A DNA stretch of 64,000 nucleotides. Origin: Tidjanibacter sp. GTDB lineage: Bacteria > Bacteroidota > Bacteroidia > Bacteroidales > Rikenellaceae. Every line of letters starts with the position of its first letter. Position 1 is the stretch's first letter. The stretch lies in NCBI GenBank assembly GCA_017466345.1, contig JAFTUI010000006.1, positions 29,112 to 93,111 on the forward strand, read 5' to 3'. Below, in pieces: positions 1 through 64,000 of this stretch. The notes under the pieces are model-generated. The model made no database searches, was not told the DNA's origin, and saw nothing but the letters and a program-made list of their open reading frames with translations. The position numbers were made by a program, and so were the translations under genes.

Positions 1-174
1 TTTGTGTCGGAGGGTGCAGCCGAGCGTGCGCTTGCCGAGAGCCGCAGGGAGTTTATCGAGGGCGAAATGGTCACTCTCTTTCGCCGTATGACCACTCTCG
101 GCATCAGTGCCGAGGAGCTCTCCACACTATACAACAACTATAAAACCGAACAAAACGATGAAAACAAGCAATAA
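1..174 (+). CDS. GntR-family (YtrA-like) regulator, C-terminal end only
   Basis: Only the last 57 codons lie in the window; the frame is open from base 1 and ends with TAA at 172-174. The visible part is charged and helical and contains EGEMVTLFRRMTTLGIS followed by AEEL. That resembles the C-terminal tail of the short one-domain GntR regulators (YtrA type) common in Bacteroidota, where a winged helix is followed by helices ending in an LGI..EL segment. The DNA-binding half is outside the window, so the family is an inference. The end overlaps the next gene by 17 bp, which suggests translational coupling with that small membrane protein. Confidence 0.55.
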   Translation, partial: FVSEGAAERALAESRREFIEGEMVTLFRRMTTLGISAEELSTLYNNYKTEQNDENKQ

Positions 175-553
175 AATACTCCTTGTGGCAGCCTTATGCT
201 TTATGGCATTTGCCACAGTGCAGATTATAAACGGTTACCGCCAAGTGCGCCAAGTGCGCCAAATGATACGCCCCATATTGGAGCAGATTGATAGTAGCGA
301 CATCCGAGTTATCCGTATGGTGCGCACCAACGACAACTATGTGGCAAGCAACAGTACCAAACACCAGAAGTCACGCCGCATCTATTTCAGCCACTGCAAA
401 CCCGATGCCTCCTCGCTCCGCATCGAGGGCGATACGCTGATTGTTACCCACGAGGGGCGTGTTCTTGTCCACATCCCCAGCGCCACACACGTTATTGAGT
501 GGGACGGCTCGGTAAGGGAACTCGAACCTCAAAACACTGCCACAGAGGATTAA
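158..553 (+). CDS. small membrane-anchored protein of unknown function
   Basis: A 131-residue protein starting at the ATG at 158 (MKTSNKILL). An in-frame ATG at 107 exists but would bury the hydrophobic segment behind an odd basic leader, so the later start is preferred. Residues about 6-25 form one hydrophobic segment (signal anchor or uncleaved signal). A basic helix with two VRQ repeats follows, then a beta-rich soluble part (SLRIEGDTLIVTHEGRVLVHI). The remainder would be periplasmic. The gene overlaps the upstream regulator by 17 bp and ends just before a strong terminator, so the two form the end of one operon. I do not recognise the family. Confidence 0.7.
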   Translation: MKTSNKILLVAALCFMAFATVQIINGYRQVRQVRQMIRPILEQIDSSDIRVIRMVRTNDNYVASNSTKHQKSRRIYFSHCKPDASSLRIEGDTLIVTHEGRVLVHIPSATHVIEWDGSVRELEPQNTATED

Positions 554-581
554 TTGGCAGCGAGTGTTGTTAATAAAAGTG

Positions 582-616
582 ACCTCGGGTAACGAAGTGG
601 TTACCCGAGGTTTTTT
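582..616 (+). terminator. intrinsic terminator of the GntR/membrane-protein operon
   Basis: A perfect 12-bp stem, ACCTCGGGTAAC (582-593) with GTTACCCGAGGT (600-611), has a 6-nt loop and runs directly into six T residues. It starts 28 bp after the stop codon at 553. Confidence 0.9.
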
Positions 617-625
617 GTTGCTGCT

Positions 626-706
626 GTGACAGGAGTGACAATAGTAACAAGGGTAACAAGGATAACAAGGATAACAAGGATAACAAGGATAACAAGGATA
701 ACAGGA
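626..706. repeat. 9-bp tandem array (GTAACAAGG/ATAACAAGG)
   Basis: Nine consecutive 9-bp units: GTGACAGGA, GTGACAATA, GTAACAAGG twice, ATAACAAGG four times, then ATAACAGGA. It belongs to the period-9 family described in the findings. It fills the first part of the 485-bp gap between the membrane-protein gene and glpR. No gene is supported here. Confidence 0.9.
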
Positions 707-804
707 ATAAATAGAGCCCATCGAGTGGGTTTTGTGGAGGAAATTTTGTGCCACCTCTCCCAACTCTCCCAACCTACGGGAGATTTATGTGAGGGGTTTT
801 CAAG

Positions 805-863
805 GCTTGCGCAGCGCGAGAAAGCGGAGTTTACAAAAGTAAATGAGCATTTCGAGCGCAAGC
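805..863 (+). repeat. REP-like hairpin, copy A
   Basis: Outer arms GCTTGCGC (805-812) and GCGCAAGC (856-863) enclose the family core: GCGGAG, TTTAC (830-834), four A, GTAAA (839-843), TGAG. The arms differ completely from the other copies while the core is kept. A partial flanking module (GTGGGTTTTGTGGAGG) lies just upstream at about 725-740. Confidence 0.7.
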
Positions 864-913
864 GTAACACAGAAAACACCCACAGAAATCAGCCGCCACA
901 AGGCACACTTGGG

Positions 914-1035
914 CGAGTGGGATTTGTGGAGGAAATTTTGTGCCAAACAAGAAGGCGAGTCCGCAGTTTGCTCTTCGCAAATGAGGAACTCGCCTATCGA
1001 AGTGCGGTGCAAAATTTACCCACAAGGCACACTCG
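914..1035 (+). repeat. REP-like palindromic element, copy B (full length)
   Basis: The central hairpin has arms GGCGAGT (954-960) and ACTCGCC (988-994) around CCGCAG-TTTGC-tcttc-GCAAA-TGAGGA. It is flanked by imperfect outer inverted repeats: GAAATTTTGTGCC on the left pairs with GGTGCAAAATTTACC on the right. Near-identical copies occur at about 30923-31045 and, inverted, at about 37420-37505. It lies immediately downstream of glpR. Confidence 0.8.
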
Positions 1036-1038
1036 CTA

Positions 1039-1803
1039 CTATTTGGCGATGATAAGTGTAATACCCATATCCTCCAATCGGCTGGCAACCTTTGTGGGAA
1101 TACCCTCATCGGTAATGATAATATCCACCTCGTCCATATCGCAAATTTTGCTAAAACCCCTGCGGTGGAACTTGGATGAGTCGGCAAGTACTATGACTTT
1201 CTGGGCAACCTTCATCATCTCGCGATTGAGGTCTGCCTCCCTGAGGTCGGTGGTCGTGATACCATAATCGAGGTCTATACCATCCACACCAATGAAGAGT
1301 TTGCTACAACAGAAGTTGGGCAGGATGCTCTCGGCATACTTACCCACCACAGAGTTACTACTATGGCGCAAAGTGCCACCCAGCTGTATAATATCTACCG
1401 CCTCTTGGGATGCCAAAATCTCCGACACGACTATTGAGGCAGATATGACGGTGAGTTTGTGTATGGGTTTGATGCTACGCGCCAGTGCGTGCATTGTCGT
1501 ACCTGAGGCTATGATGATGGAGTCATCGCGCGTGATCATTGCTGCGGCAGCCTGACCAATACGCATCTTCTCCTCTATGGCGAGTTTTTCTTTCTCATTC
1601 ACCGAGCGGTTGTTGATGTAAGGGTTGATGAGGATGGCCTTACCGTGACTGCGGTAGAGTTTGCTTTCGTGTTCGAGTTCGTTAAGGTCCTTACGAATCG
1701 TAACTGCCGACACATCGAGCAGTGCGGAGAGCTCTGCCACACCTATCGATTCCCTCTTTTTCAACTCTGCAATGATGATTTCGTGCCTCTCTTCTCTGGT
1801 CAT
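1039..1803 (-). CDS. glpR: DeoR/GlpR-family repressor of the glycerol-3-phosphate genes
   Basis: A 254-residue protein, the usual DeoR-family length. Residues 1-57 form the N-terminal winged helix (MTREERHEIIIAELKKRESI, then VAELSALLDVSAVTIRKDL, the recognition helix). The rest is a DeoR C-terminal sugar-phosphate sensor of the phosphosugar-isomerase fold (IASGTTMHALARSI; LFIGVDGIDLDYGITTTDLREADLNREM; VLADSSKF). Family members release DNA when they bind a phosphorylated sugar. It is transcribed away from glpA across a 167-bp gap that holds promoters for both directions. Glycerol 3-phosphate as the ligand is inferred from position. DeoR family: certain; GlpR assignment: likely. Confidence 0.88.
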   Translation of the reverse strand: MTREERHEIIIAELKKRESIGVAELSALLDVSAVTIRKDLNELEHESKLYRSHGKAILINPYINNRSVNEKEKLAIEEKMRIGQAAAAMITRDDSIIIASGTTMHALARSIKPIHKLTVISASIVVSEILASQEAVDIIQLGGTLRHSSNSVVGKYAESILPNFCCSKLFIGVDGIDLDYGITTTDLREADLNREMMKVAQKVIVLADSSKFHRRGFSKICDMDEVDIIITDEGIPTKVASRLEDMGITLIIAK

Positions 1804-1844
1804 AATGGCTCTCTTTTTGTGATATTAGGTGGTAGTTTCCAACG

Positions 1845-1852
1845 CAAATATA
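1845..1852 (-). promoter_or_regulatory. putative -7 box for glpR
   Basis: CAAATATA on the plus strand reads TATATTTG towards glpR, matching TAnnTTTG. It lies 42 bp before the start codon in the divergent glpR/glpA gap. Confidence 0.5.
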
Positions 1853-1893
1853 ATAACAATTATATGTGAATAGCAAAAAATAATCAAAAAAGT

Positions 1894-1924
1894 TTTGTTT
1901 GTAAAGAAAGATGTATTAATTTTG
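1894..1924 (+). promoter_or_regulatory. promoter of the glpABCT-glpQ-porin operon
   Basis: TTTG at 1894-1897, a 19-bp spacer, then TAATTTTG at 1917-1924: an exact Bacteroidota -33/-7 promoter, 46 bp before the glpA ATG. GlpR would be expected to act in this gap, but I see no clean long operator palindrome. Confidence 0.7.
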
Positions 1925-1970
1925 TTGTGCAATGAAACCACATAAGTTGCGAAACAAAACCTAAAACCGA

Positions 1971-3608
1971 ATGAACAACCTTGGCAATTATGATGTTATA
2001 ATCATAGGTGGTGGTGCCACAGGCGCAGGCACTGCACGCGATTGCGCACTTCGAGGCTTAAAGGTGCTACTCGTTGAGCGCAAGGACTTTGCGACAGGTG
2101 CTACGGGGCGCAATCACGGCTTGTTGCACAGCGGCGCACGCTATGCCGTAACCGACCAAGAGTCCGCCACAGAGTGCATCTCAGAGAACAAAATTCTGCG
2201 CTCTATTGCCCGCCATTGTGTGGAGGAGACCGATGGTCTTTTCATTACTCTACCCGAGGACGACCTCGATTATCAGAAAAAATTTATCGACTCCTGCTTG
2301 AAGGCAGGAATTTCTGCCGAAGCAATATCCCCCGAGGAGGCTCGCCGTATGGAGCCTTCGGTCAATCCATCGCTCATCGGAGCCGTAAAGGTGCCCGATG
2401 GAGCCATTGACCCATTCCGCCTTGTGTCTGCAAACATTCTCGATGCCCGTCTGCACGGCGCAAAGGTTTTGACCTACCACGAAGTGGTGGATTTCGTAAG
2501 GAGTGGCAATAGGATAGAGGGTGTGGTGCTACGCAACGCCTCTACGGGCAAACAGAGTGTGGCATACGCTCCCGTAACTGTTAATGCAGCAGGTATCTGG
2601 GGACACCTCATTGCTCGCAAGGCAGGAGTAGAGGTGGGTATGCTCCCCGCCAAAGGCTCTTTGTTGGTCTTTGGTCACAGAGTGAATAATGTGGTCATCA
2701 ACCGTTGCCGCAAGCCTGCCAATGCGGATATTTTGGTACCAGGCGACACCATTTGTCTTATAGGTACCACATCGGACAAAATTCCATTTGAAGATATAGA
2801 CAAAAACGAGGTAACAGCCGAGGATGTGGATTTGTTGCTCCGCGAGGGTGCTATGTTGGCGCCTGCGCTTGCACACACCCGCATCCTGAGAGCTTATGCA
2901 GGCGTGCGTCCTCTGGTTGCTGACGATAGCGACCCCACGGGCAGGAGCGTCTCGCGCGGTATTGTATGCCTTGACCACGCTGTTAGGGACGGCTTGGAGG
3001 GTTTTGTGACCATCACGGGTGGCAAACTTATGACCTACCGACTGATGGCAGAGTGGGCTACGGATATGGTATGCCGCAAGTTGGGCAGAACAGCCCTCTG
3101 CACCACTGCCACCACTCCCCTGCCCGGCTCAAAGCTCGAAAAGAGGGAGAGTGCCGGCGAGCGCAAGCACTTCATCTCAATGCGTATGGGCGAGAAGGGT
3201 GCTGTGGGCAGACACGGCGAGAGAAGCCAGCAGATAGAATTCAACAATGCAAGCGATGCTGCACTTGTTTGCGAGTGTGAGCAGGTGTCGGTTGCCGAGA
3301 TTAAATACGCCATCGAGAGCCTCGATGCCACTAACTTGGTAGACCTCAGACGCCGCACCCGTATGGGTATGGGTACCTGCCAAGGGCACATTTGCGCTGT
3401 GCGCACAGCAGGCATATTGGCAAAGAGCGACAAGGTAAATCACCAGGAGGCACTCTCGGATGTCGCTTCGTATGTGAACGAGAGGTGGAGAGGCATACGT
3501 CCCATCGCTTGGGGCGACTCGCTCGTGGAGGCACAGTTTACACGCTGGCTCTACGAGGGAGTATGTGGACTCTCGGAGGTTGCAACTAACAAAGAGGAGA
3601 AGATATGA
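1971..3608 (+). CDS. glpA: anaerobic glycerol-3-phosphate dehydrogenase, FAD subunit A
   Basis: A 545-residue protein (E. coli GlpA has 542). It oxidises glycerol 3-phosphate to dihydroxyacetone phosphate and passes electrons through GlpB and GlpC to the quinone pool at the inner membrane. The N-terminus has a Rossmann FAD site (DVIIIGGGATGAGTARDCALRG) followed by the GlpA/GlpD signature GRNHGLLHSGARY. Near the C-terminus is a BFD-like 2Fe-2S domain with CECEQVS and GTCQGHIC cysteines. It is the first gene of the operon and shares an ATGA overlap with glpB. All expected motifs are present. Confidence 0.97.
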   Translation: MNNLGNYDVIIIGGGATGAGTARDCALRGLKVLLVERKDFATGATGRNHGLLHSGARYAVTDQESATECISENKILRSIARHCVEETDGLFITLPEDDLDYQKKFIDSCLKAGISAEAISPEEARRMEPSVNPSLIGAVKVPDGAIDPFRLVSANILDARLHGAKVLTYHEVVDFVRSGNRIEGVVLRNASTGKQSVAYAPVTVNAAGIWGHLIARKAGVEVGMLPAKGSLLVFGHRVNNVVINRCRKPANADILVPGDTICLIGTTSDKIPFEDIDKNEVTAEDVDLLLREGAMLAPALAHTRILRAYAGVRPLVADDSDPTGRSVSRGIVCLDHAVRDGLEGFVTITGGKLMTYRLMAEWATDMVCRKLGRTALCTTATTPLPGSKLEKRESAGERKHFISMRMGEKGAVGRHGERSQQIEFNNASDAALVCECEQVSVAEIKYAIESLDATNLVDLRRRTRMGMGTCQGHICAVRTAGILAKSDKVNHQEALSDVASYVNERWRGIRPIAWGDSLVEAQFTRWLYEGVCGLSEVATNKEEKI

Positions 3609-4834
3609 GGTTTGATAGTATAATAATAGGTGGCGGATTGTCGGGATTGATTTCCGGCATAGCCCTTGCTCGTGGCGGCTCAAAGGTGGCCCTCATCTCT
3701 GCGGGTGGTAGTGCCCTTCATTTCTTCTCTGGTTCTTTGGAGTTGTGGCACGAGGGAGCAATGGCTATGGTGCCTTTTTGCGAGAAACACCCATCACACC
3801 CCTACGCCAAGATAGACACCGCTCGCGTGGAGCGTTACACAACCATTGTGAAGGATATTTTTGCCCGCGTAGGCATCACATTGCAGGGCTCCTCGGAGCA
3901 AAACCACCTGCGCCTTACGCCACTCGGCGCACTCAAACCCGCTTGGCTCACAATGGAGGGCTATGCGACCTTCTCGCTCGGTGGCGAGTGCGACTACCAT
4001 AGCGTGGCTGTGGTGGGCATTGAGGGATACTTGGACTTCTACCCCGAATTTATTGCCGAATCGCTCAGTAATAGAGGCTTGGAGTGTGGCGTTTATAATG
4101 TAAGGCTCACGACTCTTGGTGGGCTCAGAGAGAGCTCTACGGAGATGCGTGCAGTGCAACTCTCGCGTGCGCTGAGTGGCAAGACCATCGAAGAACTCGC
4201 TCGTCAGATTGCCGAGAAGATCGAAGACGAGGAGGTTGTTTTGCTTCCCGCCATCTTCGGTTTGGGCGACAAGGATGCCACAAAGAGGATTGAGGCTGTG
4301 GTAGGCAGACGTGTGCTGGTTGCACCAACGGTGTCGGCTTCGGTTGCGGGCGTGAGAGTGCAAAAGGCTCTTATGGATGAGTTCCAAAGGCTCGGAGGTA
4401 CGGTGCTGAACAACGATAGCGCCACGGGGTGCCGAATTGAGGAGGGTAAGGTTGTGGCTATCCGCACCGCCAACCTCGAAGACGAAGAACTTGTGGCAGA
4501 GAACTATATTCTCGCTACGGGAAGTTTCTTTGGCAGGGGTTTGGTTGCTACTGCCGAGGGTGTCTATGAGCCCGTTGTAGGTGTGGATGTTGTAGCCCCC
4601 GCCTCGCGCGAGGAGTGGTATTCGAAAGACCTTCTGGACGCACAACCTTTCGAGCGTTTTGGTGTGGCCACCGATAATAAGTTCCATCCACTGCTGGATG
4701 GCAAACCCATCGAAAACCTCTATGCCATAGGTGCTCTGCTTGCAGGTGCCGATGCAGTTAAGGAGGGTTGTGGTGGCGGCATTGCCGTAATGAGTGCCCT
4801 GAGGGTTGTTGAAGAGATTGAAAAAAGAGGCTAA
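3605..4834 (+). CDS. glpB: anaerobic glycerol-3-phosphate dehydrogenase, subunit B
   Basis: A 409-residue flavoprotein subunit (E. coli GlpB has 419). The N-terminal dinucleotide-binding motif is FDSIIIGGGLSGLISGIALARGG, and the C-terminal FAD-closing segment is NLYAIGALLAGADAVKEGCGGGIAVMSA. In the known complex GlpB works with GlpA and the iron-sulfur anchor GlpC. It starts inside the glpA stop (4-bp overlap) and ends 4 bp before the preferred glpC start, so the three subunits are likely translated in a coupled way. Confidence 0.95.
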   Translation: MRFDSIIIGGGLSGLISGIALARGGSKVALISAGGSALHFFSGSLELWHEGAMAMVPFCEKHPSHPYAKIDTARVERYTTIVKDIFARVGITLQGSSEQNHLRLTPLGALKPAWLTMEGYATFSLGGECDYHSVAVVGIEGYLDFYPEFIAESLSNRGLECGVYNVRLTTLGGLRESSTEMRAVQLSRALSGKTIEELARQIAEKIEDEEVVLLPAIFGLGDKDATKRIEAVVGRRVLVAPTVSASVAGVRVQKALMDEFQRLGGTVLNNDSATGCRIEEGKVVAIRTANLEDEELVAENYILATGSFFGRGLVATAEGVYEPVVGVDVVAPASREEWYSKDLLDAQPFERFGVATDNKFHPLLDGKPIENLYAIGALLAGADAVKEGCGGGIAVMSALRVVEEIEKRG

Positions 4835-4838
4835 GAGT

Positions 4839-6101
4839 ATGAAGATAGAGCACAAAAATATCAGCGAGAACAACTTTGAGCAGTGCACCAAGTGTACCAT
4901 CTGTACGGTCTACTGCCCAATGTTGGAGGCTAACCCCCTCTATCCCGGTCCCAAGCAGGCGGGTCCCGATGGGGAGCGTTACCGCCTGAAAAATGCCGCT
5001 TACTACGATATGGGGCTCAAATACTGCCTCAACTGCAAACGCTGCGAGGTGGCTTGCCCCTCGGGTGTGAGAATTGGAGATATAATCACTCTTGCACGCG
5101 CCAAGAGTGGCAAGAGCAGTCACAAACTGCGCGATGCCATACTCGCCAATACCGACTTTGTGGGAGGTGTGGCGACAACAATGGCTCCTGTGGTAAATGC
5201 CACACTGGGGCTCAAACCCGTCAAAAGGGTTATGGATGCGGTGCTTGCCGTAGACCACCATCGCACAATGCCCAAGTATTCGAGCGAAAAGTTTACCACT
5301 TGGTTCCGCAAAAACGCTGCCGAGAGCCAAAAGCAATACGCAAAGCAAGTAACCTACTTCCACGGCTGCTACGCCAACTACAACTATCCACAACTTGGCA
5401 AGGACCTTGTGAAGATTCTCAACGCTGTGGGCTATGGCGTAAATCTTATGGAGGGCGAGAGGTGTTGTGGCGTGGCTAAAATTTCGAGCGGACTGATGGA
5501 GCAGGCGAGCAGGGACGCTAAGCGCAACCTCTCGGAGATACGCAAGGCTGTGGCAAAAGGCGAGGAAGTGGTAGCCACCTCTTCGAGTTGCACATTTACC
5601 CTACGCGATGAATATGAGCACATTTTGGGCTTGGATAATCACGATGTAAGAAGTTCCATATCGCTCGCCACACGCTTCCTCTACCGCCTTGTGGAACGTG
5701 GCGAAGTGAGGCTCGCATTCCGCAAGGATTTCCGTATGAGGGCTGCATACCACTCGGCGTGCCATATGGAGCGAGGTGGCTGGACCATCTACTCCACCTC
5801 GCTGCTGAGGATGATAGAGGGGCTCGACCTTGTGATGCTCCCATCGCAGTGTTGCGGTATTGCGGGCACCTTCGGCTTCAAGAAAGAGAACTACCGCTAT
5901 TCGCAGGCTATCGGCAAGAGCCTCTTTGAGAAGATTGAGGAGTTGGGCGTGGAGATTGTTTCCACCGACTGCGAGACCTGCAAATGGCAAATAGAGATGT
6001 CCACATCGGCAAAAGTCCTCAACCCTATTTCGATTATTGCAGAGGCTTTGGACGTGGAAGAGACACGAAAACTAAATAACATACAACTAATTAACCAATA
6101 A
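4839..6101 (+). CDS. glpC: anaerobic glycerol-3-phosphate dehydrogenase, iron-sulfur subunit C
   Basis: A 420-residue protein. The start chosen is the ATG at 4839 (MKIEHKNISENNFEQ), which has an AAGAGG-like stretch ahead of it and clears glpB. An in-frame ATG at 4806 would overlap glpB by 29 bp. Two 4Fe-4S clusters are marked by CTKCTICTVYCP near residue 17 and CLNCKRCEVACP near residue 65. Two cysteine-rich CCG domains follow (FHGCYANYNYPQLG...GERCCG; YHSACHMERGG...PSQCCGIAGTFGF). This module links GlpAB to membrane quinones. It is somewhat longer than E. coli GlpC (396). Confidence 0.95.
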   Translation: MKIEHKNISENNFEQCTKCTICTVYCPMLEANPLYPGPKQAGPDGERYRLKNAAYYDMGLKYCLNCKRCEVACPSGVRIGDIITLARAKSGKSSHKLRDAILANTDFVGGVATTMAPVVNATLGLKPVKRVMDAVLAVDHHRTMPKYSSEKFTTWFRKNAAESQKQYAKQVTYFHGCYANYNYPQLGKDLVKILNAVGYGVNLMEGERCCGVAKISSGLMEQASRDAKRNLSEIRKAVAKGEEVVATSSSCTFTLRDEYEHILGLDNHDVRSSISLATRFLYRLVERGEVRLAFRKDFRMRAAYHSACHMERGGWTIYSTSLLRMIEGLDLVMLPSQCCGIAGTFGFKKENYRYSQAIGKSLFEKIEELGVEIVSTDCETCKWQIEMSTSAKVLNPISIIAEALDVEETRKLNNIQLINQ

Positions 6102-6135
6102 CAAACTTATTAACTAATCACAAAACTTTACAATT

Positions 6136-7521
6136 ATGGGATTTTTGACACCTCCCCCCTTTAAGCCCGAACGCACGGGCGCAGAGGCAGACAAAGACTA
6201 CAAACGTCTGCGCTGGCAGGTATTCATCGGAATCTTCATCGGCTATGCAGGTTTCTACATTGTCCGCAAGAACTTCTCGATGGCAATTCCATTCCTCGGT
6301 GAGTTTGGCTTCGAGAAAGGCGAGCTGAGTATCGTACTTTCGATGAACGCCATCGCTTACGCACTGTCGAAATTCTTGATGGGTAGCGTATCCGACCGCA
6401 GTAATGCTCGCCGCTTCTTGCCCCTGGGTCTTATCTTGGCATCTATTGCTATGATGTTTATGATTGTACCCGTTGTGGCATTTGGTCCCGAGCAGAAGGG
6501 TTTGGCAATTGCAGTTATGGCAATTTTGAACTTCCTTGTAGGTTGGTTCAACGGTATGGGTTGGCCTCCTTGCGGAAGGGTTATGACCCACTGGTTCTCG
6601 CAGAACGAGCGTGGTACGATGATGTCGATTTGGAACTGTGCCCACAATGTGGGTGGCGCACTCGTAGGTCCTATGGCTGTCTATGGCGCAATGTGGTTTG
6701 GCTCGTGGTTCTATGGCGAGCAGACCGAACTTTACTTCCTCATCGGTACTTACGTTTTCCCCGCTGTTGTGGCAATCTTCGTTGCTATTTTGGCATACAT
6801 CCTCATCCGCGACACCCCACAATCGTGCGGTCTGCCTTCGGTTGAGAAGTGGCGCAACGACTATCCCAAGAATTACAGCGAGAAACACGAAGAGGTGCTC
6901 TCGACCAAAGAGATTTTCTTCAAACACGTTCTCAACAACAAACTCCTCTGGTACATCGCCATTGCTAACGCATTCGTGTATATGGTACGCTACGGCTGCC
7001 TCGACTGGGCTCCTACCTATCTGAAAGAGAGCGCAGGCTACGACATCAAACAGGCTGGCTGGGCATACTTCCTCTACGAGTTTGCGGCAATTCCCGGTAC
7101 TCTGGTGTGCGGTTGGCTGAGCGACAAGGTCTTCAAGGGTCGCAGGGCTATGCCTACCATCATCTTTATGGCTATCGTGGCTGTGTTCATCTACCTCTAT
7201 TGGCAGTTCTCGGCTAACGTGACCATCGTTACCATTTCGCTCATCGCCATTGGTTTCTTCATCTACGGTCCCGTTATGCTCATTGGTGTACAGGCTCTCG
7301 ACCTTGCTCCTAAGAACGCCGCAGGTACCGCCGCAGGTCTTACCGGCTTCTTCGGCTACTTCTTCGGTACTGCAATTTTGGCAAACATCGTTATTGGTTA
7401 CGTTGCCGAGAAGGCAGGTTGGGATTGGACCTTCGTATTGCTGATTGCAGCGTGTCTGTTGTCGGTAGTTCTGATGGCTATGACCAACAAAGAGGAGAAG
7501 AGGCTCCTTGCAAAGAAATAA
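6136..7521 (+). CDS. glpT: glycerol-3-phosphate transporter, MFS organophosphate antiporter family
   Basis: A 461-residue inner-membrane protein with 12 predicted hydrophobic segments. After a polar N-terminus it carries the family segment YAGFYIVRKNFSMAIPFL, in which the YxxRKN arginine is a substrate-phosphate ligand in GlpT. Later come FNGMGWPPCGRVMTHWFS and CGWLSDKVFKGRR, characteristic of the GlpT/UhpT group. GlpT exchanges periplasmic glycerol 3-phosphate for cytoplasmic phosphate. Its place directly after glpC and before glpQ supports glycerol 3-phosphate rather than a hexose phosphate as the substrate. Confidence 0.95.
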   Translation: MGFLTPPPFKPERTGAEADKDYKRLRWQVFIGIFIGYAGFYIVRKNFSMAIPFLGEFGFEKGELSIVLSMNAIAYALSKFLMGSVSDRSNARRFLPLGLILASIAMMFMIVPVVAFGPEQKGLAIAVMAILNFLVGWFNGMGWPPCGRVMTHWFSQNERGTMMSIWNCAHNVGGALVGPMAVYGAMWFGSWFYGEQTELYFLIGTYVFPAVVAIFVAILAYILIRDTPQSCGLPSVEKWRNDYPKNYSEKHEEVLSTKEIFFKHVLNNKLLWYIAIANAFVYMVRYGCLDWAPTYLKESAGYDIKQAGWAYFLYEFAAIPGTLVCGWLSDKVFKGRRAMPTIIFMAIVAVFIYLYWQFSANVTIVTISLIAIGFFIYGPVMLIGVQALDLAPKNAAGTAAGLTGFFGYFFGTAILANIVIGYVAEKAGWDWTFVLLIAACLLSVVLMAMTNKEEKRLLAKK

Positions 7522-7588
7522 CAAAACACAATTTCTATAAAACTAAAATTTTTAACCACTATTTATTAACCAAATTTCAAGTAAGTGT

Positions 7589-8953
7589 ATGAAAACTACT
7601 AAGAAAAACTTGTTGAAAGTTGCTACTATGGCGTTGGTTTTTGGTGCAACCCTGACATCTTGCACAAAAGACGTTATCAACGATCCATTTAGCACTAACG
7701 ACATCCCCGAGTTGGGTACTTTGGACGAGGCACGCTTGGAGGTAATTGCTTACACTCCCAAGAATGCTATCATCGCTCACCGTGGTACTGAGTTCTGGGC
7801 TCCCGAAGAGAGCGAGGCTGCAATGCGTTGGGCTCGTAACCAGGGCGCAGACTATTTGGAGATTGACGTTCAGATGACCAAAGATGGTGTTGTACTCGCA
7901 CTCCACGATGAGTCGTTGTCGCGCACTACCGACATCGAGAACGTTTATCCTACCCGCGAGGTGGATTACACAAGTTCGTTTACCTATGATGAACTCCTCA
8001 AACTCGACATCGGTTCGTGGTTCAACGCTGCTGTTCCTGAGCGTGCTCGCGAGTCGTTCGTTGGTTTGGATATGCTCTGCGTTGAGGACGTTTTGGCTAT
8101 TGCTGAGGGTAAACGTATCAAACGTGACGAGAACGGCAAACGTGTTGTTGAGCGTGACGCTGAGGGCAACTACCTCCGCACCGTTTACGAGCCCGACCCC
8201 GCAGATAACGGCAACCGCCCCGGTGTGTATATCGAGACCAAATCGCCCATTATGTTCCCCGGTGTAGAGAGACAACTCCGCAAAGTTCTCGAAGAGAACG
8301 GTTGGTATGCAGCGGACATCAAAGACCTCAAAGAGATTGAGACTTTCCCCGGCAAGGTTGGCTTCGCTAACACTCCCGCTCGTGTCATTCTCCAAACATT
8401 CGATTCCGCAGGTTTGGCAAGTATGAAGGCTGCCTTTGCTCCCCGCGTAATGCCTACCCTCTATCTTATGATGGATATGGTAAACAGCACTCCCGCAAGT
8501 TACGCTATGATGATTAATACCGGTATTAAGAATGGTGCTACCCATATGGGTCCCAACATCGACTATGTTGATGGTTATCCTACCAGCCTTAATGTATGGC
8601 AGACCGAGATGATTCGCTCGACCGGTATGGACATCCACGCTTGGTCGTTCAACACCAACGCTCAGTATCTTGCTTACACAGGTCCCTACCGCGACATCGC
8701 CCGCGAGGGTGGCGCAGAGTACAACGCTTGCGATATGACCTTCACCAACCGTACCGACCTTACCATCAAATACTACAAAGAGACTTTGGCTCCCTATGCT
8801 GATGCTGGTAGGAACTACTTCCGTTCCAACGAGTCTTGCCGCGAATGGGGTAAGAAGAATGGCAACGAGGTTCTCGCAAATCTTCCCGATGATATTCACG
8901 CATCGAAAGAGATTCTCGATCCCCGTAAGGTTCTCGATGATCTTGGTTACTAA
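7589..8953 (+). CDS. glpQ: glycerophosphodiester phosphodiesterase, lipoprotein
   Basis: A 454-residue secreted lipoprotein with signal MKTTKKNLLKVATMALVFG and lipobox LTSC, so mature Cys is about residue 29. The GDPD catalytic set is visible: IAHRGTEFWAPEES (catalytic His-Arg), YLEIDVQMTKDGVVLALHD (metal-binding Glu/Asp and second His), and a late YIETKSP strand. The enzyme releases glycerol 3-phosphate from deacylated phospholipids such as glycerophosphocholine or -ethanolamine. It sits between glpT and a porin, so its product can be imported directly. It is longer than E. coli GlpQ (358), with inserts in the barrel. Confidence 0.93.
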   Translation: MKTTKKNLLKVATMALVFGATLTSCTKDVINDPFSTNDIPELGTLDEARLEVIAYTPKNAIIAHRGTEFWAPEESEAAMRWARNQGADYLEIDVQMTKDGVVLALHDESLSRTTDIENVYPTREVDYTSSFTYDELLKLDIGSWFNAAVPERARESFVGLDMLCVEDVLAIAEGKRIKRDENGKRVVERDAEGNYLRTVYEPDPADNGNRPGVYIETKSPIMFPGVERQLRKVLEENGWYAADIKDLKEIETFPGKVGFANTPARVILQTFDSAGLASMKAAFAPRVMPTLYLMMDMVNSTPASYAMMINTGIKNGATHMGPNIDYVDGYPTSLNVWQTEMIRSTGMDIHAWSFNTNAQYLAYTGPYRDIAREGGAEYNACDMTFTNRTDLTIKYYKETLAPYADAGRNYFRSNESCREWGKKNGNEVLANLPDDIHASKEILDPRKVLDDLGY

Positions 8954-8997
8954 TAAATGTCAAATGAGTATTAACTAATAAAACAGAGATTACGACT

Positions 8998-10374
8998 ATG
9001 AAAAAATATATCGTTATGGCTCTTTGCCTCGCAATGAGCGCTACTATGTTTGCTCAGGAGACAGAGGCTCAGAAAGAACTGAAAGCCGAAGTAAACAAGG
9101 GTATTGTTAAGTTCCAGTCCGAGGATGGCGACTATTCGTTCCGCGTAGGTGGTCGCGTAGTTCTCGATGGTTCGCACTATGTTGGTGGTTTCACCGATCG
9201 TGGTTCGGGTGCTGCTATGACCTCGGCTCGTCTTCGCATCATCAGCAAGATGGGTGACAAGGTAGACTTCAAACTCGATGCCGACTTTATGTCAAGCACC
9301 TTCATCAAAGACGCTTACTTGCGTTATCACACCAGCGAGAACGGTTTTGTACGCTTCGGTAACATCACCGAGCCCTTCTCGGCAGAGAACATCATCAGCA
9401 CTTTCGATGAGCCTTTCATCGCCAAATCGGCAACTATGCAGGCATTTGGTACCGGTCGTGCTATTGGTGCTACCTACCGTCACTACCACGATTACTTCTG
9501 GTTTGAGGGTGGTCTTTTCTCGGAGAAGATTCACGCACGCAAAGCCGGTGATATGGGTTGGGCTGCTACCGCACGTTTGCTCGGTCGCATCCAGGGTGAC
9601 GACTACCACTTCCACTTGGGTGGTGCTGTAACTACTCGCCGTCCCGATGCTAATGGTTATGCAGATGGTAGCGATGATTACAACCGCACCGTTACTTTCT
9701 CTTCGAACTTGGAGAGCGCTATTGACAACACTCACTTCCTCTCGGCAACTGCCAACAATGCTAAGAACATCTTCAAGTACAACATCGAGGCTATGGGTCA
9801 CTACAAGAACTTCTACGCCAAGGTAGAGTACACCGGTGTTAAGGTTGCTCGTGAGCGCAACTGGGAGGCACTTTGCCAGAGCTATGCAGGTTCGTTGATG
9901 GGTCTTTATATGCCTACTCCCGCTGCTGCCAAGGCTTTCTTGGGCGATGATTTGCAGTACAATTTCAGCGGTTACACTGCTGAGGTAGGTATGTTGGTAA
10001 AAGGTGGCGACTACAAATACAACTCGGTAGAGGCTTTGATGCGCCGTCCCGGTGCCGGTAGCCTCGAACTGTTGGCTCGCTACAACCACACCGACCTGAA
10101 CACCATCAAAGAGGGTAGCATCTTCCACAACAACGGTTACACCGGTGCTGGTTTTTACAGCAACGCTATGATGATCGCCTTCTATATGAAGAACGACAGT
10201 GTTGCCGGTGGTAGCGCAGACACCTTCACTTTGGGTGCTAACTACTTCTTCACCGACCAGATTGTTCTCCGCGTGAACTACAACCTGGCTTACTACAACA
10301 ACCCCTACAACCTCAACTACTGCTACGACAATGTTATGCACGCAGTTCAGGTTCGCTTGGGCTTCGAGTTCTAA
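8998..10374 (+). CDS. outer-membrane porin, phosphate-selective O/P-like
   Basis: A 458-residue protein with a cleavable signal (MKKYIVMALCLAMSATMFAQ) and a short helical, charged linker. It continues as alternating beta strands (YSFRVGGRVVLDGSHYVGG; VDFKLDADFM; AYLRYHTSENGFVRFGNITEPF) to a terminal aromatic residue, VRLGFEF, as outer-membrane barrels require. This is the layout of the porin O/P family. As the last gene of the glp operon it probably admits glycerophosphodiesters or glycerol 3-phosphate through the outer membrane; substrate preference is inferred from context. A terminator follows 66 bp after the stop. Confidence 0.85.
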   Translation: MKKYIVMALCLAMSATMFAQETEAQKELKAEVNKGIVKFQSEDGDYSFRVGGRVVLDGSHYVGGFTDRGSGAAMTSARLRIISKMGDKVDFKLDADFMSSTFIKDAYLRYHTSENGFVRFGNITEPFSAENIISTFDEPFIAKSATMQAFGTGRAIGATYRHYHDYFWFEGGLFSEKIHARKAGDMGWAATARLLGRIQGDDYHFHLGGAVTTRRPDANGYADGSDDYNRTVTFSSNLESAIDNTHFLSATANNAKNIFKYNIEAMGHYKNFYAKVEYTGVKVARERNWEALCQSYAGSLMGLYMPTPAAAKAFLGDDLQYNFSGYTAEVGMLVKGGDYKYNSVEALMRRPGAGSLELLARYNHTDLNTIKEGSIFHNNGYTGAGFYSNAMMIAFYMKNDSVAGGSADTFTLGANYFFTDQIVLRVNYNLAYYNNPYNLNYCYDNVMHAVQVRLGFEF

Positions 10375-10439
10375 TCAAGGGTAAGCGACTTATTCAAAAG
10401 ACTGTTTTTTCATAATACAGTATATTTAAGTTTTGGGTG

Positions 10440-10474
10440 CCGCCCCCGCCAGAGATGGTGGGGGCGGTTTTTTT
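10440..10474 (+). terminator. terminator of the glp operon
   Basis: CCGCCCCCGCCA (10440-10451) pairs with TGGTGGGGGCGG (10456-10467), with one G-U pair and a 4-nt loop, followed by seven T. Confidence 0.9.
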
Positions 10475-10490
10475 GTGGAGTAGCGGTAGT

Positions 10491-10580
10491 AGATATGAGA
10501 GATATGAGAGATATGAGAGATATGAGAGATATGAGAGATATGAGAGATATGAGAGATATGAGAGATATGAGAGATATGAG
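10491..10580. repeat. perfect 9-bp tandem array, AGATATGAG x10
   Basis: Ten identical consecutive copies of AGATATGAG in 90 bp, between two convergent terminators. The same unit recurs five times at 54257-54301. This array, two terminators and a short AT-rich stretch account for the whole 335-bp porin-clpX gap; no gene is seen. Confidence 0.95.
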
Positions 10581-10599
10581 AATTGCTACTACTTCCCAC

Positions 10600-10660
10600 A
10601 AAAAACCTCCCCCTTGCTCTTGGGTATCTTTTTTAATACCCGTGAACAAGGGGGAGGTTT
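10600..10660 (-). terminator. terminator of the clpP-clpX operon
   Basis: Outer arms AAACCTCCCCCTTG (10603-10616) and CAAGGGGGAGGTTT (10647-10660) enclose an inner hairpin GGGTAT/ATACCC. Read leftwards the stem ends in a T-run (A-run at 10600-10605 on plus), so it faces clpX. The inner 20-bp segment recurs inverted at 28384-28403. Confidence 0.8.
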
Positions 10661-10709
10661 ATTTTAGTTGTCGGTTATCAGCTATCAGCGACAGTTGGCG
10701 GCTAATGCT

Positions 10710-12011
10710 CTATGCCAACTTCTCGGAGCGTTTGATGCGACTCTCGGCGTACTCCTTAGTGAAGGTAAACTCCTTTAAGCCCGAAGATGGGAGGTCGAAC
10801 ATAGCGTCCGTAACAATCGCCTCGCAGATGCTTCTAAGTCCCCTCGCGCCCAACTTAAACTCCACAGCCTTATCTACAATGAAGTCCAACGTAGCCTCAT
10901 CAAACGAAATTTTCACGCCATCCAGCTCAAATAGTTTGGTGTATTGTTTGATGATGGAGTTTTTGGGCTCGGTGAGAATTTGGCGCAGTATCTCCTTATC
11001 GAGCGGTTGCAGGTATGTCAGCACCGGCATACGACCAACAAGTTCGGGAATCAAGCCAAACGAGCGCAAGTCCTGAGGTGTGATATACTGCATAATGTTT
11101 TTGCGGTCGATATGTCGTGCTGCACCCTGGTTGTAGCCCACAACGCGGGTGTTGAGCCTCTGGCTAATTTTCTTCTCTATGCCGTCAAAAGCACCACCGC
11201 AGATGAAGAGTATGTTGCTCGTATTGACCTGCACAAACTTCTGCTCGGGGTGTTTCCTGCCGCCCTGAGGGGGAACATTCACTACCGTACCCTCCAAAAT
11301 TTTCAGCAGAGCCTGCTGCACGCCCTCGCCGCTAACATCGCGAGTAATGGAGGGGTTATCGCTCTTGCGGGCAATTTTATCCACCTCATCAATGAATACG
11401 ATACCTCTCTCTGCCTGCTCCACGTTGTAGTCTGCCACCTGCAAGAGGCGCGAGAGGATACTCTCCACATCCTCGCCAACGTAGCCTGCCTCGGTCAGCA
11501 CCGTAGCATCCACAATCGTAAAGGGAACTTTCAGAAGTCGGGCTATGGTCCTCGCCAGCAGGGTTTTACCCGTACCCGTCTCGCCGACCATAATGATGTT
11601 GGACTTTTCGATTTCCACATCGTCTATGGTTGCCGACTCCGAGTTGGGCGAGTTCTTCTTGGCGACATTCTGCTTATCCTGAGCCGCAAGAAGGCGTTTG
11701 TAGTGGTTGTAGACCGCCACCGAAAGCGTACGCTTAGCAGCATCTTGTCCGATGACGTACCTATCCAAGAATGCCTTTATCTCGGCGGGTTTTTTTAGGT
11801 CGCTCTTTTGGAGCGCGGGCACCGCCCCACCCTTTTTCTTCTTGGAGGCACTCTGCTCTTGCAACACCTCATAGCCACGCTCCACACACTCATCGCAGAT
11901 GGTCGCTCCGTTCATACCCGAAAAGAGCATACCCACATCCATCGCGCTACGTCCGCAGAACGAGCAAGAGTCTACGCCACCGTGTCTGTGATTATCTTTG
12001 TTATTTGCCAT
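10710..12011 (-). CDS. clpX: ATP-dependent Clp protease, ATP-binding subunit ClpX
   Basis: A 433-residue AAA+ unfoldase. The N-terminal zinc-binding domain has the C4 pattern CSFCGRS...CDECVERG (about residues 17-44). The ATPase core shows Walker A GETGTGKT, Walker [11 protein letters not shown], the pore-loop region GYVGEDVES, and the sensor-2/small-domain segment [14 protein letters not shown]. ClpX hexamers recognise degrons, unfold substrates and thread them into ClpP. It lies 15 bp downstream of clpP, so the two are one operon. All motifs are intact. Confidence 0.98.
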
Positions 12012-12026
12012 TTTTTTAAGAAAAGT

Positions 12027-12698
12027 CTATTTGTGTTTGCGTCCAACAAGCACCTCGTCAATCAAGCCATAAGCCTTAGCCTCCTCGGCACGCATCCAAT
12101 AGTCGCGGTCGGCATCGAGTTCTATCTTATCGAAGGGCTGCCCCGAGTGATGAGCGAGAATTTCGTAGAGTTCTTGTTTGTATTTGAGGATTTCGCGTGC
12201 GGTAATTTCAATGTCCGAAGCCTGACCTTGCACTCCACCCAGAGGCTGATGAATCATCACGCGCGAGTGGGGCAATGCCGAGCGTTTACCCTTAGTACCT
12301 GCTGTGAGCAGCACAGCACCCATACTTGCAGCCATACCCGTACAGATGGTCGCCACATCGGGCGCAACAAGTTGCATAGTGTCGTAGATGCCCAAGCCTG
12401 CCGACACACTACCACCGGGCGAGTTGATATAAATCTGAATGTCGCGCTCTGCATCGGCAGTTTCGAGGAAGAGGAGTTGTGCTTGGATGATGTTTGCCAC
12501 ATCGTCATTGATGGGGGCACCGAGGAAGATGATGCGGTCCATCATAAGGCGCGAGAAGACATCCATCTGCGCCACATTCAGGTTGCGCTCCTCAATAACG
12601 GTTGGCGACACATAGCCATCCAACAACTGACCATAACGGTGTAGGTTGAGCGAAGAGATACCCTGCGAGAGGGCAAATTTCTGGAATTCGTTTTTCAT
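12027..12698 (-). CDS. clpP: ATP-dependent Clp protease, proteolytic subunit ClpP
   Basis: A 223-residue serine protease. The Ser-His-Asp triad fits S125 (GMAASMGA), H150 (MIHQPLGG) and D199 (DADRDYWM), the E. coli positions shifted by 27. The N-terminal 25-30 residues ([18 protein letters not shown]) are probably a propeptide. ClpP forms a 14-mer chamber fed by ClpX, encoded next door. A TATCTTTG box upstream at 12763-12770 gives the pair its own promoter, separate from the FAD-oxidoreductase gene behind it. Confidence 0.98.
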
Positions 12699-12762
12699 AT
12701 TGTCTTGTGCTACTGTTTCTATTCATTACAAAGGTTACACCACAATAGTTGCAACCGCTTCA

Positions 12763-12770
12763 CAAAGATA
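12763..12770 (-). promoter_or_regulatory. putative -7 box for clpP-clpX
   Basis: CAAAGATA on plus reads TATCTTTG towards clpP, 65 bp before its ATG. No clear TTTG -33 partner is visible. Confidence 0.5.
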
Positions 12771-12804
12771 GGAAAAAGAAGTTGAGAGTTGGCGAAAAAA
12801 AGTC

Positions 12805-14655
12805 TTATCGTCTGAAATATCCCTCAAAATCCACATCCAAGAGGTTAAATGGATCAAAGAGTGCATCTATAACTACCGCTGCTTCGAGCCTTGTTACAGC
12901 CCTATGTGAAGAGTACTCCTCCAAGCCCAACGAGTGCCACCACTCATCGGCAGGTGCTGGCAACTGAACGCCCAAACGTTTAAGTGCCCCCACAAATTCG
13001 CCAACTGTCACCTCGCCCGAGCCGAGTCCCAAGTCGCCACCGTAGAACTGCTCGGCAAAAATCTCCTCTGCCAGCAAAGGGGCATCGGGGCGGAAGAGGG
13101 TTTGGTTTTCCCAACCCACATTTCTACCCTCTCCTCGCAGGATACCTGTGGCACCAATGCGTTGTACAGCCCCAAAATGTTTGTGTTCCTTGGGCAGGTC
13201 TACATAGGGCATAATATAGCCTCCTGCATTGAGGAGCTCGGTCTGCACATCCCTTACCGACACCTCGCCCACATCCTTACCCTCCATAACCGAGAGGGCA
13301 GCCAAGGCGCCTGCTGCTTGTCCGAGTTGCATAACAACGGGTTGGAGGCGGGTGGCTCCGTTGATGAGGTTAGACACCGAAATAGACTTCTCCACAACGA
13401 GCAAATTTTCAACCTCTTGGGGAATAATCACACCCAAAGGCACATTGAAAGAGGGTATGGGATAGAAGTGCAAATCGGGGAGTTCGCGCCACTTGGGATG
13501 AGCGAAGTGATGATGATCTACGGGGTAGTCGCCAACGGCAATACCTGTTCTGTAATAGGGGTGTTTGTAGTCGTAGGGGGCAGCCGCTGCATCCATAGTG
13601 AAGAACGCCTCGCCCACAATGCGCCTCGACTCACGATGATAGGGGAAGAAGGGAAGACCATCTTCGGTGGGGAAAACATCGTCTGCTATGCCGAGGTTTT
13701 TCATTCCAAGTTGTGTCTGGATGAAGTATACAAAGCAGAGCGTATGATTTTTAGCCCTCATCAACGCCTCCTCGCGCTCCTTTGGCGAAGCATCCACAAT
13801 GTTGGCGTAGTAGTCATTACCATAGATGGGCCAATTTATCATATAGCGTCCACCCGGGGTCTTGCCATAGGTAATCATCATATCCGAAGACCACAGATAC
13901 TGTCCCGTCTCGGTCTTTTCGTCACTCAGCGGATTAATGCACGCATTAGCAAAAAGCGTTGGGTCGTAGCCATCGGGCTGAGGAATGGTCATATCCGCAC
14001 CCACACCATAGTCCTTCAAAAACGCCACATAGGTCAAATCCTGTATCACATTGTTTGCCTCCTCGGGCGCAATAGACTCCTCGGTGTCGTGGCGCGACTC
14101 CATACCTATGCGATACTCCACGCCACACGCCTTTGCCACATCGCCCAACTCGGTAGCGTCCACCAAAACATCCGCAACAACACTCCTGCGGCGTCCTTCG
14201 CTATCGCGATAGGCAACCTTCCACATCTCTCCACTGCGGCGCACACTCAGCAACTGAGCACACCTCTCCACAGTAAAGCAGTCTGCGCAAGAGTTGCAGA
14301 TGTTGGTAAATACCTGCTGACCAATATGGGGGTCGAAATTGATATTGCTCACCCAGCCCGTTTGAAGAGCAGGGTAGCCACCATAGCGAGCAGCCAAAGA
14401 GTCGGTAAACTCTCCGAAGATGCCGCTTCTCATCTTATAGTTGCCATCCACACAGCTCACACCTGCCGAAGTGAGCATTCCTCCAAGCCAGGGGGTCTCC
14501 TCAATAATGAGGGTGCTGACACCCATCCTTGCAGATTGCACACCGGCACTCACGCCCGAAGCACCTCCTCCAACAATCACAATAGGGATATGCGTGGGAG
14601 TGCACGACAAGAGAAACAACGTCATCAGAGAGAATAAAATACCACTGTGTTTCAT
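12805..14655 (-). CDS. FAD-dependent oxidoreductase, lipoprotein (PF12831-type)
   Basis: A 616-residue protein with a short lipoprotein signal (MKHSGILFSLMTLFLLSC, Cys18) and immediately an FAD Rossmann motif IVIVGGGASGVSAGVQSARMG. Further family landmarks are DVLVDATELGDVAKACG, a cysteine cluster CNSCADC, and the C-terminal FAD segment INGATRLQPVVMQLGQAAGALAALS. The last 100 residues look like a separate alpha-helical module. Bacteroidota encode many of these putative periplasmic or surface oxidoreductases; their substrates are mostly unknown. It sits between tig and clpP, which are usually adjacent. Confidence 0.8.
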   Translation of the reverse strand: MKHSGILFSLMTLFLLSCTPTHIPIVIVGGGASGVSAGVQSARMGVSTLIIEETPWLGGMLTSAGVSCVDGNYKMRSGIFGEFTDSLAARYGGYPALQTGWVSNINFDPHIGQQVFTNICNSCADCFTVERCAQLLSVRRSGEMWKVAYRDSEGRRRSVVADVLVDATELGDVAKACGVEYRIGMESRHDTEESIAPEEANNVIQDLTYVAFLKDYGVGADMTIPQPDGYDPTLFANACINPLSDEKTETGQYLWSSDMMITYGKTPGGRYMINWPIYGNDYYANIVDASPKEREEALMRAKNHTLCFVYFIQTQLGMKNLGIADDVFPTEDGLPFFPYHRESRRIVGEAFFTMDAAAAPYDYKHPYYRTGIAVGDYPVDHHHFAHPKWRELPDLHFYPIPSFNVPLGVIIPQEVENLLVVEKSISVSNLINGATRLQPVVMQLGQAAGALAALSVMEGKDVGEVSVRDVQTELLNAGGYIMPYVDLPKEHKHFGAVQRIGATGILRGEGRNVGWENQTLFRPDAPLLAEEIFAEQFYGGDLGLGSGEVTVGEFVGALKRLGVQLPAPADEWWHSLGLEEYSSHRAVTRLEAAVVIDALFDPFNLLDVDFEGYFRR

Positions 14656-14757
14656 AATTGAGAGTTGAGAGTTTTAGTTTTAGAGTTTTCGAGCAACCGC
14701 AAGTTGGTCAATTGAAAGCAGGGCGTTACCTTAATGCCCTTGCGATAATAGTTTTAG

Positions 14758-15060
14758 ATGCAAAAAGCAAAAGAACGGAGGGATTTTTGTGCCAAAAGAG
14801 AGAGCGAGTCCGCACAACGCAAAAAAGCAAAAGAACGGAGGGATTTTTGTGCCAAAAGAGAGAGCGGACTCCAAACAAACAACGCAAAAAGCAAAAGAGA
14901 AGAGGAATTTCAAGGCTTGCGAAGAAGGCGGCTCCGCAGTCAACGCAAAAAGCAAAAGAATGGAGGGCTTTTTGTGCCAAACGAGGGAGCGAGTCCGCAC
15001 AACGCAAAAAGCAAAATAGAAGAGGAATTTCAAGGCTTGCGAAGAAGGCGGCTCCGCAGT
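14758..15060. repeat. tandem ~60-bp repeats of two alternating types
   Basis: Five units each begin GCAAAAAGCAAAA. Type 1 (GGAGGGATTTTTGTGCC...GAGTCCGCACAAC) is at about 14760, 14820 and 14944. Type 2 (AGAGGAATTTCAAGGCTTGC...GGCTCCGCAG) is at about 14884 and 15004. They fill the 458-bp gap between tig and the FAD oxidoreductase and share words with the REP-like elements elsewhere. No spacers or coding region are seen. Confidence 0.85.
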
Positions 15061-15090
15061 TTGCTCGGCGCAAATGAGGAAGCCGCCTTC
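15044..15090 (+). repeat. REP-like hairpin, copy C
   Basis: GAAGGCGGCT (15044-15053) pairs perfectly with AGCCGCCTTC (15081-15090) around CCGCAG, TTTGC, 5 nt, GCAAA, TGAGGA. It ends the tandem array and lies just downstream of tig. Confidence 0.8.
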
Positions 15091-15113
15091 AAGCGTAACG
15101 AAGAAATTACCTT

Positions 15114-16445
15114 CTATTTTGCTTTTTTGGCGAGGATTTTGTTCAACTCAGCAATAGTCACACTCTTGTTCGACACCTTCACGAGAGGAGTTACAGCCTC
15201 GATAACCTTAGCCTCGTAAACCTTCTCGATGAGTTTGTTGGACTCCTCCTTGTTGGAGAGAATCTGCTGTGCGTAGTTGGCGAGCATCTCGTCAGCCACG
15301 TTCATCATACCATACTGTGCGAACTGTGCAGCAGCGTATGCCTTAGCCTCAGCCTCCATATCCTCGGGTTTAACCTCTACGCCGAGCTTCTTGGCGAAGA
15401 ATTTGAGGATTGCAGTCCAGCGCATCATATCTGCAAAGGGAGCAAAGTCCTTCTCAATCTCCTCCATAGTGAACTTACCCTCGTTGATGGCGAGCAACCA
15501 GCGTTTCAGGAAGTCCTCGGGAAGTGTGAGGGCTGCTTTCTCCAAGAGGTACTCGCGGAGAGTCTGAGTGAAGACATAGTCGCTCTCCTTTTTGAGCTCA
15601 GCCTCAATCTTCTTGTCGATCATCTTCTCGAACTCCTCGGCGCTCTTAACATCGCCTGCGGGGAATGCCATCTTGAAGAACTCCTCGTTCAACTCGGGGT
15701 CTGCATATTTGCGGATTTTGGTGATGGTGAGGTTGAACTCGGGGTTGATACCCTCCAACTCGTTCTCCTTCAAGCCAAGTACCGAAGCCCTCTGCTGTGC
15801 GCTCTTGTAGAGCTCGTTTACGTTCACAATCATCTGGTCGCCAACCTTCTTGCCGATGTAGGGTTTGCGCTCCTCGTCAGTCATACTGATAAGACCAACG
15901 TAAGCGTCCTCAGTCTTAATCTCGCCGTTGTCGAGGGTGCACATCACAGCCTCGTCCTTCTCCACAACGTCTACATCTACGAGTTTGCCATAGGTGCGGA
16001 GGAATTGGCTACGGTAGCCCTCGCGCATCTCCTCGTCTACTTTGATTTTGTAGCGGGTAACCTTGTCTTTCTCGGAGAGTTCGAGCTCCACAACGGGAGC
16101 CAAGCCTACCTCGAAGATGAACTCGTGGTCGGTGTTGTTGTCGAAGTCGAAAGCACCCTGCTCATCGCTGGGCATAACGTCACCCATATAGTCGATACCC
16201 TCTTTCTCGATGTATGCGAAGCAGTTGTCGGAAGCCATCTTATAGGCGGTCTCGGCAACTACACCTTTGCGGTACATCTTGTTGATGATGCCCATAGGTA
16301 CCATACCGGGGCGGAAGCCGGGGATGTTAGCTTTGCGTTTGTACTCACGGAGTTTTTTGTCCACCTCTGCTGCATAGTCAGCCTCCGAAACGGTGATTTT
16401 GATAATCGCGGTTTGGTTTTCGCGAGCCTCTTTGATGATGTTCAT
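15114..16445 (-). CDS. tig: trigger factor, ribosome-associated chaperone
   Basis: A 443-residue protein. The N-terminal ribosome-binding domain ends its docking loop with the signature PGFRPGMVPMGIINKMY (the GFRxGxxP motif). A middle PPIase-like domain and a long helical C-terminal arm region follow. Trigger factor docks at L23 at the exit tunnel and shields nascent chains. The PPIase part is divergent, as is common in Bacteroidota. A TACCTTTG box lies upstream at 16505-16512. Between tig and clpP here are an FAD oxidoreductase and a repeat array. Confidence 0.95.
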   Translation of the reverse strand: MNIIKEARENQTAIIKITVSEADYAAEVDKKLREYKRKANIPGFRPGMVPMGIINKMYRKGVVAETAYKMASDNCFAYIEKEGIDYMGDVMPSDEQGAFDFDNNTDHEFIFEVGLAPVVELELSEKDKVTRYKIKVDEEMREGYRSQFLRTYGKLVDVDVVEKDEAVMCTLDNGEIKTEDAYVGLISMTDEERKPYIGKKVGDQMIVNVNELYKSAQQRASVLGLKENELEGINPEFNLTITKIRKYADPELNEEFFKMAFPAGDVKSAEEFEKMIDKKIEAELKKESDYVFTQTLREYLLEKAALTLPEDFLKRWLLAINEGKFTMEEIEKDFAPFADMMRWTAILKFFAKKLGVEVKPEDMEAEAKAYAAAQFAQYGMMNVADEMLANYAQQILSNKEESNKLIEKVYEAKVIEAVTPLVKVSNKSVTIAELNKILAKKAK

Positions 16446-16504
16446 AGCGTATTTATATGTTTTTGTTACTGATTATCTACCTTTTAGCCACAATTTGCGG
16501 AGTG

Positions 16505-16512
16505 CAAAGGTA
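16505..16512 (-). promoter_or_regulatory. putative -7 box for tig
   Basis: CAAAGGTA on plus reads TACCTTTG towards tig, 60 bp before its ATG. Confidence 0.5.
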
Positions 16513-16545
16513 ATAATTTTCCGCCAAATAGCAACCATTAGGCGC

Positions 16546-16584
16546 AAAAAAAGGAGGCGCGACCTCTTTTGAAGGTCGCGCCTC
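16546..16584 (-). terminator. terminator of the susC-susD-lipoprotein operon
   Basis: GAGGCGCGACCT (16554-16565) pairs perfectly with AGGTCGCGCCTC (16573-16584), loop 7 nt. On the minus strand it is followed by seven T (A-run 16546-16552). Confidence 0.9.
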
Positions 16585-16624
16585 TCGATTTTAGGTAGAG
16601 TTTTTCAACTCTTCGGCTTATGGT

Positions 16625-17635
16625 TTACTGTATTTTGGTAAATACAACGCCCTTGTAGCCAGGGAGAGCATCATACATATGCTCAACCAAATCGTAGTCG
16701 TTGGTAGGATCTACAGTCCAGAAACCAAACCTAACTACAATATTCTCAGGGAATGTGATGGTAGTACTTTCGTCATCGTACTTGAACTCAGTATTTACCC
16801 TCCATTCGGTCGAAGTAGCTTCGGTGGTAGCATCGTACATCTGAGATACCAAGAATACTGTATAGTCTTCGGTCACTGGTACCAACAACTCCAATGGAGC
16901 AAACTGCATTCGTTTAGTCTCCGCGTCATAATAACCATACAATGCGTGGCCTGTTTCAGACTCACATACGAAGCACTCGGTAGTAGTCTCCCAGCGTATT
17001 GAAACCTCAGTCCAGGCGTATTTTTCGACAGGATACTCAGCCTCGTCAGTTCCGTCATACCAAGCACTATCGGTGTAAGATACAGCAAATGTACCGCACA
17101 TACGGTCGCGATCACTCTTAGTCAAAACAACTCGGCACTGTTTCTGCTCGCCAATAGTGGTAGTTGAAGACTCAATCTCGAATGTAGCACGAATGTCATC
17201 GGGCTCGGTGTTTACGATTTTAAGCTCCAAATTCACGGTTTTGGTCCACTTCTTAGTCTCTTCGTCATAGTACTTATTGGGATCTTTTTCATCGTAGTAC
17301 TTGTCGTAGGCGGGGAAGTTGAGATCGAAAGTGGTGATGATATACTCGCCATCGCCCTTTTTGCCAGTCTCATTGTGCTTACCCTCAAAAGGCTCGCCCG
17401 TAACAACAGGTTTAATCTTTACCGACACATTGCAAGAGTTCATACCCTCCTCGGTGTCGGACGTGATGGTCAAAGGTATATTAATATAGCCCGAACCATA
17501 GTCGCTCGGTATTTCTGCTTTTGCAAACTGCACAGTGGTCTGTCCAGGAGTGCCATCCTCCTCGGCAAAAGTACCGCAAGAGACAAAACCCATCGTAAGC
17601 AGAAGAGCCGCTGCAATATATTTAATAAATTTCAT
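16625..17635 (-). CDS. lipoprotein of a SusCD operon, unknown family
   Basis: A 336-residue lipoprotein starting at the ATG at 17635 (MKFIKYIAAALLLTMG, lipobox FVSC). A TTG four codons earlier is in frame but less likely. An early Calx-beta-like stretch (TVQFAKAEIPSDYGSGYINIPLTI) is followed by beta-rich, aspartate- and threonine-rich sequence. It is the last gene after susC and susD. Such third genes usually encode surface ligand-binding lipoproteins; binding is inferred only from position. No catalytic motif is visible. The terminator follows about 40 bp after the stop. Confidence 0.75.
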   Translation of the reverse strand: MKFIKYIAAALLLTMGFVSCGTFAEEDGTPGQTTVQFAKAEIPSDYGSGYINIPLTITSDTEEGMNSCNVSVKIKPVVTGEPFEGKHNETGKKGDGEYIITTFDLNFPAYDKYYDEKDPNKYYDEETKKWTKTVNLELKIVNTEPDDIRATFEIESSTTTIGEQKQCRVVLTKSDRDRMCGTFAVSYTDSAWYDGTDEAEYPVEKYAWTEVSIRWETTTECFVCESETGHALYGYYDAETKRMQFAPLELLVPVTEDYTVFLVSQMYDATTEATSTEWRVNTEFKYDDESTTITFPENIVVRFGFWTVDPTNDYDLVEHMYDALPGYKGVVFTKIQ

Positions 17636-17674
17636 AGTTTTTCTCAAATTTTAGAGTTACACCTATATTATATA

Positions 17675-19210
17675 TTAATAGCCAAGGTTCTGCTGACCCT
17701 TCATCTGAGGATTGACATCCATCTCCCTCTTAGGAATAGGCCAAATAGCGCGAGAGTGAGTGATAGATTTGTCGTACTGAGACAATTCGCTACCATTGTA
17801 TACCAAACTAACACTCTGAGGTTCGCCGTGTGTAAGGTCGTCTTTCCAGCGTTTGAGGTTGATCATACGGAAGCCCTCGCCCACAAACTCACGACTCCAC
17901 TCAGCTTTAATGTGAGTCATAATGTTGCTGCTATCGTACTCCTCATCCACATAGTTCTTGATACGCGATGCACGCAACTCGTTCAGTCTATTACTTGCCT
18001 TCTGCAAGCCAACATCAGTTTTGAGCATAGCTGCTGCCTCTGCCAAAGTGAGGTACATCTCCGAGATACGAATCTTACCGGCATTGACATAGTTGAGCAC
18101 GCCCGTAGTCTTCTGATAGATGGGGTTGCCTACAAACTTCCACAAGAGTTCCAGATCTTCGGGATCCTGACCAGCGGCTTCAATCTCATGGGTTTGGAAG
18201 AAAAGTGGGTAGCGCATATCATTCGCCTTGTCGTAGAGATTGAGCAAGGTCTTCGAAGGAATGTAGAAAGGATCGGGATCTTCGCCAGTACCCTTCTTAT
18301 TGTCATTGATAAAGAGACTACCTGTCGAGGTTGGAGGATCGTTCAACTCACCATAAACCACAAAGATAAGCTCCTTCGAGATGTCGCTAATAAACAAGCT
18401 CTCCAACTCTGCATCATCTTTTGCCAAGGTATACCTATTAGAGAGGATAACCTCCTCCGCATAGCTTGCTGCCTTAGGATAATCCTGCATATTGAGGTAG
18501 AGACGAGCCAAAAGAGCCTTTACAAGGTCTTTGGAGTAGTAGTTGTTGTTTGCCTGACCCTCCGCGGACATATCGAGAGCTGTAAGAAGATCGTCCTCGA
18601 TCAACTTATAGGTGTCTAAGAGGCTACTACGACCAGGATAGGTGGTAACATCCGAGGAGGGGTTGTAGGCAGTCTGCAAGGGAAGGCCCAACTTATCGTT
18701 GCCTTCTTCGTGTACAAGAGGATCGTAAGCCACGCAGAATTTGGTTACCAAGTCCCAGTAGAGCATTGCACGGGTAAGGTGCGCCTCTGCATAGTAGTCT
18801 TGGAGAGTTGCCTTATCCTCTTCGCTCAGACCAGACTTCTCGTCATCCAAGAGTTTCTTGTAAGCATCAATGGTGTAGTTTACGCTAACGATAGCTGCGT
18901 AGTCGCCATACCAAAGGCTCTCGGCAGTGGGCTCGGTAGAGGTCATCTCCCAGCGATACAACGAACCATTGACATTACCATAGTCTACCATCGCGTGGAA
19001 CATACCGCCGCGAATCTCCTCCATGGTGTAGCGAGCACCTCCGAGAAGCGACTTCATAGGAGTATAAAGACCTACGCGGAAACCTGCTGCATCCTGCATA
19101 GTCTTTACGCCCTCCTCCTCCAAAATAGCACCGTGGGGGAACTTATCCATATTGCACGATGCCAAAAGGGCTGTAAGTGCACTAACTGCAATAATAATTA
19201 TCTTTTTCAT
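17675..19210 (-). CDS. RagB/SusD-family nutrient-binding lipoprotein
   Basis: A 511-residue lipoprotein starting at ATG 19210 (MKKIIIIAVSALTALLASC). The ATG two codons upstream (19216) is possible but sits too close to the AAAGAAG stretch. The TPR-like helical SusD fold is indicated by YYAEAHLTRAMLYWDLV, ARLYLNMQDYPKAASYAEEVI and the C-terminal RKxxF/IWPIP-type end (WSREFVGEGFRMINLKRWKDDL; AIWPIPKREMDVNPQMKGQQNLGY). SusD proteins cap their SusC porin and capture glycans or peptides. The ligand is unknown, since no hydrolase or sensor genes are nearby. Confidence 0.93.
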   Translation of the reverse strand: MKKIIIIAVSALTALLASCNMDKFPHGAILEEEGVKTMQDAAGFRVGLYTPMKSLLGGARYTMEEIRGGMFHAMVDYGNVNGSLYRWEMTSTEPTAESLWYGDYAAIVSVNYTIDAYKKLLDDEKSGLSEEDKATLQDYYAEAHLTRAMLYWDLVTKFCVAYDPLVHEEGNDKLGLPLQTAYNPSSDVTTYPGRSSLLDTYKLIEDDLLTALDMSAEGQANNNYYSKDLVKALLARLYLNMQDYPKAASYAEEVILSNRYTLAKDDAELESLFISDISKELIFVVYGELNDPPTSTGSLFINDNKKGTGEDPDPFYIPSKTLLNLYDKANDMRYPLFFQTHEIEAAGQDPEDLELLWKFVGNPIYQKTTGVLNYVNAGKIRISEMYLTLAEAAAMLKTDVGLQKASNRLNELRASRIKNYVDEEYDSSNIMTHIKAEWSREFVGEGFRMINLKRWKDDLTHGEPQSVSLVYNGSELSQYDKSITHSRAIWPIPKREMDVNPQMKGQQNLGY

Positions 19211-19233
19211 AGTCATATCTTCTTTTAAGAGGT

Positions 19234-22227
19234 TTAGAACGACAATTCAAGACCGAAAGTATACTGACGAGTATTGGGATATACACCCTGTGTTACCCAC
19301 GACATATACTCAGGATCTACACCCATAAAGTCGGTAATTGTAAGAAGGTTTCGACCGATTGCATAAACCCTTGCGCCCTGAATGAACGCACCCCTACCAA
19401 ACCAGTGACCGGGGATGTTATACGAAACGGTAAGGTTCTTCAAACGCAAGAATGAAGCATTCGACAAGTAGCGATCCGACAACTCCTCGAAGAGTGTATC
19501 CTTGTTAGGAATGTTGGTAATATCACCAGGCTCCATCCACATATTGTGCATATCTTTGGAGAAGTGCATCATACCAGGAGCAGCGCCCTCAGGACAGTGA
19601 GTAAAACGCATCTCGTTTACCATCACCCACCTGTCGCCAATCCACGAGAAGTCAGCAGCAACCTGCAAGTTACCCCACATCAACGAGGTACCAAAACCAC
19701 CCGACCAAGCTGCCATATACTTCTTGCCATCGAGCCAAGTAGAATAAGTGTCGGACCACTGTTTGGTAACATTACCATCGAGATCGTAGTAGAGAGCACT
19801 ACCATCGCGAGGATCTACACCCGCAAACTTAACGGTACTAAGTTCAAACATACTGTGACCAACTGCAAGGCGGGTAGCCGAACCTGCATTAACAATGTCG
19901 GTAACATCGCCATAGAGATCCAAAACCTCGTTGTCGTTGTATGCTACGTTGCCATAGATGCTCCACAACAGATTGTGGGTCTGAACAAGGTCGTAGCTAA
20001 GTTGCAACTCGAAACCGCGGTTGCGCATACTACCTACGTTACCCGAACCCGAACCGTAACCTGTGGTTGCCGAGTAGGGAATATCCATCAGCATATCCTT
20101 AGTAACACGGTTGTAGACATCCAAGTCGAAGCTCATACGGTTGAACAAGCGACCCGAAAGACCTACGTTCAGAGTATGAACGGTCTCCCAAGTGATACCC
20201 TCATTAGAAGGAGTTGCCACGCCCATACCAATCTGACCATCGTACTGACCGCCGACACCAATCAGACCATAAGGTGCATAAAGACCAATATCGGAGTTAC
20301 CGGTGGTACCATACGATGCTTTCAGACGCAAATCGTTGATGTAGTCATAGGGAAGCATAAACTCCTCGCCCTTCACGTTCCACATACCACCAATCGACCA
20401 GAAAGTACCCCAGCGGTGACCCTTTGCAAAGTGCGAAGAACCATCGGCACGCAGCGAAGCGTCAATGTGGTACTTGCCATCGTAGTTGTACGATGCACGA
20501 CCAAATACGGAGTTAAATACCTCCTCGGAGATGCTGTGACCGGCAAGCTGTACCTGAGTCAAGTCGCCGGCACCCATCATAATAACACGCTCATCGGTAA
20601 GACCAATCACGCCCACACCAAAGCCTTCGCTCTTAGCCACGTTAGCCTCCTGACCTGCAAGCAGTGTCCAGTTGTGCAAATCGTCAATGCTAAACTTATA
20701 CTCGATGGTATTGGTTGCCGAAAGGCGATAGTAGCGCGAGAAATCCTCACCACGCTGACCAGAGTATTCGTTAAAGTCAGATGGCAAAACCGTACCACTC
20801 GAACGACCATCGGAAGCGTCAATTGCCTGCACAGCCTTCAAGGTAAGACCAGGGATGGGCTTGATCTCCTCGTAAAGGATACCATTCAAGCCAACATTGG
20901 TTGTGTTGCAAGGATACCTGTCGAGGATGTAGTGGGGGTTGTACTGAGGGTTGGGGAAACCATCCTCCTCGCCCAAATAAGTCAACTCCTCGCCATACTC
21001 CCAAGAGCCATCTGCATTGCGAATGATCTCATAGGGTGCGTTGTAAGGCGCCGCAGCGTATACAAACGAGTCAACCGAACCAAAAGTAAAACCACCTGTC
21101 AACGAAGCATCATACTCCTGATAGTTGAGGGAGATATTTGCACCAATCTTCAACCACTCTTTTGCCTGAACGTCAATGTTACTACGGAAGTTGTAGCGAG
21201 TATTACGCGAACACTTTGCGATACCATCAGTATCGAGGTAACCAGCCGAAATGTAGTAGCTAATGCCATTGGCAGCACCAGCAACCGAAGCATCAATACC
21301 CTTAACAGGTGCATTGTTGCCAAATGCGTAGTCCGTCCAGTCGAATGTGAAGTCATTATCCATCACAAATTTCTTCTTACTACGCCAGCTATCACCCTTA
21401 CTATCGATAGTCAATTCGGGCCAAATCTTCTCCTCAAAGAGCATCTGCTCAGGACCATCCATAAGTTGGTAGCCCCTATTCTCAACCTTTGTGGAGAAAC
21501 CACCCTGCATACGAATCTGAACCATCGACTTGGCAGCAGAACCGCGTTTGGTGGTAACGTACATTACACCAGCAGCAGCACGCGAACCATAGATGGAGGT
21601 CGAAGCAGCATCTTTCAGCAGCACCACATTCTCGATGTCATTCGAGTTGAGGCTGTTGAGCACCGAACCACTAACGGGAGTACCATCCAAAATTACCAAA
21701 GGCTCCATTGCGGTAAACGAGGTTGCACCGCGCATCATCATCGAAGAACCAGCAGCGGGCTCACCCGAAGAGGTGAAGACCTGCAAGCCAGGAATCTTAC
21801 CCTGCAATACGTCAGCCACGTTAGCCACGGGAGTATTTGCAACCTTGTCGCCCTTTACACTCGAAACCGAGCCAACGAGCGATTTAGCAGCAACACCCGA
21901 ACCGTAGCCCACAACAATCAGCTCCTCCATCTGATGAGCATCAGCCCTCATCACAACATCAATAGTTGTGCGACTGCCAACTGCAATAGTCTGAGTAGCC
22001 ATACCCACATACGAGAATTCGAGCGTTGCTTTCTTGTCCGCCCTAATCTCGTACTGACCATTGAAATCAGTAATCGTTGCTGTTGTCGTACCGACTACCG
22101 ATACGGTTGCGCCAAGAACGGGAGCTCCGCTCTCATCGACTACCGTACCACTAATTCGCTGCCCTTGCGCCACTGCACCAACGCAGAACATCAAGGTCGC
22201 AAAAATTGATAGTACAATTTTTCTCAT
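19234..22227 (-). CDS. SusC/RagA-family TonB-dependent outer-membrane transporter
   Basis: A 997-residue protein with signal MRKIVLSIFATLMFCVGAVAQ. A carboxypeptidase-D-like domain (ISGTVVDESGAPVLGATVSV) follows, then the TonB box region (MEELIVVGYG), a plug domain (NTPVANVADVLQGKIPGLQV) with the conserved VLLKDAASTSIYGSRAAAGVMYVTTKRG, and a large beta barrel ending YTFGLELSF. SusC proteins import oligomers across the outer membrane using TonB-ExbBD energy; a tonB/exbBD set is encoded at about 52-54 kb. It heads the operon with SusD. No adjacent ECF sigma/anti-sigma pair or glycoside hydrolase is present. Confidence 0.97.
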   Translation of the reverse strand: MRKIVLSIFATLMFCVGAVAQGQRISGTVVDESGAPVLGATVSVVGTTTATITDFNGQYEIRADKKATLEFSYVGMATQTIAVGSRTTIDVVMRADAHQMEELIVVGYGSGVAAKSLVGSVSSVKGDKVANTPVANVADVLQGKIPGLQVFTSSGEPAAGSSMMMRGATSFTAMEPLVILDGTPVSGSVLNSLNSNDIENVVLLKDAASTSIYGSRAAAGVMYVTTKRGSAAKSMVQIRMQGGFSTKVENRGYQLMDGPEQMLFEEKIWPELTIDSKGDSWRSKKKFVMDNDFTFDWTDYAFGNNAPVKGIDASVAGAANGISYYISAGYLDTDGIAKCSRNTRYNFRSNIDVQAKEWLKIGANISLNYQEYDASLTGGFTFGSVDSFVYAAAPYNAPYEIIRNADGSWEYGEELTYLGEEDGFPNPQYNPHYILDRYPCNTTNVGLNGILYEEIKPIPGLTLKAVQAIDASDGRSSGTVLPSDFNEYSGQRGEDFSRYYRLSATNTIEYKFSIDDLHNWTLLAGQEANVAKSEGFGVGVIGLTDERVIMMGAGDLTQVQLAGHSISEEVFNSVFGRASYNYDGKYHIDASLRADGSSHFAKGHRWGTFWSIGGMWNVKGEEFMLPYDYINDLRLKASYGTTGNSDIGLYAPYGLIGVGGQYDGQIGMGVATPSNEGITWETVHTLNVGLSGRLFNRMSFDLDVYNRVTKDMLMDIPYSATTGYGSGSGNVGSMRNRGFELQLSYDLVQTHNLLWSIYGNVAYNDNEVLDLYGDVTDIVNAGSATRLAVGHSMFELSTVKFAGVDPRDGSALYYDLDGNVTKQWSDTYSTWLDGKKYMAAWSGGFGTSLMWGNLQVAADFSWIGDRWVMVNEMRFTHCPEGAAPGMMHFSKDMHNMWMEPGDITNIPNKDTLFEELSDRYLSNASFLRLKNLTVSYNIPGHWFGRGAFIQGARVYAIGRNLLTITDFMGVDPEYMSWVTQGVYPNTRQYTFGLELSF

Positions 22228-22620
22228 ACGATTAATTTTTAGTTTATGTTGTTAATAAAAGTTTTTTGTTAGCGTTATTTCGTTTTTCTTTTTTCTCGTC
22301 CTTCTTCATTCATCCCCGTCCTTCTTCATTCCTCGTCCTTCCTCCGTCCTCTTCATCCCAGCCTCGCCCTCATTTTTGTTACACTTGCGCACACATCGCG
22401 CGTACACGGGCGCACAACTCGGACAGCCTCAATCACTTAACCTCGCCAATGCCCGCTATTCGCATTTTTGAGGCACATTTTAGAGTGTAAAATTACGGAA
22501 TTAATACGACATTTCCAACTCCTCGCTGAAAATAATTTCACATTCGTGATATCTTTTTTCATTTATGAGCAAAAAGCGACAATTTTCAACTTTCAACTTT
22601 TAACTTTCAACTTTCGATTG
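22228..22620. other. long intergenic region upstream of susC and tkt
   Basis: A divergent gap of about 460 bp in total. It holds a pyrimidine-rich stretch at about 22275-22370 with repeated CGTCCTTCTTCATTC-like words, then AT-rich TTTCAAC repeats at about 22575-22610 leading into the tkt -7 box. I find no TAnnTTTG box facing susC and no gene. Confidence 0.6.
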
Positions 22621-22628
22621 TATCTTTG
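22621..22628 (+). promoter_or_regulatory. putative -7 box for tkt
   Basis: TATCTTTG, 62 bp before the tkt ATG, within TTCGATTGTATCTTTGTG, an 18-bp string also present before lysS. Confidence 0.65.
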
Positions 22629-22689
22629 TGCAACTTCTTGGAATAAAAAAGAAAAACAATAAGACATAACTCAAAAAGACAAAAAACCT

Positions 22690-24708
22690 ATGAACAACCT
22701 CATTTCACGCAAGGCAGCAGACAACATCCGAATTCTCGCACTCTCGATGGTCGAGAAAGCCAAATCGGGACACCCCGGAGGTGCTATGGGCGGTGCCGAC
22801 TTCATCAACGTGCTCTACTCGGAGTTCCTGCGCTACGACCCCGACAACTACGCCTACCCCTTCCGCGATAGGCTCTTCCTCGACCCCGGTCATATGTCGC
22901 CTATGCTCTATGGCGTGTTGGCTCTTGCGGGCATTATGCCTATGGAAGAGCTCAAAAACTTCCGCCAGTGGGGCAGCGTAACACCTGGTCATCCTGAGCG
23001 CGATTTGGCTCACGCCATCGAGAACACTTCGGGTCCTCTCGGACAGGGGCACGCAATGGCTGTCGGTGCGGCTATGGCAGAGCGTTTCTTGGCGGCTCGC
23101 TTTGGCGAGTGGACAGCACACAAAACCTATGTTTACATCTCTGACGGAGCCGTTCAGGAGGAGATTTCGCAGGGCGTAGGTCGCATCGCAGGTCACCTCG
23201 GACTCTCCAACATCATTATGTTCTACGACTCGAACAACATCCAGCTTTCGACCACCGTAGAGGATGTAGATACTGAGGATATTGCAGCCAAATATAAGGC
23301 TTGGAATTGGAATGTTTTGGAGTGCGAGGGCAACTCTGCCGAGAGCATCCGCAAGGCTCTTCGTGCGGCTCTCACGGAGCAGGAGCGCCCCACCCTCATC
23401 ATAGGCAAAACCCTTATGGGACTGGGAGCTATGGACGCCGAGGGCGGCAGCTTCGAGAACAAAATTTCCACCCACGGACAGCCCATTTCGGCAGCGGGTG
23501 CAGACCCCAAGAAAACCATCGAAAATCTGGGTGGCAACCCCGAAAATCCCTTCGTCATTTTCCCCGAGGTTGAGGCACTCTATACTGCTCGCCGCGAGGA
23601 ACTTAGGGCGTGGGCAGCAGAGCGCAAAGAGGTGGAGCGCAAGTGGCGCGAGGAGAACCCCGAACTCGCCGCAAAACTCGACCTTTTCCTGAGCGGGAAA
23701 ACCCCCGAAATTGACTACTCGAAGATAGATATTGCAGCAGGTTCTGCAACCCGCAACGCTTCGGCTACCGTACTTGGTGCTTTTGCCGAGCAGGTGGAGA
23801 ATATGGTGGTTGCGAGTGCCGACCTGAGCAACTCCGACAAGACCGATGGCTACCTCAAAAAGACACACGCATTCCGCAAGGGCGATTGGAGCGGTAAGTT
23901 CTTCCAGGCTGGCGTGTCGGAGCTGACGATGGCTTGTATTATGAATGGTATGGCTCTCCACGGAGGTATCATCCCCGCGTGCGGTACCTTCTTTGTCTTC
24001 TCGGACTATATGAAACCCGCAGTAAGGTTGGCGGCTCTTATGAGGGCACACGTTATATATATATGGAGTCACGACTCGTTCCGCGTGGGCGAGGATGGTC
24101 CCACCCACCAGCCTATCGAGCACGAGGCTCAAATCCGCCTCTTGGAGCATCTGAGGAACCACAGTGGCGAGCGCAGTTTAGTTGTATTGCGCCCCGCCGA
24201 TGGTGCCGAGACTGTTGAGGCTTGGAAGTTGGCAATGGCAGAGGAGCGCCCTGTGGCACTCATCACTTCGCGCCAGAACATCAAAGATCTGCCTGCCGAG
24301 AGTGGCGACCGCCGCAAAGAGGCAGAGGGCTTGCGCAAGGGTGGCTATGTGGTTTGCGACTCGGAGGGTGCCAAAGCCACACTCATCGCCAGCGGTAGTG
24401 AGGTCTCGACACTCGTGGAGGGTGCCGAACTGCTTAGGGCTGAGGGTATTGAGGTGCGCATCGTAAGCGTTCCCAGCGAGGGCTTGTTCCGCGACCAGAG
24501 CAAGGAGTATCAGCGCGAGGTGCTGGGCGAGCTTCCCCGCTATGGTATGACCGCAGGTCTGCCCGTAACGCTCGAAGGTCTTGTCGGCGAGAGGGGCAAG
24601 GTGCACGGTGTGGACCACTTCGGCTACTCGGCTCCCTACAAGGTTCTCGATGAGAAGTTCGGCTTCAATGGTGCAACTGTTGCTGCCGAGGTCAAAGAAC
24701 TCTTGTAA
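22690..24708 (+). CDS. tkt: transketolase
   Basis: A 672-residue thiamine-diphosphate enzyme of the non-oxidative pentose phosphate pathway, moving two-carbon units between ketose and aldose phosphates. The N-terminal half has MVEKAKSGHPGGAMGGAD, LGQGHAMAVGAAMAERF and a ThDP/metal site around YISDGAVQEEISQGVGRIAGHLGLSNIIMFYDSNNIQ. The middle domain has FQAGVSELTMACIMNGMALHGG and the catalytic HDSFRVGEDGPTHQP. Full length, monocistronic, with its own -7 box. Confidence 0.97.
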   Translation: MNNLISRKAADNIRILALSMVEKAKSGHPGGAMGGADFINVLYSEFLRYDPDNYAYPFRDRLFLDPGHMSPMLYGVLALAGIMPMEELKNFRQWGSVTPGHPERDLAHAIENTSGPLGQGHAMAVGAAMAERFLAARFGEWTAHKTYVYISDGAVQEEISQGVGRIAGHLGLSNIIMFYDSNNIQLSTTVEDVDTEDIAAKYKAWNWNVLECEGNSAESIRKALRAALTEQERPTLIIGKTLMGLGAMDAEGGSFENKISTHGQPISAAGADPKKTIENLGGNPENPFVIFPEVEALYTARREELRAWAAERKEVERKWREENPELAAKLDLFLSGKTPEIDYSKIDIAAGSATRNASATVLGAFAEQVENMVVASADLSNSDKTDGYLKKTHAFRKGDWSGKFFQAGVSELTMACIMNGMALHGGIIPACGTFFVFSDYMKPAVRLAALMRAHVIYIWSHDSFRVGEDGPTHQPIEHEAQIRLLEHLRNHSGERSLVVLRPADGAETVEAWKLAMAEERPVALITSRQNIKDLPAESGDRRKEAEGLRKGGYVVCDSEGAKATLIASGSEVSTLVEGAELLRAEGIEVRIVSVPSEGLFRDQSKEYQREVLGELPRYGMTAGLPVTLEGLVGERGKVHGVDHFGYSAPYKVLDEKFGFNGATVAAEVKELL

Positions 24709-24785
24709 AACACCTCATTTTGAGAACTCGAAGGAGAAAAACACAAAATTTTCAATTTTCTATTTTCAATTTTCAATTTAATGCG

Positions 24786-24793
24786 TATATTTG
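24786..24793 (+). promoter_or_regulatory. putative -7 box for rplU-rpmA
   Basis: TATATTTG, 34 bp before rplU, directly after TTTTCAA-type repeats (about 24750-24780). Confidence 0.6.
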
Positions 24794-24827
24794 CGGGCTA
24801 ATTTTAGCTAAAATTAATTTATAAACT

Positions 24828-25142
24828 ATGTACGTAATAGTAGAAATCGCAGGCCAACAGTTTAAGGCTGAGAAAGGTAGGAAGCTCTACGTAAACCGTC
24901 TCCACGAGGAAGTAGAAGCCTCGGTGAGCTTCGACAAAGTCCTGCTGGTAGACAATGACGGTCAGGTTTTGGTAGGCACACCTGTTGTAGAAGGTGCCTC
25001 TGTAAAAGCTAAGGTTCTTCGTCACCTGAGGGATGACAAAGTGCTCGTTTTCAAGAAGAAACGCCGCAAAGGCTATCAGAAATTGAACGGTCACCGTCAG
25101 TATCTTACCCAGGTGGTAGTAGAGGACATTATTGTTGCATAA
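24828..25142 (+). CDS. rplU: 50S ribosomal protein L21
   Basis: A 104-residue protein, normal length for L21. It begins [25 protein letters not shown] and ends with the RNA-binding [26 protein letters not shown] signature. L21 binds 23S rRNA near L20. It is followed after 20 bp by rpmA, the usual pair. Confidence 0.98.
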
Positions 25143-25162
25143 CTAAAAAAAATTCACAGACA

Positions 25163-25423
25163 ATGGCACACAAGAAAGGTGTAGGTAGTTCAAAGAACGG
25201 CCGTGAGTCGGAGAGCAAACGACTCGGCGTAAAATTGTTCGGCGGTGAATTTGCAAAAGCAGGCAACATTCTGGTCCGCCAGCGTGGTACCGTACACAAC
25301 CCCGGCGAGAACGTGGGTATGGGTAAAGACCACACTCTCTTCGCTCTGGTAGATGGCACCGTAACTTTCCGCAAGAAAGAGGGTGGTAAATCTTTCGTGA
25401 GCGTTACTCCTCTGAGCGAGTAA
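25163..25423 (+). CDS. rpmA: 50S ribosomal protein L27
   Basis: An 86-residue protein beginning [28 protein letters not shown], the conserved flexible N-terminus that reaches the peptidyl-transferase centre. [29 protein letters not shown] follows. There is no Firmicutes-style cleavable leader. Cotranscribed with rplU and closed by a terminator. Confidence 0.98.
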
Positions 25424-25447
25424 TCGAAGAACTCAACAAAAAGGAAA

Positions 25448-25480
25448 AACGACTGTCGGGCAACCGATGGTCGTTTTTTT
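25448..25480 (+). terminator. terminator of rplU-rpmA
   Basis: AACGACTGTCGG (25448-25459) pairs with CCGATGGTCGTT (25464-25475) with two G-U pairs, followed by a seven-T run. Confidence 0.85.
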
Positions 25481-25494
25481 GTGCTCTGCTTTTT

Positions 25495-25566
25495 GGGAGT
25501 TATGGGAGTTATGGGAGTTATGGGAATCATCCTATAAGCCCTATATGCCCTATATGCCCTATATGC
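25495..25566. repeat. 9-bp period array before lysS
   Basis: Units: GGGAGTTAT three times, GGGAATCAT, CCTATAAGC, CCTATATGC three times. It then runs into CTTAGGACTCTTATACGTTAAAC, a variant of the module that ends other arrays. Confidence 0.85.
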
Positions 25567-25647
25567 CTTAGGACTCTTATACGTTAAACTGCGCCTTTGG
25601 CGCAATACAATTTTCATTGTCAATTTTCAATTTTCAATTTTCGATTG

Positions 25648-25655
25648 TATCTTTG
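25648..25655 (+). promoter_or_regulatory. putative -7 box for lysS
   Basis: TATCTTTG, 49 bp before lysS, after repeated CAATTTT words; it shares TTCGATTGTATCTTTGTG with the tkt promoter. Confidence 0.65.
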
Positions 25656-25703
25656 TGGGTTAATTGGGAAAATATCGAACAAAAATAAATAGAGAGAAAC
25701 AAT

Positions 25704-27428
25704 ATGAGTAACCTCAACCTTTCCGAACAGGAGATTCAGCGTAGGGCTTCGTTGCAGGCACTGCGCGACTTGGGTATCGACCCCTACCCTGCTGCGCGTT
25801 ATGACGTAACCGCTACCGCAGGGCAGATAGCAGCAGAGTTCGATGCCGAAAAGGGCAACTTTGCCGACATCACCATCGCAGGTCGTCTGATGAGCCGCCG
25901 TATTATGGGTAGCGCATCGTTCTTCGAGTTGCAGGACCACACCGGTCGCATTCAGGTCTACATCCGCCGCGATGATGTATGCCCCGAAGGCGACACCACA
26001 CTCTACAACACCGTATTCAAAAAACTGCTCGACATAGGCGACATCATCGGTGTGCGCGGCTTTGCGTTCATCACCCAGACGGGCGAACTCTCCGTACACT
26101 GCAAGGAGTTCACACTCCTCTCGAAGAGCATCCGTCCTCTGCCCATCGTAAAGGAGAAAGATGGTCAGGTGTTTGACGCCTTCACCGACCCCGAGCAGAG
26201 ATACCGCCAGAGGTACGTTGACCTCATCGTAAACCCCCACGTTAAGGAGGTTTTTGTCAAGAGGGCAAAGATTATGAACACTATGAGGGAGTACTTCAAC
26301 GAGGCAGGTTGCTTGGAGGTTGACACACCCGTATTGCAGCCCATCCCCGGTGGTGCTGCGGCACGTCCCTTCATCACGCACCACAACTCCTTGGACACAG
26401 ACCTCTACTTGCGTATCGCCAATGAGCTCTACTTGAAGAGGCTCATCGTGGGTGGTTTCAATGGTGTCTATGAGTTCTCGCGCAACTTCCGCAACGAGGG
26501 TATGGACCGCACCCACAACCCCGAGTTTACCTGTATGGAGATCTATGTCCCCTATAAGGACTACTTCTGGATGATGGAGTTCACGGAGAAGATGTTGGAG
26601 AAAGTTTGCGTGGCTGTAAACGGCACCAATGAGGTCAACATTGCAGGCAATACCATCTCCTTCAAGGCTCCCTTCCGCCGGCTTTCGATGACCGAGGCTA
26701 TTAAGGAGAAGACGGGTTACGACATCACAGGGCAGAGCGAGGAGCAACTCCGCGAGGCTTGCGTAAGGCTGAACGTGGAGATTGACGACACGATGGGTAA
26801 GGGTAAACTGATTGACGCCATCTTCGGCACCTACTGCGAGGAGCATCTCATTCAGCCCACCTTCATTACGGACTACCCCATCGAGATGTCGCCCCTTTGC
26901 AAGCGTCACCGCAGCAACCACGACCTCACGGAGCGTTTTGAACTCTTTGTGAACGGCAAAGAGTTGTGTAATGCCTACTCGGAGCTGAACGACCCCATCG
27001 ACCAATACGAGCGTTTTCAGGAGCAGTTGCGCCTCTCGGAGAAAGGCGATGATGAGGCAATGTTCATCGATATGGACTTTGTGAGGGCTTTGGAGTACGG
27101 TATGCCTACCTGCTCGGGTATGGGTATCGGCATCGACCGCCTTACGATGTTTATGACGGGACAGCAGACCATTCAGGATGTGCTTCTCTTCCCCCAGATG
27201 AAACCCGAAAAAGGCAGCCAGAAAGACTCGGACGAGAAATACTTGGAGAAAGGTATTCCCGCAGAGTGGATTCCCGTATTGCAGAAGATGAGTTTCGTGA
27301 AGGTTGAGATGTTGCAGAAACTCTCCGCCGGCAAACTCTTCAACGACTTGTGTGGCTTCAACAAGAAGAACAAACTCGGCTTGAAGAACCCCACAATGGA
27401 CGAGGTGAAAGGCTGGATTAGCGAATAA
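25704..27428 (+). CDS. lysS: lysyl-tRNA synthetase, class II
   Basis: A 574-residue class II synthetase charging tRNA-Lys. The N-terminal OB-fold anticodon-binding domain (about residues 55-165) includes [28 protein letters not shown]. Motif 2 is [26 protein letters not shown] and motif 3 is [31 protein letters not shown]. The C-terminus extends about 70 residues past motif 3, as in other Bacteroidales LysS. tpiA follows after 38 bp. Confidence 0.98.
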
Positions 27429-27466
27429 TTCAAAATTCAAAATTCAAAATTGATATACAATTAATT

Positions 27467-28219
27467 ATGCGTAAACAGATTGTAGCGGGTAACTGGAAGA
27501 TGAATACCACCCCCGCAGAAGGTTTAGAGTTAGTTAAAAACGTAATCGCACAGAGCGCAGAGGTGCGCGAGGACGTAAACTTCATCGTTTGCCCTCCCTT
27601 TACCCACCTCTCGCAGGTTGCTGAGGCTGCCAAAGGTAGCCGCGTGAAGGTTGGCGCACAGAACTGCGCTGCCGAGGCTAAGGGTGCCTACACCGGCGAG
27701 GTTAGTGCCGCTATGCTCTCTTCGCTCGGCATTGAGTATGTTATTCTTGGTCACAGCGAGCGCCGCGAGTACTATGGCGAGACCAGCGAAACCCTCAACA
27801 AGAAGATGGCTCAGGCTTACGCCAACGGTCTTACCCCCATCTACTGCGTGGGCGAGCGTTTGGAAGAGCGTGAGGCAGAGCGCCACTTCGAGGTTGTGAA
27901 GGCTCAGATTGAGGAGGTTGTTTTCAACCTCACTCCCGAGCAGTTCGCAAAGCTCGTTATCGCTTATGAGCCCGTTTGGGCTATCGGCACCGGCAAGACC
28001 GCTACTGCCGAGCAGGCAGAGGAGATTCACGCCTACATCCGCAGCGTCTTGGCTGAGAAATTCGGTGCAGCAGCAGCCGAGACCGCTATCCTCTATGGTG
28101 GCTCGTGCAAACCCAGCAATGCCGAGGAGATTTTCGCCAAAGAGAACGTGGACGGTGGTCTTATTGGTGGTGCAGCCCTCAAAGCCGAGGACTTCATCGC
28201 CATCGGCAAAGGCTTCTAA
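27467..28219 (+). CDS. tpiA: triosephosphate isomerase
   Basis: A 250-residue TIM barrel converting dihydroxyacetone phosphate and glyceraldehyde 3-phosphate. The catalytic set is visible: Lys in GNWKMN, His in [13 protein letters not shown], Glu in [15 protein letters not shown], and phosphate-binding loops [10 protein letters not shown] and GGLIGGAAL. It handles the DHAP produced by GlpABC. The short gap after lysS contains TCAAAATTCAAAA repeats. A terminator follows. Confidence 0.98.
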
Positions 28220-28243
28220 TTTTGAATTCAAAATTCAAAATTG

Positions 28244-28273
28244 AGGTGCGCTCCTTTGGGGCGCACCTTTTTT
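28244..28273 (+). terminator. terminator of tpiA
   Basis: AGGTGCGC (28244-28251) pairs with GCGCACCT (28261-28268), with a 9-nt loop, followed by six T. Confidence 0.85.
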
Positions 28274-28334
28274 ATAAACATCTTTCTCTCCCCTTTCGTA
28301 GGGTATAAACTTATTTTTATTTAGGGGGAGAGTT

Positions 28335-28379
28335 CCCATATCTCCCATAAGGCTTATAAGCCCTATATGCCCTATACGA
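28335..28379. repeat. short degenerate 9-bp array
   Basis: Five units: CCCATATCT, CCCATAAGG, CTTATAAGC, CCTATATGC, CCTATACGA. It sits in the 378-bp tpiA-htpG gap. Confidence 0.7.
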
Positions 28380-28430
28380 ACACGGGTATTAAAAAAGATA
28401 CCCGAGAACAAAGGGGGGTGCCTTTTTAAG
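28380..28430. repeat. copy of the clpX-terminator hairpin module
   Basis: GGGTATTAAAAAAGATACCC (28384-28403) is the exact reverse complement of 10622-10641, with conserved flanks (TTCACGGG-like left side, GAGAACAAAGGGGGG right side). The outer arm is not rebuilt here, so whether it terminates transcription is unclear. Confidence 0.6.
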
Positions 28431-28506
28431 GTTGAGAGCGGTAGATGCCAACCGCCTGCCTACGGCAGTCGTGGCAAGACGGATAAGGCAACCCTCCACT
28501 GCACAA

Positions 28507-28523
28507 ACTGACAAAATGTCAGT
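28507..28523 (+). promoter_or_regulatory. palindrome ahead of htpG, possible operator
   Basis: ACTGACAaaaTGTCAGT, a perfect 7-bp inverted repeat with a 3-nt centre, 75 bp before the htpG ATG. Size and position suit a repressor site; no regulator is identified. Confidence 0.35.
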
Positions 28524-28597
28524 CCACTCTGCGTGGCATACTGTTTGCTCCTCGTAGTGCCAAAACGAACTAAAAAAACACAAAAAAATATACAACT

Positions 28598-30658
28598 ATG
28601 AAAAACGGAACTATCGGAGTAACAACAGAGAACATCTTTCCTGTAATCAAGAAATTCCTCTACTCGGACCACGAGATTTTCTTGCGCGAGATTGTAGCCA
28701 ACGCTGTGGATGCCTCGCAGAAGATGCGCACCATAGCCGCCAGCGGAGCCTACGAGGGCGAACTCGGCGAGTTGAGGGTGCGTGTGGCAGTAGATGCGGA
28801 GGCAAAGACCATCACCGTAAGCGACAATGGCGTAGGTATGACAGCCGAGGAGGTCGATCGCTACATCAACCAGATAGCTTTCTCGTCTGCCGAGGAGTTT
28901 ATGGCAAAGTACAAGGACCAAGCCATCATCGGTCACTTCGGTTTGGGTTTCTACTCGGCATTTATGGTCAGCCGCAAGGTGGAGATTCGCACCCAGAGCT
29001 ACCACGCCGAGGAGCCTACAATGCTCTGGTCGTGTGACGGCACGCCCGAGTACACCCTCACAGAGAGCGACACCAAGCGCGAGAGGGGTACGGATATTAT
29101 TATGTACCTCGCCGATGACGCCACCGAGTTTGCCGACCAGAGCCGCATACGCGAGATGCTCCGCAAGTATTGTCGTTTCTTGCCCGTAGAGATTGTCTGC
29201 GGCAAGCACCAAGAGTGGAAGAACGGCAAGTACGAGGACACCGACCGCGACTATGTCATCAACGACACCGACCCCCTCTGGACCCGCAAGCCCACCGAGA
29301 TTACCGAGGAGCAATACAAGGAGTTCTATGCAGAGTTGTACCCCACTGCCGAGGATCCTCTATTCAGCATCCATCTGAACATCGACTACCCCTTCAACCT
29401 TACGGGTATTCTCTACTTCCCCAAGATTCGCAACAACTTCGAGGTGCAGAAAAACCGCATTCAGCTCTACTGCAACCAGGTATTTGTAACCGACTCGGTG
29501 GAGGGTATCGTGCCCGAGTATCTCACTCTGTTGCACGGCGTTATAGACTCGCCCGACATTCCTCTGAACGTATCGCGCAGTTACTTGCAGAGCGACAGCA
29601 ACGTGAAGAAAATCTCCTCCTACATCACCCGCAAGGTGGGCGACAGGTTGCAGGAACTTTTCAATACTATGCGACCTGAGTTCGAGAGCAAGTGGGACGA
29701 TTTGAGGATTTTCATCGAGTATGGCATCGTTACGGACGAGAAGTTTGCCGAGAAAGCCAAAGGTTTCACGCTGCTGAAAAACAGCGAGGGTAAGTACTTC
29801 ACTCCCGAAGAGTACCGCACCCTCACAGCCGACAACCAAACCGACAAGAACGGCAACCTCGTATGGCTCTACACCGACTCGGTGGAGGACAAATATGCCT
29901 TCGTGGAGGGTGCAAAAGCCAAGGGCTACGATGTACTCATTATGGACGGACCGCTGGATGGTCACTTCATAAACTACTTCGAGAGCAAGAACGAGAAGAC
30001 ACGCTTTGTGAGGGTTGACTCCAACGTCATCGACAAACTCATCGAGAAAGAGAACAACCTCTCCATAGCCCTCACAACCTCGCAGCAGGAGTTACTGCGC
30101 CCCGTCTTCGAGAGTCAGCTGCCTGTGGAGGATAAGATTCACTACAACATCTCCTTCGAGGCTATGGCAAGCGATGAGGACCCCGTAACCATCACCCGCG
30201 ATGAGTTTATGCGCCGTATGAAGGAGATGGCACAAGTGAGTGGTGGCGGTATGAGTCAGTTCTACGCCCAGATGCCCGACAGCTACACCATAGCCATCAA
30301 CGGCAACCACCCCTTGGTGGCAGAGATTTTGGGCGATGTAGAGCGTGAGTGTGGCGAGAAGGTAGCCTCTGCCGACAAGAAGATTGAGAGCCTCGAAAAC
30401 CAACTCTCCTCGCTGGAAACACTCATCAAAGATAAGAAAGCCGAGGAACTCAGTGACGAGGAGCGTACACAAAAGAGCGATTTGGAAAACAAAATTGCCG
30501 AACGCCGCCAACAGCGCACCGACCTGCTACGCGAGGAGGGTAAGAAGAACATTCTCGTTAAGCAACTCATAGACCTTGCGCTGCTCTCGAACGGAATGCT
30601 CAAAGGCGAGAGCCTTGCAGCCTTCATCCGCCGCAGCGTAAAACTGATACATAAATAA
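28598..30658 (+). CDS. htpG: HSP90-family molecular chaperone HtpG
   Basis: A 686-residue chaperone. The N-terminal GHKL ATPase shows EIFLREIVANAVDAS (metal-binding Asn region), VSDNGVGMTAEEV and IGHFGLGFYSAFMV (lid glycines). The middle domain has NVSRSYLQSDSNVKKISSYI with the conserved Arg that contacts ATP. The C-terminal dimerisation domain carries a Bacteroidota-type charged helical insert (ADKKIESLENQLSSLETLIKDKKAEEL), probably a coiled coil. Monocistronic with a strong terminator directly after the stop. Confidence 0.97.
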   Translation: MKNGTIGVTTENIFPVIKKFLYSDHEIFLREIVANAVDASQKMRTIAASGAYEGELGELRVRVAVDAEAKTITVSDNGVGMTAEEVDRYINQIAFSSAEEFMAKYKDQAIIGHFGLGFYSAFMVSRKVEIRTQSYHAEEPTMLWSCDGTPEYTLTESDTKRERGTDIIMYLADDATEFADQSRIREMLRKYCRFLPVEIVCGKHQEWKNGKYEDTDRDYVINDTDPLWTRKPTEITEEQYKEFYAELYPTAEDPLFSIHLNIDYPFNLTGILYFPKIRNNFEVQKNRIQLYCNQVFVTDSVEGIVPEYLTLLHGVIDSPDIPLNVSRSYLQSDSNVKKISSYITRKVGDRLQELFNTMRPEFESKWDDLRIFIEYGIVTDEKFAEKAKGFTLLKNSEGKYFTPEEYRTLTADNQTDKNGNLVWLYTDSVEDKYAFVEGAKAKGYDVLIMDGPLDGHFINYFESKNEKTRFVRVDSNVIDKLIEKENNLSIALTTSQQELLRPVFESQLPVEDKIHYNISFEAMASDEDPVTITRDEFMRRMKEMAQVSGGGMSQFYAQMPDSYTIAINGNHPLVAEILGDVERECGEKVASADKKIESLENQLSSLETLIKDKKAEELSDEERTQKSDLENKIAERRQQRTDLLREEGKKNILVKQLIDLALLSNGMLKGESLAAFIRRSVKLIHK

Positions 30659-30696
30659 AAATTTAGGACTTCCGAAAGCGGAAGCCCTAAATTTTT
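30659..30696 (+). terminator. terminator of htpG
   Basis: A 16-bp stem with one mismatch, 30659-30674 with 30679-30694 (AAATTTAGG...CCTAAATTT outside, CTTCCG/CGGAAG inside), loop AAAG, then T to 30696. Confidence 0.9.
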
Positions 30697-30748
30697 GCCG
30701 ACCACGGACAAACGACACACCCCCGCGCTCCGCACCTAACTTTGGGGA

Positions 30749-30883
30749 GGGTGCAAGGGTTGCAGGGATAACAGGGTATTAAGGACGTTAAGGACGTTAA
30801 GGTCATTAAAGCCATTAAAGCCATTAAACTCCTTAAATTCCCATAAGCCCTATATGCCTTATAAGCCATATAAGCCTTAGGAC
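30749..30883. repeat. degenerate 9-bp period array, 15 units
   Basis: Consecutive 9-mers run GGGTGCAAG, GGTTGCAGG, GATAACAGG, GTATTAAGG, ACGTTAAGG twice, TCATTAAAG, CCATTAAAG, CCATTAAAC and so on to CCATATAAG, CCTTAGGAC. The sequence drifts gradually from unit to unit while the 9-bp phase is kept. TATTGACGTTGGACGTTAGACGTTAGAC follows in two parts at 30884-30910. This takes up much of the 511-bp htpG-recR gap. Confidence 0.85.
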
Positions 30884-30922
30884 TATTGACGTTGGACGTT
30901 AGACGTTAGACCAAAATTCCCA

Positions 30923-31045
30923 GCGAGTGGGTTTTGTGGAGGAAATTTTGTGCCAAACAAGAAGGCGAGTCCGCAGTTTACTAAACGTAAATGAGGAACT
31001 CGCCTTTCGCAGTGCGGTGCAAAATTTACCCACAAGGCACACTTG
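30923..31045 (+). repeat. REP-like palindromic element, copy D
   Basis: Near copy of 914-1035. Hairpin arms GGCGAGT (30964-30970) and ACTCGCC (30998-31004); the inner stem is TTTAC (30977-30981)/GTAAA (30987-30991) in place of TTTGC/GCAAA, so both sides of that pair changed together. Confidence 0.85.
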
Positions 31046-31085
31046 GGCGAGTGGGTTTTGTGAGGCGAGTAGTAGGCGCAAAAGA

Positions 31086-31129
31086 AAACCACCTTCGTAG
31101 TTTACTTAACGTAAATGAGAAGGTGGTTT
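31086..31129 (+). repeat. REP-like hairpin, copy E
   Basis: AAACCACCTT (31086-31095) pairs with AAGGTGGTTT (31120-31129) around CGTAG, TTTAC, ttaac, GTAAA, TGAG. Adjacent to copy D and just downstream of recR. Confidence 0.8.
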
Positions 31130-31169
31130 ATCGCAGTGCAACGACCTAATCGCCCACAAAACACGCTCG

Positions 31170-31769
31170 CTACCGCTGCACTTCGGTTCTATTGTGTAGA
31201 GCGTGAGCAATAGTAAGTTCGTTGGCATACTCAATCTCATCGCCAACACCTATACCACGAGCGATTTTGGTAATTTTCAGATTGGGGAATTGTGCCAAGC
31301 GGCGCATAATATAGAAGAGTGTGGTCTCGCCCTCCACCGTTGCGCCAATAGCCAAAATTACCTCCTTTATCTCGCCACGGGCAATGTTCTCCACTAAGAG
31401 GTCAATTTTCAGGTCGCTCGGACCTATACCCTGCATAGGCGAGATGATACCGCCCAAGACGTGATACAGACCGTTGTACTGTCGGGTATTCTCGATAGAC
31501 ATCACATCGCCCACCTGCTCCACCACACACACCGTGCTCCTATCCCTTGCAGGATTGGCACAGATGGGGCATATCTCCTCATCGGTAAGGTTGTTGCAGC
31601 GGGCGCAGAAGCGCACATCCCTACGGAAGCGCACCAACGACTCGGCAAGAGCCGCCACCTCCTCGGGCTCCTCGTGCAACAAGTGAAGAGCCAGGCGCAA
31701 CGCTGTACGTCTACCCACAGATGGCAACTTCGAGAGTTCGCCTACGGCATCGTTTAGTAACTTTGACAT
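31170..31769 (-). CDS. recR: recombination protein RecR
   Basis: A 199-residue protein of normal RecR length. The helix-hairpin-helix is LSKLPSVGRRTALRLALHLL. The C4 zinc finger is CARCNNLTDEEICPIC. The Toprim domain begins VCVVEQVGDVMSIENT and continues YHVLGGIISPMQGIGP. RecR works with RecO (and RecF) to load RecA at gapped DNA. It is downstream of batE, across a 93-bp gap with AAAATTCAAAATTC repeats and a small GCGCCTATGGCGC hairpin. Confidence 0.97.
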   Translation of the reverse strand: MSKLLNDAVGELSKLPSVGRRTALRLALHLLHEEPEEVAALAESLVRFRRDVRFCARCNNLTDEEICPICANPARDRSTVCVVEQVGDVMSIENTRQYNGLYHVLGGIISPMQGIGPSDLKIDLLVENIARGEIKEVILAIGATVEGETTLFYIMRRLAQFPNLKITKIARGIGVGDEIEYANELTIAHALHNRTEVQR

Positions 31770-31862
31770 TCTATTGGTAATTCAAAATGCAAAATTCAAA
31801 ATTCAAAATTACTGCGCCTATGGCGCACCTTAATTCTCAATTTTCAATTCTCAATTTTCAAT

Positions 31863-32624
31863 TCAAATCACTTCTATCGCAGAGGTACGTATCCATCCCT
31901 CGTTGCCATCGGCGATGCGTATCTCGCTCCACTCGCCAAAGGCATCCAACACCTCCACCTTCGTACCCTCGTGGAGTATGAAGAGGTCTTTGCCGCTCTT
32001 CTCGGGCGAGGCTTTAACCACCGCAGCAGTCGAGAGCACCACAGCCTCGTCTTGGCTTGTGAGTACCCTGCGCGAGTCGGCACCAAAAGAGATTGACAGA
32101 ATAGTCGCCACAAGCATCACAAGAGCCACCACAAAGCCCGTCTTGCGCACCTTGCGCCTTGCGGAAAGCAGGTAGAAGCCCGCAGCCACAAGTGTCACAC
32201 CCAAGCAGATGAGCGCACTGACGCCCCACTTGTCGGAACTCATAACCCTTGCCACGCTACCCATCCAGCGGCTGAGCGCAAATTCGGGTACAGCCTCAAT
32301 TTTATCCTTCACGAAACTCTGTGCATAGGCCAGGTTATAGGCAATATCGTCATCGCCCGGCGCGAGTCTTTGTGCACGATAGTAGTTGAGTATTGCTTTA
32401 CCCTTTTTGCCTGCCTTGAAGTTGGCACCTGCAAGGTTGTAGTAGAGGTCGGCACTCTCCCACCCCTCGTTTACAATAGAGTCGTAGGTTGCCACAGCAC
32501 CGTTCCAATCGCCTGCCGAGTAGAGGTGGTTGCCACGCTCCCAAAGCACTTGTCTATCCACACTTTCGCCAAAAGATGCGAGGGACAAACACATAGCAAC
32601 AAATATCAAAATTGTCTTTTTCAT
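31863..32624 (-). CDS. batE: BatE-like TPR/SH3 protein
   Basis: A 253-residue protein with signal MKKTILIFVAMCLSLASFG. Two TPR-like repeats follow (LYSAGDWNGAVATYDSIV; DLYYNLAGANFKAGKKGKAILNYYRAQRLAPGDDDI), then two membrane segments at about 138-195, and a C-terminal bacterial SH3 domain (LFILHEGTKVEVLDAFGEWSEIRIADGNEGWI). This is the BatE layout of the Bacteroides aerotolerance set. It lies 16 bp downstream of batD. The batA, batB and batC genes are not in the window. Confidence 0.85.
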   Translation of the reverse strand: MKKTILIFVAMCLSLASFGESVDRQVLWERGNHLYSAGDWNGAVATYDSIVNEGWESADLYYNLAGANFKAGKKGKAILNYYRAQRLAPGDDDIAYNLAYAQSFVKDKIEAVPEFALSRWMGSVARVMSSDKWGVSALICLGVTLVAAGFYLLSARRKVRKTGFVVALVMLVATILSISFGADSRRVLTSQDEAVVLSTAAVVKASPEKSGKDLFILHEGTKVEVLDAFGEWSEIRIADGNEGWIRTSAIEVI

Positions 32625-32640
32625 AACCTCTTGCTCCGTC

Positions 32641-34476
32641 TTATTTGTTAATTACTGCTTCAAGGCGCGAGATAGCCTCAACGCCCCTCAGGTAGGCATC
32701 CTCGATGTGCACAGAGCCTACGGGGGCATACTGAGCGTATTCGCAGTCGGTAATGAGTCCAACATAAGCCTCCACATCCTCACTTGCGACACCCTTGCGG
32801 GCGAGTCTTTCGCGCACGTTCTCCTTCGTGAGATCGGCAGCGGGGATGTTGAGTTTATCTCCGAGGTAGCCCCACAAGCCCCTAAGCATCTCCTCATAGA
32901 AGCCCCTATTGTTCTGCTCCTTCATATACTTCTCTGCCGCGCGGAAGCGAGCCAAAGCCACCTTATTAGCCCTCTTGCCTTTGAGCATAGCCTGGTTGCG
33001 CATCTGTTTGAGGTAGCGTCTGAGCCACAGCATCGTAGCGACAAAAACCACCACCATACCTATCGCAATAGCCCACCACAAACCACCAAATACAAAGAAC
33101 CTATCCCTCTGGCGGAAGTTGCCATCGGAGGTCTTTATGAAGCGGATGTCCCTGCCGAGGAACTTGATGTCCTCCTTGTCTATACCGCTCACAAGGGCTG
33201 CATTGGGCATACCGCTGGTAGCAGTGGAGTCGGGAGTGACGTGTATGGCATATTCGGCAGCTGTGAGGGTTACATACTTTGCCAAGCGGGGGTTGAAATA
33301 GGTAAATTCGAGTGCAGGGATGAAGAAGTCGCCCTCGGCACGAGCAATCATAGGGTACTCGAACTGTCGGTAGCCACTCACACCTCTTGCGGTGGTCTGG
33401 ATGCTCTCGGAACTCTTGACGCTATACTGCTCAAACGATGTCGGCAGTGCTATCTGAGGAGCCTGAATCATCGAGAGGTTGCCCGTACCCAAGATTTTCA
33501 CAACATAGGTAACGGCACTATTAGCCTCAATCTCGTCTGCTGGTGGTGTTACCTCCAACTCAAACTCGCCCACAGCACCACTGAAACTCTCAGGAGCACC
33601 CTCGGGCAGAGGTTTCACGTTGAGTGCTATCTCTTTGGAGCGCACCACGCGGCGCACCTCCTGAATTTGTGGCACATCGAAGAAGTCGGCAAAGGGGTCG
33701 TGTCCTCGGCGTGGGTTTTTGACCTGCAAACGCGCCACAATAGACATCTCCAAAGGCTCCACCTTCATCGAGCCGCTCTGCTGCGGGAAGAGCAGATACT
33801 CTGCCAAAGGCACCGACTCGTAGAGTTTGCCATTGTACTCCTCCCTCACCCATCGATTGGCATCCACATTGAGCCTTTGGGTCCAAAAGCCCGCGAAGGA
33901 GGGCATCTTCTGCCCTTCGGCATTCATCGCCACACGAGTGAGTAGTTTGTAGGTCACAAGCACAGGCTGCCCCTTGTAGACATTGGTTCTATCCACCGAT
34001 GCCACAATCAGCACATCATCCTCAGCAAGCGTTGCAGTAGGAGTCTGAGCCTTATTGTTCCCTTGTGAGCCTTGCTGTGAGGAGTTCTGCACCTCTTTGA
34101 CGACCTTCACTGTTGTGGCAGTGGTCTTGTAGGTCTTACCGTCTGCCCTAACACTCGCCTCGCCAATGGTAAATTCGCCCTCCGAGTTTGCCACCAGCAC
34201 AAAACTGTATGTGTGGTTCTCGGACTTGGTCATCTTGCCATTTGTGAACTGCACACTGCTACTCGTGGAGGTCGAAGGACCCGCAAGCACATCGAAGCCC
34301 TCGAACGTGGGAGCCTCGAAGTTGCGTGGCGATGAGTTAATCGAAAACTCCACGCCAAAGGGCTCGCCAACAGCTACGACCTTCGGAACGCTAATCTCGA
34401 AGGAGATCTCCTCGCCCAGCGCAACCCCCGCAAAGGAGAGTATCGCAACAAAGAATAGAAGAATTTTTTTGACCAT
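32641..34476 (-). CDS. batD: BatD-like aerotolerance protein
   Basis: A 611-residue protein with a signal peptide (MVKKILLFFVAILSFAGVALG). Repeated beta-sandwich domains follow (ISVPKVVAVGEPFGVEFSIN; LIVASVDRTNVYKGQPVLVTYKLLT; LEVTPPADEIEANSAVTYVVKI). A transmembrane helix near residue 450 (WWAIAIGMVVVFVATMLWL) leads into a helical cytoplasmic tail. This matches BatD, a periplasmic membrane-anchored protein that works with the MoxR/VWA proteins BatA and BatB in stress tolerance. batE follows at once. Confidence 0.9.
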   Translation of the reverse strand: MVKKILLFFVAILSFAGVALGEEISFEISVPKVVAVGEPFGVEFSINSSPRNFEAPTFEGFDVLAGPSTSTSSSVQFTNGKMTKSENHTYSFVLVANSEGEFTIGEASVRADGKTYKTTATTVKVVKEVQNSSQQGSQGNNKAQTPTATLAEDDVLIVASVDRTNVYKGQPVLVTYKLLTRVAMNAEGQKMPSFAGFWTQRLNVDANRWVREEYNGKLYESVPLAEYLLFPQQSGSMKVEPLEMSIVARLQVKNPRRGHDPFADFFDVPQIQEVRRVVRSKEIALNVKPLPEGAPESFSGAVGEFELEVTPPADEIEANSAVTYVVKILGTGNLSMIQAPQIALPTSFEQYSVKSSESIQTTARGVSGYRQFEYPMIARAEGDFFIPALEFTYFNPRLAKYVTLTAAEYAIHVTPDSTATSGMPNAALVSGIDKEDIKFLGRDIRFIKTSDGNFRQRDRFFVFGGLWWAIAIGMVVVFVATMLWLRRYLKQMRNQAMLKGKRANKVALARFRAAEKYMKEQNNRGFYEEMLRGLWGYLGDKLNIPAADLTKENVRERLARKGVASEDVEAYVGLITDCEYAQYAPVGSVHIEDAYLRGVEAISRLEAVINK

Positions 34477-34518
34477 TACACTCTTGTGGTTTATACCTAT
34501 CTCTTCACACCATAACGG

Positions 34519-34543
34519 GGCTACCCCGTTTTCAGGGGTAGCC
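34519..34543 (-). terminator. hairpin downstream of fumarase
   Basis: GGCTACCCC (34519-34527) pairs perfectly with GGGGTAGCC (34535-34543), loop 7 nt, in the 97-bp gap after fumarase. No clear T-run follows on either strand, so termination is only possible. Confidence 0.45.
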
Positions 34544-34573
34544 TCGTATATGGAAACGAAGTTATCTTATAGT

Positions 34574-36184
34574 TTAGTGCTTAAACTCTGCAAAAAAGTC
34601 GTTGCCCTTATCATCAACGATGATAAATGCAGGGAAGTTCTCAACGTAAATCTTCCTCACAGCCTCCATACCGAGTTCGGGGAAGTCCACAACCTCAACG
34701 CTCTTGATGCTCTGTTTTGCAAGGATTGCAGCAGGACCTCCAATGGAGCCGAGGTAGAAGCCGCCGTGCTTCTGGCAAGCGTCCGTAACTGCCTGCGAGC
34801 GGTTACCCTTAGCCACCATCACCATCGAGCCTCCTACGCTCTGGAACAAATCAACGTAGGGGTCCATACGACCTGCTGTGGTGGGACCAAAACTACCCGA
34901 AGCCATACCTTGTGGAGTCTTTGCGGGACCTGCATAGTAGATGGGGTGGTTCTTGAAGTACTCGGGCATAGGCTTACCCTCATCGAGCATCTGTTTGATG
35001 CGTGCGTGGGCAATATCGCGAGCCACAATAAGAGTACCTTTCAGGTTAAGGCGAGTCTTGATGGGATATTTTGCCAAAGTCTCCCTCACCTTATCCATTC
35101 CCTCATCGAGGTCAATCTCTACTGCGGGAGCCATAGCAGGAGCGGTCTGGGGCATAAAGCGTGCAGGGTTCTTCTCCAACTTCTCAATCCACAGACCCTC
35201 GGCATTGATTTTAGCCTTGATGTTGCGGTCTGCCGAGCAACTAACACCGATACCTACGGGGCAAGAAGCAGCGTGGCGAGGCATACGGATAACCCTCACA
35301 TCGTGAACGAAGTACTTGCCGCCAAACTGTGCACCAATACCGCTCTCGCGGCAGATTTTCAGAACCTTCTCTTCCCACTCCAAGTCGCGGAAAGCCCTAC
35401 CGCCATCGTTGCCGCTGGTGGGGAGGTTGTCGAAATAGCCTGCCGAAGCCTTCTTAACAGCAGTGAGGTTAGCCTCTGCCGAGGTGCCACCCACTACAAA
35501 TGCCAAGTGGTAGGGAGGACAAGCCGAAGTGCCGAGGTCTTTGATATGCTCGGTAATGAACTCGGTGAGCGATTTTTCGTTCAAAAGAGCCTTGGTCTGC
35601 TGATAGAGGAAGGTCTTGTTTGCCGAGCCGCCACCCTTGGTGATGAAGAGGAATTTATACTCATTGCCGGGCTCGGAGTAGATGTCAATCTGTGCGGGGA
35701 GGTTGTTACCGCTGTTGTGCTCATCGGTCATAGTGATGGGCACCACCTGCGAGTAGCGCAAGTTGCGCTCAGCGTAGGTCTCGTAAACACCCTTCGAGAT
35801 GTACTCTGCATCATCTGCGCCTGTCCATACATTCTCGCCCTTCTTACCGATAGCGATAGCCGTACCCGTATCCTGGCAGGTGGGAAGCTCGCCCTCGGCT
35901 GCTACAACCTGGTTTGCAAGCATAGTGTGAGCCACAAACTTGTCGTTGTCGGTTGCTTCGGGGTCGGAGAGGATGTTTGCGAGGCTCTGCAAGTGCGAAG
36001 CACGCAGGTAGAACGACACATCCTGGTATGCCCTCTTGGCGAGTACTGCCAGACCTTCGGGATCTACTTTGAGGATTTTTCTGCCATCGCACTCAATGGT
36101 CTTAACGTAATCTTTCGATACGAGTTCGTACTCGGTGGTGTCCACACCGTGCTCGAACATAGGCTGATACTTAAATTCGCTCAT
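34574..36184 (-). CDS. fumarate hydratase, class I (iron-sulfur)
   Basis: A 536-residue one-polypeptide class I fumarase interconverting fumarate and malate with an oxygen-sensitive 4Fe-4S cluster. Candidate cluster cysteines are in [35 protein letters not shown] and [14 protein letters not shown]. The C-terminal beta domain has [30 protein letters not shown]. In Bacteroidales this enzyme feeds the reductive branch that makes succinate. It has its own TATCTTTG box and is divergent from fba. Whether to call it fumA or fumB cannot be decided. Confidence 0.95.
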
Positions 36185-36237
36185 AGAAAATTGTAGTTTT
36201 TTATTGTATTGTTTTCGTACTTTCTGTATCTATCCTA

Positions 36238-36245
36238 CAAAGATA
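36238..36245 (-). promoter_or_regulatory. putative -7 box for fumarase
   Basis: CAAAGATA on plus reads TATCTTTG, 54 bp before the fumarase ATG. Confidence 0.55.
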
Positions 36246-36302
36246 AGGCATTTTTCTTGAAAAATTAACCCTAAACATACCTCTTATTCCAAAAAAAGCA
36301 TT

Positions 36303-36310
36303 TATATTTG
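36303..36310 (+). promoter_or_regulatory. putative -7 box for fba
   Basis: TATATTTG, 96 bp before the fba ATG. The inferred 5' leader contains a hairpin, TTTTT-GGCTCC (36332-36343) with GGAGCC-AAAAA (36350-36361), with one mismatch. Confidence 0.5.
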
Positions 36311-36406
36311 TAAAAATTTTTAATAATTAGGTTTTTGGGCTCCCCGCAAGGAGCCGAAAAAGGTTGGGAAAACAGGATTACAAACATCAATAAAATTTTA
36401 ACTATT

Positions 36407-37402
36407 ATGGTATCTTACAAAGAGTTAGGTTTGGTAAACACTCGCGAGATGTTCGCCAAAGCAATCGAGGGCGGTTATGCAGTTCCCGCCTACAACTTTA
36501 ACAATATGGAGCAGTTGCAGGCTATCATCTCGGCTTGCGTAGAGACCTCCTCGCCCGTTATCCTCCAAGTATCTTCGGGTGCTCGCAAGTATGCCAACCA
36601 GACCCTTCTGCGCTATATGGCACAGGGTGCTGTTGAGTATGCAAAAGAGCTCGGCAAAAACATTCCTATCGCTCTCCACCTCGACCACGGCAACAGTTTC
36701 GAGTTGTGCAAATCGTGCATCGATATGGGCTTTTCGAGCGTTATGATTGACGGTAGCCACCTCCCCTACGAAGAGAACGTAGCACTCACCAAGAAGGTTG
36801 TTGATTACGCTCACCAGTTTGACGTAACCGTAGAGGGCGAGTTGGGCGTTTTGGCAGGTATCGAGGACGAGGTTGTTGCTGAGCACCACACCTACACCGA
36901 CCCCAACGATGTTATCGACTTCGTACAGAAGACCGGTGTTGATTCGCTCGCCATTTCGATTGGTACTTCGCACGGTGCCAACAAGTTCAAACCCGAGCAG
37001 TGCACCCGCAACGCAGAGGGCATCCTTCTGCCTCCTCCCTTGCGTTTCGACATTCTCAAAGAGATTGAGGCTCGCATCCCCGGCTTCCCCATCGTACTCC
37101 ACGGTTCGAGCAGCGTACCCCAGGACAAAGTGGCTATCATCAACACCTATGGTGGCGCACTGAAAGATGCAGTGGGTATTCCCGAGGAGCAGTTGCGTGA
37201 GGCTGCCAAGAGCGCAGTTTGCAAAATCAACATCGACTCCGATGGTCGTTTGGCTATGACCGCTGCTGTACGCGAGGTATTTGCCAAGAATCCCGCAGAG
37301 TTCGACCCCCGCAAGTACTTGGGTCCCGCTCGCGATTCGCTCAAAGAGCTCTATATGCACAAGAATATCAATGTGTTGGGTAGTGCTAACCGCGTAGAGT
37401 AA
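36407..37402 (+). CDS. fba: fructose-bisphosphate aldolase, class II
   Basis: A 331-residue zinc aldolase. The start is the ATG at 36407 (MVSYKELGLVNTREMFAKA). An in-frame ATG at 36335 would translate the leader hairpin and is rejected. Family marks: YAVPAYNFNNMEQLQAI, zinc-binding HLDHG with LCKSCIDMGFSSVMIDGSHLPYEEN, VEGELGVLAGIEDEV, LAISIGTSHGANKF and LHGSSSVP. It joins or splits fructose 1,6-bisphosphate and triose phosphates, downstream of the TpiA and GlpABC products. Tagatose-type specificity cannot be wholly excluded. Confidence 0.94.
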   Translation: MVSYKELGLVNTREMFAKAIEGGYAVPAYNFNNMEQLQAIISACVETSSPVILQVSSGARKYANQTLLRYMAQGAVEYAKELGKNIPIALHLDHGNSFELCKSCIDMGFSSVMIDGSHLPYEENVALTKKVVDYAHQFDVTVEGELGVLAGIEDEVVAEHHTYTDPNDVIDFVQKTGVDSLAISIGTSHGANKFKPEQCTRNAEGILLPPPLRFDILKEIEARIPGFPIVLHGSSSVPQDKVAIINTYGGALKDAVGIPEEQLREAAKSAVCKINIDSDGRLAMTAAVREVFAKNPAEFDPRKYLGPARDSLKELYMHKNINVLGSANRVE

Positions 37403-37419
37403 AAAACTATTTTAGCGGG

Positions 37420-37505
37420 TAAATTTTGCACCGCACTGCGATAGGCGAGTTCCTCATTTGCGTCAAGCAAACTGCGGACTCGCCTTCTTGTTTGGCACAA
37501 AATTT
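37420..37505 (-). repeat. REP-like palindromic element, copy F (inverted)
   Basis: Reverse-oriented copy of 914-1035: GGCGAGT (37444-37450), TTTGC (37457-37461), GCAAA (37467-37471), ACTCGCC (37478-37484), with the GGCACAAAATTTCCTCC flank. A degenerate second copy (GAGTAAACTGCGGAG) lies at about 37530-37545. It starts 18 bp after the fba stop. Confidence 0.8.
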
Positions 37506-37619
37506 CCTCCGTTAAAATAGTTTTTACCGCGTGAGTAAACTGCGGAGGTCGTTTTCTTGTGCGCACAAAAATCTCTCCGTTCGATGAGTTTTTTTGGTCG
37601 AACGGAAAGGGTTCTGATA

Positions 37620-37745
37620 GTTACAGGGGTTGCAGGGATAACAGGGACAACAGGGACAACAGGGACAACAGGGACAACAGAGATAATAGGAAACACTCCT
37701 TGCGCCCCCTGTAACCCCTGTAACCCTTGTAACCCTTATAATAGT
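37620..37745. repeat. 9-bp period array with inverted halves
   Basis: Left half: GTTACAGGG, GTTGCAGGG, ATAACAGGG, ACAACAGGG three times, ACAACAGAG, ATAATAGGA. Right half: TGTAACCCC, TGTAACCCT twice. The halves are largely complementary and could fold into a long imperfect hairpin. It lies in the 472-bp fba-ettA gap. Confidence 0.85.
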
Positions 37746-37799
37746 TTTCGGGCTCGGCAAAACTGCCGAGCCCGCGCCATTAGACGTTAGACGTTAGAC

Positions 37800-37829
37800 A
37801 AAAAAGAATTGAGATTTCAATTCTTTTTT
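37800..37829 (+). terminator. terminator-like palindrome abutting the ettA promoter
   Basis: AAAAAAGAATTGA (37800-37812) and TCAATTCTTTTTT (37817-37829) form a perfect 13-bp stem with a 4-nt loop and T6. The ettA -7 box TACCTTTG starts 2 bp later. Confidence 0.7.
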
Positions 37830-37830
37830 A

Positions 37831-37838
37831 TACCTTTG
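37831..37838 (+). promoter_or_regulatory. putative -7 box for ettA
   Basis: TACCTTTG, 37 bp before the ettA ATG. The -33 region would fall inside the preceding palindrome. Confidence 0.6.
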
Positions 37839-37874
37839 CACCAAATGTGAATTAACAAAATCAAGGACAACATA

Positions 37875-39551
37875 ATGGCAGACGAAAAGATTATTTTCTC
37901 GATGGTGGGCGTAAGCAAGGTGCTTACCAACAACCGCAAGATTCTCAGCAATATATACCTCTCGTTCTTCTATGGTGCCAAAATCGGTATCGTGGGTCTT
38001 AACGGCTCGGGTAAGTCTACCCTGATGAAGATTATTGCAGGCATAGACAAGAGCTATCAGGGCGAGGTGGTATTCTCTCCCGGTTACTCGGTGGGCTACT
38101 TGGAGCAGGAGCCTCAACTCGATGACACAAAGACCGTTAGGGAAATCGTAGAGGAGGGTTGCGCACACACGGTGGCTCTGCTGAAAGAGTACGAGGAGAT
38201 AAACCTGAAATTCTGCGAGCCTATGAGCGATGACGAGATGGCTAAACTCATCGAGCGTCAGGGCGAGCTCACCGAGGCTATCGACCACGTCAACGGTTGG
38301 GAGATTGACAGCACCTTGGAGAGGGCTATGGATGCTCTGCGCTGTCCCGAATCCGACAGGCTTGTGAGTACCCTTTCGGGTGGCGAGCGCAGGCGTGTAG
38401 CACTCTGCCGTCTTTTGTTGCAGGAGCCCGATGTGCTCCTCTTGGACGAGCCTACCAACCACCTCGATGCCGAGAGTATCGACTGGCTCGAACAGCACCT
38501 CAACCAGTATAAGGGTACGGTCATTGCCGTAACCCACGACCGTTACTTCCTCGACAATGTAGCAGGATGGATTCTCGAACTCGACCGTGGCGAGGGTATT
38601 CCCTGGAAGGGCAACTATTCGAGCTGGCTCGACCAAAAGACCACCCGCCTGGCTATGGAGGAGAAGCAGGAGAGCAAACGCCGCAAGGCGTTGGAGCGTG
38701 AGTTGGAGTGGGTGCGTATGAGCCCCAAAGCCCGCCACGCCAAGAGCAAAGCCCGTTTGGGTGCCTACGACAAGATGCTCAACGAGGACACCAAGCAGAA
38801 GGAGGAGAAACTCGAAATCTACATCCCCAACGGTCCCCGTTTGGGCAATGTGGTCATCGAGGCTCACGATGTGTCGAAGGCATTTGGCGACAGGGTGTTG
38901 TATGAGGGCTTAAACTTCGTGCTGCCTCCCGCAGGTATTGTGGGCGTGATTGGTCCCAACGGTACGGGTAAGACCACTCTATTCCGTATGATTATGGGCT
39001 TGGAGCAGCCCACCAGCGGTTCGTTCAAGATTGGCGAGACGGTAAAACTTGCCTATGTTGACCAGCAACACAAGAGCATCGACCCCGAAAAGACCGTCTT
39101 TGAGGTCATCTCACAAAATAGCGAACTCATCACTCTCGGCAACCGCCAGATTAACGCCCGCGCCTATGTCGGCAGGTTCAATTTCAGCGGTGCCGACCAA
39201 GAGAAGAAGTGCGGCATCCTCTCGGGTGGCGAGCGCAATAGGCTCCACCTTGCCCTTGCACTCAAAGAGGAGGGCAACGTGCTGCTGCTGGATGAGCCCA
39301 CCAACGACATTGACGTAAACACCCTTCGTGCATTGGAGGAGGGTTTGGAGAACTTCGCAGGTTGTGCGGTGGTAATCTCGCACGACAGGTGGTTTCTCGA
39401 TAGGGTTGCAACCCACATCCTCTCGTTCGAGGACGAGGGTAAGGTGGTCTTCTTCGAGGGTACCTACTCGGAGTACGAGGAGCACAAGAAGGCTCAGGGC
39501 ATCGACACTACGCCCCACCGCGTGAAGTACAGAAAACTCATAGAAAATTAA
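37875..39551 (+). CDS. ettA: energy-dependent translational throttle, ABC-F protein EttA
   Basis: A 558-residue soluble protein with two ABC domains and no membrane segment. Domain 1: Walker A GLNGSGKST, signature LSGGERRRVALCRLLLQ, Walker B VLLLDEPTNHLD. Domain 2: GPNGTGKTT, LSGGERNRLHLALALK, VLLLDEPTNDID. Between them is the charged interdomain linker (about 240-310, EEKQESKRRKALERELEWVRMSPKARHAKSKARL) that in EttA contacts the ribosomal E site. Length matches E. coli EttA (555). Translation-factor role is known for the family. Confidence 0.94.
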   Translation: MADEKIIFSMVGVSKVLTNNRKILSNIYLSFFYGAKIGIVGLNGSGKSTLMKIIAGIDKSYQGEVVFSPGYSVGYLEQEPQLDDTKTVREIVEEGCAHTVALLKEYEEINLKFCEPMSDDEMAKLIERQGELTEAIDHVNGWEIDSTLERAMDALRCPESDRLVSTLSGGERRRVALCRLLLQEPDVLLLDEPTNHLDAESIDWLEQHLNQYKGTVIAVTHDRYFLDNVAGWILELDRGEGIPWKGNYSSWLDQKTTRLAMEEKQESKRRKALERELEWVRMSPKARHAKSKARLGAYDKMLNEDTKQKEEKLEIYIPNGPRLGNVVIEAHDVSKAFGDRVLYEGLNFVLPPAGIVGVIGPNGTGKTTLFRMIMGLEQPTSGSFKIGETVKLAYVDQQHKSIDPEKTVFEVISQNSELITLGNRQINARAYVGRFNFSGADQEKKCGILSGGERNRLHLALALKEEGNVLLLDEPTNDIDVNTLRALEEGLENFAGCAVVISHDRWFLDRVATHILSFEDEGKVVFFEGTYSEYEEHKKAQGIDTTPHRVKYRKLIEN

Positions 39552-39668
39552 AAATGGAAAATTGAAAATTGAAAATTATGGTGCGCCTTTGGCGCAGCAT
39601 ATAAATAATATGCCGAAGGCATACCACAATTCTCAATTCTCAATTCTCAATTCTCAATTTAATAAGAT

Positions 39669-41027
39669 ATGGCTCAGAAACCAAGCATTCCAAAGGGAAC
39701 AAGGGATTTTTCGCCTGTTGAGATGACAAGGCGCAACTATATGTTCGATACCATCAAGCGTGTGTTCCGCACCTTCGGCTACGCACCCTTGGAGACTCCC
39801 GCAATGGAGAATCTCTCGACACTGATGGGTAAATATGGCGAGGAGGGCGATAAACTCCTCTTCAAGATACTCAACTCGGGCGACTTTATGGACAAGGTAA
39901 CCCCCGAGCAACTCGAAGGCTCCTCGGCAGCTCTCGCAACCAAAATTTGCGAGAAGGGCTTGCGCTACGACCTTACGGTGCCTTTCGCAAGGTTTGTGGT
40001 ACAGCACCAGGCGGAGATTGCCTTCCCCTTCAAGCGCTATCAGGTGCAGCCCGTATGGCGTGCCGACCGCCCACAAAAGGGACGCTATCGTGAGTTCTAC
40101 CAATGCGATGTGGACGCCATTGGTAGCCGCTCGTTGCTCTACGAGGCAGAGTTGGTGCAGATTGTGGAGAGTGTCTTCGAGAAGTTGGGCATCAACGTGG
40201 TGCTCAAACTCAACAACCGCAAAATCCTCTTCGGTATTGCCGAGGCTATCGGTCACGCCGACAAGATGATAGACATCACCGTAGCCATCGACAAGTTGGA
40301 CAAAATCGGCTTGGAGAATGTGGAGAAAGAACTCTTAGAGAGGGGTATTGAGCAGCAGGCAATAGAGCGTCTGAAACCCATCCTCTTGTTGGAGGGTACC
40401 ACTGCCGAGAAACTCAGCACCCTGCGCACCACCCTCGCCGAGAGCCCTACGGGTCTGAAAGGTGTGGAGGAGATGGAGGAACTCTTTGGGCTGATTGCCG
40501 ACTATGGCACCTCGCTCGACATCGAACTCGACCTCTCGCTGGCACGCGGTTTGAACTACTATACGGGTGCCATTTTCGAGGTTAAGGCTAAGGACTACCA
40601 GATTGGCAGCATCTGCGGTGGCGGTCGATATGACGACCTGACGGGTATCTTCGGACTGCCCAACACCAGCGGTGTGGGCATCTCCTTCGGTGCCGACCGC
40701 ATCTATGACGTAATGCTCGGCTTGGGACTCTTCCCCGAAGAGGCTCAGATGACCACCAAAGTGATGTTTGTGAACTTCGGCGGTGAGGAGCAGAAGGCTT
40801 CACTCGCTCTGCTCAAAGCACTCCGCAAGGCGGGCGTACAGAGCGACATCTATCCCGAGAGCGCGAAGATGAAAAAACAGATGGAGTATGCCAATAAAAG
40901 GGCTATCCCCTACGTTATCATAGTAGGCGAGAGCGAGCGCATCGAGGGTGTTGCTACCGTAAAGAATATGACGGACGGCACGCAAGAGAAGGTCGCTTTT
41001 GAGCAGTTGGCAGAGTACCTCAAATAG
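39669..41027 (+). CDS. hisS: histidyl-tRNA synthetase
   Basis: A 452-residue class II enzyme. It begins [16 protein letters not shown]. Motif 2 is [23 protein letters not shown], and the histidine-specific loops are [15 protein letters not shown] and [15 protein letters not shown]. The C-terminal anticodon domain runs [29 protein letters not shown] to the end. It lies 117 bp after ettA, in a gap filled by CAATTCTCAATT repeats and two small hairpins (GCGCCTTTGGCGC; TATGCCGAAGGCATA). The next gene starts 5 bp after its stop, so they are cotranscribed. Confidence 0.97.
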
Positions 41028-41032
41028 TAAAT

Positions 41033-42607
41033 ATGAGAAGAGCGATAATGGCGATAGTGGTTCTGCTGTGGGGCGTAAGTTCCGCTGTGGGACAAGGTTT
41101 TAGGAACGAGTTGGAGAAATTCGACTCGTTCTATTACTATCTCAACTCGCTCTATGTCGAAGAACCCGACAACAAGGCTCTGGTGGGCGAGGCTATAAGT
41201 GCCGTCTTGGAGAGTCTCGACCCCCACTCCGCCTACGTCAGCCCCGAGCAGATGAAGCGCGAGATGGAGATGACCGAAGGAGCGTTTGGAGGTATTGGTG
41301 TGGAGTTTGGCATTGTGAGGGATACCGTAAGGGTTATCTCCACACGCCTGGGCAGCCCCGCAGAGAGGGAAAGTTTGGTGACGGGCGATGCGATACTCGC
41401 AGTGGGCGATACCACAGCCATAGGCATAAGCCACTCACGCATAGGCGAACTCATAAGGGGTAAGGTGGGGAGCAAACTAACCCTTACGGTGCTCAAAGAG
41501 GGTGCCGAGAGCCCCATCAACATCACTCTCGAACGTGACGAGATACCCATAGAGTCGGTGGAGGCTGCCTATACCTTATATAATATAGGCTACATAGCCA
41601 TCAGCCGCTTTGCCGACCAGACGATGGAGGAGTTCCGCAAGGCATACGACTCGCTGGGGGCGGTGGAGGGACTTATCCTCGACCTTAGGGGCAATGGCGG
41701 CGGACTACTGACGGAGGCTATTGATATGGCGGGTTTCTTCCTGCCCCGCAAGTCACTCATCACCACCACCTCGGGGCGCAAAGAGGCTCCCTACAACCAC
41801 TTCTCGAAGGGTAAAGGCGTCTGCACCACTACCCCACTTGTGATACTCGTTGATGGTTCCTCCGCCTCGGCAAGCGAACTTGTGAGCGGAGCCTTACAGG
41901 ACTACGATAGGGCTGTGGTTGTCGGTCAGCAGACCTTCGGCAAGGGGTTGGTGCAGAAGCAGATAGTGCTCGATGACGGGTCGGCAGTGAGGATTACCAC
42001 ATCGCACTACTACACCCCAAGTGGCAGGTGCATACAGCGTCCCTACGAGAAAGGGCACACCAAAGAGTACTACTTCGACCACGCCGAGCGTATGCTCCGC
42101 AAGGAGTATCGCGACTCGCTGTTGGCAGTGGCTCCCAAGTATAAAACGCTGCGCAATGGGCGCACAATGTCGGGAGGTGGAGGTATCACGCCCGATGTCT
42201 ACATCGACCTCGACACCACCAAGAACTACTCCTACGCCAACCGCATAACCCCATCGGTAGAGTTCAACGACTTTGTGAGCGAGTATTTCCTCGACAACCG
42301 CACCGAACTCAAAGAGCTCTACCCCACTTTTGAGCGTTTCAACGAGGAGTTTTCGACCTCGGAGGCTACGCTCGAAGGAGTTGTGGAACGTATGAAAGAG
42401 GCGGGCATAGAGACTCCCGAAGAGGGTATGACCGAGAGCCTCGAACTACTCGGCAGGAACTTCAAGGCACTGCTGGCACGCAAACTCTTTGGCGAAGGGG
42501 CGCAGGTGCAGGTTGCCAACACCCACAACGACAAAGCCTTCGCCGAAGCGATGAGCATCCTTATGGACCCCACAAGGTACAACACGATACTCGGAGTTGA
42601 GAGTTGA
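41033..42607 (+). CDS. S41-family carboxy-terminal processing peptidase
   Basis: A 524-residue exported protease with signal MRRAIMAIVVLLWGVSSAVG. A helical N-terminal region (LEKFDSFYYYLNSLYVE) leads to a PDZ domain (FGGIGVEFGIVRDTVRVISTRLGSPAERESL). The catalytic S41 core has Ser in LVDGSSASASELVSGALQD and Lys in VGQQTFGKGLVQKQ. The 180-residue C-terminal tail is helical. CtpA-type enzymes trim or degrade periplasmic proteins; the target is unknown. It is translationally close to hisS (5-bp gap), with no functional link evident. Confidence 0.92.
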   Translation: MRRAIMAIVVLLWGVSSAVGQGFRNELEKFDSFYYYLNSLYVEEPDNKALVGEAISAVLESLDPHSAYVSPEQMKREMEMTEGAFGGIGVEFGIVRDTVRVISTRLGSPAERESLVTGDAILAVGDTTAIGISHSRIGELIRGKVGSKLTLTVLKEGAESPINITLERDEIPIESVEAAYTLYNIGYIAISRFADQTMEEFRKAYDSLGAVEGLILDLRGNGGGLLTEAIDMAGFFLPRKSLITTTSGRKEAPYNHFSKGKGVCTTTPLVILVDGSSASASELVSGALQDYDRAVVVGQQTFGKGLVQKQIVLDDGSAVRITTSHYYTPSGRCIQRPYEKGHTKEYYFDHAERMLRKEYRDSLLAVAPKYKTLRNGRTMSGGGGITPDVYIDLDTTKNYSYANRITPSVEFNDFVSEYFLDNRTELKELYPTFERFNEEFSTSEATLEGVVERMKEAGIETPEEGMTESLELLGRNFKALLARKLFGEGAQVQVANTHNDKAFAEAMSILMDPTRYNTILGVES

Positions 42608-42669
42608 GAATTGAGAATTGAGAACTAATAACTTAAAGTTATAAACAGACCTCTCCCGCCCTTCGGGCA

Positions 42670-42692
42670 CCCTCCCCTAAGTTAGGGGAGGG
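42670..42692. repeat. GC-rich palindrome
   Basis: CCCTCCCCTAA (42670-42680), one G, TTAGGGGAGGG (42682-42692): a perfect 11-bp inverted repeat just before a 9-bp array. A CCCTTCGGGC hairpin precedes it. A similar palindrome occurs at 63881-63903. Confidence 0.7.
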
Positions 42693-42830
42693 ATGCAGGG
42701 GTTATAAGGGTTACAAGGGTTACAAGGGTTGCAAGGATAACAAGGAAGAATTCCCCCTGCAACCCCTGTTACCCCTGTTATCCCTGGAACTCTTAGGACT
42801 ATTGACGTTAGACGTTAGACGTTAGACGTT
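42692..42830. repeat. 9-bp period array plus GACGTTA repeats
   Basis: Left half GATGCAGGG, GTTATAAGG, GTTACAAGG twice, GTTGCAAGG, ATAACAAGG. Right half CCCTGCAAC, CCCTGTTAC, CCCTGTTAT, CCCTGGAAC, complementary in sense to the left half. Then CTTAGGACTATTGACGTTAG and further GACGTTA units. It occupies most of the 358-bp gap before rplM. Confidence 0.85.
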
Positions 42831-42861
42831 GGACAATAATCTTGAATTTTGCATTTTGAAT

Positions 42862-42891
42862 TTTGAATTCCAAAAAAATTCCGTATCTTTG
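42862..42891 (+). promoter_or_regulatory. promoter of the rplM-rpsI operon
   Basis: TTTG at 42862-42865, an 18-bp spacer, TATCTTTG at 42884-42891. It is preceded by TTTTGAA repeats. The leader contains a small CCCG/CGGG hairpin. Confidence 0.65.
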
Positions 42892-42965
42892 CACGCCCGA
42901 AATATACGGGTAATGGAATTACATAATTAAAACACAAAGTATTAACCAATTAAAAGTACGAAGAA

Positions 42966-43421
42966 GTGGATTCTTTGAGTTACAAAACCATCTCGGCTAA
43001 TGCGGCTACTGTTAACAAACAGTGGTATGTTATTGACGCAGAAAACGAGGTGCTCGGACGACTTGCTTCGCAGGTTGCGAAAATCTTGCGCGGCAAAAAC
43101 AAGCCCGATTTCACTCCTCACGTTGATTGCGGTGACTATGTTATCGTTATCAATGCCGACAAAGTGAAACTGACGGGTAAGAAGATGACCGATAAGGTCT
43201 ATGTACACCACACAGGCTATCCCGGTGGTCAGCGTTTCAACACTCCCGCTGAGCGCTTGGAGAACAAGCCTGAATTCCTTGTTCAGAACGCTGTTAAAGG
43301 TATGTTGCCCAAAACACGCCTTGGCGTTGCTATTCTTAAAAATTTGAAGGTTTATGCAGGTGCGGAGCATCCCCACGTTGCACAGAACCCCAAAGCAATC
43401 AAACTCAACGAGATTAAGTAA
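42966..43421 (+). CDS. rplM: 50S ribosomal protein L13
   Basis: A 151-residue protein read from a GTG at 42966, giving (V)DSLSYKTISANAATVNKQWYVID, the usual Bacteroidales L13 start. Family marks are EVLGRLASQVAKILRGK, NADKVKLTGKKMTDKVYVHHTGYPGG and VKGMLPKTRLGVAILKNLKVYAG. L13 is an early 23S rRNA assembly protein. rpsI follows after 11 bp. Confidence 0.97.
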   Translation: MDSLSYKTISANAATVNKQWYVIDAENEVLGRLASQVAKILRGKNKPDFTPHVDCGDYVIVINADKVKLTGKKMTDKVYVHHTGYPGGQRFNTPAERLENKPEFLVQNAVKGMLPKTRLGVAILKNLKVYAGAEHPHVAQNPKAIKLNEIK

Positions 43422-43432
43422 ACACGAAAACT

Positions 43433-43819
43433 ATGGAAGTTGTAAACACCGTAGGACGCAGGAAAGCAGCTGTTGCTCGCGTTTACGTTAAGCCCGGTAA
43501 CGGTACTATTACCATCAACAAGAAACCCTTGGAGGTATACTTCCCCTTGGACATTTTCCAGTTCGTTGTGAAACAGCCCCTGTTGGTTCTCAACCAGATG
43601 GAAAGCTATGACATCAACATCAACCTCGATGGTGGTGGCATTCACGGTCAGGCAGAAGCAGCTCGTATGGGTATCGCTCGCGCACTTTGCGAGATCGATG
43701 CTGAGAACCGCACTATCTTGAAGAAGAACGGTTTCCTCACTCGTGACGCACGCGAGGTTGAGCGTAAGAAACCCGGTCAGCCCGGTGCTCGCCGTAAATT
43801 CCAGTTCAGCAAACGTTAA
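43433..43819 (+). CDS. rpsI: 30S ribosomal protein S9
   Basis: A 128-residue protein with normal S9 length and marks: NTVGRRKAAVARVYVKPGNGTI, IHGQAEAARMGIARALCEID and the basic tail KKPGQPGARRKFQFSKR that reaches the P site. Cotranscribed with rplM. A 242-bp structured region separates it from rpsB. Confidence 0.98.
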   Translation: MEVVNTVGRRKAAVARVYVKPGNGTITINKKPLEVYFPLDIFQFVVKQPLLVLNQMESYDININLDGGGIHGQAEAARMGIARALCEIDAENRTILKKNGFLTRDAREVERKKPGQPGARRKFQFSKR

Positions 43820-43885
43820 TTTTCCACGAGAAGCGTTCGCACCAAAAACTGCACGAAAGAGGTTTACAAATCCACCAGACCACCC

Positions 43886-44020
43886 CGAATGCTGCATAGC
43901 AATGGCAGCCTAAACAAATGGGGAAGCCGAGAGCCTATGGCAGCATAGGGAGTGCTACTGGAAGATTGCCCTTTCGCGGAAAACCTATCGGACCATCACA
44001 AGGTGATGCTACCGATTGGG
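43886..44020 (+). ncRNA. structured 5' leader of rpsB (candidate autoregulatory RNA)
   Basis: Three stem-loops are readable. GCTGC (43891-43895)/GCAGC (43905-43909). CCTATG (43934-43939)/CATAGG (43944-43949) with a GCAG tetraloop. A two-part stem, CCTATCGG (43984-43991)/CCGATTGG (44012-44019), encloses CATCAC (43994-43999)/GTGATG (44003-44008). A frame is open through it but gives no S2-like residues before MPRTDF. Ribosomal operons often carry such protein-binding leaders; S2 as the ligand is a guess. I do not recognise a named class. Confidence 0.5.
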
Positions 44021-44061
44021 TTGAAAAAAAGAGAAAAAAGAAAAGAAAAACACGATTAGAA

Positions 44062-44904
44062 ATGCCACGTACAGATTTTAATCAATTATTGGAGGCTGGC
44101 GTACACTTTGGCCACCTCAAAAGAAAATGGAATCCCAAAATGGCTCCCTACATCTTTATGGAGAAGGGCGGGATTCATATCATCGACCTCCACAAAACTG
44201 TGGTAAAAATCGATGAGGCGGCAGCAGCCATGAAACAGATTGCTAAGAGTGGTCGCAGGATTCTCTTCGTAGCAACCAAGAAACAGGCTAAAGAGATTGT
44301 TGCCGAGAAGGTGCAAGCAGTAGGTATGCCCTATGTTACCGAGCGTTGGCCCGGTGGTATGCTTACCAACTTCCCCACTATACGCAAGGCCGTTAAGAAG
44401 ATGGCTACCATCGACAAGATGAACGCTGACGGCACTTACGACAAATTCTCCAAACGTGAGAAACTCCAAATCGCTCGCCAGAGGGCTAAATTGGAGAAGA
44501 ACCTTGGCTCTATCGCCGACCTTACTCGCCTCCCCGCTGCATTGTTCGTTGTTGACGTGCAGAAAGAGGTTAACGCAGTGCGCGAGGCTCGCCGCCTCAA
44601 CATTCCCGTCTTTGCAATGGTTGATACTTGCTGTGACCCCACCGACATCGACTATGTAATTCCTGCAAATGACGACCGCGCTCAGAGTATCGCCGTAATT
44701 CTCGATGCAATGTGTGGTGCAATCAACGAGGGTCTCGAAGAGCGCCGCATCGAGAAAGAGAAAGAGGCTGAGGAGAACGCAGCAAAAGAGACCGCAGCTC
44801 CCGAGAAGAAAACTCGCGCACGCAAGACCGTAAAGGTTGAGGTTGCTGAGGAGGAGGCTCCCGCTGCTGAGGCTGAGGCTGTTGCTGAGGAGGCTGCTGA
44901 GTAA
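44062..44904 (+). CDS. rpsB: 30S ribosomal protein S2
   Basis: A 280-residue protein from the ATG at 44062 (MPRTDFNQLLEAGVHFGHLKRKWNPKM). An upstream in-frame ATG at 43918 is rejected because it reads through the leader structure. Marks: RRILFVATKKQAKEIV, ERWPGGMLTNFPTIRKAV, FVVDVQKEVNAVREARRLNIPVFAMVDTCCDPTDIDYVIPANDDR. The last 50 residues are an Ala/Glu/Lys-rich tail, common in Bacteroidota. tsf follows after 43 bp. Confidence 0.97.
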   Translation: MPRTDFNQLLEAGVHFGHLKRKWNPKMAPYIFMEKGGIHIIDLHKTVVKIDEAAAAMKQIAKSGRRILFVATKKQAKEIVAEKVQAVGMPYVTERWPGGMLTNFPTIRKAVKKMATIDKMNADGTYDKFSKREKLQIARQRAKLEKNLGSIADLTRLPAALFVVDVQKEVNAVREARRLNIPVFAMVDTCCDPTDIDYVIPANDDRAQSIAVILDAMCGAINEGLEERRIEKEKEAEENAAKETAAPEKKTRARKTVKVEVAEEEAPAAEAEAVAEEAAE

Positions 44905-44947
44905 ACAACAAACAAGAAGTCAAACCTTTTAATAGAGAACAAAGACT

Positions 44948-45940
44948 ATGGCTGTTACACTTACAGACATCAAGAAACTCCGCGACAAAACCCAGGCGGG
45001 TATGATGGATTGCAAAAAGGCTCTCGAAGAGGCTAATGGCGATATGCAGCGTGCAATCGAAATCATTCGCGAGAAAGGTAAACTCGTAGCCGCAAAACGT
45101 TCGGACCGTACAGCTTCGGAGGGTATCGTTGTTGCAAATGCGGCAAACGGCAAAGCATACATCGTATGCCTTGCTTGCGAGACCGACTTCGTGGCTCAGG
45201 TAGATACTTTCGGTGCTACCGCCCAGACCATCCTCGACATCGCCGTTGCTAACGATGCAGCAGACCTTGAGGCTCTCTTGGCTTGTGGTACCGCAGATGG
45301 TCGCACCGTTGCCGACCTCGTTACCGAGAAGACCGGTCAGACCGGTGAGAAAGTAGAGGTTCCCTTCTACCACCGTGTTGAGGCTCCTTTCTGCACTCAG
45401 TATGTTCACTTCAACAAGAAACTTGGTGCCATTGTAGGCTTCAACAAAGAGGTTGATGAGCAGATTGCAAGAGGTATCGCAATGCAGGTTGTATCGATGA
45501 ACCCCGTTGCTATCTCGGCTGACCTTGTTCCCCAGGAGGTTATCGACGACGAGCTCAAAGCTGCTACTCAGAAGACCAAAGACGAGTTGGTACAGAAGGC
45601 CGTTGACGCTGCACTCTCGAAAGCAGGTATCAACCCCGCACACGTTGATAGCGAGGACCACATTGAGTCGAACCAGGCGAAAGGTTGGATCACCGCAGAG
45701 CAGGCTGAGCAGGCTCGCGAGATCATCAAGACCGTATCGGCTGAGAAGGCTGCAAACCTTCCCGCACAGATGGTTGAGAACATCGCTAAGGGTCGCTTGC
45801 AGAAATTCTTCAAAGAGCAGACTTTGGAGGAGCAGGCATACCAGATGGGCGATGGCAAGACTTCCGTTAAGGACGTTCTGAAAGCCGCTGACGCTGAGGC
45901 AAAGGTTGTTGGTTTCTACCGCGCATCGCTTTGCGACTAA
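44948..45940 (+). CDS. tsf: translation elongation factor Ts
   Basis: A 330-residue guanine nucleotide exchange factor for EF-Tu. The N-terminal UBA-like domain is IKKLRDKTQAGMMDCKKALEEANGDMQRAIEIIREKG. Core marks are DFVAQVDTF, HFNKKLGAIVGFNKEV and IAMQVVSMNPVAIS. It is longer than E. coli Ts (283) because of an extra helical insert, as usual in Bacteroidales. Last gene of the operon, closed by a strong terminator. Confidence 0.97.
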   Translation: MAVTLTDIKKLRDKTQAGMMDCKKALEEANGDMQRAIEIIREKGKLVAAKRSDRTASEGIVVANAANGKAYIVCLACETDFVAQVDTFGATAQTILDIAVANDAADLEALLACGTADGRTVADLVTEKTGQTGEKVEVPFYHRVEAPFCTQYVHFNKKLGAIVGFNKEVDEQIARGIAMQVVSMNPVAISADLVPQEVIDDELKAATQKTKDELVQKAVDAALSKAGINPAHVDSEDHIESNQAKGWITAEQAEQAREIIKTVSAEKAANLPAQMVENIAKGRLQKFFKEQTLEEQAYQMGDGKTSVKDVLKAADAEAKVVGFYRASLCD

Positions 45941-45960
45941 TTCCCGTTTAGGGTATAAAA

Positions 45961-45999
45961 ATAGAGAGGCTCCAAGAATTTGGAGCCTCTCTATTTTTT
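45961..45999 (+). terminator. terminator of the rpsB-tsf operon
   Basis: ATAGAGAGGCTCCAA (45961-45975) pairs perfectly with TTGGAGCCTCTCTAT (45980-45994), 4-nt loop, then T6. Confidence 0.95.
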
Positions 46000-46096
46000 G
46001 TAGAAAGTCGCAAATGCGATTAAGCGAGAGCGGAGTCTGCTTGCAGCCTCTGCCGAGCGGGAGCAGTTTAGAGCAGACGCAGTCTGGTCAAACGTC

Positions 46097-46124
46097 TCGG
46101 GCGAGCCATTGTTGGCTCGCCCGA
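46097..46124. repeat. perfect hairpin between tsf and tsaD
   Basis: TCGGGCGAGCCA (46097-46108) pairs with TGGCTCGCCCGA (46113-46124), loop 4 nt. No T-run on either side. It lies in a convergent gap, 46 bp beyond the tsaD stop. Confidence 0.6.
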
Positions 46125-46170
46125 AGAGTTAATAATAATAGTTCTGTGGAGTTCCTATTGTCCCTCTCAG

Positions 46171-47193
46171 CTATAAATCCTCCAAGCGGGCAACGGGGGC
46201 AACGCCCAGGTCGCTCTCCTCGCCATTGAGGTAGTGGTAGTAGCCCGCAACGGCAATCATTGCTGCATTGTCGGTGGTAAATTTCAGCGGTGGCAGGTAG
46301 GTGCGCCAATGGCGGCGGCGTCCTTCTTCGGCGATAGCCTCCCTCAGTCCAGAGTTTGCCGACACACCGCCTGCGATGGCTATCTCCTTAATATCAAGAG
46401 CCTTAGCAGCCTTAACGAGTTTCTTCAAGAGGATGTCGATGATGGTCTTTTGGAGCGAAGCGCAGAGGTCCGCCTTGTTCTCCTCTATGAAGTTGGGGTT
46501 CTCCTCCACGCGGTCGCGCAGGAAGTAGAGGAACGAGGTTTTCAGACCACTGAAACTATAATCGTAGCCATCCACCGAGGGCTTGGCAAAGCGGAATTTC
46601 TCGGGATTACCTTCGTGAGCCAGGCGGTCGATGACGGGGCCACCGGGATAGGGCAAGCCCATAACCTTCGCACACTTGTCGAAAGCCTCGCCCGCAGCAT
46701 CGTCTATGGTCGTTCCGATAATCTCGAATTCGAGTGGCGAGGTGACCTTAACTATCTGGGTATGACCGCCCGACACGAGCAAGCAAAGGAAGGGGAACGA
46801 GGGGTGCGGTAGTTCTGCGTCTGGAAGGTCAATCAGGTGCGAGAGTATGTGTCCCTGCAAGTGATTTACCTCCACCATAGGTATATTTTTTGCAAGCGAA
46901 AGACCCTTAGTAAACGACACGCCAACCAAGAGCGAGCCGAGCAAACCGGGTCCGCGCGTAAAGGCAATAGCGTCCAACTCTTCGGCAGTAACGCCAGCCT
47001 CTTTGAGTGCCGTATCTATCACAGGCACAATGTTTTGCTGATGCGCACGCGAGGCGAGTTCGGGGATTACGCCGCCATATTTAACGTGCACCGCTTGCGA
47101 GGCGATGACGTTTGATAGCATTTTTGTACCACAGAGCACAGCGGCAGATGTGTCGTCACACGAGGACTCAATACCTAAAATTATGGGTTCCAT
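46171..47193 (-). CDS. tsaD: tRNA N6-adenosine threonylcarbamoyltransferase TsaD
   Basis: A 340-residue protein from the ATG at 47193 (MEPIILGIESSCDDTSAAVL). An in-frame start further upstream (47325) would run into tamB and is rejected. ASKHA-fold marks: HQQNIVPVIDTAL and EVNHLQGHILSHL (metal-binding histidines), LLVSGGHTQIVKV, DDAAGEAFDKCAKVMGLPYPGGPVID, AIAGGVSANSGLR. With TsaB and TsaE it installs t6A37 on ANN-decoding tRNAs. It is divergent from tamB across 52 bp. Confidence 0.97.
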   Translation of the reverse strand: MEPIILGIESSCDDTSAAVLCGTKMLSNVIASQAVHVKYGGVIPELASRAHQQNIVPVIDTALKEAGVTAEELDAIAFTRGPGLLGSLLVGVSFTKGLSLAKNIPMVEVNHLQGHILSHLIDLPDAELPHPSFPFLCLLVSGGHTQIVKVTSPLEFEIIGTTIDDAAGEAFDKCAKVMGLPYPGGPVIDRLAHEGNPEKFRFAKPSVDGYDYSFSGLKTSFLYFLRDRVEENPNFIEENKADLCASLQKTIIDILLKKLVKAAKALDIKEIAIAGGVSANSGLREAIAEEGRRRHWRTYLPPLKFTTDNAAMIAVAGYYHYLNGEESDLGVAPVARLEDL

Positions 47194-47245
47194 ATTTGTT
47201 TTTCGACAATAAATTTCGTAAAATTGTAGGTTAAAAGTACCAACA

Positions 47246-50200
47246 ATGAGCAAAGTTACAAAAAAAATAGCAAAGTTCCTACTCCATACCCTCGTGGGCG
47301 TGGTTTTAGTTGCTATTTTGCTCATTTTGGGGGTTGCTATGGCTCTGTCGCTACCTCGTGTGCAGACTTTTGTGGCTCACTCGGCTACCGAGTGGCTCAA
47401 TAGCAAGTGCGGCACCAACATCACCATCGGAGCCATCTCGCTCGAAAACATCGCCAACCTTACTGCCGAGGAACTCTATGTGGAGGATTTGGCAGGCGAC
47501 ACATTGCTGTGGGCGAGCAAGTTGAAGGGTAAGATTGACCGCACAGCCCTCTTGGACGAAGGACGCTTTGTGCCCTCGGATATTACTATCGAAGGGGCAA
47601 AACTCTACCTTTCAGACGGTACTAAGGGAAGTAACATTGACTCGCTGGTCAACCACATTACCAGCCACTTCCCCGCCGACACCACCAAGAAGGGAGGCAT
47701 CTTCAAGATTGAGAATGTAAGGGTAGAGGACTTCCGATTCAAACTCTACGATGACCGCTTTGCGGGCAGGGTGCCTGCAAGCAGCATCGACTACTCCAAT
47801 ATGGATATTCAGATTGCCTCGGCAACCTTTGGCGACATTACGATAGAGGGTGCCGATGTTGTGATCAACAATGTAACCGACCTCAACGCCACAGACAAGA
47901 GCGGTGCTGCACTACGCAAGAGCAGTATGGGTATGCTGAGAGTGGGAGCTGGTGGTCTGCTCGACTTCAAGGGCATAGACTTCCTCACGGGAGGCTCTCG
48001 CCTTGTGTTGCCATCACTTGTTCTCAAAGGTGCAGACTGGGAAGACTACAAGGACTTCTGCGACAAGGTACGTCTTACGCTCGAAACCGACCACACCACC
48101 TTGGAGCCCCAATCGGCTGGCAAGTGGGTACACGAACTCGGCTACTTCGGTTTGCAGGGCGAGAATATAACGGGTATCTTCGATGGTGTGGTAAACGACT
48201 TTGTGGTGGATATTGAGGGTACGCTCTATGGCTCGGAGGTAAGCGTAGAGGGTGGCGTGCAACACATCGTAAGCCCTGCCGAGCTCTCTGCCGAGATTGA
48301 TTTGAGCCTCTCTACCACCCCCGAAAAAGTAAGCAACATCTATCGTAACATACTCCACAAACCCATCGAAGAGGAGATTGGCGTGTGGCTCAACAAGTTC
48401 GACACTCTGAGCCTTGATGCGGTGGCTACGGTGCGCCCCAAGGCTATCACGACAAAGGCTACCCTTATGACCAACCTTGGAGGTGTGGATATTGACGGCA
48501 CACTCGGCTATGGCACTGCTAAAACCACCTTCGAGGGTAACATCCGCAGTCACTCGCTGAGCCTTGGCTCGCTATTGAAGGTGGACTCTCTCGGCAAGGT
48601 GGATGCGAGTGTGGAGGGCGATGTAGCACTTGCTGAGGGTATCGTAGAGGGAGAGGTAAAGGCCTCTATCGACCACCTTGGTTGGGGAGGTTACGACTTT
48701 TCGGATATAGCCCTCAACACCACCCTTTCGGCATCCTCGCTCGGTGGTAGCATCATCTCACTCGACCCCAATGCGGTGTTCTATGCCGAGGGTAACTACC
48801 TCTTGGCGAGTCAGGAGCAGGAGGATGAATACAACCTCAACCTCAATGTTGAGAAGATAGATTTTGGCGCAATAGGTGGCAAGGAGCAGGGCGTGTCGTG
48901 GATTTCGGGCAATATGGACGCCAACCTAAGGGGTACTTCGCTCGACCAGATGGTCGGCAGGGCGATGGTTAACAATCTTACCTACGCCACCGCTGCCGAC
49001 ACTCTTTCGGTGGAACTTGTGAACATCTCGCTTGCGGGAGGCGAGAGGGACAAGAGTTTTTCGATATACTCCCCCACGCTCGATGTGGAGTACCGCAGTA
49101 CCGCATCCTACACCGATGTCATAAACTATCTCACAAAGACCTTCCCCTCGCAGCTGCCACTCGGCAACCCCTCTTCGGCAAAGGCTCAGTCTGAAACTGC
49201 CGAGGGCGAGGTATATGGCAATAGGCTCTATGCCGCAGACGACCACACAGCAGTGTCTATAAACATCAAAGAGGGCGAGCAGTTGGCTGCTGTATTGTTA
49301 CCCAATGCTAATTTGGCACCCGACAGCTCGCTGAGCATTGAGTTTTCGCCCTCGGCAGAGGAGTTTGCGATGCTCTTGGAGAGCGACCTTATAGCCCTAA
49401 ATGACACCTACCTTTCGCGCCTTAGGGTGGAGGGTAGTGGCGTGGGCGAAACGCTCTCGCTCGAAGCCGAATGTGAGCAACTCCTAATGATGGGTAGCAA
49501 CATCCCCGACATCACTCTCACAGCTGGTGCGAGTGGTGGCAACAAAATTGATTTAGCACTCTATTTCAGCGATGCCGATGCTGCACTGAGCGGACACTTG
49601 GCTGCCGAAGCGACACTCTCGCGCACCGACAACAACGCCCTGAGGGTGGTGGCAGATATTACTAACTCCTACCTTGTGTCGCCCTCTCAGCGTTGGGATA
49701 TTTCGGTCCCCAAGATTGACTACTCGCCACTGGGACTCTTTGTGGATAATTTCAGTGCCACAACCGAAAGCGGCGGACTCTTTATTGATGGCGAGGTCTC
49801 GACCTCCACGAAGAACCCTCTGCTCATAACCCTCCAAAACGTGACGCTCGGCGAATGGCTCAACATTGTAGGTAACATAAAGGGTATTGATGGTGTGGTA
49901 GATGGCAAATTGGAGCTCTTCTCGGCTCTGCGACAACCCTACGGTGCGGGTGCATTGGCCATTTCATCGCTCTCGTTGGGCGAGGTAAGCATTGACCCCT
50001 TGGAGTTAGTCGCTCAGAAGAGCAGACGTAGCAACGATGTGGTCTTTGAGCTCAACAACCGACTCTACGACAAACAACTTGCTGGTGGCACAATCAACTA
50101 CAATTCAGGCGATTTCAGCGCAAGTGTAAATATCAATGAGTTAGACCTCTCATCGTTCAATCCTCTGGTGGGCGATATTGTCCAAGGGGTAAGAGGCATA

Positions 50201-51823
50201 GGAAGCATAGACCTCGACCTTACGGGCAAGAACAAAAGGTTGGATATTGACGGTAGGGTTCTGGTGGAAGACTTCGGAGCGAAGGTGGGCTTCACGGGTG
50301 CCACATACAGTAGCCCCAAAGTGGAGGTTCTCTTCGATGACAACAAAGGTACCATTTCGCCCATCCGCATCAACGATGGCGAAGGCGGCTGGGCAGAGGC
50401 AGAGGGTTATATCGACCTCAAAGAGCTCTCGAATGTGAGCTATGGCATCTCTATTGTGCCCCACAACCTTGTGGCTATCGACCTTGCGGCAGATAGTGGC
50501 AGCCCCTTCTATGGCAAGGTCTTCGCCTCTGGTGGTGCTCGTCTTTCGTCCACAAATGGCAACACCGAGATTAATGGTGCCATAACTACGGGTGCAGGCT
50601 CCATCTTCAACCTACCACTTACGGGTAACAACGACTTTGCGGGTGCCGACTTTGTGACCTTCGTGAGCCACAGCGAAGAGGAGCAGGCCGAAAGCAGCAA
50701 ACTCTTGGCACTCAAAAAACGCGAACTCCAACAGCGTAAGGCGGAGCGCACACTCGGCAATACCAAAATTGACCTTATGCTCGGAGTGGATACCAACACA
50801 CTCTTGCGCCTTATCATCGACCCTGAGACGGAGAATGCCATAGAGGCTCGCGGCATTGCCGACTTGGGTATAACGCTCGATGCTCGCAAAGATGAGTTCG
50901 CCATACGAGGCGACTACGAGATTTCGGAAGGTGTCTACAATTTCAACTTCCAAAACATCATCACTAAGCAGTTTGCGATTAACCCCAACAGCTACATCCG
51001 CTGGAATGGTAGCCCCTTGGACGCCAACATAGACGTGGGTGCGACCTACAAACTCAAAACCTCTCTCGCACCTCTACTCGGAGGCGAGAGCACCGCTTCG
51101 AGGGCTTCGACACCTGTGGAGTGTATCGTAAATCTTACGGGTAGTTTGGCAAATGTGGATGTTAGTTTCGACATCAACGTCCCCAATGCCAACACCGAGT
51201 ACCAAAGCATCCTTTCGAGCTACTTCTCCTCGCAGGAGATGATGGCAACGCAGTTTGTCTATCTGCTTACGCTCGGCAACTTCTACTCCGACTCCTCGGC
51301 AAGTCAGACCAACACTGCGAGTGCAGCGGGCACCGCCATCGGCTTCGAGTTCTTGGCAGACCAAGTGAGTCGTCTTGTGTCGAACGATGCCTACAAGTTC
51401 GACCTGAAATATAGGGCTATTGACGACACCTCTTCGAGTTATAGCATCGACTTCCAGACGGAGATTATTGACGATAGGCTCTTGTTGGAGTTGGAGGCAA
51501 ATGTGGATACGGGCGACTACTACCAGCTCGGTGGCAACAGCAACCAGCTCTCTGGCGGAGGTGCAGTAACACTGCTCTTGGACAATACGGGCGACTTCTA
51601 CCTGAAAGGTTTCTCGCGCACCATCGACCGCTTCGATGAGAACCAAGGCTTGCAGGAGAACGGTGTGGGTCTGTACTATAAGCGTAGTTTCAACCGCCTT
51701 TCCGACCTATGGCGCAAAAAAAAGAACAACGACAGAGTGGATAGCGAAAAAAGTGATAACTTTGTGACCACAAACCCAGAAGACACTACTCCAAACGAAA
51801 ACAAAAAACAAGAGAATAAATAG
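47246..51823 (+). CDS. tamB: TamB-like translocation and assembly module protein
   Basis: A 1525-residue protein. An N-terminal membrane anchor (LLHTLVGVVLVAILLILGVAMAL) is followed by an AsmA-like start (LPRVQTFVAHSATEWLNSKCGTNITIGAISLEN), about 1000 residues of repetitive beta sequence with DGxV/xxGSVDL-type repeats, and a C-terminal TamB/DUF490 domain (about 1060-1460, FNFQNIITKQFAINPNSYIRWNGSPLDANIDVGATY). TamB spans the periplasm as a hydrophobic groove and helps move lipids or outer-membrane proteins outward. It leads an operon with exbB-exbD-tonB. No TamA partner is in the window. Confidence 0.9.
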   Translation: MSKVTKKIAKFLLHTLVGVVLVAILLILGVAMALSLPRVQTFVAHSATEWLNSKCGTNITIGAISLENIANLTAEELYVEDLAGDTLLWASKLKGKIDRTALLDEGRFVPSDITIEGAKLYLSDGTKGSNIDSLVNHITSHFPADTTKKGGIFKIENVRVEDFRFKLYDDRFAGRVPASSIDYSNMDIQIASATFGDITIEGADVVINNVTDLNATDKSGAALRKSSMGMLRVGAGGLLDFKGIDFLTGGSRLVLPSLVLKGADWEDYKDFCDKVRLTLETDHTTLEPQSAGKWVHELGYFGLQGENITGIFDGVVNDFVVDIEGTLYGSEVSVEGGVQHIVSPAELSAEIDLSLSTTPEKVSNIYRNILHKPIEEEIGVWLNKFDTLSLDAVATVRPKAITTKATLMTNLGGVDIDGTLGYGTAKTTFEGNIRSHSLSLGSLLKVDSLGKVDASVEGDVALAEGIVEGEVKASIDHLGWGGYDFSDIALNTTLSASSLGGSIISLDPNAVFYAEGNYLLASQEQEDEYNLNLNVEKIDFGAIGGKEQGVSWISGNMDANLRGTSLDQMVGRAMVNNLTYATAADTLSVELVNISLAGGERDKSFSIYSPTLDVEYRSTASYTDVINYLTKTFPSQLPLGNPSSAKAQSETAEGEVYGNRLYAADDHTAVSINIKEGEQLAAVLLPNANLAPDSSLSIEFSPSAEEFAMLLESDLIALNDTYLSRLRVEGSGVGETLSLEAECEQLLMMGSNIPDITLTAGASGGNKIDLALYFSDADAALSGHLAAEATLSRTDNNALRVVADITNSYLVSPSQRWDISVPKIDYSPLGLFVDNFSATTESGGLFIDGEVSTSTKNPLLITLQNVTLGEWLNIVGNIKGIDGVVDGKLELFSALRQPYGAGALAISSLSLGEVSIDPLELVAQKSRRSNDVVFELNNRLYDKQLAGGTINYNSGDFSASVNINELDLSSFNPLVGDIVQGVRGIGSIDLDLTGKNKRLDIDGRVLVEDFGAKVGFTGATYSSPKVEVLFDDNKGTISPIRINDGEGGWAEAEGYIDLKELSNVSYGISIVPHNLVAIDLAADSGSPFYGKVFASGGARLSSTNGNTEINGAITTGAGSIFNLPLTGNNDFAGADFVTFVSHSEEEQAESSKLLALKKRELQQRKAERTLGNTKIDLMLGVDTNTLLRLIIDPETENAIEARGIADLGITLDARKDEFAIRGDYEISEGVYNFNFQNIITKQFAINPNSYIRWNGSPLDANIDVGATYKLKTSLAPLLGGESTASRASTPVECIVNLTGSLANVDVSFDINVPNANTEYQSILSSYFSSQEMMATQFVYLLTLGNFYSDSSASQTNTASAAGTAIGFEFLADQVSRLVSNDAYKFDLKYRAIDDTSSSYSIDFQTEIIDDRLLLELEANVDTGDYYQLGGNSNQLSGGGAVTLLLDNTGDFYLKGFSRTIDRFDENQGLQENGVGLYYKRSFNRLSDLWRKKKNNDRVDSEKSDNFVTTNPEDTTPNENKKQENK

Positions 51824-51838
51824 CAAGAAAACAAAACT

Positions 51839-52531
51839 ATGATTAGACTACTTCAAAGCGTAGCCCTCACCGAAGAGGTTACAGCAGTTGCAGAAAAGAC
51901 AATGGGATTTGGCGAACTCTTTTTGGCAGGTGGTTGGCTTATGTGGCCCCTTCTGCTGTTGGGAGGCGTGGTTATTTTCATCTTCGTGGAGAGGTTTATA
52001 GCCATCCGCAAGGCATCGAAAATCGATCCCAACTTTATGAACCGTCTGAGGGACCATATTTGCGAGGGCAGGATTGACGCCGCATTGCGCCTTTGCAAGA
52101 AGAGCGACACCCCTATTGCTCGTATGATGGAGAAAGGCATCAGTCGTTTGGGCCGTCCTATGGGCGACATCCAGACCTCTATTGAGAACGAAGCCAACCT
52201 CGAAGTTGCCAAACTCGAAAACGGTCTTCCCATCTTGGCAACCATCGCCAGCGGTGCACCTATGCTCGGTTTCTTGGGTACGGTGCTCGGTATGGTGCAG
52301 GCATTTATGCAGATGAGCGAGGCTGGTGGCGTGGTGGATATGAGCGCACTTTCGGGCGGTATGTATGTGGCAATGATTACCACCGTTGCAGGTCTGATTG
52401 TGGGTATTCCTGCCCACTTCGGCTACAACTACCTTGTGGCTCGCATCGAAAAACTCATCTTCCAGATGGAGGCTAACTCCATTGCTTTTATGGATATTTT
52501 GAACCAACCCGTAGAGAAAAAACAGCAGTAG
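51839..52531 (+). CDS. exbB: MotA/TolQ/ExbB proton-channel family protein
   Basis: A 230-residue inner-membrane protein with the three ExbB segments: LMWPLLLLGGVVIFIFVERF near 35-60, the helix around IASGAPMLGFLGTVLGMVQAF, and MYVAMITTVAGLIVGIPAHFGYNYL. The GAPMLGFLGTVLGM motif is the family signature. ExbB pentamers with ExbD convert proton motive force into movement of TonB. It starts 15 bp after tamB and 3 bp before exbD. Confidence 0.94.
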   Translation: MIRLLQSVALTEEVTAVAEKTMGFGELFLAGGWLMWPLLLLGGVVIFIFVERFIAIRKASKIDPNFMNRLRDHICEGRIDAALRLCKKSDTPIARMMEKGISRLGRPMGDIQTSIENEANLEVAKLENGLPILATIASGAPMLGFLGTVLGMVQAFMQMSEAGGVVDMSALSGGMYVAMITTVAGLIVGIPAHFGYNYLVARIEKLIFQMEANSIAFMDILNQPVEKKQQ

Positions 52532-52534
52532 CAT

Positions 52535-52927
52535 ATGGCTATCAGAAGAGGAACAAAAATCTTGAAGGAGGCGGGCTCATCGGCACAGACAGACCTTATC
52601 TTTCTGCTGTTGATGTTTATGATGATGGCTACTACCCTCATCAACCCCAACGCTCTGAAACTGACGCTCCCCAAGAGTAGCAACCAACTCAAAGAGCGTC
52701 CCTACACTACGGTGAGCGTTACCAAAGACCTCCAATTCTACTTGGATGGCGAGCGAGTACCCTTCGGCAACCTCGAAGCAGCACTCGCTATGAAGATGGC
52801 TGAGAGCGAAGATAAAACCATCTCGCTCCACTCGGACGAAGGTGTGCCCATTGGCGAGATTGTGAAGGTTATGAACATTGCCAATCGCAACCAATATAGG
52901 CTCATTTTGGCCACCCAACCAGAGTAG
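52535..52927 (+). CDS. exbD: ExbD/TolR-family biopolymer transport protein
   Basis: A 130-residue protein with one membrane helix carrying the essential Asp (SSAQTDLIFLLLMFMMMATTL) and a periplasmic domain (LKLTLPKSSNQLKERPYTTVSVTKDLQFYLDGERVPFGNLEAAL). It pairs with ExbB, encoded 3 bp upstream, and energises the TonB-like protein downstream. Confidence 0.94.
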   Translation: MAIRRGTKILKEAGSSAQTDLIFLLLMFMMMATTLINPNALKLTLPKSSNQLKERPYTTVSVTKDLQFYLDGERVPFGNLEAALAMKMAESEDKTISLHSDEGVPIGEIVKVMNIANRNQYRLILATQPE

Positions 52928-52978
52928 CAATAGGATAAACAAATTGAAGTAAAACCTAATCCAAACAGCAGAGAGAGG

Positions 52979-53773
52979 ATGAACATCGGTGGAAGTCCAT
53001 TTGGTAGGATTGTGGGTGGAGTCTTCGTAGGACTCTACGCACTGCTGTTTGGTGCCCTTATGCTTTGGGGCGGTGTGAGTGTCGATATTGAGCAAAACCA
53101 ACAGGGTATCTTGGTCGATTTCGGCACAAGTCCCGATGTGGGCAGTGGCGAGGAGGAGAGCACTCTTGCCGATGACTACTCGCTACCTGAGCCTACACAA
53201 ACCCCCAAAAGCGAACCTATCCAAACCCAAGAGGTGGAGGAGAGCCCCGTAGTGGAGGAGGCAAACATTGCTACCGACACCGCCGCTACCGTAGAGGAGC
53301 AGAAGGAGGTCGAGGAGACACCTCCTGCCGAGGAGCCTAAGCCACGAGAGGTCAATCCACGCGCAATGTTCCCAGGCAACAAACCCTCTTCGGAGTCGCC
53401 CTCGGAGGGTGCAACCGACAAAGTTGAGGGCAACCGTGGCTACATTGGTGGTACCGTGAGCGATGTCTATGAGGGCACGGGCGGCGAGGGAGGCTTCGAG
53501 CCCGACTGGAATTTGGAGGGCAGACGCCCCCGCAGCGAGTTCCCACGCCCAAAGTATGTAAGCGATGACCAGGGAGTGGTCGTTATGAGGATATGGGTCA
53601 ATGGCAGTGGCGATGTTATGGGTGCCGACTTCGAGGCGAAGGGTTCTACCGTAAAAGCCACCTCGCCACTTGTGAACGAAGCACGCAAGGCAGCGCTCGG
53701 CGTGAAGTTCAACGAGAGCGAACAGGATATTCAGGAGGGTTTCATAACTTACCGTTTCACTCATAAGTACTAA
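52979..53773 (+). CDS. TonB-like energy transducer
   Basis: A 264-residue protein. An N-terminal membrane anchor (GGVFVGLYALLFGALMLWGG) leads into an acidic, proline/glutamate-rich periplasmic spacer (about 60-150, PEPTQTPKSEPIQTQEVEESP). A C-terminal TonB-like domain follows (RSEFPRPKYVSDDQGVVVMRIWVNGSGDV...ARKAALGVKF). The spacer is unusually acidic for TonB, whose linker normally has Lys-Pro runs. Position after exbB-exbD supports the role. It could drive SusC-type receptors such as the one in this window. Confidence 0.88.
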   Translation: MNIGGSPFGRIVGGVFVGLYALLFGALMLWGGVSVDIEQNQQGILVDFGTSPDVGSGEEESTLADDYSLPEPTQTPKSEPIQTQEVEESPVVEEANIATDTAATVEEQKEVEETPPAEEPKPREVNPRAMFPGNKPSSESPSEGATDKVEGNRGYIGGTVSDVYEGTGGEGGFEPDWNLEGRRPRSEFPRPKYVSDDQGVVVMRIWVNGSGDVMGADFEAKGSTVKATSPLVNEARKAALGVKFNESEQDIQEGFITYRFTHKY

Positions 53774-53779
53774 TCTGCG

Positions 53780-54166
53780 ATGAAAAGAAGAGTTTTGTTA
53801 CTTACCCTCATCATCCTTACACTGATAAATATCCTCAGTGGGCAGAACAGGAGCACAACTGCCGAGATTACCTTCGAGCAGCTGAGCCACAACTTCGGCA
53901 CTCTCGAACAAGGGGGCGAGAAGGTAACACACCTCTTCGAGTTTGCCAACACCGGCGAGGCTCCACTTGTTATTGCTCGCACCAAAACCTCGTGCCGCTG
54001 CATCAGCATAAAAACACCCAAGCGCCCCGTGATGTCGGGCTCGAAGGGCGTGATAGAGGTCAGCTACGACCCAAAGGATGTGGGGGTATTCAATAAGAGT
54101 ATAGATATTCACGCCAACATCGAGGGCGGCTACATAACGCTCTTCGTCACGGGCGAGGTTAAGTAG
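53780..54166 (+). CDS. DUF1573-family exported protein
   Basis: A 128-residue protein with signal MKRRVLLLTLIILTLINILSG and an immunoglobulin-like ASH/MSP-type domain: FEQLSHNFGTLEQGGEKVTHLFEFANTGEAPLVIARTKTSCRC, then VMSGSKGVIEVSYDPKDVGVF. The paired cysteines in TSCRC are typical of DUF1573. Role unknown; it is the last gene of the tamB-exbBD-tonB operon, 6 bp after tonB. Confidence 0.9.
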   Translation: MKRRVLLLTLIILTLINILSGQNRSTTAEITFEQLSHNFGTLEQGGEKVTHLFEFANTGEAPLVIARTKTSCRCISIKTPKRPVMSGSKGVIEVSYDPKDVGVFNKSIDIHANIEGGYITLFVTGEVK

Positions 54167-54172
54167 AAAAAA

Positions 54173-54207
54173 AGAGGTCAGCCTTTTGAAGGCTGACCTC
54201 TCTTTTT
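54173..54207 (+). terminator. terminator of the tamB-tonB operon
   Basis: AGAGGTCAGCCTT (54173-54185) pairs perfectly with AAGGCTGACCTCT (54189-54201), loop 3 nt, then CTTTTT. Confidence 0.92.
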
Positions 54208-54256
54208 CTACGTCTAACATCTAAGGTCTAATGTCAATAGTCCTAAGGCTTGTGGG

Positions 54257-54301
54257 AGATATGAGAGATATGAGAGATATGAGAGATATGAGAGATATGA
54301 G
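54257..54301. repeat. 9-bp tandem array, AGATATGAG x5
   Basis: Five perfect copies of the same unit as at 10491-10580. It is preceded by an inverted copy of the CTTAGGAC/GACGTTA module (GTCAATAGTCCTAAGGCTT at 54232-54250) and followed by CGTTAGACGTTAGACAATA. Confidence 0.9.
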
Positions 54302-54324
54302 AGAAACGTTAGACGTTAGACAAT

Positions 54325-54361
54325 AAAAATCCTCAATAGTTGCACCAATTAGGGGATTTTT
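54325..54361 (+). terminator. terminator-like hairpin abutting the next promoter
   Basis: AAAAATCC (54325-54332) pairs with GGATTTTT (54354-54361), with a long loop, then more T. The -7 box TATATTTG begins 4 bp later, as seen before ettA. Confidence 0.5.
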
Positions 54362-54364
54362 TAT

Positions 54365-54372
54365 TATATTTG
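54365..54372 (+). promoter_or_regulatory. putative -7 box of the biotin carboxyltransferase gene
   Basis: TATATTTG, 66 bp before the ATG. Confidence 0.55.
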
Positions 54373-54437
54373 TGAATTGAATAACAGCAGAAGAAACGAT
54401 AATTCAAACATAAAACTACCTTAAAACACAAAAAACT

Positions 54438-56546
54438 ATGGCAAGAGAACTGAAAATCAGAGATTTAACTCTTCGTGACGGTCAGCAATCGGCTTTTGCT
54501 ACCCGTTTGAACCAGAATCAGGTGGAGCGTGTTTTGCCCTACTACAAAGACGCCGCTTTCTATGCAATGGAGGTTTGGGGCGGTGCAGTGCCCGACTCCG
54601 TGATGCGTTTCTTGGGCGAGAACCCCTGGAATCGTTTGGAGAGCATCAAGAAGGCTGTTGGCGATGTTTCGTACCTCACGGCTCTTTCGCGTGGTCGTAA
54701 CCTCTTCGGTTATGCTCCCTATGGCGATGATGTTATCGAGGGTTTCTCGCGCAACGCTATTGAGAGCGGTCTGGGTATTATGCGTATCTTTGACGCTCTG
54801 AACGATGTGGACAATGTTAAATCGACTATCAAGTATATCAAGAAGTATGGCGGTATTGCCGACTGCGCAGTGTGCTACACCGTAGACCCCAAATACCCCA
54901 AACTCTCCTTCTTCGATAAGCTCAAAGGCAAAAAGAATCCTGCCCCCGTCTTCACTGACGACTATTTCGTAGGTAAGGCTAAACAGTTGGCAGCACTTGG
55001 TGCCGATATGATTACCATCAAGGATATGAGCGGTCTTATTCCTCCCAAGAGGGTATATAACCTCATCAAGGCTATCAAGGCTAACGTATCCATCCCCGTA
55101 GATTTCCACACCCACTGTACTCCCGGTTACGGTTTGGCATCGGTTGTGGCTGCTATTGCTGCCGGTGTTGATATTGTTGATACCAACATCTGGAACTTTG
55201 CAGGTGGTCCCGCTGCTCCCGCACTCGAACTCGTTTACATCTTCGCAGGCAAGATGGATGTTAAGTTGGGCGTGAATATGGAGGCTGTGGCTAAAATCAA
55301 CGCTGAACTTTTGGGTATCCGCAAGGAGTTGGAGGCTTTCGATGCTGTTAAGAAGTTCCCCAAACCCTTCAATCCTCTCACCGACACCATTCCCGCCGAG
55401 ATTGAGGCTCAGTTCGACCGCGCAGTGAAGGCTGCTTACGCTGTTGATGAGGAGACCTTGATTGACGCTTGTCACAAGATTGAGGACTACTTCGGCTTCC
55501 CCAAACCCAACGAACTCGTGCAGAAAGCCGAGATTCCCGGCGGTATGTACACCAATATGGTGGCTCAGCTGAAAGGTTTGAAGAGCGAGCACCTCTTGGA
55601 GCCCGCAATGAAACTCATCCCCTCGGTTCGTTTGGATGCAGGTCTGCCTCCTCTGGTAACTCCTACCAGCCAGATTGTTGGCTCGCAGGCTGTTAGTTGC
55701 GCTATCGCTTTGGAGAAAGGCAAAGATAAATATGCTACCACTTCGACTCAGTTCGTAAACCTCGTCAAGGGCGAATATGGTCACACCCCCGTAGAGATTG
55801 ACCCCGAGTTCCGCTTGAAGATTGCCGGCACTCGCGAGGCTATCCCCTACGACACCTCGAAGAACCAGCGCCAGCCCAACCCCGTATTGGAGGATGCAGG
55901 TGGCGTAAGGCTCGCCGAGAACGAGAAAGAGGAACTCTTGCTCGAACTCTTCCCCGCTGTTGCTAAGGATTACCTCACCAAAGTGAAGAGAGAGCGTTGG
56001 GCTGCTACCAAACCCGCCGAGGCTCCCAAAGCTGAGGAGGCACCCAAAGCAGAGGCTGCAAAACCCGCCGAGAAAGTGAGCGGTAAGGTTGTTGCTGCTC
56101 CCCTGCCCGGCAAGGTTGTAGAACTTTGCGTGAAGGTTGGCGACACCGTTAAGGCTGGTCAGAAAGTGGCTGTCTTGGAGGCTATGAAGATGGAGAACGA
56201 CATTCCTTCGGAGCACAGTGGCGTAGTGAAACAGATTCTTGTTGCCGAGGGCGACACCTTGCAGGAGGGTCAGGCTATCCTCGTGATTGCTGACGCTGTG
56301 GAGGCCGCTCCCAAAGCCGCTGCTCCCGTAGCAGGCAAGAAGGTTACTGCTCCCCTGCCCGGTAAGGTGCTCGAAATCTGCGTCAAAGAGGGCGACACCG
56401 TTAAGAGCGGTCAGAAGGTAGCCGTTTTGGAGGCTATGAAGATGGAGAACGACATCCCCTCGGAGGTGGATGGCGTTGTTCGCCAGATTCTGGTTGCCGA
56501 GGGCGACACCTTGCAGGAGGGTCAGGCTATGTTTGTGGTTGAATAA
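54438..56546 (+). CDS. pyruvate/oxaloacetate carboxyltransferase with two biotinyl domains
   Basis: A 702-residue protein. Residues 1-460 form the carboxyltransferase TIM barrel with its partner domain: IRDLTLRDGQQS (metal-binding Asp), the carboxylated Lys in DMITIKDMSG, and metal-binding histidines in DFHTHCTPG. After an Ala/Pro/Glu hinge come two complete biotinyl domains, about 547-620 and 634-702, each with EAMKMEN; the biotin lysines are K584 and K668. It could be pyruvate carboxylase subunit B or an oxaloacetate decarboxylase alpha subunit. No biotin carboxylase, OadB or OadG is adjacent, so the reaction direction is open. Confidence 0.9.
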   Translation: MARELKIRDLTLRDGQQSAFATRLNQNQVERVLPYYKDAAFYAMEVWGGAVPDSVMRFLGENPWNRLESIKKAVGDVSYLTALSRGRNLFGYAPYGDDVIEGFSRNAIESGLGIMRIFDALNDVDNVKSTIKYIKKYGGIADCAVCYTVDPKYPKLSFFDKLKGKKNPAPVFTDDYFVGKAKQLAALGADMITIKDMSGLIPPKRVYNLIKAIKANVSIPVDFHTHCTPGYGLASVVAAIAAGVDIVDTNIWNFAGGPAAPALELVYIFAGKMDVKLGVNMEAVAKINAELLGIRKELEAFDAVKKFPKPFNPLTDTIPAEIEAQFDRAVKAAYAVDEETLIDACHKIEDYFGFPKPNELVQKAEIPGGMYTNMVAQLKGLKSEHLLEPAMKLIPSVRLDAGLPPLVTPTSQIVGSQAVSCAIALEKGKDKYATTSTQFVNLVKGEYGHTPVEIDPEFRLKIAGTREAIPYDTSKNQRQPNPVLEDAGGVRLAENEKEELLLELFPAVAKDYLTKVKRERWAATKPAEAPKAEEAPKAEAAKPAEKVSGKVVAAPLPGKVVELCVKVGDTVKAGQKVAVLEAMKMENDIPSEHSGVVKQILVAEGDTLQEGQAILVIADAVEAAPKAAAPVAGKKVTAPLPGKVLEICVKEGDTVKSGQKVAVLEAMKMENDIPSEVDGVVRQILVAEGDTLQEGQAMFVVE

Positions 56547-56561
56547 TCCATAAATAATACT

Positions 56562-56569
56562 TATCTTTG
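56562..56569 (+). promoter_or_regulatory. putative -7 box for galE
   Basis: TATCTTTG, 56 bp before galE, immediately followed by a long hairpin. Confidence 0.5.
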
Positions 56570-56611
56570 TGACCTACCTATCGGTACCGACCGACAGGTA
56601 GGTCACTTTTT
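56569..56611 (+). terminator. hairpin with T-run in the galE leader
   Basis: GTGACCTACCT (56569-56579) pairs perfectly with AGGTAGGTCAC (56596-56606), followed by TTTTT. The 16-nt loop holds the palindrome CGGTACCG. It can terminate the upstream gene, yet begins at the galE -7 box, so a galE transcript would start with it. Confidence 0.75.
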
Positions 56612-56625
56612 AAGCACAAGAAACA

Positions 56626-57654
56626 ATGGCAAAGGAACAAGTATTGGTATGTGGCGGTGCGGGCTATATCGGCTCCCACACCACCGTTGCGCTCATCGAG
56701 GCGGGCTATGATGTGGTAATTATTGACAACCTCTCCAACTCGGATATGGGTGCCGTGGAGGGCGTAAGAAAGATTACGGGCGTGGAGGTCCCCTTTGAGG
56801 AGGTGGACTGCTGCGACAAGGAGGCTCTAAGGGCTATCTTCAAGAAATACCCCTTCCGCTCGGCTATCCACTTTGCGGCATTCAAGGCTGTGGGAGAGAG
56901 CGTTGCGGAGCCACTGAAATACTACTCCAACAACCTCACTTCGTTCCTCAACCTCTTGGAGCTGATGCGTGAGGAGGGACGCGAGAACATTCTCTTCTCC
57001 TCTTCGGCTACGGTCTATGGCGAGCCCGAGGCACTGCCCGTTACGGAGCTTTCGCCCCGCCAACCTGCCACATCGCCCTATGGCAACACCAAACAGATGT
57101 GCGAGGATATATTGCGCGATACGACTACCGCCTACGAGGGTATTAAGGGTATAGCCCTGAGGTACTTCAACCCTATGGGCGCACACCCCTCGGCACTCAT
57201 CGGCGAGTTGCCCCGTGGCGTGCCCAACAACCTTGTACCCTTCATCACGCAGACCGCTGCGGGCGTTAGGGAGTGCCTCTCCATCTTCGGTGACGACTAC
57301 CCCACCCCCGATGGCACCTGCATCCGCGACTACATTGACGTTGTGGACTTGGCAAGGGCGCACGTTGCCGCCATCGGTCGCCTGATAGAGGGCAAGAATA
57401 AGGCAAAGTATGAGATTTTCAATGTCGGCACCGGTATGGGCACCTCTGTTATGGAACTTGTGAAGGCTTTTGAGAGGGTAAACAACCTCTCGCTCAACTA
57501 CCGCATTGCTGGCAGGAGGGCTGGCGACACTGTGGAGGTGTGGGCAGATACCTCACTTGCCAACGAGGAACTCGGCTGGAAAGCCACCCGCACCCTCGAC
57601 GAAACCCTCGCTGCCGCTTGGGCATGGGAGAAGAATGTGAGAGGGCTAAAATAG
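56626..57654 (+). CDS. galE: UDP-glucose 4-epimerase
   Basis: A 342-residue short-chain dehydrogenase-type epimerase. NAD site VCGGAGYIGSHTTVALIEAGYDVVIIDNLSNS; catalytic FSSSATVYGEP (Ser) and YGNTKQMCEDI (Tyr-x3-Lys); substrate-binding LRYFNPMGAHPSALIGE and GTCIRDYIDVVDLARAHVAAI. It interconverts UDP-glucose and UDP-galactose for surface glycans and galactose use. Full length, monocistronic. Confidence 0.96.
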   Translation: MAKEQVLVCGGAGYIGSHTTVALIEAGYDVVIIDNLSNSDMGAVEGVRKITGVEVPFEEVDCCDKEALRAIFKKYPFRSAIHFAAFKAVGESVAEPLKYYSNNLTSFLNLLELMREEGRENILFSSSATVYGEPEALPVTELSPRQPATSPYGNTKQMCEDILRDTTTAYEGIKGIALRYFNPMGAHPSALIGELPRGVPNNLVPFITQTAAGVRECLSIFGDDYPTPDGTCIRDYIDVVDLARAHVAAIGRLIEGKNKAKYEIFNVGTGMGTSVMELVKAFERVNNLSLNYRIAGRRAGDTVEVWADTSLANEELGWKATRTLDETLAAAWAWEKNVRGLK

Positions 57655-57672
57655 TTAAAAGTTGAAAGTTTT

Positions 57673-57694
57673 GTGCCTTTTTATAAAAAGGCAC
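57673..57694 (+). terminator. hairpin after galE
   Basis: GTGCCTTTTT (57673-57682) and AAAAAGGCAC (57685-57694). Two more small hairpins follow: GCGATAC/GTATCGC (57710-57726) and TGCGAG/CTCGCA (57737-57753). Confidence 0.5.
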
Positions 57695-57839
57695 CCCAAA
57701 AATTTTTAGGCGATACTGCGTATCGCTACTCTACCCTGCGAGATATGCTCGCAAAAAGAAAAGGAGGACATTTCGACAACCGTTATTTTATTTTAACTGA
57801 TTGATTTTCAGTGTTAGTTTTTACGAAAATTACGAAATC

Positions 57840-57856
57840 CTACATAAAAGACTACA
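57840..57856 (+). repeat. left direct repeat of the AT-rich island (att-like)
   Basis: CTACATAAAAGACTACA, repeated with one mismatch and in the same orientation at 60059-60075 (CTACATAGAAGACTACA). The DNA between is clearly AT-richer than its surroundings. Confidence 0.6.
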
Positions 57857-57965
57857 TGGAGGTCGTAATTAAGCCAAAAACTACGAATGCAAAGGTATAT
57901 AAATCTTTTGAAAGTAAAGTACTGAAATCAAGCATCTTCCAAAGATGCATTGTGAATAAACAAAG

Positions 57966-58015
57966 GTGGCGTATGAGCGAACTACAAGGTTCACTACATA
58001 CGCCACTAATTTTTT
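57966..58015 (+). terminator. terminator at the left end of the island
   Basis: GTGGCGTATG (57966-57975) pairs with CATACGCCAC (57997-58006), with partial pairing inside, then TTTTTT at 58010-58015. It would stop rightward transcription just before the convergent GNAT gene. The segment 57655-57965 holds small hairpins and the left repeat; I support no gene there. Confidence 0.7.
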
Positions 58016-58024
58016 GTGGGATTT

Positions 58025-58519
58025 TTAACGATAAAAATGCTTATACAGCTTACTGCTTTTTAGCCTTTTTGCAGTAATCCACATAAACACCTTTTTCTCA
58101 GAATATCTATACGGTACAAATCCTACACTTCTGTCAAAACGAATTGCGGCACGATTAGATTTATTACAATATGTCCTAACCTTTACACCCGATTCTAACA
58201 AGTGTTGTAGCATAAGTATATATCCACGATAATACATCAATGGACTTTCCCAACCGCCACCATGAATGGATACTTTCTCCCAATATCCCTCTTCATTGAA
58301 TAGATAAACAAATGCAATTGGCAGATTTGTTGCTCGATTTTTTAGTACCCAACATTGAACACTATTCACATATCGACCGACAAACTCAGCCCATTCCACA
58401 TCTGATTTAATATCTCCAGCTATTTGATTCCATTGTTCAACTGAGAACCTATCACAAAGATGAATATCCTTGTGATAAGGTTCCCAGACAACAAAAGAAT
58501 CTCCTATTACATCTTGCAT
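58025..58519 (-). CDS. GNAT-fold acetyltransferase-like protein
   Basis: A 164-residue protein. The C-terminal third reads VRTYCNKSNRAAIRFDRSVGFVPYRY, the N..A..F...GF pattern of GNAT motif B. Earlier beta strands (QCWVLKNRATNLPIAFVYLF; EKVSIHGGG) suit the fold, but a clear acetyl-CoA pyrophosphate loop (Q/RxxGxG/A) is not obvious, so it may be divergent. Rich in Ile, Asn, Lys and Tyr codons, unlike core genes nearby. It starts 1 bp after the preceding small gene, as the last gene of a four-gene leftward operon. Confidence 0.65.
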   Translation of the reverse strand: MQDVIGDSFVVWEPYHKDIHLCDRFSVEQWNQIAGDIKSDVEWAEFVGRYVNSVQCWVLKNRATNLPIAFVYLFNEEGYWEKVSIHGGGWESPLMYYRGYILMLQHLLESGVKVRTYCNKSNRAAIRFDRSVGFVPYRYSEKKVFMWITAKRLKSSKLYKHFYR

Positions 58520-58520
58520 T

Positions 58521-58730
58521 TTAAGGCAATGATGGAATCTTAGCTCTCAACTCTGCGATTTTAGCCTGTTTTTCGGCAATTTCATGCGCAACCTGACGGT
58601 GACATGCAGCGGTTTTAGGGAACAGTGATCTTTGCGCCACTGCTTGAGCCCGAAGTTTGGCAATATCTCCTTGTAATTTTGCAATTTGCTCTCTTGCCTC
58701 TGCTTTTGTTGTTGGTGATGACATTCCCAT
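58521..58730 (-). CDS. small coiled-coil protein, unknown
   Basis: A 69-residue protein, nearly all helical: two amphipathic segments (EAREQIAKLQGDIAKLRAQAVAQRS and VAHEIAEKQAKIAELRAKI) separated by SLFPKTAACHR, suggesting a helical hairpin. An ATG two codons downstream is an alternative start. Its 1-bp spacing to the next gene supports coupled expression. No known family recognised. Confidence 0.6.
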   Translation of the reverse strand: MGMSSPTTKAEAREQIAKLQGDIAKLRAQAVAQRSLFPKTAACHRQVAHEIAEKQAKIAELRAKIPSLP

Positions 58731-58804
58731 AATTATAAAGTATTTAATTATTTGCCTACTCTATTCAAGGTTTTCGGCATCTCCTTTATTTATTTGAATT
58801 AGAA

Positions 58805-59005
58805 CTATTCATCGTAATAATCTACCATATCTTCACACGCATCGATAGACTCAACAGAATCCATTACATCATCGATATTATCTGAGCAATCGATACTTAA
58901 TGTGTCATACAACTCACCATTGTTGTCATATATTGATTTCACCTCTGTTTGATTATTGTCTGGTTTTCTTGACGACATGGTTTTGAACCGTGCAAACAAC
59001 TTCAT
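58805..59005 (-). CDS. small highly acidic protein, unknown
   Basis: Read from ATG 59005 this is 66 residues (MKLFARFKTMSSRKPDNN); an ATG at 59014 adds three. A short basic N-terminus is followed by a strongly acidic tail (DCSDNIDDVMDSVESIDACED and further Asp/Glu), with very few basic residues after residue 25. It starts a few bases after the nuclease-like gene. Acidic partners of nucleases are often inhibitors or DNA mimics; here that is only a suggestion. Confidence 0.55.
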   Translation of the reverse strand: MKLFARFKTMSSRKPDNNQTEVKSIYDNNGELYDTLSIDCSDNIDDVMDSVESIDACEDMVDYYDE

Positions 59006-59021
59006 AAATATCATATTTAAG

Positions 59022-59633
59022 TTATAGTGTTACTATCATAAAATACTTATTTCCATGGTTGCTCCATTCTGCCTCATACACTGCCTTTAATTCAACTGTT
59101 TGTTGGCAATATGTGAAACATTGAGTAATGATCGGTGCAAGTTTAATTCCTGCAGTTGTGTGTGGATTTGCATAATTCTTATTATCCGTATACAGAATCT
59201 CATAGCACAACAATTGAGAATCCTTTTCTTTGTAGTGTTCTAAATTCTCAATATCCTTCATTATTGCAAAACGATTGTCTGCTACCGCCTCACTTGTTTT
59301 ATCGTACTTAAAATGTTTTAATTCTATTATAGCGTTAGCCGTGTCGTTGTTCTCCATAGAGAACCTCAATGAGATGTCGCAACGAGCTTGACCTTTTGAA
59401 CTCTTTGTTGTTGGAGAAATAGGTTGGATGGCTTCCAATTCTATTGAGAACCTATCCGTGCCGGCGAATTCATACAATTGCCCAACTTGTTTTAGGATTA
59501 CACCAAACTGCATTTGCAATGAAGCTTCATTTGCAATCTTGATATCACCGTATGCTATTTTATTGCACAAAATAGAATATGAGATTTTAACAATCTCTTT
59601 TAGGCGTTCTTGTGGAGTCTTCATGGTGTCCAT
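59022..59633 (-). CDS. PD-(D/E)XK nuclease-like protein
   Basis: About 203 residues from the ATG at 59633 (MDTMKTPQERLKEIV); ATG 59624 is also possible, and a TTG lies three codons upstream. The pattern fits a PD-(D/E)XK core: an N-terminal helix with Glu (KIANEASLQMQFGVILKQVG), Asp in a strand (GQARCDISLRF), then E-x-K in the next strand (NAIIELKHFKYDK). I recall similar uncharacterised proteins in genomic islands of other bacteria, but no function. AT-rich codon use. First gene of the island operon. Nuclease activity is an inference from the motif. Confidence 0.6.
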   Translation of the reverse strand: MDTMKTPQERLKEIVKISYSILCNKIAYGDIKIANEASLQMQFGVILKQVGQLYEFAGTDRFSIELEAIQPISPTTKSSKGQARCDISLRFSMENNDTANAIIELKHFKYDKTSEAVADNRFAIMKDIENLEHYKEKDSQLLCYEILYTDNKNYANPHTTAGIKLAPIITQCFTYCQQTVELKAVYEAEWSNHGNKYFMIVTL

Positions 59634-59713
59634 ATTGTACAAAATTCACTCATACAACTCCAATATGATAGGTTATAAAAACAAGAAAGTGTGGAGTTGA
59701 CTTTCGTTTATCT

Positions 59714-59872
59714 GTTGAAGGTTGTGGAAAGACCTGACCAAAACAAACGCTACAATGCCCCACACTTGGATAGTATGGGGTAGGTACGCAGAATGCGTAC
59801 AGCCACATAGCTATACAAGAAATGAGTGCTGTTCGTTTATCCTTTGGTCAAGAAAACTTCCACATTTTCAAC
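59714..59872 (-). ncRNA. candidate structured RNA upstream of the nuclease-like gene
   Basis: A long interrupted stem in four blocks: GTTGAA/TTCAAC (59714-59719 with 59867-59872), TGTGGAA/TTCCACA (59723-59729 with 59858-59864), TGACCAAA/TTTGGTCA (59735-59742 with 59843-59850), AAACG/CGTTT (59745-59749 with 59834-59838). Inside are hairpins CCCCA/TGGGG and GTACGCA-gaa-TGCGTAC (59784-59800). Strand is uncertain; a TAATTTTG box at 59927-59934 favours leftward transcription into the operon. No named class is recognised. Confidence 0.5.
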
Positions 59873-59926
59873 AAGGATAGAAGCGAAAACACTTTCTATA
59901 TGTCTGCTATTTATCCAATAGCACTA

Positions 59927-59954
59927 CAAAATTAAAAATAATTTCCGCAACAAA
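59927..59954 (-). promoter_or_regulatory. putative promoter of the island operon
   Basis: CAAAATTA (59927-59934) reads TAATTTTG leftward. CAAA at 59951-59954 gives a TTTG 16 bp upstream, shorter than the usual 19. A perfect small hairpin TGCTATT/AATAGCA (59905-59923) lies at the expected transcript start. Confidence 0.4.
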
Positions 59955-59989
59955 CAACACTCTTGTGGGACATTGTTCAGTGAGAATAT

Positions 59990-60020
59990 AAAAAGTGCCT
60001 CTCACAATAATGTGAAAGGC
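59990..60020 (-). terminator. terminator at the right end of the island
   Basis: GCCT-TCACA (59997-60006) pairs with TGTGA-AGGC (60011-60020) with one mismatch; leftward it is followed by TTTTT. Confidence 0.7.
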
Positions 60021-60058
60021 AAAATTAATAAGGTGTATTTATTTACACTTAATTTAGA

Positions 60059-60075
60059 CTACATAGAAGACTACA
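60059..60075 (+). repeat. right direct repeat of the AT-rich island (att-like)
   Basis: CTACATAGAAGACTACA, 16 of 17 matches to 57840-57856. Confidence 0.6.
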
Positions 60076-60163
60076 CACAAAGGGTAAAATCAGCTCTCAA
60101 TCCATTTACACACAAAAAAGTCGTTTCACAAGCCTATGCCATAATTCACTGATACTCAACGAA

Positions 60164-60193
60164 ATCGGCGGTGAATTATATTTCACCGCCGAT
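60164..60193 (-). terminator. hairpin after the RecD-like helicase gene
   Basis: ATCGGCGGTGAA (60164-60175) pairs perfectly with TTCACCGCCGAT (60182-60193), 12 bp beyond the stop. The T-run is weak. Confidence 0.65.
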
Positions 60194-60204
60194 GAAGGGT
60201 TGCC

Positions 60205-61650
60205 TTAAAAGTCCTCCTTTTCGTATGTGGTAGGGTCAAAGAAACTCTCATCGAAATTGACAAGATACACCTCCGAGGTGGCTCGTGAAATGGCGGTGTA
60301 GAGCCAGCGCAGGAACTCCCTATTCATTCGCTCCTCGCCAAAGAGCAGCCTATCAATAAAGACCGCGCTCCACTGTCCACCCTGCGCCTTGTGGCATGTT
60401 ACGGCGTAGGCAAATTTCACCTGCATAGCGTTGTAGTACTCGTTCTCGCGCACCTCGCGCATACGCTTGGGCTTGCTCTTAATATCCTGATAATCACCCT
60501 CAACGGCATAGAACAGTTCCTTCATCTGCTCGCGCGAGAGCGCAGGTGTAAAGGAGTTCAGCGTGTCGAGCAGCAGGTTGCACTCCACCTCGTAGTCGTC
60601 GTAGTCGGGGAAGCGTAGTGTCGCCTCGGCAAAGCGGAAGCCATAGAGATTTTTGAAACGGCGTATGCGGCGAAGCTGTGCCACATCGCCATTGGCAATG
60701 AAGGCAGCCTTTGCCTCCTCGTCGCGCTCGGTATAGTGGTAGTTGTTCTTCACGACCATCAGCATATCGCCCGAGTCAATCTCCTCCTCGGCATACAGAA
60801 CCCGCGCACGAATACCCTGGTTGAAATGTACTGCTCGTTTGTTGCTACGGGTGATGACAATAACCTCGTCCTTGCCATATTTGGAGTAGCACTCCTCGAC
60901 CTTCTCCATAAACTCGCCGCCCGATATGGCCTTGAAGTCGGGATAACTCATATCGAGGAGTGGTGTGTCGTAGATGCGGTTCTCAATCATACAGCGTATC
61001 ATCGTGGCATTGAAGAGGATGCCGCTCTCCTCCTCTTGGCGCACCACCTCATCGAGAGTGTTGTAACTCACCGAGCCATAGATGGCCATCTTGCGAGGAT
61101 CGAGGGCGGGCGATAGTTCGTGTCCTACGGGTGGCAACTGCGCCGAGTCGCCCACGAACATTATGCGACAACGCTGTCCCTGACGCACATACTCAAAGAG
61201 GTCATCGAGCAACGAGCCTGAGCCAAAGAGCGACCCCTCATCGGTGTAGTCGGCAATCATCGAAGCCTCATCGACAATGAAAACAGCATCCTTCTCGCGG
61301 TTGAAATTAAGGTCGAACTTGGAGTCGAAACCTCCCGAGGTGCGCTCGCGGTAGATACGCTTATGGATGGTGTGTGCAGGCGTGGAGGGAGCCATTTGGG
61401 TCATAACCTTTGCGGCACGCCCCGTAGGGGCAAGCAAAATGGGTTTGAGGTTCAACTCTTTAAGCACCTCAACAAATGTGGCAATGAGAGTTGTCTTGCC
61501 CGTACCGGCATAGCCATTAAGGATGAAAATACGCTCATAATCTTCATCCACAATCCACTCTGCCAGAGATTCTATAATTTTTTTCTGCCCAAAAGTTGGA
61601 GTAAATTGAAATTTGCCGTAAATTTGGGACGCAATGTGCTCACTAAGCAT
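60205..61650 (-). CDS. RecD/Dda-like superfamily 1 DNA helicase
   Basis: A 481-residue ATPase. Walker A FILNGYAGTGKTTLIATF; motif Ia LAPTGRAAKVM; TPAHTIHKRIYR; Walker B VFIVDEASMIAD; motif III MFVGDSAQLPPVG; C-terminal UvrD-like motifs YAVTCHKAQGGQWSAVFID and LYTAISRATSEVYLVN. It lacks the long N-terminal region of RecD2 (about 700 residues), so it is closer to the short Dda/Pif1-like helicases common in Bacteroidota. Probably a 5'-3' helicase in repair or fork restart. It is divergent from the next gene, with a TAAGTTTG box at 61672-61679. Confidence 0.9.
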   Translation of the reverse strand: MLSEHIASQIYGKFQFTPTFGQKKIIESLAEWIVDEDYERIFILNGYAGTGKTTLIATFVEVLKELNLKPILLAPTGRAAKVMTQMAPSTPAHTIHKRIYRERTSGGFDSKFDLNFNREKDAVFIVDEASMIADYTDEGSLFGSGSLLDDLFEYVRQGQRCRIMFVGDSAQLPPVGHELSPALDPRKMAIYGSVSYNTLDEVVRQEEESGILFNATMIRCMIENRIYDTPLLDMSYPDFKAISGGEFMEKVEECYSKYGKDEVIVITRSNKRAVHFNQGIRARVLYAEEEIDSGDMLMVVKNNYHYTERDEEAKAAFIANGDVAQLRRIRRFKNLYGFRFAEATLRFPDYDDYEVECNLLLDTLNSFTPALSREQMKELFYAVEGDYQDIKSKPKRMREVRENEYYNAMQVKFAYAVTCHKAQGGQWSAVFIDRLLFGEERMNREFLRWLYTAISRATSEVYLVNFDESFFDPTTYEKEDF

Positions 61651-61671
61651 ATTAAGTTACTTTTTACGCTA

Positions 61672-61679
61672 CAAACTTA
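61672..61679 (-). promoter_or_regulatory. putative -7 box for the helicase gene
   Basis: CAAACTTA on plus reads TAAGTTTG, 22 bp before the ATG. Confidence 0.4.
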
Positions 61680-61694
61680 ACATTAAAAATAGAA

Positions 61695-62342
61695 ATGAAA
61701 AAGACCATTCTTCAAATCGTTCTCGCAATCGTTATGGTTGCTCTCGCTTATGTGCTCTACGACAGCATTATGGCACCCGTACGTTTTGACAACACCCGCA
61801 TCGCTCGCGAAAAAGCCGTTATTGAGCGCATCAGCGACATCCGCTCGGCTCAGCGTGGCTACAAGCAGGTACACGGCGAGTACACCGGCTCGTTCGACAC
61901 CCTCATCAACTTCGTGCTCACTGCCGATATGACTTTCGAGCGTCAGCTCGTGTCGGCCGATGACTCGGTGGGTTTGGCTAAACTCAAAAAGATGCGCAAG
62001 AAAAACATCGAGAAGTTTACCGTTAAGGCTATCGATACCGTCTTCGGCGCAAAGAAACTCACCCCTGAGCAGGTTGAGCAACTCCGCTTCATTCCCTATT
62101 CGGCTGTGGCTAACAATGGTGAGGCTAGGGAGTTCATTATGGGTGCAAGCAAAGTAGAGGTTGGTAACGTAAAGGTGCCCGTCTTTGAGGCTAAGGCTCC
62201 CTACAAAGCATTCCTCCTCGACCAGAACGAGCAGTTGCTCATCAACCTCATCGATGAGCAGAAGAATGTACTCTATCGCTACCCCGGTATCAAGGTAGGC
62301 GACCTCTATCAGGCAACCAACGATGCAGGTAACTGGGAGTAA
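61695..62342 (+). CDS. single-pass membrane protein, unknown
   Basis: A 215-residue protein with an N-terminal membrane helix (ILQIVLAIVMVALAYVLYDSI) and a soluble, charged remainder, probably periplasmic. A helix after the membrane segment (IAREKAVIERISDIRSAQRGYKQVHGEYTGSFDTLINFV) resembles the N-terminal helix and substrate-like region of pilin-type or secretion pseudopilin proteins. That likeness is loose, and no cleavage motif is present. The next gene overlaps its end by 20 bp, so they are coupled. Confidence 0.75.
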   Translation: MKKTILQIVLAIVMVALAYVLYDSIMAPVRFDNTRIAREKAVIERISDIRSAQRGYKQVHGEYTGSFDTLINFVLTADMTFERQLVSADDSVGLAKLKKMRKKNIEKFTVKAIDTVFGAKKLTPEQVEQLRFIPYSAVANNGEAREFIMGASKVEVGNVKVPVFEAKAPYKAFLLDQNEQLLINLIDEQKNVLYRYPGIKVGDLYQATNDAGNWE

Positions 62343-62958
62343 TAATAACAACCGCAACTCTTCAAGATTGTCCATTCGCATCCCGAGTGGACAATCTTTG
62401 CATTGCGAGGGTTGCTCTGTGCCCGAAAATGTCACTGCCATCGACCTCTGGGTGGAGGGAGCGGTGGTGGCACCCTACCCCACAGCTCTGAGTGGCGAGA
62501 TAGACGCTAAGGCTCTGCTCACTACCGCAGGTGTGGCAGTTGGCGACACTGACAAGGTCTTTGTGGCAGAGGGCGAGGGTGCGGTAAGTTACGCACTGAG
62601 ACTCTCGGCAGAGAGCGCAGAGGTGGTCGAAGAGTGGATGCAGAGGGGTTTGGAAGTATCTCTCCACTCCCCGCTTATGAGTTGCGTGGCACGCGCCATT
62701 GTGGGTAGCAGACGCCCCAAGACGGTGGTGCTAAGACTCTCGGATGGGGTTGGCTATGTTGCGCTGAGCAACGAGAAGAGATTGCAATATGCCGAGGCAC
62801 TACCATTGGAGAGCGAGGCGGAGCTGATAAACCTTTTGGCACTGCTCAACGAGGACTACGACCTGCGTAAGGCTCGCTTCATACTGTTTGGCAAAGAGAG
62901 CGCACCCTACTATAAAACCCTCCGCAAGTACTTCCGCAGGGTGAGGGTGGAGAGTTGA
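62323..62958 (+). CDS. DUF3822-family protein
   Basis: A 211-residue protein from ATG 62323, overlapping the previous gene by 20 bp. It reads RLSIRIPSGQSLHCEGCSV and later AEALPLESEAELINLLALLNEDYDLRKARFILFG, matching the DUF3822 pattern found next to rsmD in Bacteroidota. The fold of the family is thought to be actin/FtsA-like; the biochemical role is unknown. It is shorter than the usual 250-280 residues. Confidence 0.75.
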   Translation: MQVTGSNNNNRNSSRLSIRIPSGQSLHCEGCSVPENVTAIDLWVEGAVVAPYPTALSGEIDAKALLTTAGVAVGDTDKVFVAEGEGAVSYALRLSAESAEVVEEWMQRGLEVSLHSPLMSCVARAIVGSRRPKTVVLRLSDGVGYVALSNEKRLQYAEALPLESEAELINLLALLNEDYDLRKARFILFGKESAPYYKTLRKYFRRVRVES

Positions 62959-62979
62959 AAGTTGAGAGTTGAGAGTTTT

Positions 62980-63060
62980 CCCATATCTCTCATATCTCCC
63001 ACAACTCTCATAAGCCTTAGGACTATTGACGTTAGACGTTAGAGAATAAAAACATTAAGA
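62980..63060. repeat. short 9-bp array with the CTTAGGAC/GACGTTA module
   Basis: CCCATATCT, CTCATATCT, CCCACAACT, CTCATAAGC, CTTAGGACT, then ATTGACGTTAGACGTTAGAG. It occupies the gap before rsmD. Confidence 0.75.
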
Positions 63061-63112
63061 GTGCATATCACGGAGCAGATGCCCGCGAGATGGAGTCGAA
63101 CAACGAAACTGT

Positions 63113-63649
63113 ATGCGTATAATTAGTGGCAAATATCGAGGTAGGACAATTGTTCCCCCACGCAACCTGAGGGCTCGCCCCACTACGGACTTTGCGAAGG
63201 AGAACCTTTTTAACGTGTTGGGCAACCTTGTGGACTTTGAGGAGGTGGACGTGCTGGACCTCTTTTCGGGCACAGGCTCAATTAGTTACGAGTTTTGTTC
63301 GAGGGGTGCGAGGAGCGTTACGAGTGTGGAAGTAAACCCCATACATCACGCCTTCATCCGCAAGACTGCCAAAGAGCTGGGCTTTACGAACCTCTATGCC
63401 ACACACGCGAATGTTTTTTTGTATTTGAAGAGCTGTGGCAAGCAGTTTGATGTGATTTTCTCGGATGCGCCCTACGATTTGGAGGGTAGCGAGGCTGTGA
63501 TAGACCTTGTTTTGGAGAGGGAACTGCTTGCAGAGGATGGTTTTTTGGTCTTTGAGCACTCCAAGGATAAACATTTCGAGTACCACCCTAACTTTTGGCA
63601 ATCAAGGAGTTACGGCAGCGTACAATTCACGTTCTTCAAAAAAGCGTAA
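63113..63649 (+). CDS. rsmD: 16S rRNA (guanine966-N2)-methyltransferase RsmD
   Basis: A 178-residue methyltransferase. It begins MRIISGKYRGRTIVPP, then RPTTDFAKENLFNVL, the SAM-binding motif VLDLFSGTGSISYEFCSRGA, acidic loop SVEVNP and the catalytic motif IV VIFSDAPYDLEG. Motif IV is normally DPPY; the first Pro is Ala here. It methylates G966 near the P site. Association with DUF3822 is standard in Bacteroidota. Confidence 0.93.
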   Translation: MRIISGKYRGRTIVPPRNLRARPTTDFAKENLFNVLGNLVDFEEVDVLDLFSGTGSISYEFCSRGARSVTSVEVNPIHHAFIRKTAKELGFTNLYATHANVFLYLKSCGKQFDVIFSDAPYDLEGSEAVIDLVLERELLAEDGFLVFEHSKDKHFEYHPNFWQSRSYGSVQFTFFKKA

Positions 63650-63676
63650 AAAAATCTCAAAAAAAGCGTTCGGAAG

Positions 63677-63707
63677 TTTGCAGAAACGAAAATTTGTACT
63701 ACTTTTG
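63677..63707 (+). promoter_or_regulatory. promoter of tRNA-Asp
   Basis: TTTG (63677-63680), 19-bp spacer, TACTTTTG (63700-63707), 21 bp before the tRNA: an exact Bacteroidota promoter. Confidence 0.75.
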
Positions 63708-63728
63708 TACCGCAATCGCAAAAAACAC

Positions 63729-63802
63729 GGTGTGGTAGTTCAGCTGGTTAGAATGCCTGCCTGTCACGCAGGAGGTCGCGAGTTCGAGTCTCGTCCATAC
63801 CG
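63729..63802 (+). tRNA. tRNA-Asp (GTC anticodon)
   Basis: A 74-nt cloverleaf. The acceptor GGTGTGG (63729-63735) pairs with CCATACC (63795-63801), with one G-U. D-arm GTTCAGCTGGTTAGAAT; anticodon stem TGCCT around loop CTGTCAC, giving GTC; T-arm GCGAG-TTCGAGT-CTCGT. Discriminator G, as expected for Asp. CCA is not encoded. Confidence 0.97.
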
Positions 63803-63809
63803 CAAAACA

Positions 63810-63844
63810 AAAACGGATACCTAAAAGGTATCCGTTTTGTTTTT
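63810..63844 (+). terminator. terminator after tRNA-Asp
   Basis: AAAACGGATACC (63810-63821) pairs perfectly with GGTATCCGTTTT (63827-63838), loop 5 nt, then GTTTTT. Confidence 0.9.
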
Positions 63845-63880
63845 ATGGTCGGTTGTGGTGCGAACTCGCGACCGACTAAG

Positions 63881-63903
63881 CCCCTCCTTTCCCAAAGGAG
63901 GGG
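63881..63903. repeat. GC-rich palindrome
   Basis: CCCCTCCTTT (63881-63890), CCC loop, AAAGGAGGGG (63894-63903), followed by TTTGGGGAGG. It resembles the palindrome at 42670-42692. Confidence 0.7.
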
Positions 63904-63955
63904 TTTGGGGAGGAATGTAAATATAAATCGCGAGAAATGCCCACGCGCAGCGTGG

Positions 63956-63981
63956 GTTCGAGTCTCGTCCATACCGCAAAA
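63956..63981 (+). repeat. duplicated 3' end of tRNA-Asp (att-like)
   Basis: 26 bases identical to 63782-63807, covering most of the T-arm, the acceptor 3' strand and GCAAAA beyond it. The sequence before it does not make a tRNA 5' half; instead it has a CCCACGC/GCGTGGG hairpin. Confidence 0.75.
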
Positions 63982-64000
63982 ACGACTGATAGTCATCCGA

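Follow-up and report, generated by a model that had tools for sequence, protein, structure and literature searches.

A putative cargo cassette with phage integrase-type ends in the genome of a Tidjanibacter species

An island of ∼2.4 kb in the stretch of Tidjanibacter sp. DNA analysed here (64,000 nucleotides, hereafter the window) is probably a non-autonomous integrative cargo cassette, the ends of which would serve as attachment sites for a phage-type tyrosine integrase acting in trans. Comparison of the island with its relatives shows an element of fixed ends that, judged from the sequences, has moved between sites, species, and families, and whose relatives exchange cargo.

Extent and Ends of the Island

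The original prediction was of an AT-rich island with near-identical 17-mers in one orientation at its two edges. Pattern searching bore out the repeats: CTACATARAAGACTACA occurs twice in identical orientation, with one mismatch between the copies and a 17-mer to 17-mer spacing of 2219, and these are the only two matches in the window at up to three mismatches (0.15 expected). Within the genome of origin, three matches were found at up to two mismatches, compared with one for a reversed control pattern; two lie in this island and the third belongs to a like element on contig C8, in agreement with the expectation that the 17-mer would not be common genome-wide. The predicted shift in base composition was also present, with a G+C content of 0.33-0.39 within the island against 0.52-0.58 to its left (56000-57749) and 0.53-0.55 to its right (60250-61499).

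The island is real and, by comparison with its relatives, mobile, but its edges had to be revised. The element is longer than first marked, spanning ∼57775-60204, and the 17-mers sit 65 and 129 bp inward from its termini. The 17-mer was therefore rejected as an attachment core or crossover site, being located inside both ends (Table 1). Short inverted terminal arms (GACAACC / GGTTGCC) are present in the window. The two long ends of the family elements are dissimilar to each other and in most cases carry direct 17-mers. Terminators had been expected at both ends; a hairpin was found on the right, and the left terminator was recognized by eye. No recombinase, integrase, or mobility gene was recognized among the island ORFs by inspection of the ORF list and by Pfam, as originally proposed.

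Table 1. Features of the element and its flanks in window coordinates
Feature	Position	Strand	Basis or remarks
Left half of host target hairpin (GAAAAGGAGGAC)	57758..57769	.	inverted repeat with 60207-60222
Left coupling (overlap) sequence, unlike the right one	57770..57774	.	by eye against other elements
Element left end	57775..58018	.	made up of an arm, a run rich in T, the conserved TTGATTTTCAGTGTTAGTTTTTACGAAAAT, the 17-mer, and a leftward terminator (by eye)
Left 17-mer, probable integrase arm-type site	57840..57856	+	pattern matches and other elements
Left terminator	~57964-58013	leftward	by eye
GNAT-like protein, 164 aa	58025..58519	-	weak evidence; 6 of 269 family genomes, the genome of origin among them, have a homologue
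Basic coiled-coil-like protein, 69 aa	58521..58730	-	termini conserved, middle variable
DUF805b RNA (Rfam RF02914)	58753..58787	-	47.9 bits against gathering score 35.6
Acidic protein, 69 aa, pI 4.1	58805..59014	-	ORF list and G475 comparison
PD-(D/E)XK-like protein, 206 aa, D...ELK motif (by eye)	59022..59642	-	Pfam PDDEXK_9, below cut-off
Structured leader RNA	59640..59930	-	5' hairpin followed by a core (59685-59896) and, downstream, the pseudoknot partner (59655-59662)
TAATTTTG, fits Bacteroidetes -7 consensus	59927..59934	-	alignment A1
Element right end	60036..60204	.	17-mer, AAAAGTCGTTTCACAA block, hairpin 60164-60193, arm GGTTGCC 60198-60204
Right 17-mer, probable integrase arm-type site	60059..60075	+	pattern matches and integrase loci
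Right coupling sequence, host-native, includes helicase stop codon	60205..60209	.	sequence; matches G022 hairpin loop
Right half of host target hairpin, within helicase 3' end	60210..60222	.	inverted repeat

Relatives, Cargo Genes, and Leader RNA

The whole element recurs in G475, a genome from another family of the same order. The two copies are 85% identical across 2432 bp; identity stops at the termini, and the sites and flanks are unrelated. A congener (G018) has the same four genes, together with a left end, at yet another site. Counting the window, three species, including the one from the other family, carry this integrase-free unit with its cargo, each at a site unrelated to the others. 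The left end was detected in 53 of 269 family genomes (the reversed control gave 0 in every row) and in 39 stretches of a named collection, 29 of which are labelled Alistipes or Rikenellaceae.

Unrelated cargo between the same ends, likewise anticipated, was found across 13 two-ended elements, in which the shared ends lie 1.3-4.9 kb apart and no recombinase was recognized. Of the 12 other two-ended elements, 11 match the left end of the window element at 76-92% identity over 136-271 bp. The C8 element of the genome of origin, which shares the ends but not the cargo, is matched at its left end over 58 bp only. The left 17-mer is absent from the C8 element and from the G018 copy, which counts against the favoured explanation. 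The exchanged cargo includes an EcoRV-family restriction-modification pair, and defence genes are carried by other elements of the family.

The predicted leftward four-gene operon was confirmed, with four leftward ORFs in an order retained in both G018 and G475. Values of dN/dS for the nuclease, acidic, coiled-coil, and GNAT-like genes were 0.15 (over 120 codons only), 0.25, 0.31, and 0.28 against G018 and 0.13, 0.27, 0.43, and 0.26 against G475. The protein labels fared less well. “PD-(D/E)XK” corresponds to a match to PDDEXK_9 below the curated cut-off (20.6 bits, E = 4.5e-4; cut-off 25.5), in a protein that is 85% identical in G475 and 89% identical in G018 over the partial stretch compared and whose D...ELK stretch is conserved across the three species. 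“GNAT-like” is a tentative label: the window protein gave no Pfam match, two homologues scored 15.7 and 13.1 bits against Acetyltransf_1 (cut-off 20.7; E = 0.019 for one) and a third gave none, so that neither the window protein nor its three homologues reach the curated cut-off for GNAT acetyltransferases. A search of solved structures with the GNAT-like alignment returned chance-level matches only. No relative was found of the GNAT-like profile in viral contigs or of the PD-(D/E)XK protein in phages. As to the defence or anti-element role that the original prediction held possible, in PADLOC three cargo proteins had no match and the fourth a chance-level match to LmuB (E = 0.031), and such a role of these four genes would be hypothetical.

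The structured region predicted upstream of the operon was substantiated by folding (59660-59945; z = -6.5) and by strong covariation in a leader RNA of ∼290 nt. DNA relatives of this RNA occur in 181 of 269 family genomes, with at least six loci in the genome of origin, and all 47 listed places score at least 36 bits with the RNA model. A pseudoknot helix of at least 6 bp can form in 40 of 44 sequences; the rate is 28% in shuffled sequences and 64% in crossed pairs. Alignment A1 comprised 35 rows and excluded L245, L116 (cut by contig end), L220 (coinciding with L112), and L218 (the window); A5 additionally excluded L227 and L238. Alignment A6 contained 37 of the 44 sequences, with L226 and L229 (lacking a 6-bp complement) and the distant L254-L258 set aside.

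Five of the 13 two-ended elements match the RNA model, so the leader RNA does not belong to the element in general. True copies match in antisense with up to 31.5 bits (E = 3e-5), so the L164 match (27.1 bits) is not meaningful; that in L172 (51 bits) is. In the Rfam scans run, only DUF805b exceeded its gathering score and the large leader RNA had no match; a search of viral contigs for its exact pattern was negative, as was one of phages and plasmids for similar DNA. It would constitute an undescribed RNA family. The leader is common to many accessory genes of these bacteria and may act as a cis-regulator. Bacteroidetes promoters have a -7 consensus, TAnnTTTG, and the cargo operon would be transcribed leftward from such a promoter behind the pseudoknotted leader. 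The DUF805b RNA, a 35-nt match within the cargo operon that is also present in the G018 copy, is a distinct feature; a literature search on DUF805b and DUF805 RNA found nothing.

Insertion Targets, Candidate Helper Integrase, and Alternative Explanations

The joined host flanks of the window element fold at -21.0 kcal/mol. Across the 13 elements, inverted repeats between the flanks had a mean score of 10.85 against 6.5 (0 of 20,000 permutations), the left coordinate of the window's flank stretch being offset by 15 bp in both flank-repeat scorings. Against the favoured explanation, no more than seven of the 13 pairs exceeded the control 95th percentile; by automatic score, L102, L108, L111, L114, and L127 gave 5 to 7 and L124 gave 8. 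Pairing of a host flank with an arm of the element was likewise barely above control (6 of 75 stems at ≥7, against 2.4%). It is shown statistically, at the level of flanking sequence, that the family inserts into host inverted repeats resembling terminator hairpins. The crossover lies at the loop or close by, and appears to be in the loop itself. An Xer/dif-type capture was rejected, as target sequences vary by site (by eye).

The spacers between hairpin and element are unequal in the window (ATTTC / TTAAA), in L107 (CAGTG / TAAAA), and, by eye, in L095, L100, L108, L113, L118, and L124. In G475, the flanks show no clear repeat by score (5) and the two 5-bp spacers are identical (TTTAG), as a target duplication would likewise leave them. 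Intact hairpins at the same helicase 3' end are found in G022 and G019, genomes with no left-end match. The empty site with one remaining 17-mer that had been forecast was not found among the 20 helicase loci fetched: the galE-helicase junction was readable with galE in two (L040 and L041), where the element is absent and another gene is present, and this form of empty site was rejected. The element was not seen by eye in the nine helicase 3' flanks viewed, five of which are short contig-end pieces.

In phage-like elements, the right end lies directly upstream of a gene for a 425-aa tyrosine integrase. The right 17-mer (up to three mismatches) precedes the integrase at all eight loci with 76-86% identity and at none of the nine with 36-63%. 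Phage genes adjoin the related integrase, with integrase, terminase, and head-tail adaptor matches. Against the favoured explanation, the integrase-bearing elements were read over part of their length, and the integrase is not seen together with both ends on any one contig. A search of solved structures with the integrase returned nothing. At E ≤ 1e-60, the integrase finds no match in the genome of origin. With the exchanged cargo and other sites, this accords with the predicted non-autonomous unit served by a recombinase encoded elsewhere, and mobilization in trans by a phage-type integrase is what we infer. Such an integrase may bind the 17-mer repeats as arm sites, excise a circle by way of the ∼7-bp terminal arms, and insert it with a coupling sequence of 5-7 bp for which no match would be required; Tn916 and CTnDOT are inserted with coupling sequences that need not match.

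The lack of an integrase match in the genome of origin would also suit a decayed remnant, immobile since former phage or ICE copies lost their integrase (a CIME in the strict sense), as would the shortness of the elements and the many fetched left ends for which the stretch covered shows no right 17-mer. This account is nevertheless unlikely given that the same unit and cargo recur at unrelated sites in three species, that dN/dS is below 1 in all four genes, and that independent loss, copy by copy, would not yield one gene set between the same ends. The inverted terminal arms and the TTTAG repeats of G475 are what a DDE transposon or MITE-like unit with a 5-bp target duplication would leave, an origin given very little credence in view of the unequal spacers of the window, L107, and six more elements, of ends that are long, mutually dissimilar, and mostly furnished with direct 17-mers, and of the tyrosine integrase adjoining the same right end at all eight close loci. 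Single scattered cassettes recombined at folded hairpins by an integron-like system would account for cargo exchange between fixed ends and for hairpin targets unrelated in sequence, and the integrase is weakly similar to the integron integrase model TIGR02249 (E = 0.0027); its score of 17 bits against a cut-off of 265 and the single occurrence of the elements make this, too, highly improbable.

The favoured reading, a cassette moved in trans, points to a route by which small gene sets (restriction-modification and candidate defence genes) could spread among gut Bacteroidales without a recombinase of their own, into insertion sites that can spare host genes. With a candidate helper integrase named and the element ends placed within a few bases, the idea is open to testing. 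A broader scheme is put forward tentatively and may well not hold: free-standing cassettes with fixed ends, lacking an integron or their own integrase, would be shuttled by a phage integrase into the loops of terminator hairpins, chosen by inverted-repeat shape more than by sequence, and the cargo would often follow a shared leader RNA with a pseudoknot, by which surface and defence genes are co-regulated genome-wide.

Comparison with Known Systems

A passage of PMC11389934 describes integron cassettes and CALINs as cargo without its own recombinase. The present elements are likewise recombinase-free cargo moved, it would seem, by a tyrosine recombinase in trans with the involvement of hairpins, but they are single units at unrelated sites and the integrase is far from the integron model. 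From MITEs and DDE transposons they differ in the lack, by eye, of a target-site duplication in the window and seven further elements, the equal spacer of G475 standing apart.

Phage satellites such as PICIs are small, helper-dependent islands with exchanged defence cargo. The present elements resemble them in all these respects, helper dependence being presumed, but such satellites carry an integrase of their own, and no integrase, phage-interference gene, or packaging gene was recognized here. Jumbo-phage islands, according to a portion of PMC12595487, also encode their own integrase and are located at tmRNA. In a CIME, as described in part of PMC5704250, integration and transfer genes are lost and attL and attR are retained; a CIME also derives from, or lies in tandem with, an ICE or IME that has the same ends. 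Here, too, no integration or transfer gene was recognized, both attachment ends are conserved, and an integrase would be needed in trans; the difference is that these units stand on their own at many sites and exchange cargo, with no ICE in tandem in the window and with the related integrase adjoining phage genes.

Elements of the CTnDOT, Tn916, and Tn4555 type use a tyrosine recombinase, many target sites, and short coupling sequences that differ between the ends. Tn4555 is likened to Tn916 in a passage of PMC5704250. The island differs from this group in containing no integrase and in targeting an inverted repeat rather than an AT-rich or short consensus site, and resembles it in its many target sites, its probable dependence on a tyrosine recombinase, and its coupling sequences, which by eye are unequal at the two ends.

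The window element and its relatives

The original prediction had described two 17-mer direct repeats, AT-rich composition and four leftward open reading frames, all of which were found as described, with 2219 bp between the repeats. The island is real, but its borders, previously placed at 57840 and 60075, shift outward to ∼57775 and ∼60204 because of comparison with other copies of the element. The strongest proof of this extent comes from a copy in G475, a genome from another family of the same order, to which the whole window element aligned with 85% identity over 2432 bp (window 57786 to 60199), identity ending near both element termini. A congener, G018, carries the four genes, the DUF805b RNA (Rfam RF02914) and a left end lacking the 17-mer at a third place, which adjoins a thioredoxin-like gene (by eye) on a contig that breaks off within the nuclease gene. 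Values of dN/dS for the cargo genes were below 1 in both comparisons, so the four genes are real and under selection. The PD-(D/E)XK protein was found in 2/61 genomes and the GNAT-like protein in 6/269 family genomes, the own genome included in each case.

The 17-mer is not common throughout the genome; the one further match lies in a second element on contig C8. The ends of this element share 86% identity with those of the window element, over 56 bp on the left and 93 bp on the right; it is without the left 17-mer, and its cargo is a single gene for a 303-amino acid lipoprotein-like protein.

The left-end pattern (≤3 mismatches) was present in 53/269 family genomes, and a reversed control pattern gave 0 in each row. 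Exact matches in a named collection comprised 39 stretches, 29 labelled Alistipes or Rikenellaceae and 27 with a ruminant gut sample named in the title. Among 48 fetched stretches, the left end and right 17-mer (window 60059-60075) occurred together at 13 places, which include the C8 element and one element (L108) seen again in another genome as L109; with each distinct two-ended element counted once and the window added, n = 13. End-to-end distances across these 13 ranged from 1.3 to 4.9 kb. All 12 others matched the window in both the left and right parts, the right-part match of L114 being confined to the RNA module. The cargo between the shared ends varies from element to element (see table), and no integrase was recognised among the genes of the two-ended elements. 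The window element is a mobile cassette that lacks an integrase and belongs to a widespread family. The cargo of L118 is a compact type II restriction-modification pair.

Coordinates of RNA features and cargo of individual elements (L, fetched DNA stretch; C8, own-genome contig)
Feature	Location	Strand	Remark
DUF805b RNA (RF02914)	window 58753-58787	minus	between acidic and coiled-coil genes
DUF805b RNA	L033 1239-1271	minus	
Lipoprotein-like genes	cargo of L095, L102, C8		
Large leucine-rich-repeat surface proteins	cargo of L100, L111, L124		by eye
EcoRV-family restriction enzyme + D12 methyltransferase	cargo of L118, 5864-7773 (genome G150)		Pfam E 2.6e-103, 3.4e-17
AAA_14/DUF4143 protein + methyltransferase	cargo of L107		AAA_14/DUF4143 protein matches candidate defence family PDC-S01
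P-type ATPase + AraC regulator	cargo of L113		
Radical-SAM protein	cargo of L127		
DUF2779 protein	cargo of L108		

Flanking hairpins and the candidate helper integrase

Outside the element, the window flanks GAAAAGGAGGAC and GTCCTCCTTTTC are perfect inverted repeats of each other over 12 bp, and the helicase gene end supplies the right half. Together with the native loop, these flanks fold at -21.0 kcal/mol. In G022 and G019, the corresponding end of the helicase gene forms an uninterrupted hairpin, at -13.7 kcal/mol in the former and -22.3 kcal/mol in the latter. The flanks of L107 form a 24-bp perfect repeat. Across the 13 elements, the best flank repeat had a mean score of 10.85 compared with 6.5 for permuted flanks, a value reached in 0/20,000 permutations. 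Against a control set of 156 mismatched pairs, the repeat scored above the 95th percentile in 7/13 elements and above the largest value in 6/13. The repeat fell below this percentile in L102, L108, L111, L114, L127 and L124, and also in G475 (score 5), where an imperfect stem beside the spacer was seen by eye only. Stems that would pair host flank with element arm did not clearly exceed control levels. The short spacers beside the left and right termini, delimited by eye, are unequal in the window and seven other elements and equal in G475. The coupling sequences at the two ends of Tn916 and CTnDOT also differ, a likeness shared by these eight elements.

A right end with the 17-mer was present in two viral contigs, L091 and L093, ∼64 bp upstream of a 425-amino acid tyrosine integrase and with a terminase gene near; a third, L172, carries it with 2 mismatches. 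By PHROG models, the proteins of L093 include an integrase (7.7e-13), a large terminase (8.2e-28) and a head-tail adaptor (4.5e-4). Exact right-end matches in L090, L092 and L094, apparently within coding sequence, were taken as chance. Relatives of the integrase occur at 17 places in 15/269 family genomes. The right 17-mer stands just upstream at 8/8 loci of 76-86% identity and is absent at 9/9 loci of 36-63% identity, so the integrase family using these ends has very likely been identified. The integrase would act on these ends as a helper, the integrase-bearing elements being known from their right side alone. The own genome gave no match to this integrase at E ≤ 1e-60.

Structured RNAs

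A structured, pseudoknotted leader RNA occupies window 59640-59930 on the minus strand and is also represented in L219-L258. Window 59660-59945 folds on the minus strand with z = -6.5, and DNA relatives of window 59650-60020 occur in 181/269 family genomes (76/111 good ones). The consensus structure of this leader RNA, from 35 aligned copies, contains 72 pairs, with compensating changes in 29 and 96.8% of cells pairing; both-side changes numbered 214 cells, whereas shuffles gave 65.9 and slid controls 17-32. In a second helix, CAACUCC at the core end pairs with GGAGUUG ∼18-34 nt downstream, the latter enclosed by a small hairpin. Across 37 sequences, 7/11 pairs of this helix showed both-side changes (39 cells versus 10.1 in shuffles), and a helix of at least 6 was present in 40/44 sequences, a length reached by 28% of shuffled sequences and by 64% of pairs when crossed.

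A covariance model found 8 own-genome copies (8 places scored), which represent at least 6 loci, two pairs of copies resembling assembly duplicates; contigs C7/C18 and C19/C27 share near-identical stretches, probably duplicates of metagenome assembly. Matches were found in 26/295 genomes sampled from the order (a count that includes the own genome), in 5/13 elements and in the integrase-bearing contig L172 (51 bits, E 1e-9). At the loci examined by eye, the RNA lies upstream of accessory genes, mainly for secreted lipoproteins and surface proteins, and also of a gene for a GIY-YIG-like protein. It is read as a putative cis-acting leader; alternatively, it may act in trans. Behind an own-genome copy (L265 2544-4652, contig C21) lie, by eye, a methyltransferase-like gene and one for a DUF262-like protein whose end is HNH-like, possibly a defence pair. 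In L225 and L227, from two genomes, the same host gene (by eye) and the leader RNA precede different cargo genes, as if the cargo had been exchanged.

The DUF805b RNA ends 22 nt before the coiled-coil gene start codon and was the only own-genome match found (150 of 833 first-look candidates scored).

Cargo function and relation to known systems

The four cargo genes encode a nuclease-like protein, two small proteins (one acidic, the other basic) and a GNAT-like protein. In G269, from another genus of the family, two small coiled-coil genes are followed by a GNAT-like homologue (L217 995-1986); seen by eye, this arrangement corresponds to the 3' half of the window operon, here as an accessory unit of a phage. 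A phage-related role of the window cargo is plausible because these genes stand, again by eye, between terminase-like and portal-like genes.

The large leader RNA has no family in Rfam 15. No description was found in the literature on terminator-targeting tyrosine recombinases, integrase-less elements and such leader RNAs, in the portions covered (PMC11389934, PMC8138268, PMC5704250, PMC12595487). Thousands of candidate RNAs are reported in PMC8040213, and the leader RNA could be among them; novelty of the elements and leader RNA is claimed against the literature searched and Rfam 15 only. PICI-like satellites carry their own integrase, whereas the window element has none and so falls outside that class; it would work like a trans-mobilised satellite or a CIME, and may belong to the latter class.
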